Source: Agromyces albus
Lineage (GTDB): Bacteria; Actinomycetota; Actinomycetes; Actinomycetales; Microbacteriaceae
Length of the DNA: 64,000 bases
Direction: 5' to 3'
Assembly: GCF_004134825.1 (NCBI RefSeq)
Contig: NZ_SDPN01000006.1
Coordinates: 62,001 to 126,000 of the forward strand
Part shown: one piece after another, positions 1-64,000 of the stretch
Layout of the letters: the number at the start of each line of letters is the position of its first letter
Numbering within the stretch: position 1 is the first letter of the stretch
Notes under the pieces: generated by a model
Seen by the model: the letters and a program-made list of their open reading frames with translations, nothing else
What the model was told of the DNA's origin: nothing
Databases searched by the model: none
Translations under genes and position numbers: made by a program

Positions 1-158
1 CGTTTGCGCGTCTCCCACTTCGCGAGAACCTTCGAAGCCGTGTACCTGCGGAATCCGTCGACCACGTGCGTACCGAGCACTTCGTCGCCGACCTCGACCG
101 ACCACAGCGGCTGTTGTCTACCGTCTGCCATCGTGATCGAGGTCTCGGGACCGAGGCA
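1..158 (-). other. N-terminal part of an intein inside the radical SAM cysteine motif
   Basis: From codon 76 of the host gene the protein changes from radical SAM sequence to CLGPETSITMADG...PLWSVEVGDEVLGTHVVDG. The order Cys1, then T-x-I-x-x-x-D-G, then V-x-V-G-D-x-V matches intein block A and the Hint fold. The insertion point is the third cluster cysteine, so that residue belongs either to the intein or to the +1 extein position. The domain continues off the left end, so block B, any homing endonuclease and blocks F/G cannot be judged. Confidence 0.8.
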
Positions 159-383
159 GTAGGCACAAGCATGGGTGCAGCCCCTGTAGGGGTTGATGGT
201 CCAGCCGAAGGGCATCGCGGACTGGCCCGGAACTTTGTTGAGCGCGGACTTCGCGAGAACCTCGTGGAACGTCACCCCGGCGAAATCGGGGGTCTGCACC
301 GAGCGCACGAGGTTGTTGAGCTTCGCGAGGCCCGGCAGCGCGTCGGACTGCTCCACGCCGAGTTCCTGCCCGCTCCACCTCAT
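1..383 (-). CDS. Rv2578c-family radical SAM protein, 5' part, interrupted by an intein (partial)
   Basis: The reading frame opens at ATG 383 (MRWSGQELG) and leaves the window without a stop. It reads through NPYRGCTHACAYC, the CX3CX2C motif that holds the radical SAM 4Fe-4S cluster (Cys69, Cys73, Cys76). In the Rv2578c family this is followed by the radical SAM core. Here Cys76 is followed directly by LGPETSITMADG and WSVEVGDEVLGT, which is the N-terminal splicing block of an intein. The host protein would be active only after splicing. The family is related to spore photoproduct lyases and is thought to act on damaged DNA. An in-frame ATG at 401 is possible, but it lies inside the LexA box, and the family normally begins MRW. 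Start and family are well supported; the intein C-terminus and the rest of the gene lie outside the window. Confidence 0.85.
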   Translation of the reverse strand, partial: MRWSGQELGVEQSDALPGLAKLNNLVRSVQTPDFAGVTFHEVLAKSALNKVPGQSAMPFGWTINPYRGCTHACAYCLGPETSITMADGRQQPLWSVEVGDEVLGTHVVDGFRRYTASKVLAKWETRK

Positions 384-391
384 ACCGACAT

Positions 392-407
392 TCGAACACA
401 TGTTCGA
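392..407. promoter_or_regulatory. LexA-type SOS box upstream of the radical SAM gene
   Basis: TCGAACACATGTTCGA is a TCGAAC-N4-GTTCGA dyad, the actinobacterial SOS box. The symmetry extends to ATTCGAACA...TGTTCGAAT. It ends 8 bases before ATG 383, so bound LexA would cover the start region of the radical SAM gene. I recall the M. tuberculosis homologue Rv2578c (splB) being listed in the LexA regulon. Confidence 0.85.
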
Positions 408-472
408 ATCTGAGGCAAGCGGATGCCGCGGCGCGGCGGTTTCGAGGCGGCCGGGCGCCGCGGCATCCGTGG

Positions 473-513
473 GGTGGTTTCGATACGCCTGCTTCGCTGG
501 CTACTCAACCACC
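473..513. repeat. 41-bp palindromic repeat, copy 1 (3' end of the ABC-F gene)
   Basis: This copy runs GGTGGTTTCGATACGCC...GGCTACTCAACCACC on the plus strand. The ends GGTGGTT/AACCACC and the core GCCTGCTTCGCTGGC are self-complementary. It matches the two copies at 46043-46083 and 46088-46128. The last codons of the ABC-F gene (GTG GTT GAG TAG) lie in the repeat, so its stop codon comes from the element. It may act as a terminator between the ABC-F and radical SAM genes. Confidence 0.85.
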
Positions 514-2258
514 GAGAGGAGGCGCCCCGCCTCGAGGGCGACGCGCTCCCCCGCCCACCGGCGGCGCAGCCAGCGGTCGTGGCTCGCGATGACGACCGCG
601 CCGGGGTAGGCGCCGAGCGCCTCCTCGAGGTCGGTCGCGAGCCCGAGCGAGAGGTGGTTCGTCGGCTCGTCGAGCAGGAACACGTGCGGAGGACGTGCGA
701 TCACGAGCGCGAGCGCGAGCCGCCGTTGCTGCCCCACCGAGAGCGCGCCCACGGGGCGGCCCTCGTCGCGTGGCGCGATGAGTCCCAGGCTCGCGAGCGG
801 AACCTGCTCGGCGCGTCGCTCACCGAGCGCTCGTTCGTAGAGGCGACGTGGCGAGGCATCCGGATCGGCGAACCGCACATCCTGCTCGAGGAGCCCGACA
901 CGCAGCCCTTTTCGCCGGTGCACGATGCCGCGGTCGACGCTGAGCGTGCCCGCGAGCACGCCGAGCAGGGTCGACTTGCCTGCACCGTTCGCCCCCGTGA
1001 CGAGCAACCGCGTGAGCGGCGCCACCTGCAGCGCGCCGAGTTCGAGGCGGCCCGAGACCGCGACATCCGAGAGTTGCAGCAGCAGCCCCGACGCCTCCTC
1101 GAGCGCATGGGACCCCGACGGGATGCCCGCGAACTCCAATGGGGCGGGCGGCTTTCGCACCTGCTCCCGTTCGAGCGTGTCAAGGCGGAGCTCGGCGTTC
1201 CGCACGCGGCGCGACACCGCCTGGTCGACCCTCCCCCGCTTGAAGTGCTTGAGGAACTTGTCGTTGTCGGTCGCCGCCCGGCCGTGGTTGACGTTGCGCG
1301 CCGTCTCGACGACGCCGAGGCGAAGTCGCTTCAGCTCGTCCTGTTCGGCCTCGTACTGCCGGCGCCAGCGTTCGAGTTCCTCGGCCTTCACCGTGAGGAA
1401 CTCACTGAAGCCGCCGCCGAAGACGGTGCCACCGGCGGCCGCGAGCGCGTCGTCACGAGTCGAACCGCTCGCCGCCCCCGAGCCCGCGAGGGCGAGCGCG
1501 CCCGCGCGTCCCGGATCGAGGTCGAGGAGCCCGGTCGCGACCCGATCGAGGAACTCCCGATCGTGGCTCGCGAACACCACCGGTCCGCGCCACTCGCGGA
1601 GGCGGTCCTCGAGGAAGGCCGCGGCGTCGTCGTCGAGGTGATTCGTCGGCTCGTCGAGCAGGAGCGCGTCGGGAGCCCCGAGCAGCAGCGCCGCGAGCGC
1701 GAACCGGCTGCGTTGGCCTCCGGAGAGTTCGCCGATCGCCCGCTCGAGACCGAGCCCGGCGACGCCGAGCCCCTCGAGCAGCTCGTCACGCCGCGACTCG
1801 GCCGACCACACCTCGGCGCGTTCGGCCGCGTCGAGCGCCGCCGAATAGCGGTTCGCGGATGCCGCGGACTCGTCGTGTGCGAGCGCGGATGCCGCGGCGT
1901 CGAGCTCCCGCTCGATGGCGCGCACCTCGGCGAGCGCCGCTTCGAGCACCTCGCCGACGCGGTCGTGCGGGTGGAACGGCAGCTCTTGCGCGAGGAGCCC
2001 CGTGCGCCGAGGCCGCGAGATGCGGCCCGCGACGTGGGCGTCGGCGAAGGCGGCGGCGGATGCGGCATCCGCTCGCTCGTCACCGCTCGCGACGAGTCGG
2101 AGCAACGTGGACTTGCCCACGCCGTTCTCGCCGATGAGACCGAGCCGGTGACCCGGCGCGACCGCGAAGGCGAGGTCGGTGAAGATGCGCCGCTCGGGGT
2201 AGGAGACCGAGAGTCCGTCGGCGCGGAGATGTTGGGAATGGGAGACGTGTAGCGCCAT
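501..2258 (-). CDS. ABC-F family ATPase, probable ribosome-protection (antibiotic resistance) type
   Basis: The 585-residue protein has two ABC domains and no membrane segments, which defines the ABC-F class of ribosome-associated ATPases. Domain 1 has Walker A GENGVGKST (about residues 43-51), signature LSGGQRSR and Walker B LLLDEPTNHLD. Domain 2 has GANGAGKST, LSVGQQRR and LLDEPTNHL. The long linker contains KFLKHFKRGRVDQAVSRRVR, which resembles TlrC/OleB-type resistance proteins of Actinobacteria. ATG 2258 has GAAAGGG 7 nt upstream. The leader (2259-2525) is highly structured, which suggests drug-responsive control. The stop codon lies in a 41-bp repeat. The family is certain; the antibiotic class cannot be told, and a housekeeping ABC-F is a weaker alternative. 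Confidence 0.9.
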   Translation of the reverse strand: MALHVSHSQHLRADGLSVSYPERRIFTDLAFAVAPGHRLGLIGENGVGKSTLLRLVASGDERADAASAAAFADAHVAGRISRPRRTGLLAQELPFHPHDRVGEVLEAALAEVRAIERELDAAASALAHDESAASANRYSAALDAAERAEVWSAESRRDELLEGLGVAGLGLERAIGELSGGQRSRFALAALLLGAPDALLLDEPTNHLDDDAAAFLEDRLREWRGPVVFASHDREFLDRVATGLLDLDPGRAGALALAGSGAASGSTRDDALAAAGGTVFGGGFSEFLTVKAEELERWRRQYEAEQDELKRLRLGVVETARNVNHGRAATDNDKFLKHFKRGRVDQAVSRRVRNAELRLDTLEREQVRKPPAPLEFAGIPSGSHALEEASGLLLQLSDVAVSGRLELGALQVAPLTRLLVTGANGAGKSTLLGVLAGTLSVDRGIVHRRKGLRVGLLEQDVRFADPDASPRRLYERALGERRAEQVPLASLGLIAPRDEGRPVGALSVGQQRRLALALVIARPPHVFLLDEPTNHLSLGLATDLEEALGAYPGAVVIASHDRWLRRRWAGERVALEAGRLLSVVE

Positions 2259-2549
2259 GGGGACGCCCTTTCACGAGTGCTCCCGGGTCGCCGGCCGTCA
2301 CCGCCGAGGGCGGGCGGGCACGAACGATGCACCGAACGGCACGCCGACGGCACGAAGGTGCGGGCGGCGACCCGGGAGCGAAGGGTTGATCCCGCCGGGC
2401 ATTCGCCGTCGTGAAAGGGTGCGATCGACACTGTCGCGATCAGTGAAAAGAGCACACCCTGCAGTCAACGGCGCCTCAGGCGCGGGACGATGGGATGTGC
2501 TCACTTCATAGCGGGGTCGACGCTAGCAGAGGTTGCGGCTGGAAGCCAA
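2259..2549 (-). promoter_or_regulatory. Promoter and structured leader of the ABC-F gene, candidate translational attenuator
   Basis: On the minus strand, TTGGCT (2549-2544) and TAGCGT (2525-2520) are 18 bp apart, giving a leader of about 255 nt. The Shine-Dalgarno segment TCGTGAAAGGG (2276-2266) is perfectly complementary over 11 nt to CCCTTTCACGA (2419-2409). Between them lies a perfect 15-bp stem, 2379-2365 with 2293-2279. A GTG-started 68-codon frame (2504-2298) passes through the anti-SD and the first stem arm and stops just before the second arm. A ribosome stalled in it would free the SD. All pairings are read directly from the sequence; the mechanism is inferred. Confidence 0.6.
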
Positions 2550-2581
2550 GAACTTTCTCGAGCGCACGGACCCGCCCCGGC

Positions 2582-2661
2582 GGGTTTGCATGACATTCCT
2601 CGATTTATAGGACATGTGAGCGCGCGCACGTCCTACAAAGCGGCCTAAGTCATGCAAACCC
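2582..2661. repeat. ~80-bp two-stem palindromic element, copy A
   Basis: Outer arms GGGTTTGCATGAC (2582-2594) and GTCATGCAAACCC (2649-2661) are a perfect 13-bp inverted repeat. Inside is a second hairpin, TAGGAC (2608-2613) with GTCCTA (2630-2635), whose loop can pair further through GTG/CAC. The element lies just downstream of mqo, before the ABC-F promoter. Copy B at 29134-29209 has the same layout and many identical positions. Confidence 0.85.
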
Positions 2662-2699
2662 ACGTGGCGTCGCGACACGACGCACTCGTGCCCAACCAG

Positions 2700-4178
2700 C
2701 TACGCGGTGAGCTCGAGCAGCTTCGCGGTCTCGGTGAGGGAGGCTTCGGCGACGGCGGGCTCGGCCGACAACTGCCGGCCGAAGCTCGGGATCATCTGAC
2801 GGAGCTTCGGCTCCCAGCTGAGGAAGCGGTCGGGGAAGCAGCGGGCGAGCACATCGAGCATGATCGGCGCAGCCGTCGAGGCACCCGGCGAGGCGCCGAG
2901 AAGCCCCGCGATCGTGCCGTCGGCGCCGGTGATGAGCTCGGTGCCGAACTGGAGCACGCCGCCCTTCTCGGGATCTCTCTTCATGACCTGCACTCGCTGG
3001 CCGGCGGTGATGAGCTCCCAGTCGCGGTCTTTCGCCGTCGGCATGAACTCGCGAAGGGCGGCCATCTTCTTCGCCCGCGAGGCGAGCAGCTCGGAGACGA
3101 GGTACTTCACGAGATCGAAGTTCTTGAGACCCACCTGGAGCATCGGGCCGAGGTTGTGCAACCGGATCGAGAACGGCAGGTCGAACCAGGTGCTCGACTT
3201 CAGGAACTTCGGCGTGAATCCGGCGTAGGGGCCGAAGAGCAGTGCGGACTGGCCTTCGACGACGCGAGTGTCGAGGTGCGGCACCGACATCGGCGGAGCG
3301 CCGACGGCGGCCTTGCCGTAGACCTTGGCCTGGTGCTGCGCGACGACCTTCGGGTTCGTGGTGCGGAGGAACTGACCTGAGATCGGGAAGCCGCCGAAGC
3401 CCCTGATCTCGGGGATGCCGGAGTGCTGGAGCAGCGCGAGCGCGCCGCCGCCCGCGCCGACGAACACGAACCTGGCGTACGTGATCTTCGGCGTCTGGCC
3501 GACGAGGTGCCGCACGCGGAGCTTCCATCGCCCGTCTTTCTGGCGCTTGAGCCAGGTGACCTGGTGGTTCGTCTGCACGGTCGCGCCGCGACGCTCCATG
3601 TCGGCGAAGAGGTACTTCGTGAGTGCACCGAAGTCGACGTCGGTGCCCGAGGCCACACGGGTCGCGGCGACCTTCTGCTTGGGGTTGCGCTTCTTCGCGA
3701 GGAGCGGGGTCCACTGGGCGATGCGCTCGAGGTCTTCGGTGTACTCCATGTCGGGGAAGAGCGGCTCGTTCCGCAGCGCCTCGACGCGCTTCTTCAGGTA
3801 CTCGATGTTCGCCTTGCCCTTGACGAACGTCATGTGGGGGGTCGAGTTGATGAAGTTGTGCGGCTCGGGCAGCGCCCCGGTCGCGACGAGGTACGCCCAG
3901 TACTGCCGGCTGATCTGGAACTGCTCGTTGATCGACACGGCCTTGGCCGCGCTCACCGTGCCATCGGGGGCCTCGGGCATGTAGTTGAGCTCGCAGAGCG
4001 CGGCGTGGCCCGTGCCGGCGTTGTTCCAGGCGTTCGAGCTCTCTTGGGCAACCTCGCCCAGGCGCTCGTAGACGCGGATGCTCCAGTCGGGCTGCAGCTG
4101 CGAGATGAGGGAGCCGAGCGTGGCACTCATGATGCCACCACCGATGAGCACGACGTCGACGGATTCCTCTGAAGTCAC
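2700..4178 (-). CDS. mqo: Malate:quinone oxidoreductase
   Basis: This FAD-dependent peripheral membrane enzyme oxidises L-malate to oxaloacetate and passes electrons to the quinone pool. The 492-residue length is normal for Mqo. The N-terminal dinucleotide motif GGGIMSATLG is followed by ERLGEVAQESSNAWNNAGTGHAA, diagnostic for the family, and then ELNYMPE and FVGAGGGALALLQ. The C-terminus has GLLGASPGAS and the FAD-site region. The gene stands alone, with a palindromic element downstream. A malate synthase lies elsewhere in the window (60679-62277). There is no sign of disruption. Confidence 0.96.
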   Translation of the reverse strand: MTSEESVDVVLIGGGIMSATLGSLISQLQPDWSIRVYERLGEVAQESSNAWNNAGTGHAALCELNYMPEAPDGTVSAAKAVSINEQFQISRQYWAYLVATGALPEPHNFINSTPHMTFVKGKANIEYLKKRVEALRNEPLFPDMEYTEDLERIAQWTPLLAKKRNPKQKVAATRVASGTDVDFGALTKYLFADMERRGATVQTNHQVTWLKRQKDGRWKLRVRHLVGQTPKITYARFVFVGAGGGALALLQHSGIPEIRGFGGFPISGQFLRTTNPKVVAQHQAKVYGKAAVGAPPMSVPHLDTRVVEGQSALLFGPYAGFTPKFLKSSTWFDLPFSIRLHNLGPMLQVGLKNFDLVKYLVSELLASRAKKMAALREFMPTAKDRDWELITAGQRVQVMKRDPEKGGVLQFGTELITGADGTIAGLLGASPGASTAAPIMLDVLARCFPDRFLSWEPKLRQMIPSFGRQLSAEPAVAEASLTETAKLLELTA

Positions 4179-4247
4179 GGATTCCAGTCTAGATGCGCCG
4201 CGAGGTCACCCCTGACCGGGGGGTGATGCACGACCGGATGCCGCGCC

Positions 4248-4694
4248 TCAGGCGCCGTCGATCTGCGGCAGTCCGCGCTCGTCGAGCGGCCAGCCCGGGT
4301 TGTGCGCGAGTTCCCAGAGATTGCCGTCGGGGTCGGCGACGTAGGCGGTGTAGCCGCCCCATGCCGTGTTGGCGGCGCGCTTGGAGATCTGCCCGCCGGC
4401 GAGCACCCAGTCGCCGACGGCGTCGTCGACCTCCTCGCGCGAGGCGAAGTTGATGGCGATGGCGACGGCACGGAAATGCGGCGCGTTCGCGTGGAATGTG
4501 GGGAGGGCGGCATCCTTCGCGAGCTCGGCCGTCTCCCACAGGGCGAGCACGCCGCCGGGTGTCGCGAAGAAGGAGACGTCTCCGGGTACGGAGGACGGCG
4601 CCTCGCGCCAGCCGATGCGGTGGTAGAACGCCGTCGCCGCCTCGACGTCGGCGACCCCGAGGGTGACGAGGGAGAATCGCTGCGGAATGCCCAT
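4248..4694 (-). CDS. VOC (glyoxalase/bleomycin resistance fold) family protein
   Basis: The 148-residue protein starts MGIPQRFSLVTLGVADVEAATAFYHRIGW and carries a second repeat ending AYVADPDGNLWELAHNPGW. This is the paired beta-alpha-beta-beta-beta layout of vicinal-oxygen-chelate proteins. The metal ligands are not complete enough to choose among glyoxalase, dioxygenase or binding protein. It is the last of a short minus-strand group with the membrane protein at 4716, 21 bp upstream. Substrate unknown. Confidence 0.85.
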   Translation of the reverse strand: MGIPQRFSLVTLGVADVEAATAFYHRIGWREAPSSVPGDVSFFATPGGVLALWETAELAKDAALPTFHANAPHFRAVAIAINFASREEVDDAVGDWVLAGGQISKRAANTAWGGYTAYVADPDGNLWELAHNPGWPLDERGLPQIDGA

Positions 4695-4715
4695 GTGGCG
4701 AGCGTACCGCTGACC

Positions 4716-5135
4716 TCAGAGCGCCGCGATACCGCCGGCGATGAGCCCGATTCCCGCCGTGATGAGCGCGGCCGTGAGCGCGGCGACCCCGATCCAGAGG
4801 AGCACGATGAGCCGGTTCGGGCGCTGCGGGTCGCGGCCCGTCACCGAGAGGAAGAAGCCGGCGGGCATGAGAATGGCCGCGATCGGCACGCCGGTGCTGG
4901 CGAGCCACAGCCAGAAGCCGTCGAGCTCCGCGTGGCCGATGACCGCGAGGATCGCGATCGAGAGCACGAGGAGCACCGCGGCATGTGCGTGGCCGGCACG
5001 GAAGAAGCCCTGCTGCAGGCTGTTCACCGGCACGTGGCCGCGCACGACCCGAGTGAGGAAGTACCCGCCGCTCTCGACCGTGACGAGCGCGAGCAACAGG
5101 ATGCCGATGAGGATGACGTCTTGAGCGGACAGCAT
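4716..5135 (-). CDS. Small integral membrane protein, four predicted helices
   Basis: The 139-residue protein is almost wholly hydrophobic. Segments lie near residues 5-27 (VILIGILLLALVTV), 48-68 (HAAVLLVLSIAILAVIGH), 75-97 and 107-139. Conserved-looking polar residues sit in the loops (RAGHAHA, GRDPQRPNR). I do not recognise a characterised family. Its start is 84 bp from the divergent MerR gene, and the 44-bp dyad between them is placed to control both. It could be coregulated with, and be the main target of, that regulator. Confidence 0.8.
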   Translation of the reverse strand: MLSAQDVILIGILLLALVTVESGGYFLTRVVRGHVPVNSLQQGFFRAGHAHAAVLLVLSIAILAVIGHAELDGFWLWLASTGVPIAAILMPAGFFLSVTGRDPQRPNRLIVLLWIGVAALTAALITAGIGLIAGGIAAL

Positions 5136-5160
5136 GAGCGTCCTTTCGGGTGGGATGTGA

Positions 5161-5204
5161 TTGGATAGTTTTACTCTCCAATACTAGAGAGTGGCACTAT
5201 CCAA
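5161..5204. promoter_or_regulatory. 44-bp symmetric operator between the membrane protein and merR genes
   Basis: TTGGATAGT (5161-5169) and ACTCTC (5173-5178) are mirrored exactly by GAGAGT (5187-5192) and ACTATCCAA (5196-5204), all about one centre at 5182.5. Thirty of 44 positions are in perfect dyads. The region is AT-rich against its surroundings and sits between divergent genes, so it is best read as the MerR operator overlapping both promoters. Confidence 0.8.
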
Positions 5205-5218
5205 TGCAAGGGGTCGGC

Positions 5219-5836
5219 ATGCGCATCTCGGCACTCGCTGACGCGGTGGGGCTGCCCGTCGCGACCGTCAAGTTCTACTTGCGCGAGGGACTCCTCCAGC
5301 CCGGGGTCGCGACCTCGGCCACGCAAGCGAGCTACGACGAGTCGCACGTGCGGCGGCTGCGACTCGTGCGTGCGCTCATCGGGTCCGTCGGGCTCAGCGT
5401 GCAGCAGGCCCGTGCCATCCTCGAACTCGTCGATGATCCGGGCGACGACCTCTACTCGACGCTCGGCCGGGCCGTGGGGGCTTTGCCGCCCGCCGTGGAG
5501 CGGCGCGAGGGCGACGACCCCTACCCTCGCGCCCGCGCCGCGCTCGCCGCCCTCGGGCAGGTGTTCGACCCCGAGTACGCCGCGGTGGCGCAGCTCGAGT
5601 CGGCGCTCGCGGCTGCGGAGTCCGCCGGCATGCCGATCAGCGACGAGCGCTTGCAGGCGTATGGAGACCTGCTTCGCAAGCTCGCTGCCTTCGACCTCGA
5701 GCGGATGCCGGATGAGCCGCATGCCGCGGTCGAGTACACGGTGCTCGGCACGGCGCTGTACGAGCCCGTCGTCGTCGCGCTGCGCCGCCTCGCCCACCAG
5801 GACGAGGCTGCGCGGCGTCGCGGCATCCCCAGCTGA
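5219..5836 (+). CDS. MerR-family transcriptional regulator
   Basis: The 205-residue protein begins MRISALADAVGLPVATVKFYLREGLL, the winged helix-turn-helix of MerR proteins, followed by SYDESHVRRLRLVRALIGSVGLSVQQARAIL. The C-terminal part is an all-helical region ending in RRLAHQDEAARRRGIPS, without the cysteines of metal sensors, so the effector is unknown. ATG 5219 is preceded by AAGGGG. An in-frame ATG at 5204 lies in the palindrome and is less likely. It is divergent from the membrane protein gene and probably autoregulates through the shared dyad. Confidence 0.9.
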   Translation: MRISALADAVGLPVATVKFYLREGLLQPGVATSATQASYDESHVRRLRLVRALIGSVGLSVQQARAILELVDDPGDDLYSTLGRAVGALPPAVERREGDDPYPRARAALAALGQVFDPEYAAVAQLESALAAAESAGMPISDERLQAYGDLLRKLAAFDLERMPDEPHAAVEYTVLGTALYEPVVVALRRLAHQDEAARRRGIPS

Positions 5837-5909
5837 GGCGGCGAGCGCGGGTCACGGCCCGTCGGCCACGACGCGTGGGCCACGGGCCAGTCGGCCAGGC
5901 CGAAGGCGA

Positions 5910-6926
5910 TCAGGCCGACGCGGACGTGACCGCTGGAAGCGGAGCGTCGCCGTGCATTGCCGCTGTGACCGCCGCGACCGCTTCGCGCGCCCTGAGCAGG
6001 GCATCGGCCGTGGCGCCCGCACGACCGAGCGCGAGAAGGGCCGCTCCCACGATCGGCGCGCCGTCGAAGATCTCGATGCGCGCCGCCGGTGCCGCCGCCG
6101 CGAGCCTCGCCGCGATGCCCTCGAGCAGTCGTTCGTCGCCTGAGCGGATGATGCCGCCACCCAGCACGACCGGAATCGCACGACCGTGCAGTCCGAGCCT
6201 CGTGATGCACGCCCTCGCGAATGCGACGATCTCCTCGGCCTGCCGGTCGACGAGTTGCCTCGCGACCGCATCGCCTGCGCGCGCCGTCTCGAAGACGACG
6301 GGTGCGAGCCCGGCGAGGTCGGTGCCGTTCCTCGTGCCGAAATGGAGTTCCTCGATGAGCGCGGTCACCGAGGGCACGCCGAGCCGTTCGGCGATCGCCG
6401 CGGTCAGGGCGGTACGCGGCCCACGGCCGTCGACGTCCCGCGCTGCATGCCAGACCGCCTGTTCGCCGAGTCCGCTACCACCGCCCCAGTCCCCCGAGAT
6501 CGGGCCGAGTGCAGGGAATCGCGCGTCGGCGCCGTCGGCACGCACGCCGATCGCGTTCACGCCGGTGCCGCACACGACCGCGACCGCGTCGCGCTCATCG
6601 GTGCCGGCGCGGAGGAGCGCGTAGAGGTCGTTGCCGACGAAGTGCGGGGCGGAGGCCCAGTCGAGCCCGGCGATCGCCGCGAGGTAGCGCTCGACTTCGA
6701 TCGGCAGGTCCAGCGCCGAGAGATAGAGATCGACTTGGATGATCTCCGCATCACCCGCAACTGCGCGAACGAGGCCGTCGACGACCTCGACCGACGTGGC
6801 GAGCCCCTCGAAGTGCGGACTCGAGCCCTGCCCTCGGCGGTGCGCGACGAGCTCCCCTTCGAGGGTCAGCGCGACCGCATCGGTCTTCGAGCCGCCGCCG
6901 TCGACCGCCACGACGAGGCCGCTCAT
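5910..6926 (-). CDS. BadF/BadG/BcrA/BcrD-type kinase, N-acetylglucosamine-kinase-like
   Basis: The 338-residue protein has the ASKHA ATPase phosphate-1 motif VVAVDGGGSKTDAV at its N-terminus. Further motifs are VVCGTGVNAIGV and GPISGDWGGGSGLGEQAVW, typical of the BadF/GlcNAc kinase family. ATG 6926 overlaps the GH4 stop (ATGA), so the two genes are translationally coupled. It would phosphorylate a sugar released by, or imported for, the GH4 enzyme; glucosamine, GlcNAc or glucose are all possible. It ends the sugar operon. Confidence 0.87.
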   Translation of the reverse strand: MSGLVVAVDGGGSKTDAVALTLEGELVAHRRGQGSSPHFEGLATSVEVVDGLVRAVAGDAEIIQVDLYLSALDLPIEVERYLAAIAGLDWASAPHFVGNDLYALLRAGTDERDAVAVVCGTGVNAIGVRADGADARFPALGPISGDWGGGSGLGEQAVWHAARDVDGRGPRTALTAAIAERLGVPSVTALIEELHFGTRNGTDLAGLAPVVFETARAGDAVARQLVDRQAEEIVAFARACITRLGLHGRAIPVVLGGGIIRSGDERLLEGIAARLAAAAPAARIEIFDGAPIVGAALLALGRAGATADALLRAREAVAAVTAAMHGDAPLPAVTSASA

Positions 6927-8182
6927 CGCGCCCACTCCAGGAATGGCGCGTTCTGCGCGAGCAGCAGGTCGGTCAGCTGTTCGGCGCGGTCGTGCTGCAG
7001 CACGAGCGGATGCGCACGGAGCGCGCGGAGCACGCGATCCCGACCGCCGGAGATCGCCGCATCCAGCGCGAGGCGTTCATACCCCGCCACGGCGGCGATG
7101 AGTCCGCGGATATCGTCGGGAAGCGGCGCGACCGGTTCCGCGACGAACGCCCCGTCGCGGAACACCGCCGGCACCTCGATGACATGGTCATCGGGCAGGA
7201 ACGGCAGCACGCCGTCATTGCGCAGGTTGACGACGCGCGAGCGCCCGCCGGGCGCCCGCATCGCCGCGAGCAGCTCGATCGCCGCCTCCGAGTAGAACGC
7301 TCCGCCTCGACGCTCGAGCGCAACGGGCTTCTCACGCTGCGCCTCGTCGGCGTAGAGCTCGAGGAGCTCGCGCTCGATGGCCCGAACGGATTCGGCCCGC
7401 GTCGGCTCAGCGAGCTGTTCACGGAGCACCTCATCGTGCGCGTAGTAGTAGCGGAGGTAGTACGACGGCACGACGCCGAGTTGCGCGATGAGCGCCGGCG
7501 CGAGGTGCACGTCGGCGGCGAGGTCGCCCAGCCGGTCGTGCAGGAGGCCGGGCAGTTCGTCACGGCCGCCGACCTGCACGCTGCGTTCCCAGGTGAGGTG
7601 ATTCAGGCCGACATGGCCGAGCTCGACCTCCTCGTGCGCGACACCGAGGATCGACGCGAATCGGCGCTGGAATCCGATCGCGACGTTGCAGAGTCCGACC
7701 GCGCGATGGCCGGCCTCGAGCAGGGCGCGCGTGACGATGCCGACCGGGTTCGTGAAGTCCACGATCCACGCGTCGGGCTTCGCGTGGGCGCGCACGACAT
7801 CGGCGATGCGCAGGACGACCGGCACCGTGCGGAGTGCCTTCGCGAGACCCCCCGGGCCGGTCGTCTCCTGGCCGATGCATCCGGCCTCGTGCGGCCAGGT
7901 CTCGTCGGCGTGCCGCGCGTCCTGCCCGCCGACGCGCAGCTGGATGAGCACCGCGTCGGCATCCGCGACGCCTGCGACGAGGTCGGTCGTGCCGACGACT
8001 CGGGCCGGGTGCCCGGCATTTGCGAGCATCCGCTGCGACATTCCGGCCACGAGCCCCAGTCGATGCTCGTCGGGGTCGACGAGGTGGATCTCCTCGAGCG
8101 GGAGCACTCCCCGGAGCCGGGCGAAGCCGTCGATGAGTTCGGGCGTGTAGGTGGAGCCTCCGCCGACGATGGCGAGCTTCAT
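6923..8182 (-). CDS. GH4 family 6-phospho-beta-glucosidase-like glycosidase
   Basis: The 419-residue protein starts at ATG 8182 after GAGGAC. MKLAIVGGGSTYTPELIDGF is the NAD-binding start of glycoside hydrolase family 4, which cleaves through an NAD- and Mn-dependent redox cycle. DFTNPVGIVT and GLCNV carry the metal-binding asparagine and cysteine, and VGLNHLTW the histidine. GH4 members of this subgroup normally act on 6-phosphorylated beta-disaccharides made by PTS. Here there is no PTS but an ABC importer upstream and a kinase gene overlapping downstream, so the phosphate may be added by the kinase. Substrate is unproven. Confidence 0.9.
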   Translation of the reverse strand: MKLAIVGGGSTYTPELIDGFARLRGVLPLEEIHLVDPDEHRLGLVAGMSQRMLANAGHPARVVGTTDLVAGVADADAVLIQLRVGGQDARHADETWPHEAGCIGQETTGPGGLAKALRTVPVVLRIADVVRAHAKPDAWIVDFTNPVGIVTRALLEAGHRAVGLCNVAIGFQRRFASILGVAHEEVELGHVGLNHLTWERSVQVGGRDELPGLLHDRLGDLAADVHLAPALIAQLGVVPSYYLRYYYAHDEVLREQLAEPTRAESVRAIERELLELYADEAQREKPVALERRGGAFYSEAAIELLAAMRAPGGRSRVVNLRNDGVLPFLPDDHVIEVPAVFRDGAFVAEPVAPLPDDIRGLIAAVAGYERLALDAAISGGRDRVLRALRAHPLVLQHDRAEQLTDLLLAQNAPFLEWAR

Positions 8183-8243
8183 GGGTCCTCGATTCAGGTG
8201 CGTGGCGGTGGGTGCCGGGCGGTGCGATGGCAGGCGGGACGAA

Positions 8244-8266
8244 CGGATGCCTCTGCGCGGCATCCG
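8244..8266. terminator. Hairpin between the ROK and GH4 genes
   Basis: CGGATGCC (8244-8251) and GGCATCCG (8259-8266) form an 8-bp stem with a 7-nt loop in the 102-bp gap between the ROK stop and the GH4 start. It could be an intra-operon attenuator or mRNA-stability element. The same GGATGCC/GGCATCC pair is very common across the window, so function is uncertain. Confidence 0.4.
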
Positions 8267-8284
8267 TCGATCGATCGTTGTGGG

Positions 8285-9451
8285 TCAGGGGGCGAGCGAG
8301 ATATCGGCCTCGAGCTGCGTGCGGATCTGCTCGACGAGCTGCTGGCGCGCGCCGAGGAGCACGGGCTGCGCTCCCGTGCCGCTCGTTCGCACGGCGAGCC
8401 TCGGATGTGCGCCCTCGTCGACACGATCGGCGACGAGCTGAGCGAGTCGCGCTCCCCCCGCAGTCCCGGTCGGTCCGCCGAGCACGACCATCGACGGATC
8501 GAGGATCGCAAGCAGCGGCGCGACGGCGAGGATCACGCGGTCGGCGAGGGCGGCGAGCGCCGTTTCGTCGTCGGCGAGTCGGGGCAGGGCTTCGACGAGC
8601 GTCTCGCGAGAGCCGCCGAGCATCCGCACGACCGCAGGACCACCGAGGAGATCGGTGAAGTCGTTCGCCTCGGGCGCGAGTCGAGCCGCGGCCCTGGGCA
8701 CCGCGAGGTATCCGATCTCGCCCGCTCCGCCCGACGCGCCGCGGTGCAGTGTGCCCCCGATGTCGACGCCGACGCCGAGGCCGTCGCCGATCCAGAAGAG
8801 CGCGAAGCTCGCGGCATTCTGCGCCGCGCCCGCCGATCGCTCGGCCATGGCAGCGAGGTTCACGTCGTTGTCGAGGGTCACGGCGAGGCCGAGTGCCTCC
8901 TCGATGCGCCGGCGGGCGCCGACGGCCGGCCACCCGGGAAGGGTGTCCGTGAAGGAGAGCTCGTCGCCCTCGACGAAGAACGCGGCCTGCACGCCCACGA
9001 CGACCCGGCTGACGGTCGCCTCGTCGAGTCCGGCGGCGGCACACGCGGCACGGACCGCGGCGCGCACGTCACCCTCTGGGGTTCGCTCGGCGGTGGCATC
9101 CGTGGCGATCTCGACGACCGGATGATCGCGGTCGACGGCGTCGACGACGACCGCATGGATGACCCGGTGGAGGATGCTGATCGCCACTCCCGTGATGCGG
9201 TCGGTTCGCACGCCGTAGCTGACCGCGTTGGGGCCTCGACCGCCCGAGACCTCGCCGACGGGCCTGATGAGCCCGACTCGCTCGAGTCGGGTGATCATCT
9301 GGGTGGCGGTGGGCTTGGACATTCCCGAGAGCTCGCCGAGCTTCGAGCGGGTGAGGGGGCCGTGCTCGAGCAGCAGCCGGAACGCCGTGCGGTCGTTGTG
9401 CGCACGGAGCCACGTGGGCGTTCCGGGGTCGATCTGGCTCATCTCTTCCAT
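8285..9451 (-). CDS. ROK-family transcriptional regulator
   Basis: The 388-residue protein has an N-terminal winged HTH (NDRTAFRLLLEHGPLTRSKLGELSGMSKPTATQMITRLE, about residues 18-57). A sugar-kinase-like ROK domain follows, with GDGLGVGVDIGGTLHRGASGGAGEIGYL. The usual ROK zinc cysteines are not evident. Regulators of this type repress uptake and use of a sugar until its (phospho)sugar binds. It lies between the importer and the GH4 gene. A motif upstream of it (9491-9511) recurs upstream of the solute-binding protein gene. ATG 9442 is an alternative start. Confidence 0.9.
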   Translation of the reverse strand: MEEMSQIDPGTPTWLRAHNDRTAFRLLLEHGPLTRSKLGELSGMSKPTATQMITRLERVGLIRPVGEVSGGRGPNAVSYGVRTDRITGVAISILHRVIHAVVVDAVDRDHPVVEIATDATAERTPEGDVRAAVRAACAAAGLDEATVSRVVVGVQAAFFVEGDELSFTDTLPGWPAVGARRRIEEALGLAVTLDNDVNLAAMAERSAGAAQNAASFALFWIGDGLGVGVDIGGTLHRGASGGAGEIGYLAVPRAAARLAPEANDFTDLLGGPAVVRMLGGSRETLVEALPRLADDETALAALADRVILAVAPLLAILDPSMVVLGGPTGTAGGARLAQLVADRVDEGAHPRLAVRTSGTGAQPVLLGARQQLVEQIRTQLEADISLAP

Positions 9452-9490
9452 CCCTCTCTCGGCGCAGTTCGCGCTGGCGTCACTCTATCT

Positions 9491-9511
9491 GAAAACATTC
9501 TTTACTGAATG
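9491..9511. promoter_or_regulatory. Candidate ROK operator upstream of the ROK gene
   Basis: On the plus strand GAAAACATTC is followed by TTTACTGAATG; CATTC and GAATG form an inverted repeat. The pattern GAAA-C-TT-TTTAC-GAAT recurs at 14987-15005 in front of the importer operon. The site is about 40 bp from the ROK start and so fits autoregulation and a second, internal promoter. Confidence 0.55.
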
Positions 9512-9515
9512 GAGA

Positions 9516-10358
9516 TCACCCGCCGTTCCGTACCTCGTCGCGCAGCATCCCGAGGTTCTCGGGGTCGGCCGCGGCATCCAGCAGCGTCTTGGTGTACTCG
9601 TGCTGGGGGTCGAGGATGACGCGGTCACTCGGGCCGCGCTCGACGATCTCCCCGCGGAGCATCACGAGGATCTCGTCGGAGAAGTGGCGGGCGGTCGCGA
9701 GGTCGTGCGTGATGTAGAGCACCCCGAGTCGTTCCTCGCGCTGGAGATCGGCGAGCAGGTTCAGGACCCCCAGCCGGATCGACACGTCGAGCATCGAGAC
9801 CGGCTCATCGGCCACGATGAAGCGGGCGCCAGGGGCGAGCGCCCGGGCGATGGCGACACGCTGTCGCTGGCCGCCCGAGAGTTCATGCGGCCGCCGGTCG
9901 GCGAATCGGCTCGCGGGGGTGAGTTGCACCCTCTCGAGCAGTTCGTGCGCGTGGTTCCGCACCTGGGATGACGACCATCCGGGGTGGTGGATGCGAAGCG
10001 GGCGCTCGAGGTGGTGGCGGATCGTGTGGAACGGGTTCAGCGAGCCGAACGGGTCCTGGAAGACCATCTGTACGTCGCGCCGATACTGCGCGAGGCCACG
10101 GCCACGGTCGGCGCTCGGCTTCCCGTCGATGATCACGCGCCCTGAGCTCGGCGTCTCGAGCTTCGCCATCATGCGCGCGATGGTCGACTTGCCGGAGCCG
10201 CTCTCGCCCACGAGCGCGACGGTGCGTCCCGGCTCGAGCGAGAACGACACGTCCTTCACCGCGTGCAGCGTCGAGAGCCGAACGCCGTCACGGAGCCGGA
10301 AGTCCTTCACGAGGTGCTGGGCTTCGAGGATTCCCGCCCGCTGCCGGATGTCTCTCAC
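9516..10358 (-). CDS. Opp/Dpp-type ABC transporter ATP-binding protein (OppF-like)
   Basis: The 280-residue ATPase has Walker A GESGSGKST, Q-loop FQDPFGSLNP, signature HELSGGQRQR and Walker B FIVADEPVSMLD, then the switch histidine in YITHD. The C-terminal EYTKTLLDAA is typical of OppF/DppF. Its GTG start overlaps the stop of the partner ATPase gene. It powers import together with the two permeases and the lipoprotein encoded upstream, in the same minus-strand operon. Confidence 0.93.
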   Translation of the reverse strand: MRDIRQRAGILEAQHLVKDFRLRDGVRLSTLHAVKDVSFSLEPGRTVALVGESGSGKSTIARMMAKLETPSSGRVIIDGKPSADRGRGLAQYRRDVQMVFQDPFGSLNPFHTIRHHLERPLRIHHPGWSSSQVRNHAHELLERVQLTPASRFADRRPHELSGGQRQRVAIARALAPGARFIVADEPVSMLDVSIRLGVLNLLADLQREERLGVLYITHDLATARHFSDEILVMLRGEIVERGPSDRVILDPQHEYTKTLLDAAADPENLGMLRDEVRNGG

Positions 10359-11221
10359 GCCGCGTCTCCCGTCGTCGTGTCCGCGCCGCGGCGCACGAAG
10401 TCCCCGCGTTCGCCGCGGAGGCTCGGGAAGCTCGCGAGCAACCGCTTGGTGTAGTCGTGCCTCGGCGCGCGGTAGACCTCGGCCGCGGTGCCCTGTTCCA
10501 CGATCTCGCCCTCGAGCATGATCGCGATCCGGTCACTGATCTCGATGAGGAGCGGCAGGTCGTGGGTGATGAAGATGACCGCGAAGCCGAGGCGCTCACG
10601 GAGTCGCATGATCTCGCGGATGATGCCCCGCTGCACGACGACGTCGAGCGCCGTCGTCGGCTCGTCCATGATCATGACCTGCGGGTCGAGCGCGAGGGCC
10701 ATGGCGATCATGACCCGCTGGCGCATGCCGCCCGAGAGCTCGTGCGGAAAGCTCGAGAGGCGGGACGGGTCGACGCCGACGAGTCCGAGCAGCTCCGCGC
10801 ACCGCGCCTCACGCTCACGGCGCCTCATGCCGGGTCGGTGCGTCGTGAACACGTCGTGCAACTGGCGCCGGATGCTCATGACCGGGTTCAGCGAGTTCAT
10901 CGACCCCTGGAAAACCATCGACACCTTGTCCCAGCGGAATGTGCGAAGTGATTCGTCGCGGAGCTCGACGACGTCGATGTCGCGCCCGTCGGCGTCGTGG
11001 AACGTCACCTCGCCGGCGGTCATGAGGGCGGGCGCCTTCAACAGGCGGTTGAGGCCGTAGGCGAGCGTGGTCTTGCCACAGCCCGACTCGCCCGCGAGAC
11101 CGAGGATCTCTCCGCGGTGGAGGGTGAGCGAGGCGTTCCGCACGGCCTTGACGGGCGGGTCGACCTCGTACTCGATGAAGACGCCTCGTGCGGTGAGCAC
11201 GGGCTGTGCGTCGGGCCTCAT
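10355..11221 (-). CDS. Opp/Dpp-type ABC transporter ATP-binding protein (OppD-like)
   Basis: The 288-residue ATPase has Walker A GESGCGKTT, Q-loop region FQGSMNSLNP, signature HELSGGMRQR, Walker B VMIMDEPTTALD and FITHD. The start is ATG 11221, which overlaps the stop of the upstream permease (ATGA); the longer frame to 11455 runs back into the permease gene and is not used. Its C-terminal DYTKRLLASFPSLRGERG matches OppD/DppD. It pairs with the next ATPase as a heterodimer. Confidence 0.93.
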   Translation of the reverse strand: MRPDAQPVLTARGVFIEYEVDPPVKAVRNASLTLHRGEILGLAGESGCGKTTLAYGLNRLLKAPALMTAGEVTFHDADGRDIDVVELRDESLRTFRWDKVSMVFQGSMNSLNPVMSIRRQLHDVFTTHRPGMRRREREARCAELLGLVGVDPSRLSSFPHELSGGMRQRVMIAMALALDPQVMIMDEPTTALDVVVQRGIIREIMRLRERLGFAVIFITHDLPLLIEISDRIAIMLEGEIVEQGTAAEVYRAPRHDYTKRLLASFPSLRGERGDFVRRGADTTTGDAA

Positions 11222-12165
11222 GCGATGACTCCCGTCTCGGTCACGCCGACCCCGGCCCTCGCGGCCCGGCGTACCTTCCGGGCGTTCTCGGGGGCGAGTC
11301 GGAGCTTCGGATTCACGACCTCGTCGATCGCGAAGTTGATGAGCGAGAGCCCTGCGCCGAGCGCGGCGATCATCGCACCGGGCGGCACGAACCACCACCA
11401 CGCTCCCGTGCCGACCGCCTGCCCGGTCTGGGCATCGTTGAGCATCGTGCCCCACGTGATCGAACCGGTGGCGCCGAGCCCCAGGTAGGAGAGCCCGGCT
11501 TCGCCGAGGATCGCGAAGATGATGCCGAAGATGAACTGCGCGGCGAGGAGCGGCACGAGGTTCGGGAGGATCTCGACGAAGATGACTCGCCAGGCCTTCT
11601 CCCCCGCCACCCGTGCGGCGGCGACGTACTCCCTCGAGCGGAGCGACTTCGCCTGCGCACGGAGCACGACGGCCGAGCCCGCCCAGCCGGTGATACCCAG
11701 CACGATCGCCACGAGCACCGAGCTGCGAGCGAAGTCGCCGAGCCCCTCCGATCGCTGCACGTAGGCGGCGATCACCATGACGAGCGGGAGGCCCGGAATC
11801 ACGAGCATGATGTTCGTGAACAGCGACAGCGCCTCATCGGCGAAGCCGCCGAAGTAGCCGGCGAGCACACCGAAGACGACCGCGAGAACGAGCGCGATGA
11901 TGCCGGCCACGAGGCCGATCATGAGCGAGCCCTGGGTGCCCCACGCGAGCTGCGAGAACACGTCGTAGCCGAGCTTCGAGGTGCCGAGCCAGTGCTCGGC
12001 GCTCGGCTGCTGGAGCGAGGCGTTGTCGGAGTCCCGTGGCGGTTGTGCGATCAGCGGGCCGAGGATGGCGAACAGCACGATGGCGCCGACGATCGCGAAC
12101 CCGCCGACGAGCTTCGCCGACCGGCGCGGCAGGAGGGTGCGGAACCGGGACCGGGCGTCAGCCAT
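11218..12165 (-). CDS. Opp/Dpp-type ABC transporter permease (OppC-like)
   Basis: The 315-residue membrane protein has one N-terminal helix (VGGFAIVGAIVLFAILGPLI), a periplasmic segment SAEHWLGTSKLGYDVFSQL typical of DppC/OppC, and five further helices. The EAA loop is SREYVAAARVAGEKAWRVIF with the conserved glycine. ATG 12165 overlaps the end of the upstream permease by 8 bp. It forms the channel with that permease. Confidence 0.93.
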   Translation of the reverse strand: MADARSRFRTLLPRRSAKLVGGFAIVGAIVLFAILGPLIAQPPRDSDNASLQQPSAEHWLGTSKLGYDVFSQLAWGTQGSLMIGLVAGIIALVLAVVFGVLAGYFGGFADEALSLFTNIMLVIPGLPLVMVIAAYVQRSEGLGDFARSSVLVAIVLGITGWAGSAVVLRAQAKSLRSREYVAAARVAGEKAWRVIFVEILPNLVPLLAAQFIFGIIFAILGEAGLSYLGLGATGSITWGTMLNDAQTGQAVGTGAWWWFVPPGAMIAALGAGLSLINFAIDEVVNPKLRLAPENARKVRRAARAGVGVTETGVIA

Positions 12166-13159
12166 TGTGGCGCGCCCTCGGGTCGATGAATCCATAGATC
12201 ACGTCCATGAAGAGGTTGGCGGCGAGCACCGTGACGGTGATGACGAGGAACACGCCCTGCATGAGCGCGTAGTCGAGTCCCTGGACCGACTGGATCATGA
12301 GCTTGCCGATGCCCGGGTAGCTGAACACCTGCTCCATCACGATCGAGCCGGCGACCACGAACCCGAGCGCGATGCCGAATCCCGCGAGCGACGGGATCGC
12401 GGCGTTCCGCGCGGCGTACTTCGTGCGGATGCGACGAGGGGTGAGTCCCTTCGCCTCGGCGGTGACGACGTAGTCCTCGGAGAGCGTCGACACCATCATG
12501 TTGCGCATGCCGAGGAGCCACCCGCCCACTGACGAGAGCACGATCGTGGTCGCCGGGAGGATCGCGTGGGTCACCGCGCTCCCGACGAACGCCCAACTCC
12601 ACTCCGGCCCCGCCGGGAAGGCGAAGAAGTCGTACCCGCCGATGATCGGGAAGAGCCCGAGGTTCACCGAGAAGACGGCGACGAGCACGAGCGCGAGCCA
12701 GAAGTACGGGATCGACTGGAAGACGGTGGTGATCGGCACGAGATGGTCGAGCCACGTGCCGCGGCGCCATCCGACCCATGCACCGACGACGATGCCGAGG
12801 ATGAACGAGATCACCGTCGCCACGCCGACGAGCACGATCGTCCAGGGCAGCGCTTGCGCGATGAGATCGGCGACCGGGGCCGGGTACCTCGTGGAGGAGA
12901 CGCCGAGGTCTCCCTGAAGCAACCGGCCCCAGTACGCCACGTACTGGTCCCACATGGATCCCTCGTCGGAGCCGAGGATCGACGTGATGGCGTCGATCAT
13001 CTCCTGCGAGATCGGTCGTCCGCCGTTGGCCCGCCGGAGCTTGCCGATCATGATCTTGGCGGGGTCGCCCGGCAGCAGCCGCGGGAGCAAGAAGTTGAGC
13101 GAGACCGCCGCCCACATGGTCACCACGTAGAAGGTGATCCGTCGGAGGTAGTAGCTCAT
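12158..13159 (-). CDS. Opp/Dpp-type ABC transporter permease (OppB-like)
   Basis: The 333-residue protein starts MSYYLRRITFYVVTMWAAVSLNFLLPRLLPGDP, the classic DppB/OppB N-terminus. A family-typical region follows, and then the BPD_transp_1 helices and EAA loop EDYVVTAEAKGLTPRRIRTKYAARNA. ATG 13159 follows a 55-bp gap after the solute-binding protein gene. A longer frame to 13294 overlaps that gene and is rejected. Confidence 0.93.
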   Translation of the reverse strand: MSYYLRRITFYVVTMWAAVSLNFLLPRLLPGDPAKIMIGKLRRANGGRPISQEMIDAITSILGSDEGSMWDQYVAYWGRLLQGDLGVSSTRYPAPVADLIAQALPWTIVLVGVATVISFILGIVVGAWVGWRRGTWLDHLVPITTVFQSIPYFWLALVLVAVFSVNLGLFPIIGGYDFFAFPAGPEWSWAFVGSAVTHAILPATTIVLSSVGGWLLGMRNMMVSTLSEDYVVTAEAKGLTPRRIRTKYAARNAAIPSLAGFGIALGFVVAGSIVMEQVFSYPGIGKLMIQSVQGLDYALMQGVFLVITVTVLAANLFMDVIYGFIDPRARHNG

Positions 13160-13214
13160 GACGCATCCGCTCTCGCGGCTGTCGAAGGAATCCGTGACAT
13201 GGGACCGCCCGTTC

Positions 13215-14879
13215 CTACTTCGCGGGCGAGAGGTGGGTGAGCACGACCGCGTTCGCGACCGAGGTGTACGGCAGCGGAGCCGCGTACAGGTCACCCTCCG
13301 ACGGCCAGCCTGCGAAGTCCGTCGTGTTGAAGAACGATTGCGAGGCGTTCAGCACGACGGGGATGTACGGGAGGTCGCGAACGATCTCGGCCTGGATGGT
13401 CGCGTAGGCGTCGCGCTTCGTCGCCTCGTCCTGCGTGGCGCCGGCGGCGACGATCGCGGCGTCGACCGTCGGGTTGCTGTACCGCACGTAATTCTGGCCC
13501 GAGACCGGATCCTCGCCGACCTTCGCCGTGGACGTGCCCGCGAAGTACTCGCTGTACGTCGAGTAGGGGTCGGCCACGAGGCTCGCGGCGAGTCCGTACA
13601 TGGCGAGCTGGAAGTCGCCTGCCGAGATCGGCGTCCAGTAGTCGGCGTCCGAGACGGTGCGGGCGGTGATCTTGATGCCGGCCTCCGCCGCCTGCTCCGA
13701 GATGAGCTTCGCGGCATCGTTGTAGTCGGTCCAGCCGTCGGGCGAGAAGAGGTCGAGCTCGATCGCCTGGCCGTCTTTGGCGTAGAAGCCGTCGGCGCCC
13801 TTCACGTAACCGGCGGCCTCCAGAATGCCGGATGCCTCGGCCGCGTTCGACTCCTGCGGGCTCACCTCGAGGCTCGGGTCGCTCAGCCAGCCCTCGTCGC
13901 GCGGGAGGAGCATGAACGTGGGCGTCGCCTCACCTGCGAGTCCGGCGAAGGCCTTCTCGCGGATCGTCGAGCGGTCGATGGCGACGTTGATCGCCTGGCG
14001 AACCGCGGGGTCGGTCTGCGGGCCGGTGCACCCCAGCTCGGCCGAGGAGCAGGTCACGATCACGGTCGGGTCCTGCTGCAGGTTGAGTGTGGAGATCACG
14101 CCGTCGCCGGTCACCGAGTCGGGGTTCGCGACGAACTGTCCCACCCAGTCGAGCTGGCCGGTGGCGAGGAGATCCTGCGAGGACTGGTTGCTGTCGATGC
14201 CGATGTACTGCACCTCCTTCACAGCGGGCTCGCCGTCGCGGAAGTGCTCGTTGGCCGTCACGGTGTAGGCGGCCTCGGTGAAGGACTTGAGCATGTACGG
14301 CCCGCTGCCGACCGGCTCGGCGTTGGTCTCGGCCATGTAGTCGTCGATCTCACCCCAGACGTGCTCGGGCACGATCCACGTCGACCCGAGGATGAGCGAC
14401 GCTCCGGTGAACTGCGGCTTCGAGTAGCTGAGCACGACCGTCGTGTCGTCGATCGCCTCCGCCGAGACGAGGTCCTCGCTCGTGTTCGGCCCGTAGCCGA
14501 AGGTGAACGCGACATCGGCGGCGGTGAGGGGCTCGCCATCGTTCCACTTGAGATCGGGCTTCAGCGTCACGGTGATGACGGTGCCGTCCTCGCTGTACTC
14601 GTAGCTGTCGCCGAGGAGTCCTACGGGCGGCTCGCTCGAGAGCTGGTTGAAGAAGAACAGCGGCTCGTAGATCGCACCGTAGGTGGCGTGCACGGCCGTG
14701 TCGACGTTGAACGGGTTGAAGTTGTTGTTGATGGGCGTGGCGCTGCCGGCCCAGACGCGGAGCGGCCGTGAATCCGCGCCGGCCTCCGCAGAGGGGCTGC
14801 ACCCCGTCAGGGCGAGCGCGAGGGCGGCCGCGCCCGCGGCGACAGTCGCGGCGATGGAGCGTTTCGGTCGACGAATCAT
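13215..14879 (-). CDS. Opp/Dpp-type extracellular solute-binding lipoprotein (SBP family 5)
   Basis: The 554-residue protein has a lipoprotein signal with lipobox ALTGC (Cys27). The family-5 binding fold follows: INNNFNPFNVDTAV, YEPLFFFN, LTAADVAFTFGYG and INVAIDRSTIREKAF. ATG 14879 is preceded by AAGGAA. It is first in the importer operon and sets its specificity. Family 5 proteins bind peptides, nickel or, in several bacteria, beta-linked oligosaccharides. The downstream GH4, kinase and ROK genes favour a disaccharide. Confidence 0.93.
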   Translation of the reverse strand: MIRRPKRSIAATVAAGAAALALALTGCSPSAEAGADSRPLRVWAGSATPINNNFNPFNVDTAVHATYGAIYEPLFFFNQLSSEPPVGLLGDSYEYSEDGTVITVTLKPDLKWNDGEPLTAADVAFTFGYGPNTSEDLVSAEAIDDTTVVLSYSKPQFTGASLILGSTWIVPEHVWGEIDDYMAETNAEPVGSGPYMLKSFTEAAYTVTANEHFRDGEPAVKEVQYIGIDSNQSSQDLLATGQLDWVGQFVANPDSVTGDGVISTLNLQQDPTVIVTCSSAELGCTGPQTDPAVRQAINVAIDRSTIREKAFAGLAGEATPTFMLLPRDEGWLSDPSLEVSPQESNAAEASGILEAAGYVKGADGFYAKDGQAIELDLFSPDGWTDYNDAAKLISEQAAEAGIKITARTVSDADYWTPISAGDFQLAMYGLAASLVADPYSTYSEYFAGTSTAKVGEDPVSGQNYVRYSNPTVDAAIVAAGATQDEATKRDAYATIQAEIVRDLPYIPVVLNASQSFFNTTDFAGWPSEGDLYAAPLPYTSVANAVVLTHLSPAK

Positions 14880-14986
14880 CGTTCCTTCTTTCTCGTGCTT
14901 CATTGCTGGGAAGGAGCGCCGCGACAAGCAGGACACGGGCTCGGGGGCGTTACTGGGAAGGAACTTATCAGAAAATGAACTATCCG

Positions 14987-15005
14987 GAAACTTTATTTAC
15001 GAATA
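14987..15005. promoter_or_regulatory. Candidate ROK operator in front of the importer operon
   Basis: GAAACTTTATTTAC followed by GAATA repeats the pattern found at 9491-9511 in the same orientation. It lies 108-126 bp upstream of the solute-binding protein start, in an AT-rich island (14964-15012) within a 200-bp gap. No other coding or RNA feature is seen between 14880 and 15080. Confidence 0.55.
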
Positions 15006-15080
15006 CGAAACGGCAGCGCCATTCGGCGGTCATTCGCAAGCGTTTGGCGGGGCGGTCGGTGCTGGCGGGTGGGCGCGCGC

Positions 15081-15995
15081 TCACTGACCACGCTCGGTTG
15101 TCTCGGAGGGGCTGATGCGCTGGAGTTGCGCTTCGGTCAACTCGAGGCGGGTCGCGCTGATGTTCTGTTCGAGGTGGGCGATGGAGGTCGTGCCGGGGAT
15201 CGGGAGGACGTTTGTTGCGCGGTGAAGCAGCCACGCCAACGCGACCTGGGAGGGGGTGGCTTCGAGCTCGGCGGCGACCTCATCAATCGAGCTTCCAGGA
15301 CGGGCAAGGTCGCCGATGGCGAGAGGGAAGAACGGGATGAAGGCGATGCCCGCGGTGGTCGAGCAGTCGAGCACGGCCTCGTGGTCCCGAGCCGAGAGGT
15401 TGTAGTGGTTCTGCACCGCGGCGATCGGCGTAACGAGCTGAGCTTCGCGCAGCTCGTCGATGTTGACCTCGGAGAGCCCGATGTGCCGCACCTTCCCCTG
15501 CTCACGAAGTTCCGCGAGAGCGCCGACCTGATCCGCGATCGTGTAGGCGGGGTCTAGGCGATGCAACTGAAGCAGGTCAATCGTCTCCACTCGCAGCCGT
15601 CGCAGGCTCAGCTCGACCTGCTGCTTGAGGTATGCCGGGTTCCCGAGCGGCACCCACTCCGTCGGCGAGGGGCGCACATTCCCCACCTTGGTCGCGATCA
15701 CCAGATCCTCCGGGTAGGGGTGCAGCGCCGCGGCGACGAGCTCCTCGCTCTCGCCCAGCGCGTACGCGTCCGCGGTGTCGATCAACTGCACGCCCAGCTC
15801 GACGGCATGACGGAGCAGGGCGATCGCTTCGGACGGGTCCGCAGGCGCATGCCAGATCTGCGCACCGGCCTGCGTGTCGTCACCGGTCGCGTCGGTGAGA
15901 CGCATGGTGCCGAGGCCGATTCTGCGGACGGGGAGATCGCTGCCGAGAAGGAAGAAGCCGTCAGCGAAGGATGTTGCATCAGTCGTGGTCGTCAT
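15081..15995 (-). CDS. Aldo/keto reductase
   Basis: The 304-residue TIM-barrel oxidoreductase reduces aldehydes or ketones with NADPH. The catalytic tetrad can be seen: Asp and Tyr in LIDTADAYALGESE, Lys in VIATKVGN and His in LLQLHRLDP. The cofactor region near the C-terminus has RATNVLPIPGTTSIAHLEQN. ATG 15995 follows a TTGCAT / TACGGT promoter closely enough for a leaderless mRNA; ATG 16001 is the alternative. It is divergent from a MerR gene with a shared palindrome, which suggests induction by a reactive carbonyl or oxidant. Confidence 0.93.
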   Translation of the reverse strand: MTTTTDATSFADGFFLLGSDLPVRRIGLGTMRLTDATGDDTQAGAQIWHAPADPSEAIALLRHAVELGVQLIDTADAYALGESEELVAAALHPYPEDLVIATKVGNVRPSPTEWVPLGNPAYLKQQVELSLRRLRVETIDLLQLHRLDPAYTIADQVGALAELREQGKVRHIGLSEVNIDELREAQLVTPIAAVQNHYNLSARDHEAVLDCSTTAGIAFIPFFPLAIGDLARPGSSIDEVAAELEATPSQVALAWLLHRATNVLPIPGTTSIAHLEQNISATRLELTEAQLQRISPSETTERGQ

Positions 15996-16013
15996 GACCA
16001 TCACCGTAGGAAC

Positions 16014-16027
16014 TGACGCTAGCGTCA
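16014..16027. promoter_or_regulatory. MerR operator TGACGCTAGCGTCA
   Basis: This perfect 14-bp palindrome sits between TTGCAT (16034-16029) and TACGGT (16008-16003) of the aldo/keto reductase promoter on the minus strand. The elements are 20 bp apart. An overlong spacer filled by a dyad is the hallmark of MerR-activated promoters. Confidence 0.75.
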
Positions 16028-16055
16028 CATGCAAGTCGCCTCGAAGGAGTCAGCG

Positions 16056-16424
16056 ATGCCCGACCTGTACGACAACACCATCTCTATCGGCGAGCTTTCC
16101 GACCGCACCGGTGTCAGCGTCCGCGCGCTGCGTTACTACGAGCAGAACGATCTCCTCGACGCGGCACGCACCAGCGCCGGCCACCGCAGGTTCCGACCCG
16201 CCGACGTCGAGAGCGTGCGTCGAATCCGGCTGCTCCTCAACGCGGGACTGCCCCTTGCCATCGTCTCCCAGGTCATCCCCTGCTTCCTGGACAGCGGCGC
16301 ACGACTGCACGCTTGCGTCAGCGACTACCTTCGCACTCACCTGGAGACCGTCCAGTCGCGCATGGAAGCACTCGACGAGCAGCGGGATACGGTCCGTCTG
16401 CTCCAGCAACTCGTCGTCGCATAG
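16056..16424 (+). CDS. MerR-family transcriptional regulator of the aldo/keto reductase
   Basis: The 122-residue protein has ISIGELSDRTGVSVRALRYYEQNDLL, the MerR winged HTH, then HRRFRPADVESVRRIRLLLNAGLPL and a coiled-coil dimer helix (LETVQSRMEALDEQRDTVRLLQQL). Cys91 and Cys100 by my count (VIPCFLDSGARLHACVSD) could be redox or metal sensing. ATG 16056 is preceded by GAAGGAG; a frame from 16029 overlaps the operator and is less likely. Its position opposite the aldo/keto reductase gene marks that gene as its target. Confidence 0.9.
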   Translation: MPDLYDNTISIGELSDRTGVSVRALRYYEQNDLLDAARTSAGHRRFRPADVESVRRIRLLLNAGLPLAIVSQVIPCFLDSGARLHACVSDYLRTHLETVQSRMEALDEQRDTVRLLQQLVVA

Positions 16425-16494
16425 TCTCGCACCCACCGGGAGGCGCCCACGTATCCACAGCCGCCCTCGCGCGGCCGGGGAACCTGCGGCGCCG

Positions 16495-17106
16495 TCAGCG
16501 CGCGAGCATCGCCGCGAGCGCAGGCAACTGCGCCGGGTCTTCGAGCGCCGAGCCCACGGCGACCGTGCGAACCCCGGCAGCGAGGAACGCGCCCGCATTC
16601 GCGGCATCCATCCCACCGGTCGCGACGAAACGGGCATCCGGGAACGGGCCCGCCATCGCGCCGAACCAGGCGGTGCCGAGCAGCGACGCGGGGAACGCCT
16701 TCAGCCACGTGAGCCCGAGCGCCATCGCGGCCTGCACCTCACTCGCCGTCGCGACGCCGGGAAGCGGCGGGAGTCCGGCGGCCACCGAGGCGCGCACGAC
16801 GTCCGCATCGAAGCCGGGGCTCACCGTGAAGGCAGCGCCGGCGGATGCCGCGAGCTCGACGTGGCGCGCCGACACGACCGTGCCCGCGCCGACGAGGCGG
16901 CCCTCGGCTCGTCCGGCCTCGGCGACGGCGGCGAGCGCCTCGAGATCCGCCGGCGACTGGATCGGCAGCTCGACGACCTCGATGCCGAGCTCCCAGGCAC
17001 GACGGGCGATCTCGAGGCTGCGCGAGGCGCCCAGGCCTCGGAGGATCGCCATGAGCGGCCGCCCTGCGAGGATCTCATCGAATTCGGCGTTCACGATCTC
17101 GGTCAT
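16495..17106 (-). CDS. eda: KDPG aldolase (2-dehydro-3-deoxy-6-phosphogluconate aldolase)
   Basis: The 203-residue class I aldolase splits KDPG into pyruvate and glyceraldehyde 3-phosphate. MAILRG, VELPIQSP, LVGAGTV, AFTVSPGFD and the Schiff-base lysine region LTWLKAFPAS are all family features. ATG 17106 is 14 bp after the kinase stop, so the genes form an operon. The neighbouring KDG kinase supplies its substrate. 4-Hydroxy-2-oxoglutarate aldolase activity is a usual side reaction of the family. Confidence 0.92.
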   Translation of the reverse strand: MTEIVNAEFDEILAGRPLMAILRGLGASRSLEIARRAWELGIEVVELPIQSPADLEALAAVAEAGRAEGRLVGAGTVVSARHVELAASAGAAFTVSPGFDADVVRASVAAGLPPLPGVATASEVQAAMALGLTWLKAFPASLLGTAWFGAMAGPFPDARFVATGGMDAANAGAFLAAGVRTVAVGSALEDPAQLPALAAMLAR

Positions 17107-17120
17107 CTGCGGCCTCTCGA

Positions 17121-18020
17121 TCACGGTCGGTTGCGGGGGAAGTCGGCGGTATCTGCGAGCACGACCACGGCGCGCTCGTGTCCGGCGCGCAGTCGACCAG
17201 CAGATGGAATGCCGTCGAGCAGGGCGGCGAGGTAGCCCGCGGCGAACGCGTCGCCTGCCCCCACCGCCTCGACGAGTTCCGTCTCGATCGCGGGCACGTG
17301 CACGGCACCTGCCGCTCCGAACTCGGTCGCGCCGACTGCGCCGTCCTTCACGACGAGGAGTGCCGGCTCGGGCAGCAGCGCCCGCACGTCGTCGGCCGTC
17401 GCGCTGCCCCAGAGGCCGGCTGCCTCGTCGAGGCCGACGAACACGACGTCGGCTCGCGCCGCGAGCTCGCGAAGGCGACGCGCCGCGGCATCCGTCGACG
17501 GCCAGAGCGCCGGCCGGTGGTTGACGTCGAAGCTCGCGATCGCGGGGCCGGCCGCCACACGCGCGAAGGCCGCGTCGACGAGAGCGTCGCACGATGCCGA
17601 GAGCGCCGGCGTGATGCCGCTCAGGTGCACGAGGCGGGCGGTGCCGAGGGGCAGCTCGTCGAGGAGCGCCGGGGACATGCGCGACGCCGCCGACCCGGCT
17701 CGGAAGTACTGCACGCCATGGCCGGGATCCTTGAAGTACACGCCCGTGGGCGCCTCGGGGTCGACGCCGACCCAGCGAGTGTCGACGCCGCGCTCGGCGA
17801 GCTGTCGCACGAGGCGGCGGCCGAGCGCGTCGTCGCCGACGATGCCGGCCCAAGCTGCGCGGCGACCGAGCGCGGCGAGGTGCGAGGCCACGTTCGCCTC
17901 GGCGCCGCCGGGATCGAGGCGGAAGTCGGCAGCGTGCTCGAGCGATTCAGCATCGGCCGGCGCGATGAGCACCATCGTCTCGCCGATGGCGACGACGTCG
18001 GGCTGCGCTGCGAGGGTCAC
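17121..18020 (-). CDS. kdgK: PfkB-family sugar kinase, probable 2-keto-3-deoxygluconate kinase
   Basis: The 299-residue ribokinase-fold protein starts VAIGETMVLIAPADAESLEHA after a GTG at 18020. It has DPGGAEANVASHLAALGRRAAW (the PfkB GG motif) and EAVGAGDAFAAGYLAALL with the anion hole and catalytic Asp. GVYFKDPGHGVQYFRAGSAASRM resembles KDG kinases. The GTG lies directly below a TTGCGC / CAGCAT promoter, so the mRNA is probably leaderless. It precedes eda and is divergent from the PLP enzyme gene, with two dyads between them. Confidence 0.88.
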   Translation of the reverse strand: MTLAAQPDVVAIGETMVLIAPADAESLEHAADFRLDPGGAEANVASHLAALGRRAAWAGIVGDDALGRRLVRQLAERGVDTRWVGVDPEAPTGVYFKDPGHGVQYFRAGSAASRMSPALLDELPLGTARLVHLSGITPALSASCDALVDAAFARVAAGPAIASFDVNHRPALWPSTDAAARRLRELAARADVVFVGLDEAAGLWGSATADDVRALLPEPALLVVKDGAVGATEFGAAGAVHVPAIETELVEAVGAGDAFAAGYLAALLDGIPSAGRLRAGHERAVVVLADTADFPRNRP

Positions 18021-18037
18021 GGGCCCTATGCTGGCGC

Positions 18038-18077
18038 TTGTGCAGATTCGGCGCAAACCGGTTGCAGCATACGCAAC
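18038..18077. promoter_or_regulatory. Two operator-like dyads between kdgK and the PLP enzyme gene
   Basis: TTGTGC (18038-18043) and GCGCAA (18051-18056) form one dyad; GTTGC (18061-18065) and GCAAC (18073-18077) form another. Both have 7-nt centres and their midpoints are 22 bp apart, two helical turns. They overlap the kdgK promoter and the divergent promoter. The IclR regulator at 21111 is the obvious candidate to bind. Confidence 0.65.
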
Positions 18078-18113
18078 ACCTTCCCGTCGCATCGCTGAAC
18101 GAGAGGATGACGG

Positions 18114-19439
18114 ATGCCGCAACCGCGCGTGATCGCCGAGCTCGCCGAGGAGCGCCTCGAGCCGAGCGACAAGGGCCTCCCCGCTCGAGCTGCCGGACTC
18201 ACGGTGCGCGAGTTCCTCGCGAGCGGCCCCCGCCTCAGCGAGTTCTGGACCCCGCTCCTCGTGCTCGACGAACAGGCCCTCGCGCACAACGCGGCCGTCA
18301 TCCAGGAGTGGGCGACCTCCCACGGCTTCGACCTCATGCCGCACGGCAAGACCACGATGGCACCCGCCCTCTGGCAGCGGCAGCTCGACGCCGGGGCGGC
18401 GGGCCTCACCCTCGCGACCCCCTGGCAGGTGCGCACCGCGCGCTCGTTCGGCGTCGCCCGGATCATGCTCGCGAACACCCTCGTCGCCCCCGCCGGGCTC
18501 GCGTTCATCGCGAGTGAGCTCGCCGATGAGGGCTTCGCCTTCTCCTGCTGGGCCGATTCGGTCGCGACCGTCGAGGCGATGAAGCAGGCCCTTCCGGATG
18601 CCCCGCTCCCCCGCCCGATCGACGTGCTCGTCGAGCTCGGCGCCGCCGGGGGCCGCACCGGCGCTCGCTCGCTCGACGAAGCCGTCGGCGTCGCTCAGCG
18701 CATTGCCGCCTCGCGGTCGCTTCGCCTCGCGGGCGTCGCGGGCTACGAGGGCAGCCTCGGCCACGACCGCTCCCCCGCGGCACTCGCCGCCGTGCGTGAC
18801 TACCTCGGCGACCTCCTCGAACTGCGCGCCGCCGTACGACCGCTCGTCGGCGACCGAGAGCTCATCGTGACCGCGGGCGGCAGCGCCTACCTCGACGTCG
18901 TCGCCGACGTCTTCGCACCGGCGATGGCAGCGGATGCCGCGGCGGGCCTCCCGGCGAGCTGGATCCTCCGCTCAGGCGCCTCGCTCCTGCACGACGACGG
19001 CTTCTATCACGGCATCTCCCCGCTCGACGCGGGCGCTGGTGCAGACGCTCGCGCTGGCGCTGCTGCTCGCTCGGGCGGCGCCACCCTGATCTCGGCGATG
19101 CGGGGCTATGCACGCGTCGTCTCGCATCCCGAGCCGGGGCTCGCCCTGCTCGACGGCGGCAAGCGCGACTTCCCCTACGACGAAGGACTGCCGGTGCCGT
19201 TCGGGCGGGCCGCGCGGCTCGGCGCCGACGAGGAGCCGCTCGTCGGGGCATCCGTCACCGCTGTGAACGACCAGCACGCCTTCCTGCGCTCGGATGCCGC
19301 GTTGCCGGTCAGCATCGGCGATGTCGTGTCACTCGGCCTCTCGCATCCGTGCACGGCGTTCGACAAGTGGCGCTGGATCCCGGTGGTCGAGCACCGCGGT
19401 TCCGACCGCGTGGTCGACCTCGTGCGCACGTTCTTCTGA
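18114..19439 (+). CDS. D-serine dehydratase / D-threonine aldolase-like PLP enzyme, candidate D-glucosaminate ammonia-lyase
   Basis: The 441-residue fold-III PLP protein has the cofactor lysine in FDLMPHGKTTM (Lys79), then LVELGAAGGRTGAR and a C-terminal SHPCTAFDKW whose His-x-Cys matches the metal site of D-serine dehydratase and D-threonine aldolase. These enzymes remove ammonia from, or cleave, D-3-hydroxy amino acids. Bacterial D-glucosaminate dehydratase is known to resemble this family and gives 2-keto-3-deoxygluconate. Here the gene is divergent from KDG kinase and KDPG aldolase genes and is followed by deacylase and RidA genes, so D-glucosaminate is an attractive substrate. D-serine or D-threonine remains possible. 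Confidence 0.85.
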   Translation: MPQPRVIAELAEERLEPSDKGLPARAAGLTVREFLASGPRLSEFWTPLLVLDEQALAHNAAVIQEWATSHGFDLMPHGKTTMAPALWQRQLDAGAAGLTLATPWQVRTARSFGVARIMLANTLVAPAGLAFIASELADEGFAFSCWADSVATVEAMKQALPDAPLPRPIDVLVELGAAGGRTGARSLDEAVGVAQRIAASRSLRLAGVAGYEGSLGHDRSPAALAAVRDYLGDLLELRAAVRPLVGDRELIVTAGGSAYLDVVADVFAPAMAADAAAGLPASWILRSGASLLHDDGFYHGISPLDAGAGADARAGAAARSGGATLISAMRGYARVVSHPEPGLALLDGGKRDFPYDEGLPVPFGRAARLGADEEPLVGASVTAVNDQHAFLRSDAALPVSIGDVVSLGLSHPCTAFDKWRWIPVVEHRGSDRVVDLVRTFF

Positions 19440-19498
19440 CGCGCCAGAGCCACCGCACAGCCGCCCACCGCCCAGCCGACCGACCGAAAGAGGAGCCC

Positions 19499-21109
19499 GT
19501 GCCGCACCTGATCCGCAACGTGACCGTCGTCGATGGCGACGGCGCGGGCGCCGCGCCGGCCGACGTGCTGCTCGACGGCGAGCTCATCGTGCGAATCGAC
19601 CCGGCGGGCAGCGTCGCCACGTCGGCCGGCGACACCGTGCTCGACGGCACCGGGCGACTGCTCATGCCCGGATTCGTCGACGCGCACTCGCACGCCGACG
19701 CGCTCCTGTTCGATCCCGACGTGCAGCTCGCGCTCTTGCGGCAGGGCGTCACGACGGTGATCGGCGGGCAGGACGGCGTCTCGTTCGCTCCCGGCGACGG
19801 CACCTACGCGAGCGAGTACTTCGCGGCGATCAACGGCCGGCACCCGACCTATCGGGGCGGTGGCGTCGCTGCACTGCTCGCCGGCTACGACGGCACCACG
19901 GCGCTGAACGCCGGCATCCTCGTTCCGGCCGGCACCGTGCGGCGTGAGGTGATGGGCCGGTCGACGGATGCCGCGGCATCCGCAGAGCTCGAAGCCATGA
20001 CCTCGCTCGTGGCCGACGGCCTCGCCGCGGGCGCCCTCGGCCTCTCGACCGGACTCGACTACGTGCCCGGCATCTTCGCCGAGACCGACGAGCTCGCCCG
20101 TCTCGCCGAGCCCGTCGCCGCCGCGGGCGGCGTGTACGTGTCCCACCTTCGCGGCGGGTACGAGGCGAACTCGGCCGCCGGAATCGCCGAGCTGGAGGCG
20201 ATCGCCCTGCAATCGGGCGTCGCCGTGCACGTCTCCCACTTCCACGCCGAGCCCGGCATCGTGCACGGCCTGCTCGACGGGCTCGCCGCAGCCGGCGTCG
20301 ATGCGACGTTCGACGCGTACCCGTACACGCGCGGATGCAGCATCCTCGCAATGCCGATCCTGCCCGCTGCGCTCTCGGTGCAGCCGGTCGCCGACGTGAT
20401 CGAGGCGCTCGCGGATCCCGCGGAGCGCGAGGTGCTGTTCCGGTACTGGTTCCCCTCGATCGCCGACTACCCGAGTCTCGGCGCAGAGTGGCCGTCGATG
20501 CTCACGCTCGCCCACATCGCGGCACCCGAGTTCGCCTGGGCGCACGGCCTCACCCTCGAGGAAGCGGCGCGCCGCGCCGACACCGACCCGGCGAGCTTCG
20601 CCCTCGATGTGCTCGCCACCTCTCGCCTCGAGGTGAACGTCGTGATGGCGGTGCGCAACGAGCGCTCGCCGGCCGAGTTGGCCTCGATCCTCGCCCACAC
20701 CGGTGCCCTCGGCGGCTCCGACGGCATCTTCGTCGGCGCCCACCCGCACCCGCGGGCGCGCGGCACGTTCGCGCGGTACCTCGGCGACCTCGTGCGCGAG
20801 CGCGGCGCGCTGTCCTGGCGCGAGGCGGCGGCGCTCTGCTCCACACGTGCCGTCGACCGGTTCGGGCTCGGCCGGCGCGGGCGCATCCGGCCGGGGTGGA
20901 TCGCCGACGTCGTGCTCGTCGATCCCGATCGGGTCGCCGACACGGCGAGCTACGAGGCGCCGCTCGGGCTGGCACGGGGCATCGACGACGCGTTCGTCGC
21001 GGGAGTTCCGGTGCTCGCGGGCGGCGCGCTCACGGGCGCGACGCCCGGGCGCGGCATCCGGCGCTCATCTGCTCGACGCCCTCGAACCGCACCACCCGAG
21101 GAGGCCTGA
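19499..21109 (+). CDS. N-acyl-D-amino-acid deacylase-like amidohydrolase
   Basis: The 536-residue amidohydrolase-superfamily protein has the metal motif FVDAHSHAD, the YVSHLRGGYE and HVSHFHAE strands and the C-terminal composite domain ending GRIRPGWIADVVLVDPD. This is the D-aminoacylase layout. GTG 19499 follows AGAGGAG at normal spacing. It is in one operon with the PLP enzyme and IclR genes. D-aminoacylases remove N-acetyl groups from D-amino acids. In this context N-acetyl-D-glucosaminate, a D-amino-acid analogue, is a plausible substrate. Confidence 0.87.
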   Translation: MPHLIRNVTVVDGDGAGAAPADVLLDGELIVRIDPAGSVATSAGDTVLDGTGRLLMPGFVDAHSHADALLFDPDVQLALLRQGVTTVIGGQDGVSFAPGDGTYASEYFAAINGRHPTYRGGGVAALLAGYDGTTALNAGILVPAGTVRREVMGRSTDAAASAELEAMTSLVADGLAAGALGLSTGLDYVPGIFAETDELARLAEPVAAAGGVYVSHLRGGYEANSAAGIAELEAIALQSGVAVHVSHFHAEPGIVHGLLDGLAAAGVDATFDAYPYTRGCSILAMPILPAALSVQPVADVIEALADPAEREVLFRYWFPSIADYPSLGAEWPSMLTLAHIAAPEFAWAHGLTLEEAARRADTDPASFALDVLATSRLEVNVVMAVRNERSPAELASILAHTGALGGSDGIFVGAHPHPRARGTFARYLGDLVRERGALSWREAAALCSTRAVDRFGLGRRGRIRPGWIADVVLVDPDRVADTASYEAPLGLARGIDDAFVAGVPVLAGGALTGATPGRGIRRSSARRPRTAPPEEA

Positions 21110-21110
21110 C

Positions 21111-21842
21111 ATGTCGCAGAGTGTCACCCGCGCGGCGCGCATCATCGATGCCATCGCGGCCGACCCGCGCACCGTCGCCGAGCTCGCCGAGTCGTTCGGA
21201 TTGCATCGCTCGACGATGTTCCGCGAACTGCAGGCGCTCGAGGGGGTCGGCTGGGTGCGCCGGCGCGGCTCGGGCCGCTACACGCTCGGCACCCGGCTCG
21301 CGGCCCTCTCGAAGCAGGCGCTCGACTCGCTCGACCTCCGCGAGGCCGGCGCCGAGCACGTGCGCCGACTGCAGCGCCGCACGGGCAACACCGTGCACCT
21401 CGCCGCCCTCATGGACCGCTCGATCGTCTACGTCGACAAGGCCGAAGACGAGTCGGGGGTGCGCATGTACTCGCGCATCGGCCGCGAGGTGATCCCCTAC
21501 TGCTCGGGGGTCGGCAAGGCGGTCCTCGCCGGCCTCGACCGGCCCGCCCGTGACGCCGTGCTCGACGGCGTCACCTGGCAGCGCTACACCGAGCACACGA
21601 TCACCACGCGCGAGCTCCTCGACCGGGAGCTCGCCCTTGTGAGCGCCCGCGGCTGGGCCACCGACGATCGCGAGTTCGAGGCGTTCGTGAACTGCATCGC
21701 CGTGCCGATCCGCAGCCCGATGGGGGTCGTCGGCGCGCTCTCGGTCACCGCGATCCGCATGGTCGCCGACCTCGACGAGCTGCAGGAGCACCTGCCCGCC
21801 CTGCGCGAGACCGCCGAGCTCATCTCGCGAGAGCTCGGCTGA
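21111..21842 (+). CDS. IclR-family transcriptional regulator
   Basis: The 243-residue protein has an N-terminal winged HTH (TVAELAESFGLHRSTMFRELQALEGVGWVRR, about residues 18-48). The IclR effector domain follows, with REVIPYCSGVGKAVLAGL and NCIAVPIRSPMGVVGALSVTA. ATG 21111 is 1 nt after the deacylase stop, so the genes are coupled. KdgR-type IclR proteins respond to 2-keto-3-deoxygluconate, which fits the flanking KDG genes. It probably binds the two dyads at 18038-18077. Confidence 0.92.
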   Translation: MSQSVTRAARIIDAIAADPRTVAELAESFGLHRSTMFRELQALEGVGWVRRRGSGRYTLGTRLAALSKQALDSLDLREAGAEHVRRLQRRTGNTVHLAALMDRSIVYVDKAEDESGVRMYSRIGREVIPYCSGVGKAVLAGLDRPARDAVLDGVTWQRYTEHTITTRELLDRELALVSARGWATDDREFEAFVNCIAVPIRSPMGVVGALSVTAIRMVADLDELQEHLPALRETAELISRELG

Positions 21843-21915
21843 CCACAGCGGACGCCTCGGGGCGTCCCGCCAGACCAGCGGATGCCGCATCCGCTCGAAT
21901 CCCACCGGAGGAACC

Positions 21916-22299
21916 ATGTCCAAGACCGCCGTCACTCTCTCGAACGCGCCGAAGCCCGCCGGGCCGTACAGCCACGGCGTGGTCGCGCACGGCTTCCTGT
22001 TCACCGCGGGCTTCGGCCCGCAGGACCCCGCGACCGGGCTCGTCGTCGAGGGCGGCGTGGCCGAGCAGACCCGCCAGGTGTTGCGCAACATCGGCGCCGT
22101 GCTCGCCGAGTACGGGCTCTCCTTCGACGATGTCGTGAAGGTCACGGCGCACCTCGAGGACCTCGCCGACTTCGCCGAGTACAACACGGCCTACGCCGAG
22201 TTCTTCACTGAGCCGTACCCGGTGCGCACGACCGTGGGCTCCCGCCTCGCGAACATCCTCGTCGAAATCGACGTCGTGGCGGCGATCCCGCAGGAGTGA
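21916..22299 (+). CDS. RidA family enamine/imine deaminase
   Basis: The 127-residue protein has the YjgF/RidA signature region PVRTTVGSRLANILVEIDVVA, with the catalytic arginine (Arg104) that positions the enamine. RidA hydrolyses 2-aminoacrylate-type products released by PLP dehydratases. It is last in the operon of the D-serine-dehydratase-like enzyme, which would release just such an enamine, so it likely speeds product release and protects other PLP enzymes. Start ATG 21916 follows GGAGG. Confidence 0.93.
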   Translation: MSKTAVTLSNAPKPAGPYSHGVVAHGFLFTAGFGPQDPATGLVVEGGVAEQTRQVLRNIGAVLAEYGLSFDDVVKVTAHLEDLADFAEYNTAYAEFFTEPYPVRTTVGSRLANILVEIDVVAAIPQE

Positions 22300-22397
22300 C
22301 GAAGCCGGCGTCGGAAGCCTGCGCCGACCTGTCCCCCAGCAGTCCTCCACATAGACTGGCGCTTGGGGAAGACACCGGCCGCACGGGGAGGGGCGAG

Positions 22398-23183
22398 GTG
22401 GCGAGCAACGATGCACACGGCGAGGCGCCGGCGATGCGAGGTGATCGCGTCGCGGTCGTCATCGAAGACGACGCCGACATCCGGAGACTGCTCGAGCAGG
22501 TGCTCGAACAAGCGGGTTTCGAGACGCACAGCGCCGGAAACGGGCTCGACGGCATCGAGGAGGTTCGGCGGCACCACCCGACACTGACAACCCTCGACAT
22601 CAGCATGCCCGGGATCGACGGGTTCGAGACTGCGAAGCGCATCCGCGCGTTCAGTGAGACGTACCTCATCATGCTGACCGCTCGCAGCGACGAGATCGAC
22701 ACGCTCATGGGGCTCGAAGCCGGGGCCGATGACTACGTCGCGAAGCCGTTCCGGCCTCGTGAACTTCGGGCGCGGATCGAGGCGATGCTCCGACGCCCTC
22801 GCCTCGAGGAACCGCAGGCGGTTCCGGCCACCAGGCCGGTCGAGTCCGACGCGGGATGGCTCGAGCACCGAGGCCTCCGGCTCCACTCCGAGATGCATCT
22901 CGTCACCATCGACGGCGACGAGCTCGAACTCACGCGCAGCGAGTTCGAGCTCCTGCACGACCTCATGTCGTCGAGGCGACGCGTGCGAAGCAAGTCCGAC
23001 CTCGCCGTCGCCCTCCGCGGGGAGGGCTACGTCACGTCGTCCTACGTCAGTGACGCCGACAGGCGCGCCGTCGAGGTGCATCTCGCGAACCTGCGCCGGA
23101 AGATCGGTGAGAGCGCCTCGCATCCGCGATGGATCGAGACGGTGCGCGGCGTCGGCTACCGGCTGACGGCCGACGACGCGTGA
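22398..23183 (+). CDS. OmpR/PhoB-type response regulator
   Basis: The 261-residue protein has a receiver domain (VAVVIEDDADIRRLLEQVLE; phospho-acceptor Asp in TLDISMPGIDG; Thr/Lys in IMLTAR and DYVAKPF). A winged helix DNA-binding domain ends VEVHLANLRRKIGESASHPRWIETVRGVGYRL. GTG 22398 follows GGGGAGGGG; the frame also opens at 22296, overlapping ridA, which is less likely. It converges on the gene pair for a histidine kinase and a degenerate GGDEF protein, a possible but unproven partner. Confidence 0.92.
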   Translation: MASNDAHGEAPAMRGDRVAVVIEDDADIRRLLEQVLEQAGFETHSAGNGLDGIEEVRRHHPTLTTLDISMPGIDGFETAKRIRAFSETYLIMLTARSDEIDTLMGLEAGADDYVAKPFRPRELRARIEAMLRRPRLEEPQAVPATRPVESDAGWLEHRGLRLHSEMHLVTIDGDELELTRSEFELLHDLMSSRRRVRSKSDLAVALRGEGYVTSSYVSDADRRAVEVHLANLRRKIGESASHPRWIETVRGVGYRLTADDA

Positions 23184-23240
23184 GCCGGCCGATGACAGGA
23201 GCGGGGGGCGGCATCCGCTCACGCCGCCCTGCAGCACCGG

Positions 23241-23429
23241 TCAGGTGATGCGGCGGGGACGATGCAACCGGTCGAGCGGGCGGACTGCAGAGTATCCACC
23301 GGCGACGAAGTCGGTTGCGTACGCTTCGAGTTCGGGATCGAGAAGCGGCCGCGAGAACCGAGCTGCGATCGGTGCCATACCCCGGGGGATGGTCCGGGGG
23401 TGGACCTTGGGGGTGGCGAGATCGAACAT
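23241..23429 (-). CDS. Small hypothetical protein (62 aa)
   Basis: MFDLATPKVHPRTIPRGMAPIA... begins 9 nt after AGGAG and ends with a basic tail (RPLDRLHRPRRIT). Codon choice has the GC-rich third positions of real genes here. It has no membrane segment or recognised domain. It lies between the response regulator (convergent, 57 bp) and the degenerate-GGDEF gene (140 bp upstream). I do not recognise a family. Confidence 0.6.
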   Translation of the reverse strand: MFDLATPKVHPRTIPRGMAPIAARFSRPLLDPELEAYATDFVAGGYSAVRPLDRLHRPRRIT

Positions 23430-23569
23430 CTCGGTGTTCTCCTGACTTCTGGTGCAGCGTCCCCGCACCACGCCACGAGTCTCCCCGGGCGACCTCGGGA
23501 TCGGCGCGAGGATGCGGCAACGTCACCTCAAGATCTCCTCAAGAATTCGCCGTTCGAGTACACCGCACC

Positions 23570-24724
23570 TCACTCGGCGAGGACGATGGCGTCTCCCCCG
23601 CTCTCGCGTGCACTCGAAGCGGCGCCCGATGCGGCATCCATCAGCCGATCGAAGTCGTAGCCGCACCGGTCGGTGCCGGCAAGCCCGATGCTCGCCGACA
23701 ACCGGATCCCCTGCGCAGCCTCGATGCGGTTCTCGCGGAGACCCACCTGGATCGCCGCGGCATTCAGCGCCGCCTGCTCGACTTGCACGTACGGCCCCAC
23801 GACGACGAGCGCCCCTCGCCCGGCGATGCCGATGTGCGAGTGCGGCGAGCTGAAGCGCCGGACCGCGGCCGCGAACTCTGTCTGGAGCTGCGTGCCCACC
23901 GAGCGCCCGAACGCGGTGTTGAGCGCGTCGAGCTCGTCGAGCTCGACACGCATGAACACGAGCTGCTCATCGTGGAAGTTCGCGCGCTCGAGCCAGTCGT
24001 CGACGATCTCCCGGAACAACTCGTCATTGAGGACGGCGTCGGCGTTGTACGAGAGGGCGATGTCCCCTCGGCCCGACATCCGTGGCACGCGCTCGCCCTG
24101 GAGGATCACGAGGCTCGGCAGGGTCACGATGATGAGTGAGATGATCACGAACGCCGACGCCTCGGTACCGAGGAACGTCGCGAAGAAGGGGTCGTCGGGT
24201 CCTCGCAGCAGGAAGACCGCGGTGCGCGCCGCGTAGAAGAGCGCCACCACGAGGAAGATGACGGTGAGCCCGCGCGCCGTCCAGTTCTCGCGCATCGGCG
24301 CCCGCAACGACTCGATCGCCCCGAGCATGCCGAACGTCGCGATGAGCGCGAACATCACTGCGGCGCCCGCCCAGTCGCCGCCACGAGGGCCCGCACCGAG
24401 CACCGCCGTGGCGGCTGCCGTGGAGCCGACCACGCCGATCCACACCAGATGCGGTCGCCCGTTGTAGGCGCGTGCACCGCTCCAGAGCAGCGCCGGGCTC
24501 AGCACGGCGGCCGCGTTGCCGATCGCGACCGCCCACCACGCGCCCGGCACGACGACCCACGCAGCGTAGGCGAAGGAAGCCAGGATGCCGGCCATGAACG
24601 AGAGCGCCCACACGCGGCCCGCGGCATCCGTCTTCCGGAGGAAGGTGTCGAGGATGAACATCACGCCGGCCACGATGGTGACGGTGGTCGTCGCGAGCTG
24701 GATCGTGTACAGGTCGATGTTCAT
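23570..24724 (-). CDS. Membrane protein with a degenerate GGDEF domain
   Basis: The first ~215 of 384 residues hold about seven hydrophobic segments. The C-terminal ~165 follow the diguanylate cyclase fold (FVFMRVELDELDALNTAFGRSVGTQLQTEFAAAVRRF...), but at the active-site loop there is GIAGRGALVVV instead of RxGGDEF. The product is therefore unlikely to make c-di-GMP and may be a binding or structural sensor. ATG 24724 overlaps the histidine kinase stop, so the two are co-translated. Confidence 0.8.
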   Translation of the reverse strand: MNIDLYTIQLATTTVTIVAGVMFILDTFLRKTDAAGRVWALSFMAGILASFAYAAWVVVPGAWWAVAIGNAAAVLSPALLWSGARAYNGRPHLVWIGVVGSTAAATAVLGAGPRGGDWAGAAVMFALIATFGMLGAIESLRAPMRENWTARGLTVIFLVVALFYAARTAVFLLRGPDDPFFATFLGTEASAFVIISLIIVTLPSLVILQGERVPRMSGRGDIALSYNADAVLNDELFREIVDDWLERANFHDEQLVFMRVELDELDALNTAFGRSVGTQLQTEFAAAVRRFSSPHSHIGIAGRGALVVVGPYVQVEQAALNAAAIQVGLRENRIEAAQGIRLSASIGLAGTDRCGYDFDRLMDAASGAASSARESGGDAIVLAE

Positions 24725-26367
24725 GCCGCTCCGGGTCCGGCCACGGGCAATGTGATGATCACGGTGGTCCCGTGTCCTTCTTCGCTGTCGATGCTCAGCC
24801 GCCCACCGTGCAGCTCCACGAAGTCACGGGCGATGCCGAGACCCAGCCCGCTGCCATGCACGCTGCCCTGCCGCACCGACTCCGACCGGAAGAACCGGTC
24901 GAAGACCCGTGGCAGCTCCGCCTCGGGGATGCCGGTGCCGCCGTCGCGTACCACGATCCACGCCGTGTCCCCATCGGCCGTCACACCGAGGGTCACCTCG
25001 CCGCCGGTGTGGTTGTACTTGATGGCGTTCGAGAGCACGTTGTCGACGACCTGCCGGATGCGGAAGGGATCGGCGCGCACGATGGCGTGCTCCGCCGTCG
25101 TGACGGTCACGGTGAGCGCCCGCTCGTCTGAACGAGGCCGGAGCGACTCGACGGACTCGAGCACGATCGAGCCGAGGTCGGTGTCACCGAGCTCGAGCTG
25201 GGACGGCGCATCCGCTTGACGTGCGCTCTGCAGGATGCTCGCGATGAGCTGGAGCATCCGCTCCCCGTTTCGTTCCATGATCTCGAGGTTGCGCCGTACG
25301 CCAGAGGGCAGGTCTGGGTCGTCGAGCGAGAGGTCGACGAAGCCGAGCACCGAGGTCATCGGCGTGCGCAGTTCGTGGGAGACGGATGCCACGAGGTCGT
25401 CTCGTGCGCGGACGGCGAGCAGCTCGGCGGTCACGTCACGCGCGACGAGCACGCTGCCGTCGGGCTCGTTGTCGCCGTCGTAGAGCCGCCGCGAGGTCAC
25501 GGCGACCGCAGCAAGCTCTGCGCCTCCGCGCGGGATCCATGTGATCACGTTGTCGAACTCATCGCCTCGCGCCGCGCGGTTGAACGGGAGCTCGTCTGGC
25601 GTGAGCGGGGTGACCCTGTCTTCCGCGAAGGCCACACCGAACCGGGCCGCGTCCGGCACGGCCATGTCGAGCCGGTAGAGGCGTGCGTATGCGGTGTTCA
25701 TCACGGCCCCGTGCCCTTCGCGGTCGAGTCGCACCACTCCGAAGTCGACCGCGTTCAGCACTTCGGCGATGAGCGATTCCTGGCGGTTCGCGCGGCGCAG
25801 CGCGCGCTCGACCTGTCCGGCCTGCGTGCGCAGGAGGACGCGCTGCGCGCTGGTGCGCCGGCTCGTGAGCACCGCGCTCGTCGCCACGAAGAGCAGCGCC
25901 ATCGGCAGCAGCACGACTCCGGGGATGCTTCCCGCGGTGAGCGCGCGTCCCGTGATGATCTCGGTGAGCCAGACGAGTCCCGCCGACGACGACACCGCGA
26001 TCACGGCGCCCCGCAGGCCGAAGTAGCTCGCGAGCCAGAGTGTCGGGAACACCCACAGCAGCCCGACGCCCGTGGCCGGATCCCCGAGCCGCATGAGCCC
26101 GACGGCGACGATGTCGATGATGGGCACGAGCATGACGAGATCGTGAGGCAGGCGATGCCACGGGATGACCACGGTCACCCCGGTCACGACGAACGCCACA
26201 CCGACTCCGTAGAGCATGAGCGGCCGCGACGCGGACTCGGGCAGGAACACCAGGAGCGTGAAGACGAAGACGACGACCACCGCGCCGAACAGCAGCTGCG
26301 ACAGGATCACGGATCGATCGAGCGTCGCGGCCGCGCTGCCGCGGCGAGGTTCACCCGTTCCCCCCAT
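24721..26367 (-). CDS. Membrane sensor histidine kinase with PAS-like domain
   Basis: The 548-residue protein has about six N-terminal membrane helices, a coiled segment, a PAS-like region (LNAVDFGVVRLDREGHGAVMNTAY) and a HisKA/HATPase core: phospho-site VASVSHELRTPMTSV, N-box VVDNVLSNAIKYN, and G-boxes VRDGGTGIP and GSGLGLGIA. The ATP lid and all key residues look intact. It is coupled to the degenerate GGDEF protein. The nearest response regulator is the convergent gene at 22398. Signal unknown. Confidence 0.92.
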   Translation of the reverse strand: MGGTGEPRRGSAAATLDRSVILSQLLFGAVVVVFVFTLLVFLPESASRPLMLYGVGVAFVVTGVTVVIPWHRLPHDLVMLVPIIDIVAVGLMRLGDPATGVGLLWVFPTLWLASYFGLRGAVIAVSSSAGLVWLTEIITGRALTAGSIPGVVLLPMALLFVATSAVLTSRRTSAQRVLLRTQAGQVERALRRANRQESLIAEVLNAVDFGVVRLDREGHGAVMNTAYARLYRLDMAVPDAARFGVAFAEDRVTPLTPDELPFNRAARGDEFDNVITWIPRGGAELAAVAVTSRRLYDGDNEPDGSVLVARDVTAELLAVRARDDLVASVSHELRTPMTSVLGFVDLSLDDPDLPSGVRRNLEIMERNGERMLQLIASILQSARQADAPSQLELGDTDLGSIVLESVESLRPRSDERALTVTVTTAEHAIVRADPFRIRQVVDNVLSNAIKYNHTGGEVTLGVTADGDTAWIVVRDGGTGIPEAELPRVFDRFFRSESVRQGSVHGSGLGLGIARDFVELHGGRLSIDSEEGHGTTVIITLPVAGPGAA

Positions 26368-26460
26368 GCGATGAGCCTAACGGGGACACGCGGCGCGGGC
26401 AGGTAGATTGCCGGGACAGCCGACAGCGGACAGCGGCTGCGACTGGGGCTGCGACTGCGG

Positions 26461-27147
26461 TCAGAGGCCGAGACGCTCGAGCTCGGCGTCCATCCTGCGG
26501 GCGAGTTCGGCGTAGCCGTCGTCATTCGGGTGGATCACGTCGGACGACATCCACTCCGGGTGGCCCTCGAGCCAGTGCGACGCGCCCGCGATGTAGTCGG
26601 CATCCACTCGGCTCGCGGCATCCTCGACCCATTCGACGATCTGCTCGAACTCGTCGGGTCGGTCGTCCTGGTACCAGAACGGCTCGACGACGACGAGCCG
26701 CGCGTCGGGCAGCTCGGTGCGGAACCGCTCGAGGTCGTCGGCGATCGCCTCGCGGATCTCATCGCCGGCCGACGGCATCGAGAACGCGTCGTTCAACCCC
26801 ATCGTCACGATGACGACGTCGGGCGACGGCTCGTGGTCGACGATCTGGTCGACGAGGTCGCCGCCGGGGGCGAGTCCGCGATTGTTCACGTAGCCGAGGC
26901 CGTCGACGCTCGGATTGAACTCGTACCAGCCGCGTTCGGCGCACACGATCGTCGACCAGCGGCGCTCGGGTGAGCTCGCGCCCGTGCCGCGCGTGTACGA
27001 GTCGCCGTAGAAGGCGGCGATCGTCGCTCCCCGTGTGGGCGCCGCAGCAGGCACATCATCTGCCGCCACGCACGCCGCGAGCAGCATCACCGCCGCCGCG
27101 ACCAGCGCCGAGGCGAATGCCGCCCGACTCCCCAGCGCATGCAACAT
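26461..27147 (-). CDS. SGNH/GDSL-family hydrolase lipoprotein
   Basis: The 228-residue secreted protein has a lipobox VMLLAAC. The SGNH hydrolase blocks follow: IAAFYGDSYTRGTG with the nucleophile Ser, GLNDAF with Asn, and SDVIHPNDDGYAELA with the Asp-x-x-His pair. It probably deacylates cell-wall polysaccharide or lipid. ATG 27147 gives a good signal peptide; an in-frame ATG at 27183 is possible. It stands alone, below the terminator of the LAETG protein gene. Confidence 0.88.
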   Translation of the reverse strand: MLHALGSRAAFASALVAAAVMLLAACVAADDVPAAAPTRGATIAAFYGDSYTRGTGASSPERRWSTIVCAERGWYEFNPSVDGLGYVNNRGLAPGGDLVDQIVDHEPSPDVVIVTMGLNDAFSMPSAGDEIREAIADDLERFRTELPDARLVVVEPFWYQDDRPDEFEQIVEWVEDAASRVDADYIAGASHWLEGHPEWMSSDVIHPNDDGYAELARRMDAELERLGL

Positions 27148-27220
27148 CGTGGATTTCAGGATAGGCGACACGGGAGGGCTCATCCCCGGCGGCGTGCGAC
27201 CAGCACGTTCGAGACGCGAG

Positions 27221-27255
27221 AACGGCCCGCTGCGGATGATCCGCGGCGGGCCGTT
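27221..27255. terminator. Strong hairpin downstream of the LAETG surface protein gene
   Basis: AACGGCCCGC (27221-27230) pairs with GCGGGCCGTT (27246-27255), and GCGGAT with ATCCGC inside it, leaving almost no loop. It follows the stop of the gene at 27273 by 17 bp on the minus strand. There is no T-tract, as is common in high-GC Actinobacteria. Confidence 0.75.
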
Positions 27256-27272
27256 CGGTGTCGTCAGACTAC

Positions 27273-27815
27273 TCAGCGACGCTTGGCGACGAGGCGCGGA
27301 ACGAAGAGCGCGGCGCCGAGCGCGAGCGCGCCGATGCCGACGAAGGGCAGCCATCCCGACTCGAAGCCGGTCTCCGCGAGCTTGTCTCCGGCGGGCGGCA
27401 CGGTCGGGGGCGGGGTCGGCTCCGGAGTCGGAGTCGGAGTCGGGGTCGGCTCCGGCGTCGGAGCTGCCTCGAACGCGAAGGAGTAGTGGCTGATGTCCTT
27501 GCCCGTCGAGTGCGCGATGATCACGGAGTTGGTCGGCGGATCGACGAGGTAGTACTCGGGGCCGCCGCCGCTGACGTCATCGCCGGACTTCACGCAGACG
27601 AGCGTGATGACCATGCCTTCGGGAGCGAAAATCTCCTCCGTCGTGCCGAGGCCTCCTTCAGTGCTCTTCCCCGAGTCGAGGTCTTCGCAGATCTGGTCCG
27701 ACGCCCCCTCCGGCGGGTCGGTCGGAATGATGGCGGCGTAGGCGGGGGCGGCGGAGAATACGACGGCGCCGCCGGCGAGTATCAGGGCAGCACCAAGCGT
27801 GCGGGAATGCTTCAT
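27273..27815 (-). CDS. Cell-wall anchored surface protein with LAETG sorting signal
   Basis: The 180-residue precursor has a signal peptide (LGAALILAGGAVVFSAAPAYA, cleavage after AYA) and a small globular part with two Cys pairs (ICEDL, VCVKS). A proline-rich spacer TPEPTPTPTPTPEPTPPPT precedes LAETG, a hydrophobic helix and the basic tail RLVAKRR. LAxTG is the recognition motif of class E sortases in Actinobacteria. No sortase gene is in the window. ATG 27815 is chosen because the longer frame destroys the signal peptide. Confidence 0.87.
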   Translation of the reverse strand: MKHSRTLGAALILAGGAVVFSAAPAYAAIIPTDPPEGASDQICEDLDSGKSTEGGLGTTEEIFAPEGMVITLVCVKSGDDVSGGGPEYYLVDPPTNSVIIAHSTGKDISHYSFAFEAAPTPEPTPTPTPTPEPTPPPTVPPAGDKLAETGFESGWLPFVGIGALALGAALFVPRLVAKRR

Positions 27816-27903
27816 GGTCGGGTAAACCTTCGGGTAAGTGAGTTGGGGGCATCCCGACGACGGGAAGACGTCGAGGATCCGTCCGTTCTTGCTTCGGGCA
27901 TGC

Positions 27904-27933
27904 GAAGAGCGGTAGGTCTCCCTACCGCTCTTC
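27904..27933. terminator. Perfect 13-bp stem terminator between asd and the surface protein gene
   Basis: GAAGAGCGGTAGG (27904-27916) and CCTACCGCTCTTC (27921-27933) enclose a TCTC loop. Read on the minus strand, it lies about 80 bp after the asd stop. A smaller hairpin, CCCCC/GGGGG around 27984-27999, lies nearer to asd. Together they should insulate the surface protein gene from asd transcription. Confidence 0.75.
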
Positions 27934-28011
27934 AACGAACGGGCGCTCGCCCAAACCTACTGATGTTTCCTCACCTTGGGTTCCCCCAAATCGGGGGTGA
28001 TCCTGCCCCGG

Positions 28012-29209
<1,198 letters not shown>

Positions 29210-29282
29210 CGGCAGGGATTCGGTGTCGGGCTTCACAGCGAATCGAGCGGATGCGGCATCCGCTCGCCCTCGGATGCCGCGA

Positions 29283-30557
29283 TCAGCGGCCGGTACCGGC
29301 GTGCACGACCGCGTCGTCTTCGCCGTCGAGCTCGAACGCCGTGTGCACGGCGCGCGCGGCGGCGTGCACGCTGTCGGCGCGCGTGACGACCGAGATGCGG
29401 ATCTCGCTCGTGGAGATCATCTCGATGTTGATGCCCGCTTCGTAGAGCGCCTCGAAGAGTCGCGCCGAGACGCCCGCTGCCGAACGCATGGCGGCGCCGA
29501 CGAGGGAGACCTTGCCGATCTGGTCGTCGTACTGCAACGAGGTGAAGCCCACGGCCTCTTGCGCACTCGAGAGTGCGGTGAGCGCCCGCTGGCCGTCGGT
29601 CTTCGGCAGCGTGAACGAGATGTCGGTGCGCCCGGTGGAGGCGGCGGAGACGTTCTGCACGATCATGTCGACGTTCGCGTTCGTGTTGGCGACGATCTTG
29701 AAGATCTTCGCGGCGACGCCGGGCACGTCGGGCACGCCGACGATCGTGATCTTGGCCTCGGTGAGATCGACCGCGACACCGGCGATGACGGACTCTTCCA
29801 CAGTTTCTCCTTCGGGAAGACGCGAGGGATCGTAGACGATCGTGCCCTCACTGTTGTTGAACGACGAACGCACGTGCAGGGTCACGCCGTGCCGGCGAGC
29901 GAACTCGACAGCCCTGATGTGCAAGACCTTGGCTCCGGATGCCGCGAGCTCGAGCATCTCTTCACTCGTGATGCGGTCGAGCTTGCGGGCCTTCGTCACC
30001 ACGCGCGGGTCGGACGTGAACACGCCGTCTACATCAGTGTAGATCTCGCAGATGTCGGCCTCCAGGGCCGCTGCGAGCGCCACGGCCGTGGTGTCGCTGC
30101 CGCCGCGGCCGAGGGTCGTGATGTCGCGGGTGTCGCGGTTGAAACCCTGGAAGCCGGCGACGATGACGATGGCGCCGTCGTCGAGCGCCTCGCGCAGCCG
30201 AACCGGGGTGACGTCGACGATGCGAGCGGCGCCATGCGTGGCATCCGTGATCATGCCGGCCTGGCTGCCCGTGAACGAACGCGCCTCGTGGCCCATGCTC
30301 TTGATCGCCATCGCGAGCAGCGCCATGGAGATGCGCTCGCCTGCCGAGAGCAGCATGTCGAGTTCGCGGGGCGCCGGAATGGGCGTGACCTCATTCGCGA
30401 GATCGAGCAGTTCGTCGGTCGTGTCGCCCATCGCGGAGACAGCCACGACGACGTCGTTGCCCGCCTTGCGGGTCTCGACGATGCGCTTGGCGACCCGCTT
30501 GATGCTCTCTGCGTCGGCGACAGACGATCCGCCGTATTTCTGCACGATCAAGCTCAC
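29283..30557 (-). CDS. lysC: Aspartate kinase
   Basis: The 424-residue enzyme phosphorylates L-aspartate, the first step to lysine, threonine and methionine. [10 protein letters not shown] is the ATP/aspartate signature and [20 protein letters not shown] the active site. Two ACT domains follow ([26 protein letters not shown] and [21 protein letters not shown]), which normally mediate lysine plus threonine inhibition. GTG 30557 follows GGGAG; an upstream in-frame ATG lacks an RBS. The promoter contains a 16-bp palindrome. Confidence 0.97.
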
Positions 30558-30603
30558 GTGGTCTCCCAGGGTGATTGCCGGCGCCGTCGCGCCCGGAGAC
30601 CCA

Positions 30604-30635
30604 ATCATACGGCGGCGCGTATACGCGCCCGGCAA
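30604..30635 (-). promoter_or_regulatory. lysC promoter with a 16-bp palindromic spacer
   Basis: On the minus strand TTGCCG (30635-30630) and TATGAT (30609-30604) are 20 bp apart. The spacer contains the perfect palindrome GGCGCGTATACGCGCC (30614-30629). This would suit a repressor, or a MerR-type activator that corrects the long spacing. No other feature is seen in 30558-30690. Confidence 0.5.
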
Positions 30636-30690
30636 TGTGACGGCGGGGTAGCTGGGCTCGCGGTCTGGGCGGCCGGATGCCTCGAACCGA

Positions 30691-31044
30691 TCAGTGCGGC
30701 CGCGGCATGTACCACTCGGTGAACTCGGTCGCGCGACCGTCTGGGTCGAGCCGGACGATCCAGAGGTTCAGGTAGTCCTTCTCGGCCGGGTACTCCGTGC
30801 GCCCCTGCACGACCACGAAGCCCTCGTCTTCGTGCAGGATCTTCCAGTCGAACGACCAGGTGCCCGGCTCGTCGCGGTCCTCCAGCCAGCCGGCGACGAT
30901 CGCGTCGCGGCCTCGCCGTGGCTCGTCGTCGGGGTTCGGGAGGTATGCGGCGTCATCGGTGAACAACGCCCCGATCTGCTCGGGATCGTTCGATTCCCAC
31001 GCCGCGACGTAGTTCGCGACCCACTCCGCTCCTGCGCTCGCCAT
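30691..31044 (-). CDS. NTF2-like / SnoaL-type protein of unknown substrate
   Basis: The 117-residue protein has the cone-shaped NTF2-like fold pattern: [47 protein letters not shown], then strands ending [13 protein letters not shown]. Such proteins are isomerases, dehydratases or ligand carriers. ATG 31044 gives the usual family length. It lies between lysC and recR but shares no obvious pathway with them. Confidence 0.85.
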
Positions 31045-31116
31045 GGGTCCGTTGTACGCGCGCCGGGACGGCGCCGTCAAGCGAGTCTGACCTGCCGGCG
31101 GCATCCGTTCGCGCGA

Positions 31117-31713
31117 CTAGCCGACGACCCTGCGGCCCTCGAAGGCCCGACCGAGGGTGACCTCGTCGGCGTACTCGAGGTCGCCGCCGACGGGAAGTCC
31201 CGAGGCGAGGCGGGTGACCCGGATCTCAAGGGTGGTGAGCAGGCGGCTGAGGTAGGTCGCGGTCGCCTCGCCCTCGAGGTTCGGATCGGTGGCGATGATG
31301 ACCTCGGTGACGGTTCCGTCGGCGAGGCGCTGCATGAGCTGGCGGATGCGGAGCTCGTCGGGGCCGATGCCGTCGATCGGGCTGATGGCGCCGCCGAGCA
31401 CGTGGTAGAGGCCGCGGAACTCTCGAGTGCGCTCGATCGCGACGACGTCTTTCGCCTCTTCGACGACGCAGATGAGCGCGGGGTCGCGGCGGGGGTCACG
31501 ACAGATGGAGCACGTGGCCTGCTCGGAGACGTTGCCGCAGATCTCGCAGAAGCGCACCTTCTCGCGCACCTCGGCGAGGATCTCGGCGAGCCGGGTGACG
31601 TCGAAGTGCTCGGTCTGCACGATGTGGAACGCGATGCGCTGCGCCGACTTCGGGCCGATGCCGGGGAGGCGGCCGAGTTCGTCGATCAGCTCTTGGACGA
31701 TGCCTTCGTACAC
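31117..31713 (-). CDS. recR: Recombination mediator RecR
   Basis: The 198-residue protein helps load RecA in RecF-type repair. The N-terminal HhH ([19 protein letters not shown]), the four-cysteine zinc finger [18 protein letters not shown] and the Toprim domain ([16 protein letters not shown]...[17 protein letters not shown]) are in normal order. It starts 3 bp after the dnaX stop, the standard bacterial dnaX-recR arrangement. Confidence 0.97.
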
Positions 31714-31716
31714 GTG

Positions 31717-34128
31717 CTACCCACGCTCCCCGAAGCCGGGCCGCGACGGCGCCTCGACCTCTTCGAGGAAAGTGGCGCCGAGCACCTCGCGCACGACCGA
31801 CTCGCCGTAGCGCTGGATGCCGCCGCCGGTGGTCGCACCGGCGGGCGCAGCGTCGGGCACGGATGCCTCGGTCACGATGTCGGGCACGGGACCCGGATCG
31901 AACGGCGGCTCGAAGTCTTCGGGAGGCGCATCGGCGTCGTCGGGCACGTCTGCGGAGGAGACGTCGGCCACGGCGACGGAGGTGACAGATGCAGCAGCAG
32001 CGCTGGACGCGGTCGCGGGACCGGCCGCGACCGTGTCGGATGCCGAGTCTGCTGGCTCTGAGCGCGAGCCGGAGACCGGATCAGCTGGTGTCTCGTCGAG
32101 CTCGCTCGCGTCGTTGGGGATGGCGACCGTCGCCCAGGAGTCGACCGTGGCGGCGGGTGCAGCGGAAGCCGTTGGCTTGGTTGCCGCCTTCGACGTGCCC
32201 GCTGCGCTCGACTTGGTCGCGCTCGACTTGGTCGCGCTCGACTTGGTCGCACTGGACTCGGTCGTTGCCGCAGTGGCGACCTTGGTCGCCGCGTTCGGCG
32301 TGCGCTGGGCTGTCGGGCTCGAGGCTTCGCCGGTGCCGCCGCCCACACCCGGAGCCGTCGACGGTGCGTCGGACTGCGGCGCTGCGCCGCTGCGCGGTGC
32401 CGCGGAACCCGACCCCTCGACCTTGGCGATGAACTTCACGCGAACGCCGAGCACCTCGATGATCGCGCCGCGCAGGAGTTCGCTCACGCTCTGGCCGGGA
32501 GCACCGCCGCGGAATCCGGCGACATCATGTTCACTCGGGAACGCGAGCACGAGCACGTCGTCGTCGCGGAACTCGCGTACTTGCGCCGTGAACGCGACCA
32601 TCCACGCGCTGCGCTTGGTGCGCTGCAATGATGCGAGCACCTCGGGCCAGGCGTCGCGCACCTGCTGCAGGGTGACCGGGCCCACCGGTTTCACTGAGGC
32701 GGATGCCGCGGAAGGTGCCGCTGCGGCCTGCGGTTCCGTCGATTCGGTCGGCGCTTGCACCGGAGTTCGTGAGGGCTTCGAAGCCGGGACTGCCGTGGCC
32801 GGCGCACGCGAGTCGGTCGCAGCATCGGCGCCTGCGGGGCGCGGAGCCTCCGCAGCGGCACGCGCGGGAACGGGCGGAGCAACAGGCGCAACGGGCGCAG
32901 ACGGCGCCGCCGATGCCGCACGCACGGGGGGCGCCGGGCTCGCGGCATCCGTCGCCGAATCAGTCACGCCGACCCGACGCTCGAGGCGCTCGACCCGCGC
33001 GAGGGCGCCGCGCTCGGTGTCGTCGCTCGAGGGCACGAGCACGCGGGCGAGCATGAGCTCGAGGTGCAGGCGCGGCGACGTGGCGCCGGTCATCTCGGTG
33101 AGGGTCTGGTTCACGAGGTCGGCGACGCGCGAGAGCTCGGCCGAGCCGAACGCCTTCGCCTGCGCGGCCATGCGCGCGAGCTCATCGGCCGGGATGCCGC
33201 GGAGCACCGCAGCGGCGGCCTCGGGTGACGACGCCGCCACCACGATGAGGTCGCGCAGGCGCTCGAGCAGGTCTTCGACGAAACGGCGTGGGTCTTGCCC
33301 CGTCTGCACGACACGATCGGCGGCGGCGAAGGCGCCGGCGGCATCGCTCGCGCCGATCGCATCGACGACCTCGTCGAGGAGGGCCGCGTGCGTGTAGCCG
33401 AGCAGCGCGACGGCGCGCTCGTAGTCGATGGTGGGGCCCTCGGAGCCGGCGATGAGCTGATCGAGGAGCGACAGGGTGTCTCGCGGCGACCCGCCGCCGG
33501 CGCGCACGACGAGCGGCAGGACGCCGGGCGCGACCTCGACGCCCTCTTCGGTGCAGAGCTGCTGCACGTACTCGAGCATCGGGCCGGGCGGCACGAGCCG
33601 GAACGGATAGTGGTGGGTGCGCGAGCGGATGGTGCCGAGCACCTTGTCTGGCTCGGTCGTGGCGAAGATGAACTTGATGTGCTCTGGCGGCTCCTCGACG
33701 AGCTTCAGCAGCGCGTTGAAGCCCTGCGGCGTCACCATGTGCGCCTCGTCGAGGATGAAGATCTTGTAGCGGTCGCGAGCCGGTGCGAACACCGCACGCT
33801 CACGTAGATCGCGCGCGTCGTCGACGCCATTGTGGCTCGCCGCGTCGATCTCGACGACGTCGAGCGATCCGCTGCCGCCGCGGGAGAGCTCGACGCAGCT
33901 CGGGCACACGCCGCACGGGGTGTCGGTGGGGCCCTCTGCGCAGTTGAGGCATCGCGCGAGAATTCGAGCCGACGTGGTCTTGCCGCAGCCGCGTGGGCCG
34001 CTGAAGAGGTAGGCGTGGTTCACCCGGTCGGTTCGAAGCGCGGTCATGAGTGGCTCGGTCACCTGGGACTGGCCGATCATCTCGGCGAACGTCTCAGGCC
34101 GGTAGCGGCGATACAGGGCGGTGACCAC
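31717..34128 (-). CDS. dnaX: DNA polymerase III subunit gamma/tau
   Basis: The 803-residue clamp-loader ATPase has Walker A FSGPRGCGKTTSARI, the zinc module CLNCAEGPTDTPCGVCPSC, Walker B IFILDEAHM and sensor FATTEPDKV, all within the first ~180 residues. Domain III continues to about residue 370. A low-complexity Ala/Pro/Ser/Thr region and a long acidic tail (DDADAPPEDFEPPFDPG) follow. Within this tail SSATK is repeated in tandem from a 15-bp DNA repeat (32206-32265). No slippery A/T run for a programmed frameshift is seen. Confidence 0.97.
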   Translation of the reverse strand: MVTALYRRYRPETFAEMIGQSQVTEPLMTALRTDRVNHAYLFSGPRGCGKTTSARILARCLNCAEGPTDTPCGVCPSCVELSRGGSGSLDVVEIDAASHNGVDDARDLRERAVFAPARDRYKIFILDEAHMVTPQGFNALLKLVEEPPEHIKFIFATTEPDKVLGTIRSRTHHYPFRLVPPGPMLEYVQQLCTEEGVEVAPGVLPLVVRAGGGSPRDTLSLLDQLIAGSEGPTIDYERAVALLGYTHAALLDEVVDAIGASDAAGAFAAADRVVQTGQDPRRFVEDLLERLRDLIVVAASSPEAAAAVLRGIPADELARMAAQAKAFGSAELSRVADLVNQTLTEMTGATSPRLHLELMLARVLVPSSDDTERGALARVERLERRVGVTDSATDAASPAPPVRAASAAPSAPVAPVAPPVPARAAAEAPRPAGADAATDSRAPATAVPASKPSRTPVQAPTESTEPQAAAAPSAASASVKPVGPVTLQQVRDAWPEVLASLQRTKRSAWMVAFTAQVREFRDDDVLVLAFPSEHDVAGFRGGAPGQSVSELLRGAIIEVLGVRVKFIAKVEGSGSAAPRSGAAPQSDAPSTAPGVGGGTGEASSPTAQRTPNAATKVATAATTESSATKSSATKSSATKSSAAGTSKAATKPTASAAPAATVDSWATVAIPNDASELDETPADPVSGSRSEPADSASDTVAAGPATASSAAAASVTSVAVADVSSADVPDDADAPPEDFEPPFDPGPVPDIVTEASVPDAAPAGATTGGGIQRYGESVVREVLGATFLEEVEAPSRPGFGERG
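32206..32265. repeat. 15-bp tandem repeat inside dnaX
   Basis: About four units of CTCGACTTGGTCGCG, the last one diverged, lie head to tail and encode repeated S-S-A-T-K in the unstructured linker of the tau region. The unit length is a multiple of three, so copy-number change would keep frame. Expect length variation between strains. Confidence 0.85.
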
Positions 34129-34131
34129 GCC

Positions 34132-35607
34132 TCAATCGTAGTTCGCGCCGCCGACACGATCGCCGGATCCGGTGAACCGGGGATGGCCGAACACGTCGCG
34201 CAGCACGGTCTTCGCCGCCAGATGGCCGGCCATGCCGTGCACACCCGGCCCGGGAACCGTCGAAGCCGAGCACAGGTACACCCCCGGCACCGGCGTTCGC
34301 CAGGGCCGACGTGCGAGCACCGGCCGCGCGAGCATGCTCCGCAGCGTCAGGAAGCCCGACCCGATGTCGCCGCCGATGAGGTTCGCATCGTGCGCTTCGA
34401 GCTCGGCCGCGGTCGTCGCCCGCGACGCCAGCACGGTGTCGCGGAAACCCGGTGCGAACTCCTCGATGCGTGCCGTGACGTGTTCGGTCGCATCGAGGGT
34501 CGACCCGTGAGGCACGTGAATGTACGCCCAGACGGTGTGCCGCCCGGCCGGCGCCCGCGACGGGTCGAAGAGGCTCGGCTGCGAGAGCAGGACATACGGA
34601 TGCCTCGCGGGCCGCCCTGCGGTCACCTCGCGTTCCGCGGCCCACACCTCCTGTGCCGTGCCGCCGAGGTGCACCGTGCCGGCCTCGGCGAGCCGTTGGT
34701 CACTCCACGGCACGGGCGCGGAGAGCGCGAAGTCCACCTTGCTGAGCCCGTTGCCCGGGCGACCGCCGCCGCCGACGTACCGCCGGAGCAAGCGCGAGGC
34801 CGAATCCGGCAGGCGATCGCCGACGAGGCCGGGCAATCGCGCGAGCGCGACGTCGAGCACCACGGCATCGACGTCGCCGAGCTCCGCGATCGACGTCACC
34901 CGGGCATCCGTCTCGACGACTCCCCCGAGCGACTCGAGCTCGGCCACGAGCGCGTCGACGATCGACTGCGATCCGCCGAGCGGGATCGGCCAGCCGTCGC
35001 CGTGCGCGAGCGTCGCGAGCATCAGTCCCGTCGCCGCAGAGCCGAACGAGGGCATCGGTCCGCTCGCGTGCGCTGCCGCGCCGGCGATGAGCGCCGGTGC
35101 ACTCGCCTCTTTGAACGTGCGGGCTCCGGCTCGCGTGGCGTGCAGCAGCACGCGAGCGCCGAAGCGAGCGGTGATCAGCGGATGCCGCGGCGGCAGCATC
35201 GACCGGAGCACAGACTCCACGAGCCGATCACGCCGCCGCACGAGCGGAGCGAACAGTCGCCGCCACGCTCGCCCGTCACGGCCGAGGTCGTCGGCCGTTC
35301 TCTCGAGCGAGCGCCACGCGATCGCGGATCGACCGGGCATCGCTTGCGCATAGGAGGCATCCGGAATCGCGAAGCCCACGCGATCTGCCAGCCCGAAGTC
35401 GCGGAAGAACGGCGACGCGAGCGCCATCGGATGCACCGCAGAGCCCCAGTCGTGCAGGAAGCCGGGCTCGGTGAGTGGCAGCGTGCGTGCTCCCCCGCCG
35501 ATCGTCGGTTCGGCCTCGAACACCCGCACGCGCACGCCGGCGCGAGCGAGGGTGACCGCGGCGGCCAAGCCGTTCGGTCCGCTTCCGACGATCGCGACCC
35601 CTGCCAC
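34132..35607 (-). CDS. Phytoene-desaturase-like FAD-dependent oxidoreductase
   Basis: The 491-residue flavoprotein begins VAIVGSGPNGLAAAVTLARAGVRVRVFEAEPTIGGGART, the FAD motif of carotenoid-desaturase-like amine oxidases. It ends GVYLCSASTVPGPGVHGMAGHLAAKTVL, the family's C-terminal FAD contact. It belongs to the broader COG1233 group, whose substrates are mostly unknown, and there are no carotenoid genes nearby. GTG 35607 is the best start; the upstream extension overlaps the divergent DksA-type gene. Confidence 0.85.
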   Translation of the reverse strand: MAGVAIVGSGPNGLAAAVTLARAGVRVRVFEAEPTIGGGARTLPLTEPGFLHDWGSAVHPMALASPFFRDFGLADRVGFAIPDASYAQAMPGRSAIAWRSLERTADDLGRDGRAWRRLFAPLVRRRDRLVESVLRSMLPPRHPLITARFGARVLLHATRAGARTFKEASAPALIAGAAAHASGPMPSFGSAATGLMLATLAHGDGWPIPLGGSQSIVDALVAELESLGGVVETDARVTSIAELGDVDAVVLDVALARLPGLVGDRLPDSASRLLRRYVGGGGRPGNGLSKVDFALSAPVPWSDQRLAEAGTVHLGGTAQEVWAAEREVTAGRPARHPYVLLSQPSLFDPSRAPAGRHTVWAYIHVPHGSTLDATEHVTARIEEFAPGFRDTVLASRATTAAELEAHDANLIGGDIGSGFLTLRSMLARPVLARRPWRTPVPGVYLCSASTVPGPGVHGMAGHLAAKTVLRDVFGHPRFTGSGDRVGGANYD

Positions 35608-35719
35608 GCGACTGAACCTAGTCGAGCGAGCGGCTGCGCACGCAATAATTCGCTGTCGGCGATGCCAAACGCTCCAAATCGACTGGCAGGCGTACCATTC
35701 GGGAACCGGAAGGAGCGCC

Positions 35720-36091
35720 ATGTCCACGACGATGACCCCGACTCAGCTCGAACGCTTCCAAGTGAAACTCCTGAAGGAGCGAGCCGACGCCGAGGAACGA
35801 TTCGCCGAGTTCGGCGACGTGATGAGTGAGGTCCGTGCCGCGCGCTCGGGCGCTTCGGCCGACGACGAGCACGACCCCGAGGGCCCGACGATGACACAGG
35901 AGTGGTCGCAGCGCAGCGCCGTGCTCGCCGATGCACGAGCCGAGCTCAGCAACGTGGATCGAGCACTCGCCCGCATTGCGGATGGGACCTACGGCATCTG
36001 CTCGCGTTGCGGCAAGCGCATCGCGGTCGCCCGACTCGAGGCCCGGCCCACGGCAGAACTCTGCATCGACTGCGCCCGGCTCGTCGGCTGA
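35720..36091 (+). CDS. DksA/TraR-type C4 zinc finger protein
   Basis: The 123-residue protein has an N-terminal coiled coil (FQVKLLKERADAEERFAEF, then SAVLADARAELSNVDRALARIADG) and a C-terminal four-cysteine zinc finger, CSRCGKRIAVARLEARPTAELCIDC. It resembles RNA-polymerase secondary-channel proteins. The acidic tip residues of DksA are not clear, so direct ppGpp action cannot be claimed. ATG 35720 follows GGAAGGAG. Confidence 0.92.
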   Translation: MSTTMTPTQLERFQVKLLKERADAEERFAEFGDVMSEVRAARSGASADDEHDPEGPTMTQEWSQRSAVLADARAELSNVDRALARIADGTYGICSRCGKRIAVARLEARPTAELCIDCARLVG

Positions 36092-36223
36092 GCCCGGCCG
36101 AGAACGCTCCACTCGGTCCCCGTAGTGGGGGACATTCGCCCCTCGCTATCTGTGCCGAACCCGCATATGCTCAGGCTCACCGGACATGGGGGCATGACCG
36201 GATTCCATCAAATGGGGGACACA

Positions 36224-36844
36224 GTGGAAACTCACGTCGAGCAGACAGCACAACCGGTCCGGGCCTTCGGACGGCGTCGCAAGGCGATGGCGGTGATCGC
36301 CGGCGGACTCGTGCTCGGCGTCGGCGCGGCGATCACGCTCGCCGCCTGGAACGACTCCGAGTTCGCGACCGGCAGCTTCGGATCCGGCGCCTTCGATCTG
36401 CAGGGCAGCACCGACGGCACTGTGTTCTCGAGCAGCCCGACGGCACCTGGCAAGACCCTGACGTTCGTCGTTGAGCCCGACACGCTGTCGCCCGGCGACG
36501 TCGTCGCCGTGCCGTTCGCCGTGCAGCTCTCCGCAACCTCGACGTATGCGGCCGACCTCACGATCGCTGCGGCCAGCGCCGACGCGATCGCCGCCGACCT
36601 CACGTACGACCTCGTCGACACGGGCACGTTCGTCGCCGGCTGCGATGAGACGACGGCGGGAACCACCCTCGTCAACGACGCTGCCACGACGGCGAGCGGA
36701 CCGACTGCGCTCCCGTCATTCACGGCCGCGGAGACGCCGCTGAACCTGTGCTTCATCGTGACCGCGGGTCCTGACATCGCCCAAAGCCTCACGGGATCGG
36801 TCACTTGGGAATTCGTCGGAACCTCGACGGATCCGCTCCCCTAG
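36224..36844 (+). CDS. TasA/CalY-like surface protein with SipW-type signal, first copy
   Basis: The 206-residue precursor has a basic start, then AMAVIAGGLVLGVGAAITLAAWNDSEFATGSFGSGAFDLQGS. This is the SipW-dependent signal (hydrophobic stretch, then AxW-D-x-E and A-x-GSF) seen in TasA, camelysin and actinobacterial homologues. The mature part is a beta-rich single domain with a Cys pair. GTG 36224 has GGGGGA at good spacing; ATG 36212 is the alternative. It opens a four-gene operon containing its own SipW-like peptidase, so a secreted fibre or matrix role is likely. Confidence 0.82.
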   Translation: METHVEQTAQPVRAFGRRRKAMAVIAGGLVLGVGAAITLAAWNDSEFATGSFGSGAFDLQGSTDGTVFSSSPTAPGKTLTFVVEPDTLSPGDVVAVPFAVQLSATSTYAADLTIAAASADAIAADLTYDLVDTGTFVAGCDETTAGTTLVNDAATTASGPTALPSFTAAETPLNLCFIVTAGPDIAQSLTGSVTWEFVGTSTDPLP

Positions 36845-36853
36845 GACTAGCGG

Positions 36854-37495
36854 ATGCCCCGGCACGCCGAGCGGCGACGCCGGCGCGGGGCCGCCCGATG
36901 GCGGGCGGTGCTCGCCGGCGGGCTGGTACTCGGCGCAGGCGCGACGGCGACGCTCGCCGCGTGGACCGACACTGAGACCGCAACGGGCAGCTTCGGCTCG
37001 AGCGTCTTCGACCTGCAGTCGCAGAGTGCAGGGAGCCCGACGTATGCGGACAACGCGGTAGCGCCTGGTGCGAGCCTGACCTTCAACGCGACCGCGATGT
37101 CGCCGAGCGTCTCGCACTACGCGTGGCTGAACGTGCGCACGACGCCGGCGTCGACCGTGGGCGGCGACGTCGTGCTCACCGGGCTCGATGTCGACTCGAC
37201 CGACAATGCCCTGGCGCCGGCGCTCGAGTACCGTGCGGTGCGCACCTCGTCGCCGAATCCCACGATCGCGTGCAACGCCGCGGCGTTCGCCGCGCCCTCG
37301 ACCTTCATCGTCGGCGGCACGACGACGTGGGTTGCGCTCTCGAGCGCACCGCCAACCCCCGTATCGAATCCCATCGGCGCCGCTGGGGCGTCGATCGGCT
37401 TCTGCTTCGATGTGCGGGTGATCGCGGGCGCCGCGAACAGTTACCAAGGCGAAACCGCCAAAGCGACCTGGACCTTCACCGGAACCTCTGGATAG
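36854..37495 (+). CDS. TasA/CalY-like surface protein with SipW-type signal, second copy
   Basis: The 213-residue precursor has an arginine-rich N-terminus (RHAERRRRRGAARWR) and VLAGGLVLGAGATATLAAWTDTETATGSFGSSVFDLQS, nearly the same processing region as the upstream protein. The two share length, signal and Cys placement and look like a tandem duplication that has diverged. It lies 9 bp after the first gene and 3 bp before the peptidase gene. The two may be major and minor fibre subunits. Confidence 0.85.
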   Translation: MPRHAERRRRRGAARWRAVLAGGLVLGAGATATLAAWTDTETATGSFGSSVFDLQSQSAGSPTYADNAVAPGASLTFNATAMSPSVSHYAWLNVRTTPASTVGGDVVLTGLDVDSTDNALAPALEYRAVRTSSPNPTIACNAAAFAAPSTFIVGGTTTWVALSSAPPTPVSNPIGAAGASIGFCFDVRVIAGAANSYQGETAKATWTFTGTSG

Positions 37496-37498
37496 ACC

Positions 37499-38716
37499 AT
37501 GACCTCGATCGCACGCAAGGTGCTGCACGTATCGGGCGAGGTCGTGCTCACCGTGCTCGCCGCAGGCGGTGCGGCGTGCATCGTGCTCGTGCTCGCCGCG
37601 GTGTGGTTCGGCGCCTCGGTCATCCTCTTCAGCACTGGCTCCATGACCCCCACGATTCCGGCCGGATCGGCGGCGCTCGTGCGCGAGGTGCCGGCGAGCG
37701 AGGTCGAGGTGGGCGACATCGTGACGGTCGACCGCCCGAACGCGCTGCCCATCACCCACCGCGTGGTCGCAGTCGAGGGCGCCGGGGCTGTTCGCGAGCT
37801 CACGCTTCGAGGCGATGCGAATCCGACCGACGATCCGCTCCCCTACTCGGTGTCCCACGTGCGCGAGGTCATCTTCTCCGTTCCGGGCATCGCACCCGCG
37901 ATCGACGCCGCAGGCAATCCCGTTGTGCTGGCGACCGTGACGGTGCTCATGGCCGGCCTCGTGACGTGGGCGTTCTGGCCGCGTCGCGAAGCGCCGGGTG
38001 AGACCACGACACGACGACGACGACGACGCGCCGGCCGCGAGCACTCATCGTCGGGAGCGCGCCATGCCAGCGGGGCTGCGGTGATCGTGGTGGCAGCGCT
38101 CATCGGCGTGACGATGGCCCCCGAGCCGGCGACCGCTGCCACCACGACGAACGAGCACATCGTGCAGGGCGAGAGGATCCGGCTCACCTCGATCCTCGAC
38201 ACCGAGCAGGCCCGGAGCCTCGAGCCAGGCGCCGAGTCCGTCTGGATCGTCGGCGTCGAGGCCATCACCGAGGAGCCGGGCGCCGTCGACATCGACCTCG
38301 AACTCACCGCCGACGAGCCGGCCCTCGCCATCTCGGTCGCGGCGTGCGACGTGCGCTGGATCGGCACCAGCTGTGCGTCGGGCCGGCGCGATGTCCTCGA
38401 CCTGACAGCGACGGATGTCGCGACCAGCCACCGCCTCGACGAGATCTCGACGAGCGAGCAGCGCTGGCTCCGGCTGACGGTCGGGTTGGCAGACGGCGGC
38501 GACGAGTCGATTCATGGGGGCTGGCGAGACCTCGTCGTCCGGGCCAGCGGATTCGGCGAGTCATCCGGTATCGGATCTGGTGGCGGCGGGATCGCCCGCA
38601 CGGGTCTCCCGTTCCCGCCCGCCGCACTCGCCCTGGCGGCGCTGCTGCTCATCGCCGCGGGGACCGCCGCGCTGATCCGGCGTCCGCGCGACCGGACCGG
38701 CGGGAGAAACGGATGA
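37499..38716 (+). CDS. SipW-type signal peptidase I fused to a C-terminal surface domain
   Basis: Residues 1-165 form a SipW/ER-type signal peptidase: helix 15-45, catalytic Ser48 in STGSMTPTIPAG, His87 in ITHRVV (in place of lysine), RGDAN and a second helix near 142-160. The protein then has TTRRRRRRAGR, an internal hydrophobic segment ending EPATA that looks like a second signal peptide, a ~150-residue beta-rich ectodomain with a Cys pair, and a C-terminal helix with RRPRDR. SipW enzymes are normally ~190 residues; this has 405. It should process the three neighbouring SipW-type proteins. Confidence 0.82.
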   Translation: MTSIARKVLHVSGEVVLTVLAAGGAACIVLVLAAVWFGASVILFSTGSMTPTIPAGSAALVREVPASEVEVGDIVTVDRPNALPITHRVVAVEGAGAVRELTLRGDANPTDDPLPYSVSHVREVIFSVPGIAPAIDAAGNPVVLATVTVLMAGLVTWAFWPRREAPGETTTRRRRRRAGREHSSSGARHASGAAVIVVAALIGVTMAPEPATAATTTNEHIVQGERIRLTSILDTEQARSLEPGAESVWIVGVEAITEEPGAVDIDLELTADEPALAISVAACDVRWIGTSCASGRRDVLDLTATDVATSHRLDEISTSEQRWLRLTVGLADGGDESIHGGWRDLVVRASGFGESSGIGSGGGGIARTGLPFPPAALALAALLLIAAGTAALIRRPRDRTGGRNG

Positions 38717-39225
38717 CGCGCCTCCGGCTCCCCATGGTCGGAGCGGTACTCGCACTCGGGGCCGCACTGACCCTCTCGGCGCAATCGAGCGCGACCGACG
38801 CGGGCTGGAACGAGACCACTCACGCGACCGGCTCGTACACGGCGCTGACCGTCGCGCGACCCGCGCTCGGTGCGACCTGCACGCTGAGCCCTGGATTCCT
38901 CGGAACGAATCCGGCGATCACCATCACCTGGATGGTACCCCCAGGTTCTGGCTTCACCAGCGCGAACGCCCAGTACGCGATCAGCGGCGTCAGCGGGCTG
39001 GAGCAGGTCACCGGTTCGCTCCTGTCGTCGATCACCACGACGGGGCCCGTCGGCGGCGTCTACACGACACGGTTCGGATCCGGCGTGCTGACGGGCCTCC
39101 TGGGCGGCACGAAGAGCGTCGGCGTGCGGTTCCTCCACTCGAGCGGCTGGACATCGCTGTGGTCGCAGGCGGACGCCTCGATGGGACTCGCCGGGGCGAA
39201 CCCGCAGTGCACGGTTGTACCCTGA
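38713..39225 (+). CDS. Small exported protein with SipW-like signal
   Basis: The 170-residue protein starts MTRLRLPMVGAVLALGAALTLSAQSSATDAGWNETTHATGSYTA, close to the SipW-dependent signals of the first two proteins, and has two cysteines. The rest is Gly/Ser/Thr-rich beta structure. ATG 38713 overlaps the peptidase stop (ATGA). It is probably a minor subunit or adaptor of the same surface structure. Confidence 0.78.
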   Translation: MTRLRLPMVGAVLALGAALTLSAQSSATDAGWNETTHATGSYTALTVARPALGATCTLSPGFLGTNPAITITWMVPPGSGFTSANAQYAISGVSGLEQVTGSLLSSITTTGPVGGVYTTRFGSGVLTGLLGGTKSVGVRFLHSSGWTSLWSQADASMGLAGANPQCTVVP

Positions 39226-39234
39226 CCCGCGGCG

Positions 39235-40440
39235 TCAGTGCTCCACGGCCGCGAGCGTCTGGCGCGCGATCTCGAGCTCCTCGTTCGTGGGCACCACGAG
39301 CACCGCGGTGCGCGAGGCATCGGTCGAGATACGGCGCACGTCGCTCCCGCGCGCGCGGTTGCGGTCGGTGTCGAGCTCGACGCCGAAGCCCTCGAGCCCC
39401 GCGAGCGACCATTCGCGCACGATCGGCGAGTTCTCGCCGACGCCCGCGGTGAACGCGATCGCATCGACGCGGCCCAGCTGAGCGGCATAGGCGCCGACAT
39501 AGGCGCGGATGCGGTGGGTGTACACCTCGAGCGCGAGGGTCGCCGCTTCGTCGCCCGACTCGAACGCGCCGACGAGGTCGCGCATGTCGCGATGGCCGCT
39601 GAGGCCGAGCACGCCGCTCTGCGAGTTCAGGAGCTTGTCGGTGGCATCCGTGTCGAGCCCGGCCACGCGCTGCAGGTGCAGGAGCACCGCTGGGTCGATG
39701 TCGCCAGACCGGGTGCCCATCACGAGCCCCTCGAGCGGCGTCATCCCCATGCTCGTCTCGACCGAGCGCCCACCAGAGACGGCGCACGCGGATGCCCCGT
39801 TGCCGAGGTGCAGCACGATCATCCGCAGCTCCTCGACCGGTTGCCCGAGGAACTCCGCAGCCGCACGGGACACGAACCGGTGCGAGGTGCCGTGGAAGCC
39901 ATAGCGCCGCACCTGGTGCTTCGCAGCGAGCTCACGGTCGATCGCGTACGTGTAGGCCGCAGGCGGCAGCGTCTGGTGAAAGGCGGTGTCGAAGACGGCG
40001 ATGTGCGGCACGTCGGGAAAGGCCTGCTGCGCGGCGACGATGCCCGCGAGGTTCGCGGGGTTGTGCAACGGCGCGAGCTCCTCGAGCTGTTCGATCTCGC
40101 GCTTCACCCGGTCGGTCACGACCGTCGGCTCGACGAAGCGCGAGCCGCCCTGCACGACGCGGTGCCCCACCGCGACGGGCGGATGCGACTCGAGCGACGG
40201 CCCGTGCGCCTCGAACGCGTCGAGCATGTGCTTGAAGGCCGCGTCGTGGTCTGGGATCTCCTCGTCGGTGTCCCACGTGTCGCGGCCGTGCTCGGCATCC
40301 TCGCGGCGATGCTGCACGTGCCCTTCGGCCTGCCCGATCCGCTCGATGAGGCCGTTTGCGAGCGCCCGCCCTGCCTCGACGTCGATCAGCTGGTACTTCA
40401 GCGACGAGGAACCCGAGTTGACGACGAGGACGACGCTCAC
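39235..40440 (-). CDS. ackA: Acetate kinase
   Basis: The 401-residue enzyme interconverts acetyl phosphate and acetate with ATP. VVLVVNSGSSSLKYQL is the family's first signature, YGFHGTSHRFV the second, and MGTRSGDIDPA and GVGENSPIVRE the substrate and phosphate sites. GTG 40440 overlaps the pta stop (GTGA), so ackA is translationally coupled to pta. Length is normal. Confidence 0.97.
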   Translation of the reverse strand: MSVVLVVNSGSSSLKYQLIDVEAGRALANGLIERIGQAEGHVQHRREDAEHGRDTWDTDEEIPDHDAAFKHMLDAFEAHGPSLESHPPVAVGHRVVQGGSRFVEPTVVTDRVKREIEQLEELAPLHNPANLAGIVAAQQAFPDVPHIAVFDTAFHQTLPPAAYTYAIDRELAAKHQVRRYGFHGTSHRFVSRAAAEFLGQPVEELRMIVLHLGNGASACAVSGGRSVETSMGMTPLEGLVMGTRSGDIDPAVLLHLQRVAGLDTDATDKLLNSQSGVLGLSGHRDMRDLVGAFESGDEAATLALEVYTHRIRAYVGAYAAQLGRVDAIAFTAGVGENSPIVREWSLAGLEGFGVELDTDRNRARGSDVRRISTDASRTAVLVVPTNEELEIARQTLAAVEH

Positions 40441-42596
40441 GAGGCATCCGCCGCCTGGATCGCCGTAATGGCCACGGTGTTCACGATGTCCTGCACGAGT
40501 GCGCCGCGCGAGAGGTCGTTGATCGGCTTTCGCAGGCCCTGCAGCACGGGCCCGATCGCCACCGCGCCCGACGAGCGCTGCACCGCCTTGTAGGTGTTGT
40601 TGCCGGTGTTGAGGTCGGGGAAGATGAACACGGTCGCCCGCCCGGCGACCTCGGAATCGGGCAGCTTCGTGCGCGCGACCGCGGCGTCGGCAGCGGCGTC
40701 GTACTGGATCGGTCCCTCGACCGCGAGCTGCGGCGCACGCTCGCGCACGAGCTGCGTCGCGCGGCGCACCTTGTCGACCTCGGCGCCCGAGCCCGACTCG
40801 CCGGTGGAGTACGAGAGCATCGCTATGCGCGGTTCGATGCCGAACTGCGCCGCCGTCTCGGCCGACGAGACGGCGATGTCGGCGAGCTGCTCGGCGGTGG
40901 GATCGGGCACGACCGCGCAATCGCCGTAGACGAGCACGCGGTCGGCGAGCGCCATCAGGAACACGCTCGAGACGACCTCGACCCCCGGCTTCGTCTTGAT
41001 GATCTCGAATGCCGGCCGAATGGTGTGCGCCGTCGTGTGCGCTGCGCCCGACACCATGCCGTCGGCGAGGCCCAGCTGCACCATCATCGTGCCGAAGTAC
41101 GAGACGTCGGTGACGGTCTCCCGCGCCTGCTCGAGGCTGACGCCCTTGTGCGCGCGGAGCCGCTTGTATTCGTCGGCGAAGCGGTAGACGAGCACGTGGT
41201 CGTGGTTGGAGAGCACGGTCGCGCGCGAGATGTCGAGGCCGAGGCCGATCGCGCGGGAACGCACCTCGATCTCCCCGCCGAGGATCGTGAGCTCGGCCAC
41301 ATCACGCGCGAGCAGCATGGCGGCCGCACGCAGGATGCGGTCGTCGTCGCCTTCGGGGAGCACGATGTGCTTGCGCACGCCGCGTGCCCGCTCGAGCAGG
41401 CCGTACTCGAACATGAGCGGCGTGACGACCTCGGCGCGCGCCACGTCAAGCAGGTCGAGCAGGCCTTGGCCGTCGACGTGCTTCTCGAAGAGCGAGAGCG
41501 CCGTGTCGCGCTTGCGCTGCGACTCCGCCGCGAGCCGGCCGCGCGCGTGGGTGATCGCGAGCGCCGTGTCGTAGCTCCCGAACTCGGTGCGGATGATGGG
41601 CAGGCCCGCCTGCAGTCCCTCGACGAGTCGCTCCACCTGTTCGGCGAGCGGGAAGCCGCCGTTCAGCACGATGCCCGAGATCGACGGGAACGTCGCCGAG
41701 GCGTGCGCCGTGAGCACGCCGATGAGCACTTCGCTGCGATCGCCCGGCACCACGACGACCGACCCCTCGATGAGCCGCGTGAGCACGTTCTCCATCGACA
41801 TGGCCGCGACGACCACGCCGAGCGCCTCGCGGTTCAGGAGGTCGGGGTCGCCCGCGTACAACTCGCCGTCGACGGCCGACATGATCGTGCGCATCGAGGG
41901 GGCGACGAGGAACGGGTCTTCGGGAATGGCCCACACGGCGACGGATGCCTCGGCCAGCACCTCGGTGCCCGCGGCATCCGCTCCCGAACCGGCGGCCACC
42001 CGCACGGCCTCGACGATCTCGATAAGCCGATCTGGATCGGCGCGATTGGCCACGATGCCGAGGAGGCTCGCGTGCTCGCGCCCGAGCTCCTCGACGGCGA
42101 GCTCGGTGAGCTGGGCGAGCTCGTCGGGAGTTCGCGCGTCGGAGTAGCCGAGTCGCTCCGAGCGGCCGCGGCCCTCGCCGACACGGCCGCCGAGCACGAG
42201 CAGCACGGGGGCGCCGAGGTTCGCCGCGATGCGCGCGTTGTAGGCGAGCTCGGTGGGACTGCCGACATCCGTGAAATCGGAACCGAGCACGACCACGGCA
42301 TCGCAACGGTCTTCGACGGCCTTGAAGCGGCGCACGATCGTGGCGAGCGCGGCATCGGGGTTCGCGTGCACGTCGTCGTACCGCACGCCGATCGCGTCGT
42401 CGTAGTCGAGCTCGACCACGCCCTCGTGGCTCAGCAGCAGCTCGAGCACGTAGTCGCGCTCGGCGGTGGATCGGGCGATCGGACGGAACACGCCCACGCG
42501 CGTCGCGCGCCGGCTCAGGGTGTCGAGAGTGCCGAGCGCGACCGTGGACTTGCCGGTATTGCCCTCAGCCGAGCAGATGTAGATGCGGTGCGCCAC
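40437..42596 (-). CDS. pta: Phosphate acetyltransferase, long form
   Basis: The 719-residue enzyme converts acetyl-CoA and phosphate to acetyl phosphate. The N-terminal ~350 residues form a BioD-like P-loop domain (IYICSAEGNTGKSTVALGTL), a central DRTGG domain follows, and the C-terminal ~330 form the transferase proper (VVSSVFLMALADRVLVYGDCAVVPDPTA; FIFPDLNTGNNTYKAVQRS). This is the regulated PTA architecture of enterics and Actinobacteria. GTG 42596 begins in the second arm of a CCCGCCC/GGGCGGG hairpin. Confidence 0.97.
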   Translation of the reverse strand: MAHRIYICSAEGNTGKSTVALGTLDTLSRRATRVGVFRPIARSTAERDYVLELLLSHEGVVELDYDDAIGVRYDDVHANPDAALATIVRRFKAVEDRCDAVVVLGSDFTDVGSPTELAYNARIAANLGAPVLLVLGGRVGEGRGRSERLGYSDARTPDELAQLTELAVEELGREHASLLGIVANRADPDRLIEIVEAVRVAAGSGADAAGTEVLAEASVAVWAIPEDPFLVAPSMRTIMSAVDGELYAGDPDLLNREALGVVVAAMSMENVLTRLIEGSVVVVPGDRSEVLIGVLTAHASATFPSISGIVLNGGFPLAEQVERLVEGLQAGLPIIRTEFGSYDTALAITHARGRLAAESQRKRDTALSLFEKHVDGQGLLDLLDVARAEVVTPLMFEYGLLERARGVRKHIVLPEGDDDRILRAAAMLLARDVAELTILGGEIEVRSRAIGLGLDISRATVLSNHDHVLVYRFADEYKRLRAHKGVSLEQARETVTDVSYFGTMMVQLGLADGMVSGAAHTTAHTIRPAFEIIKTKPGVEVVSSVFLMALADRVLVYGDCAVVPDPTAEQLADIAVSSAETAAQFGIEPRIAMLSYSTGESGSGAEVDKVRRATQLVRERAPQLAVEGPIQYDAAADAAVARTKLPDSEVAGRATVFIFPDLNTGNNTYKAVQRSSGAVAIGPVLQGLRKPINDLSRGALVQDIVNTVAITAIQAADAS

Positions 42597-42617
42597 CCGC
42601 CCAGCCTATTGGGCGGG
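42596..42617. terminator. Hairpin after the SRP RNA, overlapping the pta start
   Basis: CCCGCCC (42596-42602) and GGGCGGG (42611-42617) enclose 8 nt. On the minus strand it follows the U-rich 3' end of the SRP RNA (TCTTTCTT) and its second arm runs into the pta start codon. It can end SRP RNA transcription and also hide the pta ribosome site in read-through RNA. Confidence 0.6.
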
Positions 42618-42619
42618 CA

Positions 42620-42713
42620 TAAGAAAGACCCCCCGCGCACCCGCCAGAGCCGGGTTACCCTTGCTGCGTTTCCGCCCTGGGGGAGTTGGCCTGGATGGCG
42701 CCACGCGGGGAGC
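42620..42713 (-). ncRNA. ffs: Small bacterial-type signal recognition particle RNA (4.5S)
   Basis: The minus strand reads CTCCCCGCGTGGCG...GGCCAACTCCCCCAGG, then GCGGAAACGCAGCAAGGGTAACC, then GGCGGGTGCGCGGGGGG. The GGAA tetraloop and the AGCA/A-rich internal loop of helix 8 are the Ffh-binding site, and the CCCCGCG/CGCGGGG ends close the hairpin. A promoter TTCACC-N16-TAGAAT lies upstream (-10 at 42727-42722). The tRNA-Ser neighbour is the usual actinobacterial arrangement. Ends are good to a few bases. Confidence 0.92.
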
Positions 42714-42849
42714 CGTCGTCCATTCTACCCGTTCTCGAGCTCGGGTGAAGCCCCGTCGCGTCGGCTCGACCGATCGCGCGAACGGCGGGCGTTCGGAAGT
42801 CGGGTACGATTTCATGAGGTCGCACGCGCTTTCGAGTGCCGCGTCCCGT

Positions 42850-42937
42850 GGAGGATTCGCCTAGTGGCCTATGGCGCACGCTTGGAAAGCGTGTTGGGTG
42901 CAAGCCCTCGGGGGTTCGAATCCCCCATCCTCCGCCA
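42850..42937 (+). tRNA. tRNA-Ser (anticodon GGA)
   Basis: GGAGGAT (42850-42856) pairs with ATCCTCC (42927-42933). The anticodon arm is CACGC-TTGGAAA-GCGTG with anticodon GGA at 42884-42886. A long variable arm (TTGGGTGCAAGCCCTCG region) and the T arm GGGGGTTCGAATCCCCC follow. The 3' end is G-CCA, with CCA encoded. It reads UCC and UCU serine codons. Confidence 0.97.
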
Positions 42938-43091
42938 GTTTGTCTCCGCCGCGAGCATGTTCCGATGCCCGCGGCGGAGCCGTTTCCGGCCCGCTTCTCC
43001 TTCGCGCGCAGATGTCTCGCCCCTCGCGCGCAGACGTGTCCTCCTTAATGCCGAATAGCGCGGTTCTCGCGTGCGCCCCATGATGTGAGAG

Positions 43092-43718
43092 ATGTCAACG
43101 GTGCAGGTGGGGATGAAGAGTGGGGACACAGGGGGCGTCTCCACCGGACCGGTGGCAGTAGGGGGCGATGGCCTCAGGGTTGCAACCCTGAGGCCGCGTC
43201 GCACTCTCGGTTGGAGCATTGGCCTTCCGGTCGTCATGCTCTTCCTGCCGCTGCTGACCGTGCTGCTCTGGGTCCTCGATCCGCTCGGCGAGTGGCCGTT
43301 CGTCGCCGTGTCGGCGGTGGTTGTCGCGCTCCTCTTCGTGACGGCCTGGCTCGCGTATCGCCGCACGAAGGCCTCGCTCAGCCGGCATGGAATCGTGGAG
43401 CGCGGCTTCTTCGGTTTCATGTCCGTGGTCGCTGCTCGCGACATCACCGGGGTGGTCCGTGTGCAGCTCTACCGGTTGAACAGCCTCGACACGACCGAGC
43501 AACTGTTCGTGGTGTGCCGCGATGGCCACTGTTCCTTCCGCATGCGCGGCCGATTCTGGGACGAGCGCGCGATGTCGCGCGTGGCTCCCATCCTCGGGGT
43601 CGATGAGACGAGGCGCGACGAGCCCGTGACGCTCGCCGAACTGCGCCAGTCCGACCCCCAGTTGCTCTACTGGTTCGAGCGCCGCTCGCTCTCCCGCAAG
43701 CCGGTCACGCTGACCTAG
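43092..43718 (+). CDS. Two-helix membrane protein of unknown function
   Basis: The 208-residue protein has a short N-terminal cytoplasmic part and two helices (WSIGLPVVMLFLPLLTVLLWVL and FVAVSAVVVALLFVTAWLAY). A ~120-residue soluble part follows (HGIVERGFFGFMSVVAARDITGVVRVQLY...) that looks like a PH-like domain. I do not recognise a specific family. ATG 43092 or 43113 may be the start. It overlaps the convergent GNAT gene by 4 bp. Confidence 0.8.
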   Translation: MSTVQVGMKSGDTGGVSTGPVAVGGDGLRVATLRPRRTLGWSIGLPVVMLFLPLLTVLLWVLDPLGEWPFVAVSAVVVALLFVTAWLAYRRTKASLSRHGIVERGFFGFMSVVAARDITGVVRVQLYRLNSLDTTEQLFVVCRDGHCSFRMRGRFWDERAMSRVAPILGVDETRRDEPVTLAELRQSDPQLLYWFERRSLSRKPVTLT

Positions 43719-44377
43719 CGCGTGTCGATGCCGAGCAGCGGCGCCTCGGGGCGGCTCGAGGGCAGCTCATGGAACCCGAGCCGGTCGTAGAACGCTCGAG
43801 CGTCGGTGTTCGCGGCATCCAATCCGAGGTGCACGGCCGGAACCCCGCGGCTCGCGAGCGCCGCACGGAACACGTCGATGAGCTTGCGACCGAACCCCTG
43901 CCCCTGCAGTTCGGGCAACAGGTCGATGTGCAGGTGCGCCGGGTACTCGTCGAGCTCGGCGATGAGCATGCGATCGGGTTCGACCCCTGCTTGGATGAGC
44001 GCTTCCTCGGAGAACTTCGGGTCGTGCCCGGTGGGCGGGCCCGGCGCCGGATGCCGCTTCCGGAACTCCGGCCCCCACTCGCGCCGCCACCACTCGACGA
44101 AGGCCGCCGTGTCGGCGACGCCGAGCACGTAGCCGAGCACGCGGTGCCCGTCGCTCACGACGAACGTGAGCTCGGGCGCGTACTCCACGTACGGCAGCGC
44201 GAAGACCTCGGGCATGAGCGTGTCGTCGGAGTACACGCCGGTCGCGTCGCCGCCGCCCGCCGCGGTGCGCAGGCACACCTCGGCGATGCCGTGCCGGTCG
44301 GCGGGCTGGTAGCGGCGGATCAGCGGATGCGGCGCGCCCACGGCCCTCGCCGGAGCATCCGATCGCTCGGCGCTCAC
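43715..44377 (-). CDS. GNAT family acetyltransferase
   Basis: The 220-residue protein has the GNAT fold: LIRRYQPADRHGIAEVCLRT, TFVVSDGHRVLGYVLGVAD, the acetyl-CoA loop LLPELQGQGFGRKLIDVFRAAL and GLDAANTDARAFYDRLGFHE. The insert between strands (WWRREWGPEFRKRHPAPGPP...) is typical of a subgroup in Actinobacteria near eukaryotic-like O-GlcNAcase acetyltransferase domains. The substrate is unknown. It overlaps the end of the HerA-like gene by 4 bp and is coupled to it. Confidence 0.9.
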   Translation of the reverse strand: MSAERSDAPARAVGAPHPLIRRYQPADRHGIAEVCLRTAAGGGDATGVYSDDTLMPEVFALPYVEYAPELTFVVSDGHRVLGYVLGVADTAAFVEWWRREWGPEFRKRHPAPGPPTGHDPKFSEEALIQAGVEPDRMLIAELDEYPAHLHIDLLPELQGQGFGRKLIDVFRAALASRGVPAVHLGLDAANTDARAFYDRLGFHELPSSRPEAPLLGIDTR

Positions 44378-46302
44378 TTGCGCCGCCTCGTGCCGAAGAT
44401 GCCCTCGACGACGGTCGTCAGCACATCGCGGGCCGCCTTGGAGCCGAGCACCTGCTCGAGCGTCGACTTCGAGCCGCCCGTCGAACGCGACCGCGAACGC
44501 GAGCCCGACCCCGACGAACGGGACGTGCCCGACGTGCGTTTCATCAGCCGGTCGTACTCGGCTTGCGCGGCCTTGCGCTCCTTCTCCTGCTGCTGCTCGA
44601 TTGCCGCCTGCTGCTTGGCGAACTCGGCATCGGCCTTCGCCTTCGCGGTCGCGTCGTCCGCCGCCTTCGCGGCCGCCGCCGCCGCGTTCATCTTCGCCGT
44701 GAGGATCTCACCCGCGCTCTCGCGGTCGAGTGACGTGCCGTACTTCGGGAGCAGCGGCGACGCGCCGATGAGGGCGTCGATCGCGGCATCCGTCGACGGG
44801 CTCATGAGCGCTTGCGGAGCACGAAGACGGGTCCAGGCGACGGGGCTCGGTGCGCCCTTCTCGTTCATGACGGTGACGATCGCCTCGCCGGTGCCGAGGG
44901 TCGTGAGCACTTCCTCGAGGTCGTAGCCCGACCTCGGATAGGTCGACACCGTCGCCCGCAGCGCCTTCGCGTCATCGGGAGTGAACGCCCGCAACTGATG
45001 CTGCACGCGCGAGCCGAGCTGGGCGAGCACGTCGGCGGGCACGTCCTTGGGTGTCTGCGTGACGAAGAAGATGCCGACGCCCTTCGAACGGATGAGTCGC
45101 ACGGTCTGCACGACTTGCGCGAGGAAGTCCTTCGAGGCGCCCGTGAAGAGCAGGTGCGCCTCGTCGAAGAAGAACACGAGCTTCGGCTGGTCGAGGTCGC
45201 CGACCTCGGGCAGGTCGTTGAAGAGGTCGGCGAGCAGCCACATGAGGAACGTCGAGTAGAGCGCCGGCCGATCGGCGACGCCCGGCACCTCGAGCAGGCT
45301 CACGATGCCGCGACCATCGGACGCCACGCGCAGGAACTCGGCCGTATCGATCTCGGGCTCGCCGAAGAAGACGTCGGCCCCAGCTTCGGCGAACGTGACG
45401 AGCTCGCGCAGGATGACGCCGACCGTCGCCCTGCTGAGGCCGCCGAGGCCCTCGAGCTCGCCCTTCCCCTCGTCGCTGACGAGGTACTGCAGCACCGCGC
45501 GCAGGTCGGCGAGGTCGAGCAGGGCGAGGCCTGCGTTCTCGGCGTAGTGGAAGACGAGGCCGAGACTCGACTCCTGCGTGTCGTTGAGGCCGAGCACCTT
45601 GCTGAGCAGGAGCGGTCCGAACCCGGCCACTGTGGCCCTGATCGGCACGCCCTTGCCGATGCCGCCCAGCGAGAAGAACTCGACCGGGAAGGATGCCGCG
45701 GTCCACGCCTGCCCGATGCCCTCGGTGCGCTGCAGGAGCTTCTCGTTGGCCTCCCCCGGCGTCGCGATGCCCGAGAGGTCGCCCTTGATGTCGGCGGCGA
45801 ATACGGCGACACCGGCGGCGGCGAGCTGCTCGGCGAGCACCTGGAGCGTGCGCGTCTTGCCCGTGCCGGTGGCGCCCGCGACGAGTCCGTGCCGGTTCGT
45901 CATCGCGAGCGGGATGCGCACCGGGACATCCGGCATCGCCTCGCCGTTCACGAGAGCGCCCATCTCGAGGGCGGCGCCCTCGAACGCGTAGCCGCTCCTG
46001 ATCGCCGCGACCTGGTCGGCGCCGAGCGGGCCGGCGGATGCCGGTGGTCGAGTAGCCCGCGAAGCCGGCGTATCGAAACCACCCTCCGGTGGTTGAGTAG
46101 CCCGCGAAGCAGGCGTATCGAAACCACCACCGGCATCCGCGGCATCCGTCGCTTGCTGCTGCGCTTCGAGCGCAGCGCGCGCGAGTTCCGCGGCCTCCTC
46201 GGCCTTCTTGATGGCCTCCTGCGCCTGCACCTGCAGCGCTTCGGCTGCCTCGGCCGCAGCAGCGGCCGCCTCTTGAGCTCGCGTCACCGCGTCATCGGCC
46301 AT
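44374..46302 (-). CDS. HerA-like (DUF853) ATPase with repeat-derived insertion
   Basis: The 642-residue protein has an N-terminal Ala/Glu-rich coiled coil (residues 5-50), a linker, and a VirB4/HerA-type ATPase: Walker A LVAGATGTGKTRTLQVL, Walker B KLVFFFDEAHLLF and the arginine-finger region FVTQTPKDVPADVLAQLGSRVQHQL. The C-terminal DUF853 part ends in a basic Ser-rich tail. The linker contains GGFDTPASRATQPPE followed by GGFDTPASRATRPPA, both encoded by 41-bp palindromic repeats. DNA translocation is likely but its role is unknown. Confidence 0.92.
   Translation of the reverse strand: MADDAVTRAQEAAAAAAEAAEALQVQAQEAIKKAEEAAELARAALEAQQQATDAADAGGGFDTPASRATQPPEGGFDTPASRATRPPASAGPLGADQVAAIRSGYAFEGAALEMGALVNGEAMPDVPVRIPLAMTNRHGLVAGATGTGKTRTLQVLAEQLAAAGVAVFAADIKGDLSGIATPGEANEKLLQRTEGIGQAWTAASFPVEFFSLGGIGKGVPIRATVAGFGPLLLSKVLGLNDTQESSLGLVFHYAENAGLALLDLADLRAVLQYLVSDEGKGELEGLGGLSRATVGVILRELVTFAEAGADVFFGEPEIDTAEFLRVASDGRGIVSLLEVPGVADRPALYSTFLMWLLADLFNDLPEVGDLDQPKLVFFFDEAHLLFTGASKDFLAQVVQTVRLIRSKGVGIFFVTQTPKDVPADVLAQLGSRVQHQLRAFTPDDAKALRATVSTYPRSGYDLEEVLTTLGTGEAIVTVMNEKGAPSPVAWTRLRAPQALMSPSTDAAIDALIGASPLLPKYGTSLDRESAGEILTAKMNAAAAAAKAADDATAKAKADAEFAKQQAAIEQQQEKERKAAQAEYDRLMKRTSGTSRSSGSGSRSRSRSTGGSKSTLEQVLGSKAARDVLTTVVEGIFGTRRRK
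46043..46083. repeat. 41-bp palindromic repeat, copy 2 (inside the HerA-like gene)
   Basis: GGTGGTCGAGTAGCCCGCG...GGCGTATCGAAACCACC on the plus strand; read on the minus strand as G-F-D-T-P-A-S-R-A-T-R-P-P. It is 4 bp from copy 3 and nearly identical to it. In this orientation it contains no stop, so the gene stays open. Confidence 0.9.
46088..46128. repeat. 41-bp palindromic repeat, copy 3 (inside the HerA-like gene)
   Basis: GGTGGTTGAGTAGCCCGCG...GGCGTATCGAAACCACC, encoding G-F-D-T-P-A-S-R-A-T-Q-P-P on the minus strand. Same family as copies at 473-513 and 46043-46083. The ends GGTGGTT/AACCACC and core GCC-GCGAAGC-GGC are self-complementary. Confidence 0.9.
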
Positions 46303-46327
46303 GAGCCGATCCTATGCGCGTCGTCGG

Positions 46328-46843
46328 TCAGGGCGTCAGCTTGACAGGCGGACGGAAGTGCGGCCCCTGCGGTGGCTTCGGATCTTTGGATGGCACGCCG
46401 AGCCGCTTCAGTCGAACCGCCGAGTTCAGGTAGAGGTAGGCGACGATGGCGAGCTCGACGATGCCCCTCGAAGAGGCGACCATGTCGTCACCCGTGAGCG
46501 GCAACGGTGCGTAGACGCCCGTCACTTCGAGGACCAGGCTCACTGCTCCAAGCAGCGACAACACGACGAAGAGGATCCCGAGCCGCCGACTCAAGGTCGG
46601 TCGGGCGGTCATGCGCCACCACGCTCGCGGCGGCTCGACCTCTTCGCCTCTGCCACGGAAGATCCGCGCGCCGAGGAGCAGCGCACCGAAGTCGATAACG
46701 GTGATGGTGAGCAGTACGCCGATCTCCGCGAGGCCCAACGTGCGGAGAAGTACCGCGATCACAAAGCCGAGGAGGATCGCACCCACGACGTAGAGCGCCT
46801 TGAACTCCCACCGAACGATCCGGATGTCGAGAATGCGTCGCAT
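46328..46843 (-). CDS. Membrane protein of unknown function, about four helices
   Basis: The 171-residue protein starts MRRILDIRIVRWEFKALYVV and has hydrophobic segments near residues 15-35, 40-60, 85-108 and 125-143, ending in a proline-rich cytoplasmic tail (PSKDPKPPQGPHFRPPVKLTP). The 282-residue longer frame runs through the AT-rich hipBA promoter and is not used. No family recognised. Confidence 0.78.
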   Translation of the reverse strand: MRRILDIRIVRWEFKALYVVGAILLGFVIAVLLRTLGLAEIGVLLTITVIDFGALLLGARIFRGRGEEVEPPRAWWRMTARPTLSRRLGILFVVLSLLGAVSLVLEVTGVYAPLPLTGDDMVASSRGIVELAIVAYLYLNSAVRLKRLGVPSKDPKPPQGPHFRPPVKLTP

Positions 46844-46950
46844 CCGTTCCCACTCTCTCGTTCGGCCGATGACGCACAACCCTACCGCGCCGATCCAGGC
46901 ACGCCTCCGGCACGATTCTGCCGATATTCTCTGACTCGTCGAGTCTCGCA

Positions 46951-47044
46951 TTGCAAAAGCGGGCAAATCGGCAGTATACTGCCGAATTACTCGCAATAGA
47001 CCAGTTGGGATACAGAGTTGCCTTGATTTCGGCAGTATCCTGCC
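46951..47044 (+). promoter_or_regulatory. hipBA promoter with HipB operators
   Basis: TTGCAA (46951-46956) and TATACT (46975-46980) are 18 bp apart. The perfect 18-bp palindrome TCGGCAGTATACTGCCGA (46968-46985) covers the -10. A second, imperfect copy TCGGCAGTATCCTGCC (47029-47044) lies just before the gene, and a third half-site TTCTGCCGATATT is near 46916-46928. Multiple HipB sites that repress the operon are the rule in hipBA systems. The stretch is much richer in AT than its surroundings. Confidence 0.8.
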
Positions 47045-47060
47045 CATGGACGGAGGCGTC

Positions 47061-47261
47061 ATGACCGCATCCCAGGTGATCGGTGCCCGCATCCGCGCAG
47101 CGCGCGCGACGGCCGGCCTCACACAGGAGCAGCTGGCTGAGCTGTCTGGCACGTCGACGCGCACCGTTCGTGACATCGAGAAGGGAACCGGATCGGCGAG
47201 CCTTCGCGTCGTCGCGCGCGTCGCCGAGGTGCTCGGGCTCGAGTTGGTGGCCGCCGGATGA
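47061..47261 (+). CDS. hipB: HipB-like XRE-family antitoxin
   Basis: The 66-residue protein is one helix-turn-helix domain: VIGARIRAARATAGLTQEQLAELSGTSTRTVRDIEKGTGSASLRVVARVAEVLGLEL. ATG 47061 has GGAGG at good spacing; ATG 47046 is an alternative. It overlaps hipA by 4 bp. It should neutralise HipA and repress through the palindromes upstream. It lacks the long C-terminal tail of E. coli HipB. Confidence 0.9.
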   Translation: MTASQVIGARIRAARATAGLTQEQLAELSGTSTRTVRDIEKGTGSASLRVVARVAEVLGLELVAAG

Positions 47262-48469
47262 CCGTCGACCTCGAGCGCTTGCGATTCACCTCGGCGGCCG
47301 ACGTCTACAAAGCCGGCGTGCTGGCAGCGCGCATCGAACGGCGAGCCGACGGATCGACCTCGTTCCGCTACCTCGACGACTACCTGCGCGCCTCGCCTGA
47401 TCGCTCCCCCGCCGAGCCGATTGCGACGTCGCTCCCCATGACCGATCGCGAGGTCGTCTCACCCGCCGGGGCGTTGCCGCCGTTCTTCGCGGGGCTGCTT
47501 CCCGAGGGGCATCGCCTCTCCGTGTTGCGGCGCGCGGTGAAGACGAGCGCCGACGACGAGCTGAGCCTCCTGCTCGCCGTCGGCGAGGATGTTCCGGGCG
47601 ATGTACAGGTCGTCGTCGAAGGCGAGGCACCCGCCGACCCGGCGCCGCTCGCGGGCGCCGACGAGGCCGGAACGCTGGACTTCAGCGCACTCGTCGACGA
47701 AGTCGACCGCCATGCGATCCCCGGCGTGCAGCGCAAGGCGAGTGCGTCGATGATCAGCACGCCCCTCGCCACTCGTCAGGGCAGATACATCCTGAAGCTG
47801 TCACCAGCGGAGTATCCGCTTCTTGTGCAGAACGAGGCGGCGCACCTCGCCGGCGCGAAAGCGTTGAAGCTCCCCGTCGCGAAGTCAGCGCTCGTCGCCG
47901 ACCGGCACGACGTCGCCGGCTTGCTGGTCGAGCGATTCGATCGGATGCCGCTGCCCGACGGTTCGTGGCGTCGGCTCGCGCTCGAGGACGCCACGCAAGT
48001 GCTCGCCGTTCCTCCCGCCTCGAAGTACTCGGTGCCCGCCGAGCGGGTAGTGACGGCACTCGCGTCGGTCGCATCGGCACCGGTGGTCGCGAGCCGCAAC
48101 CTGTACCTCCAGTTCGTGTTCGCCTGGCTCACCGGCAACGGCGACCTGCACGCGAAGAACGTGTCCGTGATCCGCGGCGCCGGAGCGGGATGGACGGTCG
48201 CCCCGGTCTACGACGTGGCCTGCACGCTCGTCTACGGTGACACCTCGATGGCGCTGCCGATCGACGGCCGAACGACGAGACTTCGCGCGCGGCACTGGCA
48301 GGCGTTCGCCGACGCGATCGGCCTTCCCGAGCGCGCCGCACGTTCAGCCGAGGCGCTTGCACTGAACGCCGCGTCCACCGTTCGTCTCGACGCCATCGGT
48401 TTCACCGGTTCGCCGCTCAACGGCGCGGTCCGTGAACTCCGGATGCGGCGGGCCGAACTGGCCCGGTAG
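47258..48469 (+). CDS. hipA: HipA-like serine/threonine kinase toxin
   Basis: The 403-residue protein has the HipA N-subdomain (AGALPPFFAGLLPEGHRL), the P-loop/autophosphorylation region IPGVQRKASASM, the catalytic loop TGNGDLHAKNVSVI and the metal motif APVYDVACT. HipA toxins phosphorylate aminoacyl-tRNA synthetases and so trigger dormancy. All catalytic residues appear intact, so it may be active. ATGA overlap with hipB gives coupled translation. Confidence 0.92.
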   Translation: MTVDLERLRFTSAADVYKAGVLAARIERRADGSTSFRYLDDYLRASPDRSPAEPIATSLPMTDREVVSPAGALPPFFAGLLPEGHRLSVLRRAVKTSADDELSLLLAVGEDVPGDVQVVVEGEAPADPAPLAGADEAGTLDFSALVDEVDRHAIPGVQRKASASMISTPLATRQGRYILKLSPAEYPLLVQNEAAHLAGAKALKLPVAKSALVADRHDVAGLLVERFDRMPLPDGSWRRLALEDATQVLAVPPASKYSVPAERVVTALASVASAPVVASRNLYLQFVFAWLTGNGDLHAKNVSVIRGAGAGWTVAPVYDVACTLVYGDTSMALPIDGRTTRLRARHWQAFADAIGLPERAARSAEALALNAASTVRLDAIGFTGSPLNGAVRELRMRRAELAR

Positions 48470-48500
48470 CCCACCGGCATCCGTCGTCCGTCCTCCATCG

Positions 48501-48953
48501 CTACCCGAGGGGGATCGCCTCGCCCGTCTCGATCCACGACTTGAAGCTCGAGAGCACCTTCGGCCACGTCTCGGCGCTCTCCGCGTGCGACGGATGCCCC
48601 GCGCTCCATTGGTCGTTCGTGAACGTGACCTTCGTGAGCCGGTCGCCGGCCGACTCGAGCCGCCAGGTCATGCGGCTCGTGAGTTCGGCGTGGTTCTCCC
48701 GGTAGATCGGTCCCGGATGCTCGGTAAGACTCAGCGCCGCTCCGGGCTCGGCCTCGAGCACCTCGCCGTAGACGTGCACGGTCTCGTCGCCGCCCTCCCC
48801 CGGCCCGACGAACTCGTAACGTCCGCCCGGTTCGAGGTCGCCGCGCATGACCGAGCCGAACATCACCGCCCGGTTGCCCTCGTTGCCCGTGATCGCGTCC
48901 CACACGACCTGCGGGTCGGCCTTGATGTAGATCGTCATCTCGAAGTCCTGCAT
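48501..48953 (-). CDS. SRPBCC / AHSA1-like domain protein
   Basis: The 150-residue protein has the START-like fold of AHSA1 proteins: FEMTIYIKADPQVVWDAITGNEG, then GRYEFVGPGEGGDETVHVYGEVLEAEPG, and a final helix WPKVLSSFKSWIETGE. Such proteins bind small lipids or metabolites. ATG 48953 follows AGGAGG. It is divergent from an AraC regulator (95 bp), which may control it. Confidence 0.87.
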   Translation of the reverse strand: MQDFEMTIYIKADPQVVWDAITGNEGNRAVMFGSVMRGDLEPGGRYEFVGPGEGGDETVHVYGEVLEAEPGAALSLTEHPGPIYRENHAELTSRMTWRLESAGDRLTKVTFTNDQWSAGHPSHAESAETWPKVLSSFKSWIETGEAIPLG

Positions 48954-49048
48954 GTCACCCTCCTGGTTCATGACCACGACGCTACGGATGCCGCATCCGC
49001 CCGGTCTTGCACAAACGCGACATCGGTGGTGGGCGCGATACTTGCGCT

Positions 49049-49951
49049 ATGCCTGCCGCAACAGCCGACGACTACTGGCGCTCGCGCGCCGGCGTGCCGG
49101 CCGTTAATGGCGTGCTCGCTTCGCAGCCGGGGCAGCCGGGGCTCGCCCCGCTTCCGGCCGTCGCCGACCGGCAGGCCCGTGAGGGTGCCCCGGTTCGCCT
49201 CTCTCGTCTGGCCGTGGCGCCCGAGGTCGCAGAGCTCGTACGTCACGTCTGGATCCCCCGCTGGAGCCTCCCGCCCGGCGTCGTCGTCGAACAGGGCGTG
49301 CTCGAGTACCCCTCGGCGAATCTCGTGATCGAAGCGGGCGGCGCAGCACTCCACGGCCCAGAGCTCGGCCGCGGGCACCGTCGCCTCGAGGGCACCGGAT
49401 GGGCGTTCGGCGCGCTCCTGCAGCCGGGCGTCGCGCGGCTGCTCGTGACCGGCCCGATGCGAGCGCCCATCGGCGGTTCGGTCGCGATCGAAGAGCTTCG
49501 AGCCACGGATGCCGCGGCGCTCGTCGACGCGATCCGCACGTCGGTCGTAGCCGGCGACGACGAGGCCGCCCGCTCGGCGTTCGAATCGTGGATGCTCGCG
49601 CAGCACCTCGTGCTCGACGACGACTCGCGGCTCGTGCGCCGCGTGGTCGAGCTCGCCGAGACCGATCGCACGATCCTGCGGGCCGAAGACCTCGCCAGTG
49701 CCAGCGGACTCGGCCTCCGGTCGCTGCAGCGCCTCGTGCGCGAGCAGCTCGGGCTCACGCCGAAGTGGCTCATCCGCCGCTACCGGATGCAGGAGGCCGC
49801 GGCGGCGCTCGCGGCCCCCGACGCCCTAGCGCTCGCCGATCTCGCCGCGTCACTCGGATTCGTCGACCAGGCGCACCTCACCCGCGAGTTCCGCGCCGTG
49901 ATCGGCGAGACACCGCGGCGCTACGCCGAGGCCGCCACGGCGGCGCGCTGA
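49049..49951 (+). CDS. AraC-family transcriptional regulator
   Basis: The 300-residue protein has an N-terminal sensor part and a C-terminal pair of HTH motifs (ILRAEDLASASGLGLRSLQRLVREQLGLTPKWLIRRYRMQEAAAAL and LADLAASLGFVDQAHLTREFRAVIGETPRRY). GATACT at 49037-49042 puts a transcription start at the ATG, so the mRNA may be leaderless. It is divergent from the AHSA1-like gene. Confidence 0.9.
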   Translation: MPAATADDYWRSRAGVPAVNGVLASQPGQPGLAPLPAVADRQAREGAPVRLSRLAVAPEVAELVRHVWIPRWSLPPGVVVEQGVLEYPSANLVIEAGGAALHGPELGRGHRRLEGTGWAFGALLQPGVARLLVTGPMRAPIGGSVAIEELRATDAAALVDAIRTSVVAGDDEAARSAFESWMLAQHLVLDDDSRLVRRVVELAETDRTILRAEDLASASGLGLRSLQRLVREQLGLTPKWLIRRYRMQEAAAALAAPDALALADLAASLGFVDQAHLTREFRAVIGETPRRYAEAATAAR

Positions 49952-50029
49952 GACGATCCGGCTCCCGTCCCAGCGCCCGCCGCGGAGAAGGGCCTCCCCT
50001 TTCCGCGCACCCCGCCATAGAGTGAAAGC

Positions 50030-51253
50030 GTGAGCCCGAAGACGAGCGCGGCCGAGGTGCTGGAGATCGGCGGCCGCGAGGTGCGCATCTCGAGCCCCGA
50101 GAAGATCGTGTTCCCCGAGGTGGGGCTCACCAAACTCGACCTCGTGAGCTACTACCTCGCGGTGGCTGACGGGGCGCTTCGCGGGGTCGCCGGCCGGCCG
50201 ATGGTGCTCAAGCGCTTCGTCAAGGGCATCGACCAGGAGGCGTTCTTCCAGAAGCGTGCTCCCGAGAAGCGGCCCGAGTGGATCGAGACGGCGACCCTCC
50301 ACTACGCCTCGGGCAACTCGGCCGAAGAGGTCGTCGTGAACGACGCCGCGGCGCTCGCGTGGGTGGTGAACCTCGGATGCATCGACCTCAACCCGCACCC
50401 GGTGCGTGCCGGCGACCTCGATCATCCCGACGAGCTGCGCGTCGACCTCGACCCCATGCCGGGCGTCGAGTGGGCCCAGATCGTCGACGTCGCGCTCATC
50501 GCCCGGGAGGTGCTCGCCGACCACGGCCTGATCGGCTGGCCGAAGACGTCGGGCTCCCGCGGCATGCACATCTACGCCCGCATCGAGCCGCGCTGGAGCT
50601 ATCACGACGTTCGGCTCGCCGCCGAGACCATCGCCCGCGAGATCGAGAATCGCGCCCCCGGCCTCGCGAGCGCGAGGTGGTGGAAGGAGGAGCGCGGCGA
50701 GAGCGTCTTCGTCGACTTCAACCAGAACGCGAAGGACCGCACCGTCGCGTCCGCGTACTCGGTGCGCGCGCTGCCTGACGCTCGCGTGTCCACTCCGCTC
50801 GACTGGGCCGAGGTGCGCGGCAGCCATCCCGAGCAGTTCACGGTGCCGGCGGTGCTGCGCCGGTTCGAGGAGCGCGGTGACGCGGCATCCGGGATCGACG
50901 ACGACGCCGGCAGCCTCGACGCACTGCTCCGGCTCGCAGAGGAGCTCGGGCCGGCCGAGAAGGCGCCGACGTCATCCGACGGCTCCGGACGCCGGAAGTC
51001 GACGATGCCGCTCATCGAGATCGCGCGAGCCGAGACGAAGCCCGAGGCGCTCGAAGGGCTCGAACGATGGAAGGCCAAGCACCCAGATGTCGTGCCGCTC
51101 CTGCAGCCCGCCGACGTGCTCGTCGACGGCATGCGGGGCTCGAGCTCGCTCTGGTATCGGATCCGGGTGAACCTCCAGCACGTTCCCGAGTCGAAGCGGC
51201 CGAGGCAGGAGGAGCTCGAGGTCGACTACGACCCGTGGGCCGGGAGGGCGTGA
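50030..51253 (+). CDS. LigD-type NHEJ polymerase/primase domain protein
   Basis: The 407-residue protein is an archaeo-eukaryotic primase-fold polymerase of the LigD family: ISSPEKIVFPEVGLTKLDLVSYY, the catalytic LRVDLDPMPG, GSRGMHIYARI and DFNQNAKDRTVASAYSVR. It is a stand-alone polymerase domain with no ligase or nuclease domain. A C-terminal DUF-like tail (IEIARAETKPEALEGLERWKAKHPD) follows. No ku gene is in the window. GTG 50030 is the start; the APH gene follows by 2 bp. Confidence 0.9.
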   Translation: MSPKTSAAEVLEIGGREVRISSPEKIVFPEVGLTKLDLVSYYLAVADGALRGVAGRPMVLKRFVKGIDQEAFFQKRAPEKRPEWIETATLHYASGNSAEEVVVNDAAALAWVVNLGCIDLNPHPVRAGDLDHPDELRVDLDPMPGVEWAQIVDVALIAREVLADHGLIGWPKTSGSRGMHIYARIEPRWSYHDVRLAAETIAREIENRAPGLASARWWKEERGESVFVDFNQNAKDRTVASAYSVRALPDARVSTPLDWAEVRGSHPEQFTVPAVLRRFEERGDAASGIDDDAGSLDALLRLAEELGPAEKAPTSSDGSGRRKSTMPLIEIARAETKPEALEGLERWKAKHPDVVPLLQPADVLVDGMRGSSSLWYRIRVNLQHVPESKRPRQEELEVDYDPWAGRA

Positions 51254-51255
51254 GC

Positions 51256-52173
51256 ATGCTCGACGACGACGCACTCCAGTCCGCCGAGGTCGGCGCCCTC
51301 CGGTCCGCCGGCGACGACACCCTCCAGTCGGCCGATGACGGAACGACGACGGATCTCGCGGTCGCGACGGACTGGCTCGATCACTGGCGCCTCAGCCTCG
51401 ACGGCGCCGTGTTCCAGACCGAGACCTCGACGCTCGCACCCGCGTATACAGCGACCGGGCAAGCGGTGATGCTGAAGATCTCGCACGTCGAGGAGGAGCA
51501 GCGCGGCTCAGAATTGCTCGCCGCGTGGTCGGGCCACGGTGCTGCACGCGTGCTCGAACATGAGGGCGACGCCGTGCTGATGGAGCGGGCGACCGGTCCC
51601 CGGTCACTCGCGCACCTGTCGGTGTCGGGGGCGGATGCAGCTGCCACCGAGGTGCTCTGCGCGACCGCAGCCGTGCTGCACGAGGCGTCCGCCGACGTGC
51701 TCGACTCCCCCGGGCCGCCCGACCTCGTGCCGCTTCGCACGTGGTTCCGCGATCTCTTCGCGCACGCCGACGAGCTCACGCCGTTCCACCGGCGCGGTGC
51801 CGACCTCGCCCTGGCGCTCCTCGACGACGAGCGTGACGTCGTCGCGCTGCACGGCGACGTGCACCACGCCAACGTGCTCGACTTCGGCGAGCGCGGCTGG
51901 CTCGCGATCGATCCCAAGGGCCTGCTCGGGGACCGCACGTTCGACTACTGCAACCTGTTCTGCAACCCGTCGCCGGAGCTCGCGCTCGAGCCCGGCCGCC
52001 TCGAGGCGCGGTTCGCCCAGGTGACGGATGCCGCCGGCTTCGAGTCCCATCGTCTCGCGCGCTGGCTCATGGCTTGGTGTGCCCTGTCGTCGACGTGGCA
52101 CGCGCTCGACGGAGACGACGCCGCGGCGGCATCCATGATCCGCATCGGCGAGCGCGCGCTCACGCTCGACTGA
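51256..52173 (+). CDS. APH(6)-like aminoglycoside phosphotransferase family protein
   Basis: The 305-residue protein matches the streptomycin 6-kinase fold: LMERATGPRSLAHLS, Brenner motif VALHGDVHHANVLDF and IDPKGLLGDRTFDYCNLFCNPSPEL. The family includes resistance enzymes and housekeeping small-molecule kinases, and resistance cannot be inferred from sequence alone. The first ~30 residues contain an imperfect repeat (DALQSAEVGALRSAGDDTLQSADDGT). It starts 2 bp after the polymerase gene. Confidence 0.87.
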   Translation: MLDDDALQSAEVGALRSAGDDTLQSADDGTTTDLAVATDWLDHWRLSLDGAVFQTETSTLAPAYTATGQAVMLKISHVEEEQRGSELLAAWSGHGAARVLEHEGDAVLMERATGPRSLAHLSVSGADAAATEVLCATAAVLHEASADVLDSPGPPDLVPLRTWFRDLFAHADELTPFHRRGADLALALLDDERDVVALHGDVHHANVLDFGERGWLAIDPKGLLGDRTFDYCNLFCNPSPELALEPGRLEARFAQVTDAAGFESHRLARWLMAWCALSSTWHALDGDDAAAASMIRIGERALTLD

Positions 52174-52226
52174 CCCGCACCCGCCCGCCGCCCGCCCGGG
52201 GCGAACGAGAACGGGGGCGCGCGAGG

Positions 52227-53534
52227 TCAGGGGGTGAGCACGACGGGGGGCATCGTCGCCCACTCGCGCACGAGCTCCTCGCGCACGGTGACGCCCGTGC
52301 CCGGGGCATCCGGAACCCGAAGCTGGCCGCGGTGCTCGCCGGAGCCGAGCACGAACGGCTCGGTGACGTCTTCGGCGAAGTAGCGCGACGAAGCCGAGGT
52401 GTCGCCGGGGAGCAGGAATCCGGGCAGTGCCGCGAGCGCCACGTTGGCGGCCCGGCCGACCCCCGTTTCGAGCATGCCGCCACACCACACGGGAACGTCG
52501 AGGGCGACGCACGCGTCGTGCACGCGCAGGGCCTCGAGGTAGCCGCCCATGCGTCCCGGCTTGATGTTCACGACCGACGTGGCGCCGCGATCGATCGCGT
52601 CGACCGCCGTGCCGACGCCGAGGATCGATTCGTCGAGGCAGACGGGAGTCTCGCACGCCTCCGCGAGGCGGGCGTGGGTCGCGATGTCCTCTTCGGCGAA
52701 CGGTTGCTCGATGAGCAGCAGGCCGAACGCGTCGAGGCTCGCGAGCAGCGGGATGTCATCGGCGGTGTAGGCCGTGTTCGCGTCGACCTGCAACAGTCCG
52801 TCGCGGCCGAGGAGCTCGCGCACGGCGCCGACCGGCACGAGGTCCCAGCCGGGCTTGATCTTCAGCTTGATGCGCCGGTAGCCCTGCTCGACGTAGCCCG
52901 AGACCTCGTCGAGCAGCTCGTCGAGCGTGGGTGCGATGCCCACCGAGACGCCGCAGTCGACCCAGTCGCGCACGGCGCCGAACGCCTCGCCCATCGATCG
53001 GCCCTGGGCTCGGAGCTCGGCATCGAGCACCGCGGCCTCGAGGGCGGCCTTGGCCATGCGGTGCCCGGCCACGAACGCGAGCGTGCCCGAGACGGATGCC
53101 GCGAGCGGCACGCTCGCAATCGACGCCGCCGCCGCCGCGCGGCCTGCCGCGGTGGCGGCGCGCTCGTCGCCGGTCACGTGCTGCTCCCGATCGTCGACCC
53201 ACATGCCCACCGAGTGCGAGGGGTCGTCGATGAGCACGCCGGCCATGCGGCCGTCGGCCTCGAACTCCGCGGCGTGGCGCCGCAACAGCGCCGGCGCCAG
53301 GTAGCGTTCGATGACGGATGCCGCACCGTCGACGTACTCCCCCGAGTAGAACGGGTCGCGGCCGGCGACGCACTCGCCCCAGCCCTCGCCCGCGTCGGTC
53401 ACGACGTGCACGAGGAGCACCTCGCGCACGGTCTCGCGCCCGAAGGACGTCTCGAACGGCCGCACGAGAGGCACCTCGAGGCGGTGCAACTCGATGCGCT
53501 CGATCTTGGGCACTGGGTTCGTCGGCTCGGTCAT
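52227..53534 (-). CDS. o-Succinylbenzoate synthase / N-succinylamino acid racemase (enolase superfamily)
   Basis: The 435-residue enzyme has the muconate-lactonising subgroup motifs: K-x-K in RRIKLKIKPGW, metal ligands in LLQVDANTAY, LLLIEQPFAEED and CLDESI, and the second base in VVNIKPGRMGG. OSBS makes a menaquinone precursor; NSAR racemises N-succinyl amino acids. No men genes are near and a COG3375-type GNAT gene overlaps, which is the known NSAR context. A ~45-residue insertion (SVGMWVDDREQHVTGDERAA...) lies in the capping region. ATG 53534 overlaps the GNAT stop. Confidence 0.9.
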   Translation of the reverse strand: MTEPTNPVPKIERIELHRLEVPLVRPFETSFGRETVREVLLVHVVTDAGEGWGECVAGRDPFYSGEYVDGAASVIERYLAPALLRRHAAEFEADGRMAGVLIDDPSHSVGMWVDDREQHVTGDERAATAAGRAAAAASIASVPLAASVSGTLAFVAGHRMAKAALEAAVLDAELRAQGRSMGEAFGAVRDWVDCGVSVGIAPTLDELLDEVSGYVEQGYRRIKLKIKPGWDLVPVGAVRELLGRDGLLQVDANTAYTADDIPLLASLDAFGLLLIEQPFAEEDIATHARLAEACETPVCLDESILGVGTAVDAIDRGATSVVNIKPGRMGGYLEALRVHDACVALDVPVWCGGMLETGVGRAANVALAALPGFLLPGDTSASSRYFAEDVTEPFVLGSGEHRGQLRVPDAPGTGVTVREELVREWATMPPVVLTP

Positions 53535-54394
53535 GGTGCCTCCCGGTCGGGGTCGTCGCGGGTGAAGACGTAGTCGCCGTTCGCGTCGAGCTCGGCGCGG
53601 AGGCGGCCGTCGGCGAGCGCGGCGAACGCCTCGCGCGAGGCATCGCGCAGGCGTGCTGCAACCTCGGGATCTTCGGCCCGCACGCGCTCGTAATCGGCGA
53701 CGAGCGCGAGTCGGCCCTCGGCTCGCCACTCGGGCACCGCCCGGCGGGCGATCGCCCGAGCGGTGCGGCGGGAGTCGAGCCGCCACAGCACCTCGAACCG
53801 GTCGCTGCGGTCGGCGCCGGTGATCGCATCGCGCAGCTCGCCGTAGAAGTCGGGCAGGAACCGGTCGACCTCCGCGCCGAGTCGCACGAGGTTCAGGTGG
53901 GCGTTGCGCCGGATCAGCGGATCGTAGGTCCAGCGCATCTCGGTCACCCCGTGGGCGAGGCACACGGCGCGCTGGCGGAGCTTCAGTGCGACGCCGATGC
54001 CGCGCCCGCGCGCGCCGGGGTCGACGGCGTTCATGTGCGAGTGCAGGTGCAGTCCGCCGGTCCAGCCGAGGAAGCCGAGCGTCGCGCCGAGCGGCGTGTC
54101 ACCCGACGCGGTTGGCTCGGCGGCGGCATCCGGCCACTGGGTTGCGGTGTTCGGCCACTCGGTGGCGGGCACGGCGACGAGCAGGGTGTTGCCCGCGTGC
54201 TCGAGCGCCTGGAGCATCGAGCGATCGGCGCCGCGCCCCTCGCCCCACGTCGCCTCGAAGCGGGCGAGCACGCCGCCGAGTTCGCTCGGATCGGCCGGAC
54301 GGGTGTGGATGCCGCCGCGCGCGTCTGCGGCATCCGCCGTCGCCTCGGCCTCGGCGATGAGCGCCGCCGGCACCCGCTCGAGCGAGCTGTTCAC
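53531..54394 (-). CDS. GNAT-superfamily acyltransferase of the COG3375 type
   Basis: The 287-residue protein has FLGWTGGLHLHSHMNAVDPGARGRGIGVALKLRQRAVCLAHGVTEMRWTYDPLIRRNAHLNLVRLGAEVDRFLPDFYG (here cited in overlapping family blocks), the hallmark of a GNAT group found next to N-succinylamino acid racemases, where it is thought to succinylate D-amino acids. GTG 54394 overlaps the upstream stop and its own stop overlaps the racemase start, so all three genes are coupled. Confidence 0.87.
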   Translation of the reverse strand: MNSSLERVPAALIAEAEATADAADARGGIHTRPADPSELGGVLARFEATWGEGRGADRSMLQALEHAGNTLLVAVPATEWPNTATQWPDAAAEPTASGDTPLGATLGFLGWTGGLHLHSHMNAVDPGARGRGIGVALKLRQRAVCLAHGVTEMRWTYDPLIRRNAHLNLVRLGAEVDRFLPDFYGELRDAITGADRSDRFEVLWRLDSRRTARAIARRAVPEWRAEGRLALVADYERVRAEDPEVAARLRDASREAFAALADGRLRAELDANGDYVFTRDDPDREAP

Positions 54395-55665
54395 GCCAGC
54401 CGGTCTTCCACGTGCCAGGGCTGGCCGTAGCCGCCGTCGGACTCGGGTCGCGCCATGAGATCGAGGTAGGGCGCCGCGTCGAACGCCTCGGGGCCGAGCA
54501 CGCCGCGGCCCTGCCAGACGCCGGTGGCGAGCAGCTCGAGCGCGATGACGGGGTTCAGGGCGGTCTGCCACACGACGCACTGCGCGTCGTACTCGCGCAT
54601 CGTCCACTCGTTGTCGCTCACGTGGTAGAGATACGCCTCGCGGGCGCCGCCGTCGGTGCCGGTGCCCGTGACCCACACACCGGCGCACGTCTTACCCGTC
54701 ATCCGCGGCCCGATGGTCGCCGGATCGGGCAGCGATGCCGCCACGACATCGCGCGGAGCGACGTGCACGGGGCCGTCGTCGCTCCGCACCCGAACCGGCG
54801 TCGTCGAGTCGAGGCCCAGCATGTGGAGGGTGCGCAACACGTTGATGAACTCCGCACCGAGCCCGTACTTGAAGGTGACGCGCTTCGCGTCGATCCAGCG
54901 CGGCATGAGGAGCACCTCTTCGTGCTCGACGTTCACGCACTCGACCGGGCCGATCCCCTCGGGGAACTCGAACACCTCGGGCTCCGAGAACGGCGCCGTC
55001 GTGAACCAACCGGCCTCCTCCTCCCAGATGACGGGCGGGTTGAGGCACTCCTCGATGGTGGTCCAGATCGAGAACGACGGCGCGAAGATCTCGTTGCCCT
55101 CCTCGTCGGTGACCACGAGGTTCGCGCCGTCGCGCACACCGAGCTCGTCGATCTCGCTGAAGAGGTGGTCGGCGGCGAACCGCGCGAACACGTCGGAGAG
55201 GCCCGGCTCGACGCCCATTCCGACGAGGGCGAGGCGGCCCGCGGCATCCCAATCCGGGCCTTGCGCGAATTGGTCGTCGCCGAGCTTCACGCCCGTCTGC
55301 GTGTACGGGTCGGACGGATGCGGCTCGGAGAGGCTCATCGCCATGTCGAGATAGTCGGCCCCCGCGGCGAGCGCGCCCGCGAAGATCGCCTGCACGAACT
55401 TCGGCTCGACGGCGTTCATCACGTGGGTCGCGCCGTGCTCGCGGGCGACGGATGCCACGATGTCGGGATCGCTCGCATCGATCTGCGTCGTGGCGAAGCG
55501 GGCGGCCACCTCGTCGCCGTGCTTCGTCCGGATCCAGTCGACCGTGCGCTGCGCCCGCGACTCGTCGTAGTCGCTCACGACGAGGAGCTCGAAGAATCCG
55601 CGACGGGCCGCGATCTTGGCAATGGCGTCTCCGACGCCGCCGGCGCCGACGAGGAGGATCCGCAT
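54391..55665 (-). CDS. Saccharopine dehydrogenase-like oxidoreductase
   Basis: The 424-residue protein has the N-terminal Rossmann motif MRILLVGAGGVGDAIAKIAARRG and the saccharopine dehydrogenase fold (GATHVMNAVEPKFVQAIFAGALAAGADYLDMAM; GVEPGLSDVFARFAADHLF). It is related to lysine-pathway and carboxynorspermidine dehydrogenases. The substrate is probably an amino acid conjugate with a 2-oxo acid. It heads the operon with the GNAT and racemase genes. Confidence 0.88.
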   Translation of the reverse strand: MRILLVGAGGVGDAIAKIAARRGFFELLVVSDYDESRAQRTVDWIRTKHGDEVAARFATTQIDASDPDIVASVAREHGATHVMNAVEPKFVQAIFAGALAAGADYLDMAMSLSEPHPSDPYTQTGVKLGDDQFAQGPDWDAAGRLALVGMGVEPGLSDVFARFAADHLFSEIDELGVRDGANLVVTDEEGNEIFAPSFSIWTTIEECLNPPVIWEEEAGWFTTAPFSEPEVFEFPEGIGPVECVNVEHEEVLLMPRWIDAKRVTFKYGLGAEFINVLRTLHMLGLDSTTPVRVRSDDGPVHVAPRDVVAASLPDPATIGPRMTGKTCAGVWVTGTGTDGGAREAYLYHVSDNEWTMREYDAQCVVWQTALNPVIALELLATGVWQGRGVLGPEAFDAAPYLDLMARPESDGGYGQPWHVEDRLA

Positions 55666-55778
55666 CCCACGACGCTATCGTGGCGGGCCCGGCGAGTCGA
55701 TGCCGGGATGCGCGCAGCTCGCCACTCAGCTTCTCCCGGCTCGCCCCGACCGCCCGCCCCGCCGCGCCCAAACGGAGA

Positions 55779-55849
55779 TGCAGGAACTTCCGGGCGCTCG
55801 TCGGCGCGTCGCGGCCCGCAGACGACGCGCCTCGGCGCTTCTTCCTGCA
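55779..55849. repeat. ~71-bp two-stem palindromic element, copy C1 (3' of the DUF559 gene)
   Basis: Outer arms TGCAGGAA (55779-55786) and TTCCTGCA (55842-55849); inner stem GGCGCGTCG (55803-55811) with CGACGCGCC (55823-55831). It lies 17 bp beyond the stop of the DUF559 gene. Copy C2 lies upstream of the same gene. Architecture resembles copies A and B. Confidence 0.82.
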
Positions 55850-55866
55850 ACCCCGCGCGGCACACA

Positions 55867-56838
55867 TCACCCGAACACGTCGGGCAGCCCGCGATGCCGG
55901 CGCACGATCGCAGCGTCCTCAACCGTGCGCGCCACCGCCGCCAGCGTCATCTCCCAGTCCTCCAGCACGTGCCGCGCACTCGGCCTCACCACCGGGACGC
56001 CGAACACCTGGCCGATGAGCGTGCGATCCCGATCGGCGAGGAACTCGTCGGATCCCGAATGGAAGCCGCGGCCGTCGACCTCGAAGAGCACGCATCCGTC
56101 GACGACGCCGTCGTACCTGCCGAATCCCGCCAGGTCGACCTGCGATTCGATGCGGAAGCCGGCACGGGACATCCGTCGAACGAAGAGGCTCTCCACTCCC
56201 GACTCGGGCCTGCCGGTGAAACGATCGATGAGGCTGGCGCTGCAGTTCGGGAGCGACGCCATCAGGGCGTCGACCTGCCTCCGACTCAGGATCCGCTCGT
56301 GCAGGACGGAGTCGATCGCGGCACTCGCGTGTTCGGCGTCCATGCAGCGCAACGCCGCAACGAGAGCCGACTGCGGCGAGACGATCCAGTCGAGCGCTTG
56401 TCGCGGCGCGAACTCTCGTGCCCAATGCACCCGCGGCGCGGCATCCGATGCGAGACGGACGTCGCGTCCTCGACGCGTCGATTCACGCAGCGACGGATGC
56501 CACACGCCCGGGTTCCCGACCTCGATCAACTGTGGTGCGGAGGCCAACGCGAGCCGTGAGGCGGTGCGCGGAACCTGCAGGTGCAGGCAGTCGTCGATGC
56601 CCGACCACACGCCGAAGCGGCGGAGGGCGGAGTGGCATCCGATGCGGGCGCCGGCTGCGATCGCACGGAGCTGGTCTCGGTCGGCGAGCGGGGATGCGAG
56701 CCAGCCGTGGCGAGGTCGCCCGACGACGCCGGAGGTCACGGCAGCGCGCAGCGCTGTCTCTGAGAAGCCGCGAGCCCGCAAGGTCTGCGCGCGAGCAACG
56801 TGACCGAGCCGGGCGAGTTCCGTGAGGATGTCGGGCAT
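55867..56838 (-). CDS. AbiEi-like / DUF559 domain protein
   Basis: The 323-residue protein starts with an AbiEi-antitoxin-like winged helix (PDILTELARLGHVARAQTLRARGFSETALRAAVTSGVVGRPRHGWLASP). It ends with a DUF559/Vsr-like nuclease fold: GRPESGVESLFVRRMSRAGF, GFGRYDGVVDGCVLFEVDGRGFHSG and RDRTLIGQVFGVPVVRPSA. The glutamates and aspartates of the restriction-endonuclease-like core are present. ATG 56838 is used; the frame extends upstream into palindrome C2. Function is unknown; no partner toxin is adjacent. Confidence 0.82.
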   Translation of the reverse strand: MPDILTELARLGHVARAQTLRARGFSETALRAAVTSGVVGRPRHGWLASPLADRDQLRAIAAGARIGCHSALRRFGVWSGIDDCLHLQVPRTASRLALASAPQLIEVGNPGVWHPSLRESTRRGRDVRLASDAAPRVHWAREFAPRQALDWIVSPQSALVAALRCMDAEHASAAIDSVLHERILSRRQVDALMASLPNCSASLIDRFTGRPESGVESLFVRRMSRAGFRIESQVDLAGFGRYDGVVDGCVLFEVDGRGFHSGSDEFLADRDRTLIGQVFGVPVVRPSARHVLEDWEMTLAAVARTVEDAAIVRRHRGLPDVFG

Positions 56839-56938
56839 GACCGGCATCCTTCGGCACGGGCGCGTGTCGCGACGGCGAGGCCGCGTGGTGGCGGAAGACC
56901 TCGCGAGTTGTCCGCCACGGGAGGACGAGTGGTGGCGA

Positions 56939-57013
56939 GATGCAGGAACTTCCGGCGCCGGGGCGGCGCGGCGGCCGACGACACGCCGCGCGACCGGCAG
57001 AAGTTCCTGCATC
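56939..57013. repeat. ~75-bp two-stem palindromic element, copy C2 (5' of the DUF559 gene)
   Basis: Outer arms GATGCAGGAACTTC (56939-56952) and GAAGTTCCTGCATC (57000-57013) are a perfect 14-bp inverted repeat. The inner stem is GCGCGGCG with CGCCGCGC. It lies 100 bp upstream of the DUF559 start. With C1 it brackets the gene, giving a unit of about 1.24 kb. Confidence 0.87.
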
Positions 57014-57016
57014 GGC

Positions 57017-57084
57017 GAGGTGGGGATGAGGTGGGGATGAGGTGAGGTGAGGTGGGGATGAGGTGAGGTGGCGAGGTGGGGATG
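57017..57084. repeat. Degenerate GAGGTGGGGAT tandem repeat
   Basis: Mixed units of GAGGTGGGGAT and GAGGT run head to tail directly beside palindrome C2, up to the stop of the alditol oxidase gene. The strand bias (all purine-rich) could favour slippage. No coding role seen. Confidence 0.8.
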
Positions 57085-57087
57085 CCG

Positions 57088-58380
57088 TCAGGCCCCGAAC
57101 AGCACCCGCTCGGTGAACGCGTTCCGGAACCGGCCCATGGGGTCGTACTGCGCTGCGAGCGCGGTGAACGCGTCGAAGCGAGGGTAGAGCGGGGCGAGCG
57201 CCGCGGCATCCGCTGCGAAGAGCTTGCCCCAGTGCGGTCGTGCCTCGAACCCGGCGAGGGCTGCCTCGAGTCGCGGGAGCAGCGCGACCACCTCGGCCTG
57301 CACGGGTCGCCAGGTGAAGTGCAGCCCGACGACGTCGCGACCGAACGCGGGGCTCAACCAGAGGGCGTCGGCGGCGACCGTGCGCACCTCGCTCACGAAC
57401 AGCAGCGGCGCGATCTCGGCGGCGAGCCCGCGCACCGCCCCGATCGCCGCGACGGCCTGCTCGCGCGGCACGAGGTACTCCGACTGGAGCTCCTCGCCGT
57501 TCGAGGGCGTGAAGCCCATCCTGAAGTGCGCGAGCCGCTCGAGCCACGGGCCCGCGGCGCCGCCCTGTTCGGTGCAGTACTCCGCCGACACCCCGGGCAG
57601 CGGATGCCGAGGACCCGTCGCCGGGCGCGCACCGACGACGTCCGCGAGTGCCGGGCGGTCGCGGTCGGGCCGCCGCTTGACCCAGAGCTGATCGATGACG
57701 TCGGCGTCGCGCCAGGTGGTGAACAGGCTCACCGAATAGCCGAGCCCGGTCACGGCGTCGAGGTCGGCGAGCACGGCGTCGAGCGGAAGACGCTCGTACA
57801 CGGTCTGCTCCACCTGGAAGCTCGGCTCGATGTCGAGCGTCACGTGCGTGACGACACCGAACGCGCCGAGCCCCACCACGACCGCGTCGAAGTCCGCATC
57901 GCCGCGGCGGAGCGTCACGAGCTCGCCCCCCGCGGTCAGCAGCTCGACTGCGGCGACGGATGCCGCGAGCGAGCCGTTGCGATCGCCGGAGCCGTGCGTT
58001 CCCGTGCTCACGGCGCCTGCCACCGAGATGTGCGGCAGGGAGGCGAGGTTGCCGACCGCCCAGCCGGACTCCTCGAGCCGGACGGCGAGGTCTCCGTAGC
58101 GCAGACCGCCGCTCACACGCACGAGGCGTCGCTCGGCGTCGATCTCGATGTCGGCAGGCAGCGCCGCAGTCGACACGAGCAGGCCGTCGGTGTCGGCGAT
58201 GTCGTTGAACGAGTGCCTGGTGCCGAGCGGACGCACGCGTTCGCCGGCCAGTTCGGCGGCGGCGAGCAGGCGTCGCAGCTCGTCGAGGTCGCGCGGGGCC
58301 GCAACGCCGCGGGCGGCGTAGCGGAGGTTGCCGGCCCAGTTGGTGGCGCTCGGCTGGATCGTCGTGGGGGCGGGGGTCAT
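57088..58380 (-). CDS. FAD-linked alditol/xylitol oxidase-type protein
   Basis: The 430-residue protein is a VAO-family flavoprotein. RPLGTRHSFNDIADT holds the histidine that binds FAD covalently in AldO, ISVAGAVSTGTHGSGDRNG binds the pyrophosphate, and the C-terminal HWGKLFA matches the ALO-domain catalytic lysine region. Such enzymes oxidise xylitol, sorbitol or aldonolactones with O2, giving H2O2. ATG 58380 is chosen; ATG 58407 is in frame. It is preceded by a purine-degradation operon without a clear metabolic link. Confidence 0.88.
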   Translation of the reverse strand: MTPAPTTIQPSATNWAGNLRYAARGVAAPRDLDELRRLLAAAELAGERVRPLGTRHSFNDIADTDGLLVSTAALPADIEIDAERRLVRVSGGLRYGDLAVRLEESGWAVGNLASLPHISVAGAVSTGTHGSGDRNGSLAASVAAVELLTAGGELVTLRRGDADFDAVVVGLGAFGVVTHVTLDIEPSFQVEQTVYERLPLDAVLADLDAVTGLGYSVSLFTTWRDADVIDQLWVKRRPDRDRPALADVVGARPATGPRHPLPGVSAEYCTEQGGAAGPWLERLAHFRMGFTPSNGEELQSEYLVPREQAVAAIGAVRGLAAEIAPLLFVSEVRTVAADALWLSPAFGRDVVGLHFTWRPVQAEVVALLPRLEAALAGFEARPHWGKLFAADAAALAPLYPRFDAFTALAAQYDPMGRFRNAFTERVLFGA

Positions 58381-58479
58381 GGGGTCAAGCCTGCCGTACG
58401 TGTCCATCGCGGGCTCGGTTGACGCGCGGATTCCTCGCGACGACACGCACCTGGGCGAGATCGAGGGGCGCGGCATCCG

Positions 58480-59379
58480 TCATCGCAGCCCGCTCGAGAC
58501 GTCACCTCCCGAGAACAGTCCGCTCGAGAGCTGGCCGCTCGGGAACTGTCCGCGGGGAACCGGCTCGGTCAGGCGCACCTGGCGGTTCACGTCCTTGTAG
58601 AGGAGATAGCGGAACAGGCCCGGCCCGCCCGCATAACAGGCCTGCGGGCAGAAGGCCCTCAGCCACATGAAGTCTCCTGCCTCGACCTCGACCCAGTCGT
58701 CGTTCAGCCGGTACACGCCCTTGCCTTCGAGCACGAAGAGCCCGTGCTCCATCACGTGCGTCTCGGCGAACGGGAGCGAGCCGCCCGGCTGGAACGTCAC
58801 GATGTTCACGTGCATGTCGTGCGCGAGATCGTCGGGGTCCACGAACCGGGTTGTCGCCCATGCGCCGTTCGTGCCGGGCATCTCCTGGGGCGCGACCTCC
58901 GCGTCGCTCGTGAAGAACGACGTGGCCGTATGTCCCTCGAGTGGCTCGTACGCCTTGCGGATCCAGTGGAAGCTCGTGAGCGCCGCACCCTCGTTCGAGA
59001 TCGACCAGCGCTCCCCCGCCGCGAGATACGCGTAGCCGCCCGCCTCGAGCACGTGCCGCTCGCTCTCTCGCTCGAGCGTGAGGGTGAGCTCGCCCGACGT
59101 CACGAACACGACGCCCTCGACCCCGAGCTCCTGCTCGGGATGCTCCGCTCCGCCGCCGGGTGCGATCTCGACGATGAGCTGCGAGAACGTCGTCGCGAAC
59201 CCGGCGATGGGCCGGGCGATGATCCACGCGCGGGTGTCCGTGAAGCCCGGCAGGTTGCTCGTGACGATGTCGCGCAGCACGCCCTTCGGGATCACCGTGT
59301 AGGCCTCCGTCACGATCGCACGATCCGTGAGGAGCTCGGTCTGCGCGGGCAGTCCGCCCTGCGGGGTGAAGTAGCTCAT
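58480..59379 (-). CDS. allE: (S)-ureidoglycine aminohydrolase
   Basis: The 299-residue bicupin releases ammonia from (S)-ureidoglycine in allantoin breakdown. It has two cupin domains: GVEGVVFVTSGELTLTLE with HPEQEL before it, and VTFQPGGSLPFAETHVMEHGLFVLEGKGVYRL carrying the Mn ligands (E, H, H, Q pattern). The C-terminal end has a short QFPSGQLSSGLFSGGDVSSG repeat not usual in the family. It follows DUF6986 and malate synthase genes; its ureidoglycolate product leads on to the glyoxylate they use. Confidence 0.92.
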   Translation of the reverse strand: MSYFTPQGGLPAQTELLTDRAIVTEAYTVIPKGVLRDIVTSNLPGFTDTRAWIIARPIAGFATTFSQLIVEIAPGGGAEHPEQELGVEGVVFVTSGELTLTLERESERHVLEAGGYAYLAAGERWSISNEGAALTSFHWIRKAYEPLEGHTATSFFTSDAEVAPQEMPGTNGAWATTRFVDPDDLAHDMHVNIVTFQPGGSLPFAETHVMEHGLFVLEGKGVYRLNDDWVEVEAGDFMWLRAFCPQACYAGGPGLFRYLLYKDVNRQVRLTEPVPRGQFPSGQLSSGLFSGGDVSSGLR

Positions 59380-59419
59380 GGGCCCTCCTGATCGGTGATG
59401 GCCGCGGTGCGGCATCCGT

Positions 59420-60682
59420 TCACGGCTCCGCCCTCCTCGGATGCGCGAGCGCACCGAGCTCCGACTCGTCGATGCCCGTGTCGTCGGCGACCTCGGCGGC
59501 CGAGATCGCGCCGCACTGCACGCCGCGCAGCACGAACGCGGCGAGGGCACGCACCGTGGCGGGTTCGTCCAGCACGGCGCTTGCGGTGCGCGCTCGGTGA
59601 TCGCGAAGGCGAGCGGATGCCTCGGGGTAGCCCTCGCGATAGAACGCGTACGTCGCGATGAACCGAGTCGGGAGCTGATGCGCGTGCAGATCCCAGCCCT
59701 GGGGGAACCCGCGCTCGAGCGACCGGCGCACGAGCCGAGCGTGCTGACGCCATGCCTCCCCTGCGCGATCGCCGATCGGCAGGAGGTTCGTCGATCCGTC
59801 GGAGAGGCGGATGCCGGTGCCCGCGACCGCGAGCTGCATGAGCTCCTTCGCGACATCCGCGACGGGATGCTCCATCGATTGGTACGGCGCGGCGATCTGC
59901 AGGGACGCGCTGTAGTCGTAGGTGCCGTAGTGCAGCGCGCTGATGCGGCCGGGCACCGCGAGGGGCAGGCGTGCCACGGGCGAACGGCCGTCGGCACCGA
60001 GGATGAGCTGCGGTGTCTCGACCTGCACCTCGAACGTGAGCCGGCCGTGGGGCAGTCCGAGGGCGCGTTCGAGCGCGGCCGCGACCTCCGCCATCGCCTC
60101 GACCTGCGCGACCGTCGACACCTTGGGCAGCGTGAGCGCAAGGCCGTCGGGCAGCGCGCCGTGCTCGACGAGCTCGGTCACGAACAGGTCGAGGGTGCGG
60201 ATGCCGCGAGCTCGCGTCGCAGCCTCGAACGACTTGAAGCGGATGCCGATGAACGGCGGGGCGAAGCCCGCGCCCGCCGCGGCGACGATCCGCTTGGCGG
60301 CGCGCACCGCGTCGGCGTCTTCGACGTCGTCATTGCGCACGCCGTAGCCGTCTTCGAAGTCGATCCGAAGGTCTTCGATCGGCTCGCGTTCGAGCTTCTC
60401 GAGCACGCGTGGTGCGACGGCGGCCGTGACGGCGGCGTCGATGCCGACCAGACCCGCGAGCGCCTCGATCCCTCCCGCCGAGTCGGCGGCGGCGAGCGCG
60501 GCGCGCCCCCAGATGAAGGGAAGCTCCGGCGTGTACCGGTCGGCGGCCACGTACACGGTGTGCACGGGCTGTCGCGAGCCGTCGTCGCCGGGATACGCGG
60601 TGGCGAGCAGCTCGTCGGTCGCGGCGAGGCGGGCGTCGATCGCAGCGAGGTCGGTTCGGGTCAGTGCGGTGCGCATCCTCAT
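59420..60682 (-). CDS. DUF6986 family protein, aldolase/citrate-lyase-like
   Basis: The 420-residue protein has a TIM-barrel with LRIDFEDGYGVRNDD, FEVQVETPQLILG and SALHYGTYDYSASLQIAAPYQSMEHP, which resemble the metal and acyl sites of malate synthase/HpcH-type lyases. It overlaps aceB by ATGA (start 60682; ATG 60676 also possible). In Actinobacteria it is regularly beside malate synthase in purine-use operons. Its reaction is not known to me. Confidence 0.85.
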   Translation of the reverse strand: MRMRTALTRTDLAAIDARLAATDELLATAYPGDDGSRQPVHTVYVAADRYTPELPFIWGRAALAAADSAGGIEALAGLVGIDAAVTAAVAPRVLEKLEREPIEDLRIDFEDGYGVRNDDVEDADAVRAAKRIVAAAGAGFAPPFIGIRFKSFEAATRARGIRTLDLFVTELVEHGALPDGLALTLPKVSTVAQVEAMAEVAAALERALGLPHGRLTFEVQVETPQLILGADGRSPVARLPLAVPGRISALHYGTYDYSASLQIAAPYQSMEHPVADVAKELMQLAVAGTGIRLSDGSTNLLPIGDRAGEAWRQHARLVRRSLERGFPQGWDLHAHQLPTRFIATYAFYREGYPEASARLRDHRARTASAVLDEPATVRALAAFVLRGVQCGAISAAEVADDTGIDESELGALAHPRRAEP

Positions 60683-62277
60683 TCCAGCAGCTCGTAGGCG
60701 GGCAGGGTGAGGAAGTCGACATAGTCGTCGGAGAGGCAGAGATCGGCGACGAGCCGCGCGGCGGGCTCGTAGTAGGCGGCGAACCGCTCGGGCGTCACGT
60801 CGGTTCGGAGCGCCTCCACCTCTTCGGCCAGCACCTGGCGCACGAGTTCGGGCGTCATCGTGCGGCCCGTGTCGGCGAGCACCACCCGGTGCTGCAGCTG
60901 CTGCCACACCTGGGAGCGGGAGATCTCGGCCGTGGCGGCATCCTCCATGAGGTTGTGCAGGGCGACCGCGCCGTTGCCCGAGAGCCACACCGCGGTGTAG
61001 GCCACGCCGACGGAGAGATTGGTGCGCAGCCCAGCCTCGGTGACCTCGCCGCCCGCCGAGGCGACGTCGAGCAGTTCGCTGGCGGTGACCTCGACCTCAG
61101 GTCGCTGGCGATCGAACTGGTTGGGGCGGTCGCCGAGCACGCCGTCGAACTCCTCGCGGCACACCGGCACGAGGTCGGGGTGCGCCACCCATGATCCGTC
61201 GAACCCGTCATTCGCCTCGCGGGTCTTGTCGGCACGGACCTTCTCGAACGCGGCCGCCGTCACCTCGGGGTCGGCGCGGTTCGGAACGAACGCCGCCATG
61301 CCGCCCATTGCGGCGGCACCGCGCCGATGGCAGGTCTTCACGAGCAGTTCGGTGTAGGCCCGCATGAATGGTGCCGTCATCGAGACCGAGGCGCGATCGG
61401 GCACGATGAACTCGGGCCCGGCGTCGCGGAACACCTTGATCATGCTGAACAGGTAGTCCCAGCGGCCGGCGTTGAGGCCCGACGCGTGGTCTCGAAGCTC
61501 GAAGAGGATCTCGTCCATCTCGAACGCGGCGGGAACGGTCTCGATGAGCACGGTGGCACGGATGCTGCCGGCCGGGAGGCCGAGCTGCCCCTCGGTGAAG
61601 GCGAACACGTCGTTCCAGAGCCGCGCCTCGAGGTGACTCTCGAGCTTCGGCAGGTAGTAGAACGGGCCGTGGCCGTTGTCGATGAGCCGGGCCGCGGTGT
61701 GGAAGACGTGCAGCCCGAAGTCGACGAGCGACCCCGATCCACGTTCGCCGTCGACGAGCACGTGCCGTTCGGGGAGGTGCCAGCCGCGAGGCCTGGTGAC
61801 GACGGTCGGGCGGCGGATGTCGTCGCGAAGCGCGTAGTCCTTGCCCTCGGGCGAGGTGAACGCGAGCGTGCCCCGTGCCGCATCGCGGAGGTTCCGGATG
61901 CTTCCCACGACGTTCGCCCACGTCGGACTCGACGCGTCCTCGAGGTCGGCGAGCCACACGCGGGCGCCGGAGTTCAGGGCGTTGATCGCCATCTTCGCGG
62001 GAGACGCAGGCCCCGTGATCTCCACCCGCCGGTCGAGCAGCGCCTCGGGTGCGGGCGGCACGCGCCAGTCGCCCTCACGGACCTCCCGCGTCTCGGGGAG
62101 GAAGTCCAGGCGCTCGCCCCCGGCGATCCGGTCGCGCCGGCCGCGGCGGGCGGCGAGCAGCTCACGGCGTCGCGGATCGAAGCGGCGATGCAGTTCCTCG
62201 ACGAAGGCGAGTGCGTCTGTCGTGAGGATCTCCTCGCCGCCCGCGACGTCGGTGGCATGTGCGATCTCGATCGTCAT
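60679..62277 (-). CDS. aceB: Malate synthase A
   Basis: The 532-residue enzyme condenses glyoxylate with acetyl-CoA to malate. WLADLEDASSPTWAN, VVTRPRGWHLPERHVLVDGE, FYYLPKLESHLEARLWNDVF, RATVLIETVPAAFEMDEILFELR and GRWDYLFSMIK are classic form A motifs, and WVAHPDLVP is present near the C-terminus. It heads a three-gene operon with DUF6986 and allE, so the glyoxylate probably comes from allantoin. No isocitrate lyase gene is in the window. Confidence 0.96.
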   Translation of the reverse strand: MTIEIAHATDVAGGEEILTTDALAFVEELHRRFDPRRRELLAARRGRRDRIAGGERLDFLPETREVREGDWRVPPAPEALLDRRVEITGPASPAKMAINALNSGARVWLADLEDASSPTWANVVGSIRNLRDAARGTLAFTSPEGKDYALRDDIRRPTVVTRPRGWHLPERHVLVDGERGSGSLVDFGLHVFHTAARLIDNGHGPFYYLPKLESHLEARLWNDVFAFTEGQLGLPAGSIRATVLIETVPAAFEMDEILFELRDHASGLNAGRWDYLFSMIKVFRDAGPEFIVPDRASVSMTAPFMRAYTELLVKTCHRRGAAAMGGMAAFVPNRADPEVTAAAFEKVRADKTREANDGFDGSWVAHPDLVPVCREEFDGVLGDRPNQFDRQRPEVEVTASELLDVASAGGEVTEAGLRTNLSVGVAYTAVWLSGNGAVALHNLMEDAATAEISRSQVWQQLQHRVVLADTGRTMTPELVRQVLAEEVEALRTDVTPERFAAYYEPAARLVADLCLSDDYVDFLTLPAYELLE

Positions 62278-62414
62278 GCGGCAGCCGCTCCCTCCCCGGG
62301 TGATGGTCCACGCGCTGAGTACCTCTCATCTTCGCGCAGAAGCGCTCGCGGCGTAACCGGAACATGGGGAACGTCGCGGCGTGCTCCCGAGACAAGGAGT
62401 TCGACGATGGATGA

Positions 62415-63446
62415 TCACCAATGCGCCACGGGCCAGCCCTCTGCGTCCCACTCGAGCTCGACGAGCGCCAGCTGGAACGCGCCGTCCAAGCGTCGGTCGT
62501 AGTAGTGCAGGGCGAGCGTATCCCCCGCGACCGATTGGCCGCCCGGGCCGACGCGATCTCCGTCGGCGGCCAGCAGGAGCGTGCCGCCGCCCTCGAGGAG
62601 CGAAACGCCGTCGCGATCGACGTAGGGGCCGGTGATCTCGCCGGCGCGGCCGACCGCGATGTTGTAGGTGCTCTCGAGTCCGCGGCAGCACGAGTCACGG
62701 GAGACGAACAGGAAGTACTCGCCGTCGTGCTCGACGATGTACGGGGCCTCGATCGCGTTGGGCGGCAGCTGGCGGTCGGCGAGTCGCAGCGGCTCCGCGG
62801 CATCCGCTCGAAGTCCGGTCGGCCACTCCAATGGCACCATGCGGATGCCGCTCCAGAACGAGCCGAATGACATCCACGGCTGCCCGTCGCCATCGACGGC
62901 GACGCCCGGGTCGATGGCGTTGAAGTCGTCGGAGCGGGCCGAGGAGATCACCGGCCCGCGATCGACCCACTCGTACTCCGCGGCATCGGGATCGAGCGTC
63001 TCGTTCGTCGCCAGGGCGATCACCGAGAGGTTCGACCCGAACGTCGACGCCGAGTAGTAGAGGTACCACGTGCCGTCGTGCTCGATGAGCTCGGGCGCCC
63101 AGAGGTTCGACACGCCGGGCACCACCTCGTCGAGCCACTCGGGCTTCTCGGGCCACACCTCGCCGCGGTAGCGCCACGAGGAGCCGTCGGTCGAGCTGCG
63201 GACCTGGATGTTGCCATCGGCAACGGTCTCGCTGCCCGTCGAGTACACGTAGCTCGTGCCGTCTTCGACGGCGAGCGCCGGATCGTGCGTCATCCGGTCG
63301 CCCGTGAGCTCTCGTGCGCCGCCGCTCGAGCACGCGGCGAACGCCGTGAGCGAGGCGACCGCGACGAGCGCGACGACAGAGCGCATCGTTCTGACGCGAA
63401 GGGCGGGGCGCGCCGTCATGGACGACCGGCGCGCCCCGCTGCTCAT
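62415..63446 (-). CDS. GH43-type arabinanase lipoprotein
   Basis: The 343-residue lipoprotein has a signal with lipobox AFAAC and a five-bladed propeller of family 43: MTHDPALAVEDGTSYVYSTG (catalytic base Asp), VSNLWAPELIEHDGTWYLYYSAST, FNAIDPGVAVDGDGQPWMSFGSFW and AIEAPYIVEHDGEYFLFVSRDSCC (catalytic Glu). This order matches endo-1,5-alpha-L-arabinanases. ATG 63446 overlaps the GH51 stop (ATGA), so the genes act together in arabinan breakdown. Confidence 0.92.
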   Translation of the reverse strand: MSSGARRSSMTARPALRVRTMRSVVALVAVASLTAFAACSSGGARELTGDRMTHDPALAVEDGTSYVYSTGSETVADGNIQVRSSTDGSSWRYRGEVWPEKPEWLDEVVPGVSNLWAPELIEHDGTWYLYYSASTFGSNLSVIALATNETLDPDAAEYEWVDRGPVISSARSDDFNAIDPGVAVDGDGQPWMSFGSFWSGIRMVPLEWPTGLRADAAEPLRLADRQLPPNAIEAPYIVEHDGEYFLFVSRDSCCRGLESTYNIAVGRAGEITGPYVDRDGVSLLEGGGTLLLAADGDRVGPGGQSVAGDTLALHYYDRRLDGAFQLALVELEWDAEGWPVAHW

Positions 63447-64000
63447 GCGCCGAGCGAGACGGCGGTCCACGACACGGCGGGAAGCACGAGCGTGAGCTGC
63501 CCCTCGGCGAGCTCGGCGCTGTCGTTCGCGCGCAGGGCGACGCGCTCGGGCTCGTCGAGCGTGTTCTTCGCGTACACGTCGTCGTCGGCGAGGGTCTGCG
63601 CGTCGAGCACCGTGATCTCGCCGAGCGCCGAGACGTCGATCGTCACGGAGATGGGCTCGCCCTGGCTGCGGTTCACGAGGAACACCGCGGCTCGGCCCGT
63701 CTCGGCGTCGTGCGTCGCGACCGCGTCGACGAGCGGAACCACACCGTAGACCTCGGTCTCGTAGGTGGGGGCATCGAGCCTGACCTCGAGCGCCTTGCCG
63801 GTCGCGAGCTGCGAGGTGAGCGCGAACGGGAAGAACGTGGCCTGCCGCCACGCCGGGCCGCCGGGCTCGGTCATGATCGGCGCGATCACGTTCACGAGCT
63901 GTGCGAGCGACGCGCTCGTGACGCGATCGGCGTGCTTCAGGAGAGAGATCATGAGGCTGCCGAAGACCACCGCGTCGGCGACCGAGTAGACGTCTTCCAA
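63443..64000 (-). CDS. GH51 alpha-L-arabinofuranosidase, C-terminal part (partial)
   Basis: The open frame enters from the right edge, and 185 codons are visible. LMISLLKHADRVTSASLAQLVNVIAPIMTEPGGPAWRQATFFPFALTS and the following beta-sandwich (AAVFLVNRSQGEPISVTID...) are the C-terminal part of GH51 arabinofuranosidases, where the partner helix follows the catalytic barrel. The active site lies outside the window. It releases arabinose from the oligomers made by the adjacent GH43 enzyme. Confidence 0.9.
   Translation of the reverse strand: MEDVYSVADAVVFGSLMISLLKHADRVTSASLAQLVNVIAPIMTEPGGPAWRQATFFPFALTSQLATGKALEVRLDAPTYETEVYGVVPLVDAVATHDAETGRAAVFLVNRSQGEPISVTIDVSALGEITVLDAQTLADDDVYAKNTLDEPERVALRANDSAELAEGQLTLVLPAVSWTAVSLGA

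Follow-up and report, generated by a model that had tools for sequence, protein, structure and literature searches.

A predicted AbiEi-EDxHD nuclease gene bracketed by palindromes with matching arms in Agromyces albus and other Actinomycetota

About half of the examined Actinomycetota relatives of a nuclease gene from Agromyces albus are bracketed by pairs of palindromes with matching arms. The sequence of the arms tracks the nuclease tree, between genera too; many genomes have roughly 10-40 dispersed palindromes that share those arms; and the distance between arms changes in steps of about one helical turn while the interiors vary. We give an even chance to the reading that the gene encodes a site-specific nuclease bracketed by two of its own recognition elements, which recognizes dispersed two-arm sites of its own and presumably cuts them. 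This enzyme-and-repeat partnership is apparently undescribed: among the matches listed from open PMC papers, we found no description of a nuclease-palindrome association and none of a function for an AbiEi-EDxHD fusion.

The palindrome-flanked gene and its predicted product

The gene lies in a 64,000-nucleotide stretch of the A. albus genome, analyzed as a whole and referred to here as the window. It occupies 55867..56838 on the minus strand, encodes 323 aa, and its best other matches are 49, 45 and 42% identical. As the initial annotation had indicated, it sits between two palindromes (neither assigned to a strand), C1 downstream at 55779..55849 and C2 upstream at 56941..57011, which share the form TGCAGGAA...TTCCTGCA and are each exactly 71 bp long. 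The gene is separated from C1 by 17 bp and from C2 by 102 bp, the latter being a leader (56839..56940, minus strand) that extends from the upstream palindrome to the start codon and is expected to hold a promoter. Perfect arms span just 8 bp in C1 (55779-55786 and 55842-55849) and 14 nt in C2 (from 56939, GATGCAGGAACTTC, and to 57013). The palindrome pattern matched twice in the window and not at all in 100 shuffles of it. The neighbors, also on the minus strand, are a saccharopine dehydrogenase-like gene (54391-55665; PF03435/PF16653) and an ALO/FAD (ALO-type) oxidase gene (57088-58476; PF01565/PF04030). A run of GGTGAGGTGGGGATGAGG-type tandem repeats (57014-57092) directly adjoins the right palindrome.

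Five such palindromes, all of 71 bp, are present in the genome of A. albus, and three of these are solo copies next to other genes. From our reading of the ORFs, we take one (L001) to lie between an ABC ATPase and a permease gene, another (L002) near a small SnoaL-like gene, and the third (L003) after rplL. Solo 71-bp TGCAGGAA palindromes about 140 bp past what is presumably rplL occur in two genera (L003 1501-1571 and L016 1501-1571). The A. albus genome encodes a second homolog (L351), whose bracketing palindromes measure 59 bp and have different arms, TGCAGGGGATTC (L351 1296-1354 and 2430-2488).

The window protein is predicted to consist of an AbiEi-like part and an EDxHD/Vsr-like nuclease with its key residues kept. 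Pfam matches to AbiEi_4 (E 5e-4), AbiEi_3_N (E 0.012) and MTES_1575 (E 0.15) all fall below the curated cut-offs. In the predicted structure (pLDDT 85.2, pTM 0.81), residues 1-208 (56215..56838, minus strand) form a winged helix and a second part, for which AbiEi from Streptococcus agalactiae (6y8q) is the best Foldseek match of the model (E 6.4e-4) with a Z score of 7.0 over 160 residues, a value inside the range that the tool calls common. The C-terminal nuclease domain, residues 213-311 (55906..56202, minus strand), matches I-Bth0305I with Z 10.4, and residues 76-311 match Vsr (1cw0) with Z 8.8. The modeled folds agree with the AbiEi-like winged helix and Vsr-like nuclease that had been proposed from the letters alone. 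Residues E216, D243, H260 and D269, which by our own matching we assign to an E-D-x-H-D motif, are invariant in both alignments (22 and 31 sequences), as are E253, D255 and R272 in the alignment of 31. Profile searches of the PDB returned 3hrl (E 2.5e-7) and the I-Bth0305I domain, 3r3p (E 7.7e-5), with alignment A2, and the same two entries (E 3e-9 and 0.0021) with alignment A3, which contains the window protein. When ten proteins were compared with Pfam, AbiEi, MTES_1575 and DUF559 models were matched, and no transposase (HUH/Y1) model was among the matches.

Matched arms in relatives and dispersed copies

A protein search at E 1e-5 detected a homolog in 105 of 150 family genomes, often several per genome; searches of phage and plasmid collections gave 1 and 2 weak matches, respectively. 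The palindrome pattern of the window itself matched 12 of the 150 genomes, and several of these matches are unlike the window elements. One genome of another genus (G076) has two 69-bp TGCAGGAA palindromes 1,104 bp apart around a 288-aa relative.

Recurrence was measured with a pair test that leaves the sequence free and asks whether one palindrome on each side of the gene shares its arms with the other. The 91 loci comprised 30 given from the family protein search, 60 more in listed order and L017, added as a known pair; second pieces of one gene were skipped and lower matches left out. With exact 8-nt arms, a matched pair was present at 38 of the 91 loci, versus 2 of 420 gene-sized tiles from 20 control stretches of family genomes and 70 of 8,190 mispaired flanks. 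With a tolerant score (at least 11 of 14 positions) the count was 45 of 91, versus 7 of 1,081 mispairs. Removal of L017 and L019, whose pairs were known beforehand, left 36 of 89 (exact) and 44 of 89 (tolerant). Named actinobacterial relatives, a set independent of the family set save for one locus common to both, gave 45 of 80 with the tolerant score versus 6 of 631 mispairs; at that limit no pair was found at 46 of the 91 family loci and 35 of the 80 named relatives. A score of at least 10 raised the latter set to 54 of 80 (11 of 631 for mispairs), with positives that include Microbacteriaceae, 6 of 9 Gordonia loci, Arthrobacter, Actinomyces, Schaalia, Agrococcus, Demequina and Cellulomonas. 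Gordonia belongs to the Mycobacteriales, and Diaminobutyricibacter tongyongensis (L187) to the Microbacteriaceae, Micrococcales. When lengths were allowed to differ by at most 26, the arm-pair test was positive at 95 of 171 loci versus 11 of 1,022.

The gene and its palindromes form a unit, as had been suggested for the window, and this unit recurs elsewhere. The same suggestion had named, as grounds against it, palindromes equally frequent beside unrelated genes and a lack of linkage to the nuclease gene elsewhere; solo palindromes do adjoin other genes, but the linkage elsewhere is strong. One of the two positive control tiles (L121, ~15900 and 17436) holds a real CCTGCCCA palindrome pair without such a nuclease gene, around a gene that we read as PadR-like. 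At one nuclease locus (L038) there are three matching palindromes (1353, 2502 and 2674), two of them in tandem on one side.

At 49 of 55 bracketed loci, 60-190 bp separate the end of the upstream palindrome from the protein match. Arms differ between loci and often have CAGGA or CTCCTG as their core; examples are AAATGCAGGA, AACTCAGG, AACTCCTGCA, AAAACAGGAG and ATTCAGGC. A CAGG-type box is present in the arm consensus of 35 of the 55, and GTAG in one (L048). An arm type tends to be common to related nucleases of different genera, and different nucleases within one genome have different arms. Arm similarity drops as protein distance grows (rho -0.18), with 3 of 999 permutations equally extreme, or 7 of 999 when the comparison is restricted to different-genus pairs.

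Copies with a given arm type were then counted genome by genome, bracketing copies included. Palindromes with AATGMAGGA arms numbered 20, 36, 24, 27, 4, 0, 13, 1, 0, 38, 24 and 43 in 12 genomes, that is, 13-43 in eight and 4, 1, 0 and 0 in the rest. Those with AACTCMKG arms numbered 20, 9, 0, 17, 11, 31, 25, 17, 21, 0 and 0 in 11 genomes (9-31 in eight, 0 in the rest). A reversed control pattern gave 0 copies in all 23. Over the 150 family genomes, AATGMAGGA palindromes were present in 20 and reached at least five copies in 14; a nuclease of the L090 type (at least 170 bits to L090, a limit chosen after inspection of the list) was likewise found in 14. At least five copies and an L090-type nuclease occurred together in 7 genomes (P 2.9e-5), and any copy and such a nuclease in 9 (P 2.8e-6). 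Seven of the 14 genomes with an L090-type nuclease have fewer than five copies, and their arms may differ; seven of the 14 with at least five copies in turn fall below the 170 bits, and this mutual shortfall of one half speaks against a strict link. Orphan repeats occur in G058, which has 14 AATGCAGGAG palindromes and is outside the set of genomes where a nuclease was matched; G127, of the same genus, combines 36 copies with a bracketed nuclease. In G207, 9 of 24 copies lie inside predicted ORFs, and the 15 outside fall between divergent (4), convergent (3) or tandem (8) genes. G037 has a solo copy right after a gene that we read as dapD. At L327, an extra single arm (TTTGTCGAAAATGCAGGAG) adjoins a complete element just before position 1001.

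Arm spacing, interiors and a candidate mechanism

Elements range from 42 to 124 bp overall. In G207, TGTCGAAAATGCAGGAG arms and their complements are nearly invariant and enclose a variable interior of ~53 bp with a subterminal box CGGGCGTGTCG. Comparison of 21 G207 copies showed that they are not alike throughout, as MITE-type copies would be; their arms are kept and their interiors vary.

We asked how far the palindromes of the window deserve to be called hairpins, as they were in the initial annotation. The interiors of C1 and C2 fold with z scores of -1.61 and -0.14 relative to shuffles, and across 107 bracketing palindromes the interiors have a slight folding advantage over shuffles (mean z -1.2; 22% under -2). 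A few elements fold strongly over their whole length (L048, L051 and L100). In mirror register, the G207 interiors formed 247 pairs versus 265 expected from shuffled halves, and those of G037 122 versus 129. The G207 test used 29 of 38 copies, namely 35 listed ones less four whose length differed and a further two, both 75 bp long, of which one was coding-like and one a near-duplicate. The G037 test used 16 of 27 copies, those of 73 bp only. This column-by-column pairing in G207 and G037 did not uphold a reading of the interiors as hairpins with compensatory changes. Since mirror pairing is lacking in both families, "palindrome" stands for the arms and "hairpin" is not established.

Spacing between the arms clusters at ~55, 66, 77 and 86 bp, values that differ by about one turn of the helix. 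Among 75 copies of the AACTC family, 73 measure 73-74, 83-86 or 94-95 bp, with 71-101 bp allowed; the sample comprised all copies of G141, G078, G124 and G054 and 18 of the 21 of G076, leaving out G050, G120 and G091. For the CAGG-type box, spacing was measured at the 35 of 55 loci whose arm consensus has CAGG, CAGC, CAAGG or GAAGG, a box picked after the arms had been seen, and loci of one lineage are not independent. Here 64 of 70 palindromes are spaced at 44, 54-55, 64-67, 75-78 or 85-88 bp, with a main class of 64-69 bp (18 of the 35 loci). For this box and for the AACTC copies alike, the dominance of one class makes vector lengths high at neighboring periods as well, and the 17 loci outside the main class were therefore tested by themselves. 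Fourteen of them fall within 2 bp of a whole number of 10.5-bp turns above or below the main class (P 2.5e-4); a period of 10.25 gives the best agreement. Loci seen later have spacings of 55 (L351, L358), 67 (L359 and one side of L356) and 68 bp (L354), and also of 66 (L352) and 78 bp (the other side of L356), two lengths known earlier than the other later loci; L355 and L357 showed no palindrome pair. Helical steps are what one would expect of a protein that grips the two arms of a double-stranded DNA on one side, and not of an extruded hairpin.

Taken together, these patterns strongly suggest that the protein binds its own palindromes. Recognition of palindromes by the encoded protein, as first proposed, is in this sense supported indirectly; recognition of DNA hairpins is not, given the lack of mirror-register pairing in the families tested and the helically stepped spacing, even if some elements fold well. 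The simplest reading is a dimeric nuclease that has a family of two-arm sites of its own; it accounts for bracketing, co-variation, dispersal and stepped spacing at once. A homodimer would use its AbiEi-type winged helices to bind both arms of double-stranded DNA on the same face, with the nuclease domains acting between the bound arms. That the protein cuts the palindromes is inferred from its kept residues and homing-endonuclease fold. Solo elements might then be cut and repaired from gene-bearing copies or from other elements, which would keep arms alike within a genome while interiors drift; were the bracketing pair cut, the gene could be lost and a solo element left behind. The benefit may fall to the gene alone, as a homing-like drive, or to the host, if the enzyme is domesticated. 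We hypothesize that cutting drives spread or homogenization.

Several other explanations must be weighed. Accidental pairing in G+C-rich intergenic DNA does account for a few pairs in the controls (2 of 420 tiles; 7 of 1,081 and 6 of 631 mispairs), but with about half of the nuclease loci positive versus 0.5-1.1% in controls, chance or composition has practically no claim. If the elements were insulators or bidirectional terminators of transcription that flank the nuclease gene by coincidence, they would be at home between genes, where many of them lie, and their G+C-rich inverted arms would suit them; the solo copy just past dapD in G037 is in keeping with such a role. This explanation leaves matching arms on both sides, co-variation with the nuclease tree and the spacing steps unaccounted for, and 4 of the 15 G207 copies outside ORFs are between divergent genes, so that we regard it as very improbable.

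The two remaining alternatives each draw on part of the evidence cited above. If the palindromes were REP-like mobile hairpins, the protein would act on a folded single strand, as TnpA-REP does, and copy elements to new places. Repeats that bracket the gene, occur in dispersed copies and co-vary with its enzyme are REPtron traits, L048, L051 and L100 fold very well throughout, and the 107 interiors have the mean z of -1.2. Against this, the model matches AbiEi and Vsr/EDxHD folds and Pfam gives no transposase model, mirror pairing does not exceed that of shuffles in either family, spacing steps are helical, and interiors vary among copies, unlike those of fresh copies; we consider such elements unlikely. 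Autoregulation alone, with the AbiEi-like part binding the palindromes as operators of its own gene and the dispersed copies serving as regulon or decoys, is rather unlikely. It gains from the AbiEi-type winged helix, from the element 60-190 bp upstream at 49 of the 55 loci, and from helical phasing, which fits a repressor spanning both arms; it would leave without a role the second matching element downstream of the gene and the invariance of E216, D243, H260 and D269, and the placement of the 15 G207 copies, mostly tandem or convergent, also speaks against it.

Comparison with known systems places the nuclease-palindrome unit beside several of them. REPtrons (TnpA-REP/RAYT with REP palindromes), as described in PMC3733652 and PMC8266576, also have a single bracketed enzyme gene, dispersed copies and lineage-specific repeats. 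They differ in that the enzyme here is modeled as AbiEi plus EDxHD/Vsr-like, without an HUH transposase, and in that their repeats are 20-40-bp GTAG-tagged hairpins, whereas those described here are 42-124 bp long with stepped arms and a variable interior; our unit was examined in Actinomycetota only. The analogy with REP-associated transposase units drawn in the initial annotation is thus a good one for layout, that is, for bracketing, dispersal and repeats that track the enzyme tree, and the parallel is one of layout, not descent. The EDxHD homing endonuclease I-Bth0305I, the nearest solved nuclease fold, shares this fold and the E-D-H-D residues; such enzymes are reported in a review (PMC3943268) to dimerize on a target of nearly 60 bp. 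The stepped spacing of the palindrome arms would suit a double-stranded site gripped by a protein dimer. The window-type nuclease differs from it in its AbiEi-like N terminus, its many dispersed two-arm sites and the several homologs often found per genome. No Rfam family, and hence no group I intron, was matched at E 0.1 in 54000-58600, and the nuclease gene is free-standing and intergenic. AbiEi of the AbiE type IV toxin-antitoxin systems resembles the N-terminal part, but the window protein carries a nuclease domain, and no AbiEii nucleotidyltransferase partner lies beside the gene, its neighbors being the PF03435/PF16653 and PF01565/PF04030 proteins. Vsr mismatch endonucleases and DUF559 proteins share the catalytic fold, whereas the window-type nuclease shows no sign of a role in mismatch repair and is linked to palindromes.

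With homologs in 105 of 150 family genomes, each bracketed homolog comes with a predicted DNA target that can be read from its own flanks, so its specificity is testable at once. If the proteins do cut their sites, palindromic-repeat partnerships would have arisen a second time, independently of REP/RAYT, and nature would offer a large collection of nucleases with long targets. A broader proposal is tentative, and we would sooner expect it to fail than to hold: a new Actinomycetota class of enzyme and repeat, in which an AbiEi-EDxHD nuclease dimer recognizes, cuts and homogenizes its own two-arm phased sites genome-wide and homes between fixed intergenic loci via these sites, convergent with REPtrons and using an enzyme of the homing-endonuclease type. 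The question raised is why the arms are fixed, yet the interiors change freely at near-constant length.

Presence and absence at shared loci

Comparison of the window locus covered 30 of the 59 genomes with a match. In a congener, G151, the two neighbor genes are 98.8% and 96.5% identical to those of the window and only ~50 bp lie between them, the unit being absent. The initial annotation had called for a search for insertion polymorphism; the unit is indeed missing from this genome, but short GGGATG repeats, rather than the palindromes, mark the ends of the difference, and for this reason a plain deletion suffices to explain the absence. Homologs occupy the same locus in G154, G196 and G183 (among 30 loci, own genome included) and also in G079. 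Of these, G079 has ATCAGGAA arms and G183 ATTCAGGA arms, with one palindrome found in G183 and in G196 and none in G154.

Of the solo copies in A. albus, L001 and L003 are absent from G151, and the flanks of L002 aligned at no single place. Eight G207 sites were queried in G208 and G209 and four aligned: at two of them both genomes carry a palindrome in the corresponding position, at the third G208 does, and the fourth is empty in both. In these shared palindromes, 74-75 bp long where the length could be read from the alignment, arms are kept or changed on both sides and interiors are not alignable by eye. Solo copies common to two or three genomes are old residents.

No exact empty site ending at the arms was found at the window locus in G151, at L001 and L003, at dapD in 30 genomes or at the four G207 sites, and 20 full-arm copies, from G207 only, showed no excess of target-site duplications over mispaired flanks (k 2-9, offsets 0-5). 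Thus, mobilization of the palindromes by the protein, which had been raised as a possibility, found no backing in target duplications or in the borders of presence and absence, which are not at palindromes. Patchy presence at conserved loci fits gain or loss; long residence with loss is clear, and mobility, in the sense of recent movement, is unproven.

Related nucleases tend to share a locus across genera, for example beside what we read as dapD in several Microbacteriaceae and in Gordonia. At this locus a nuclease gene lies within 1,500 bp in 3 of the 30 genomes examined (30 of 144). In G089 (L264), a short palindrome array of another type (GAGCGCCGCGG, AAAACGGCCG) lies past the gene that we take to be dapD.
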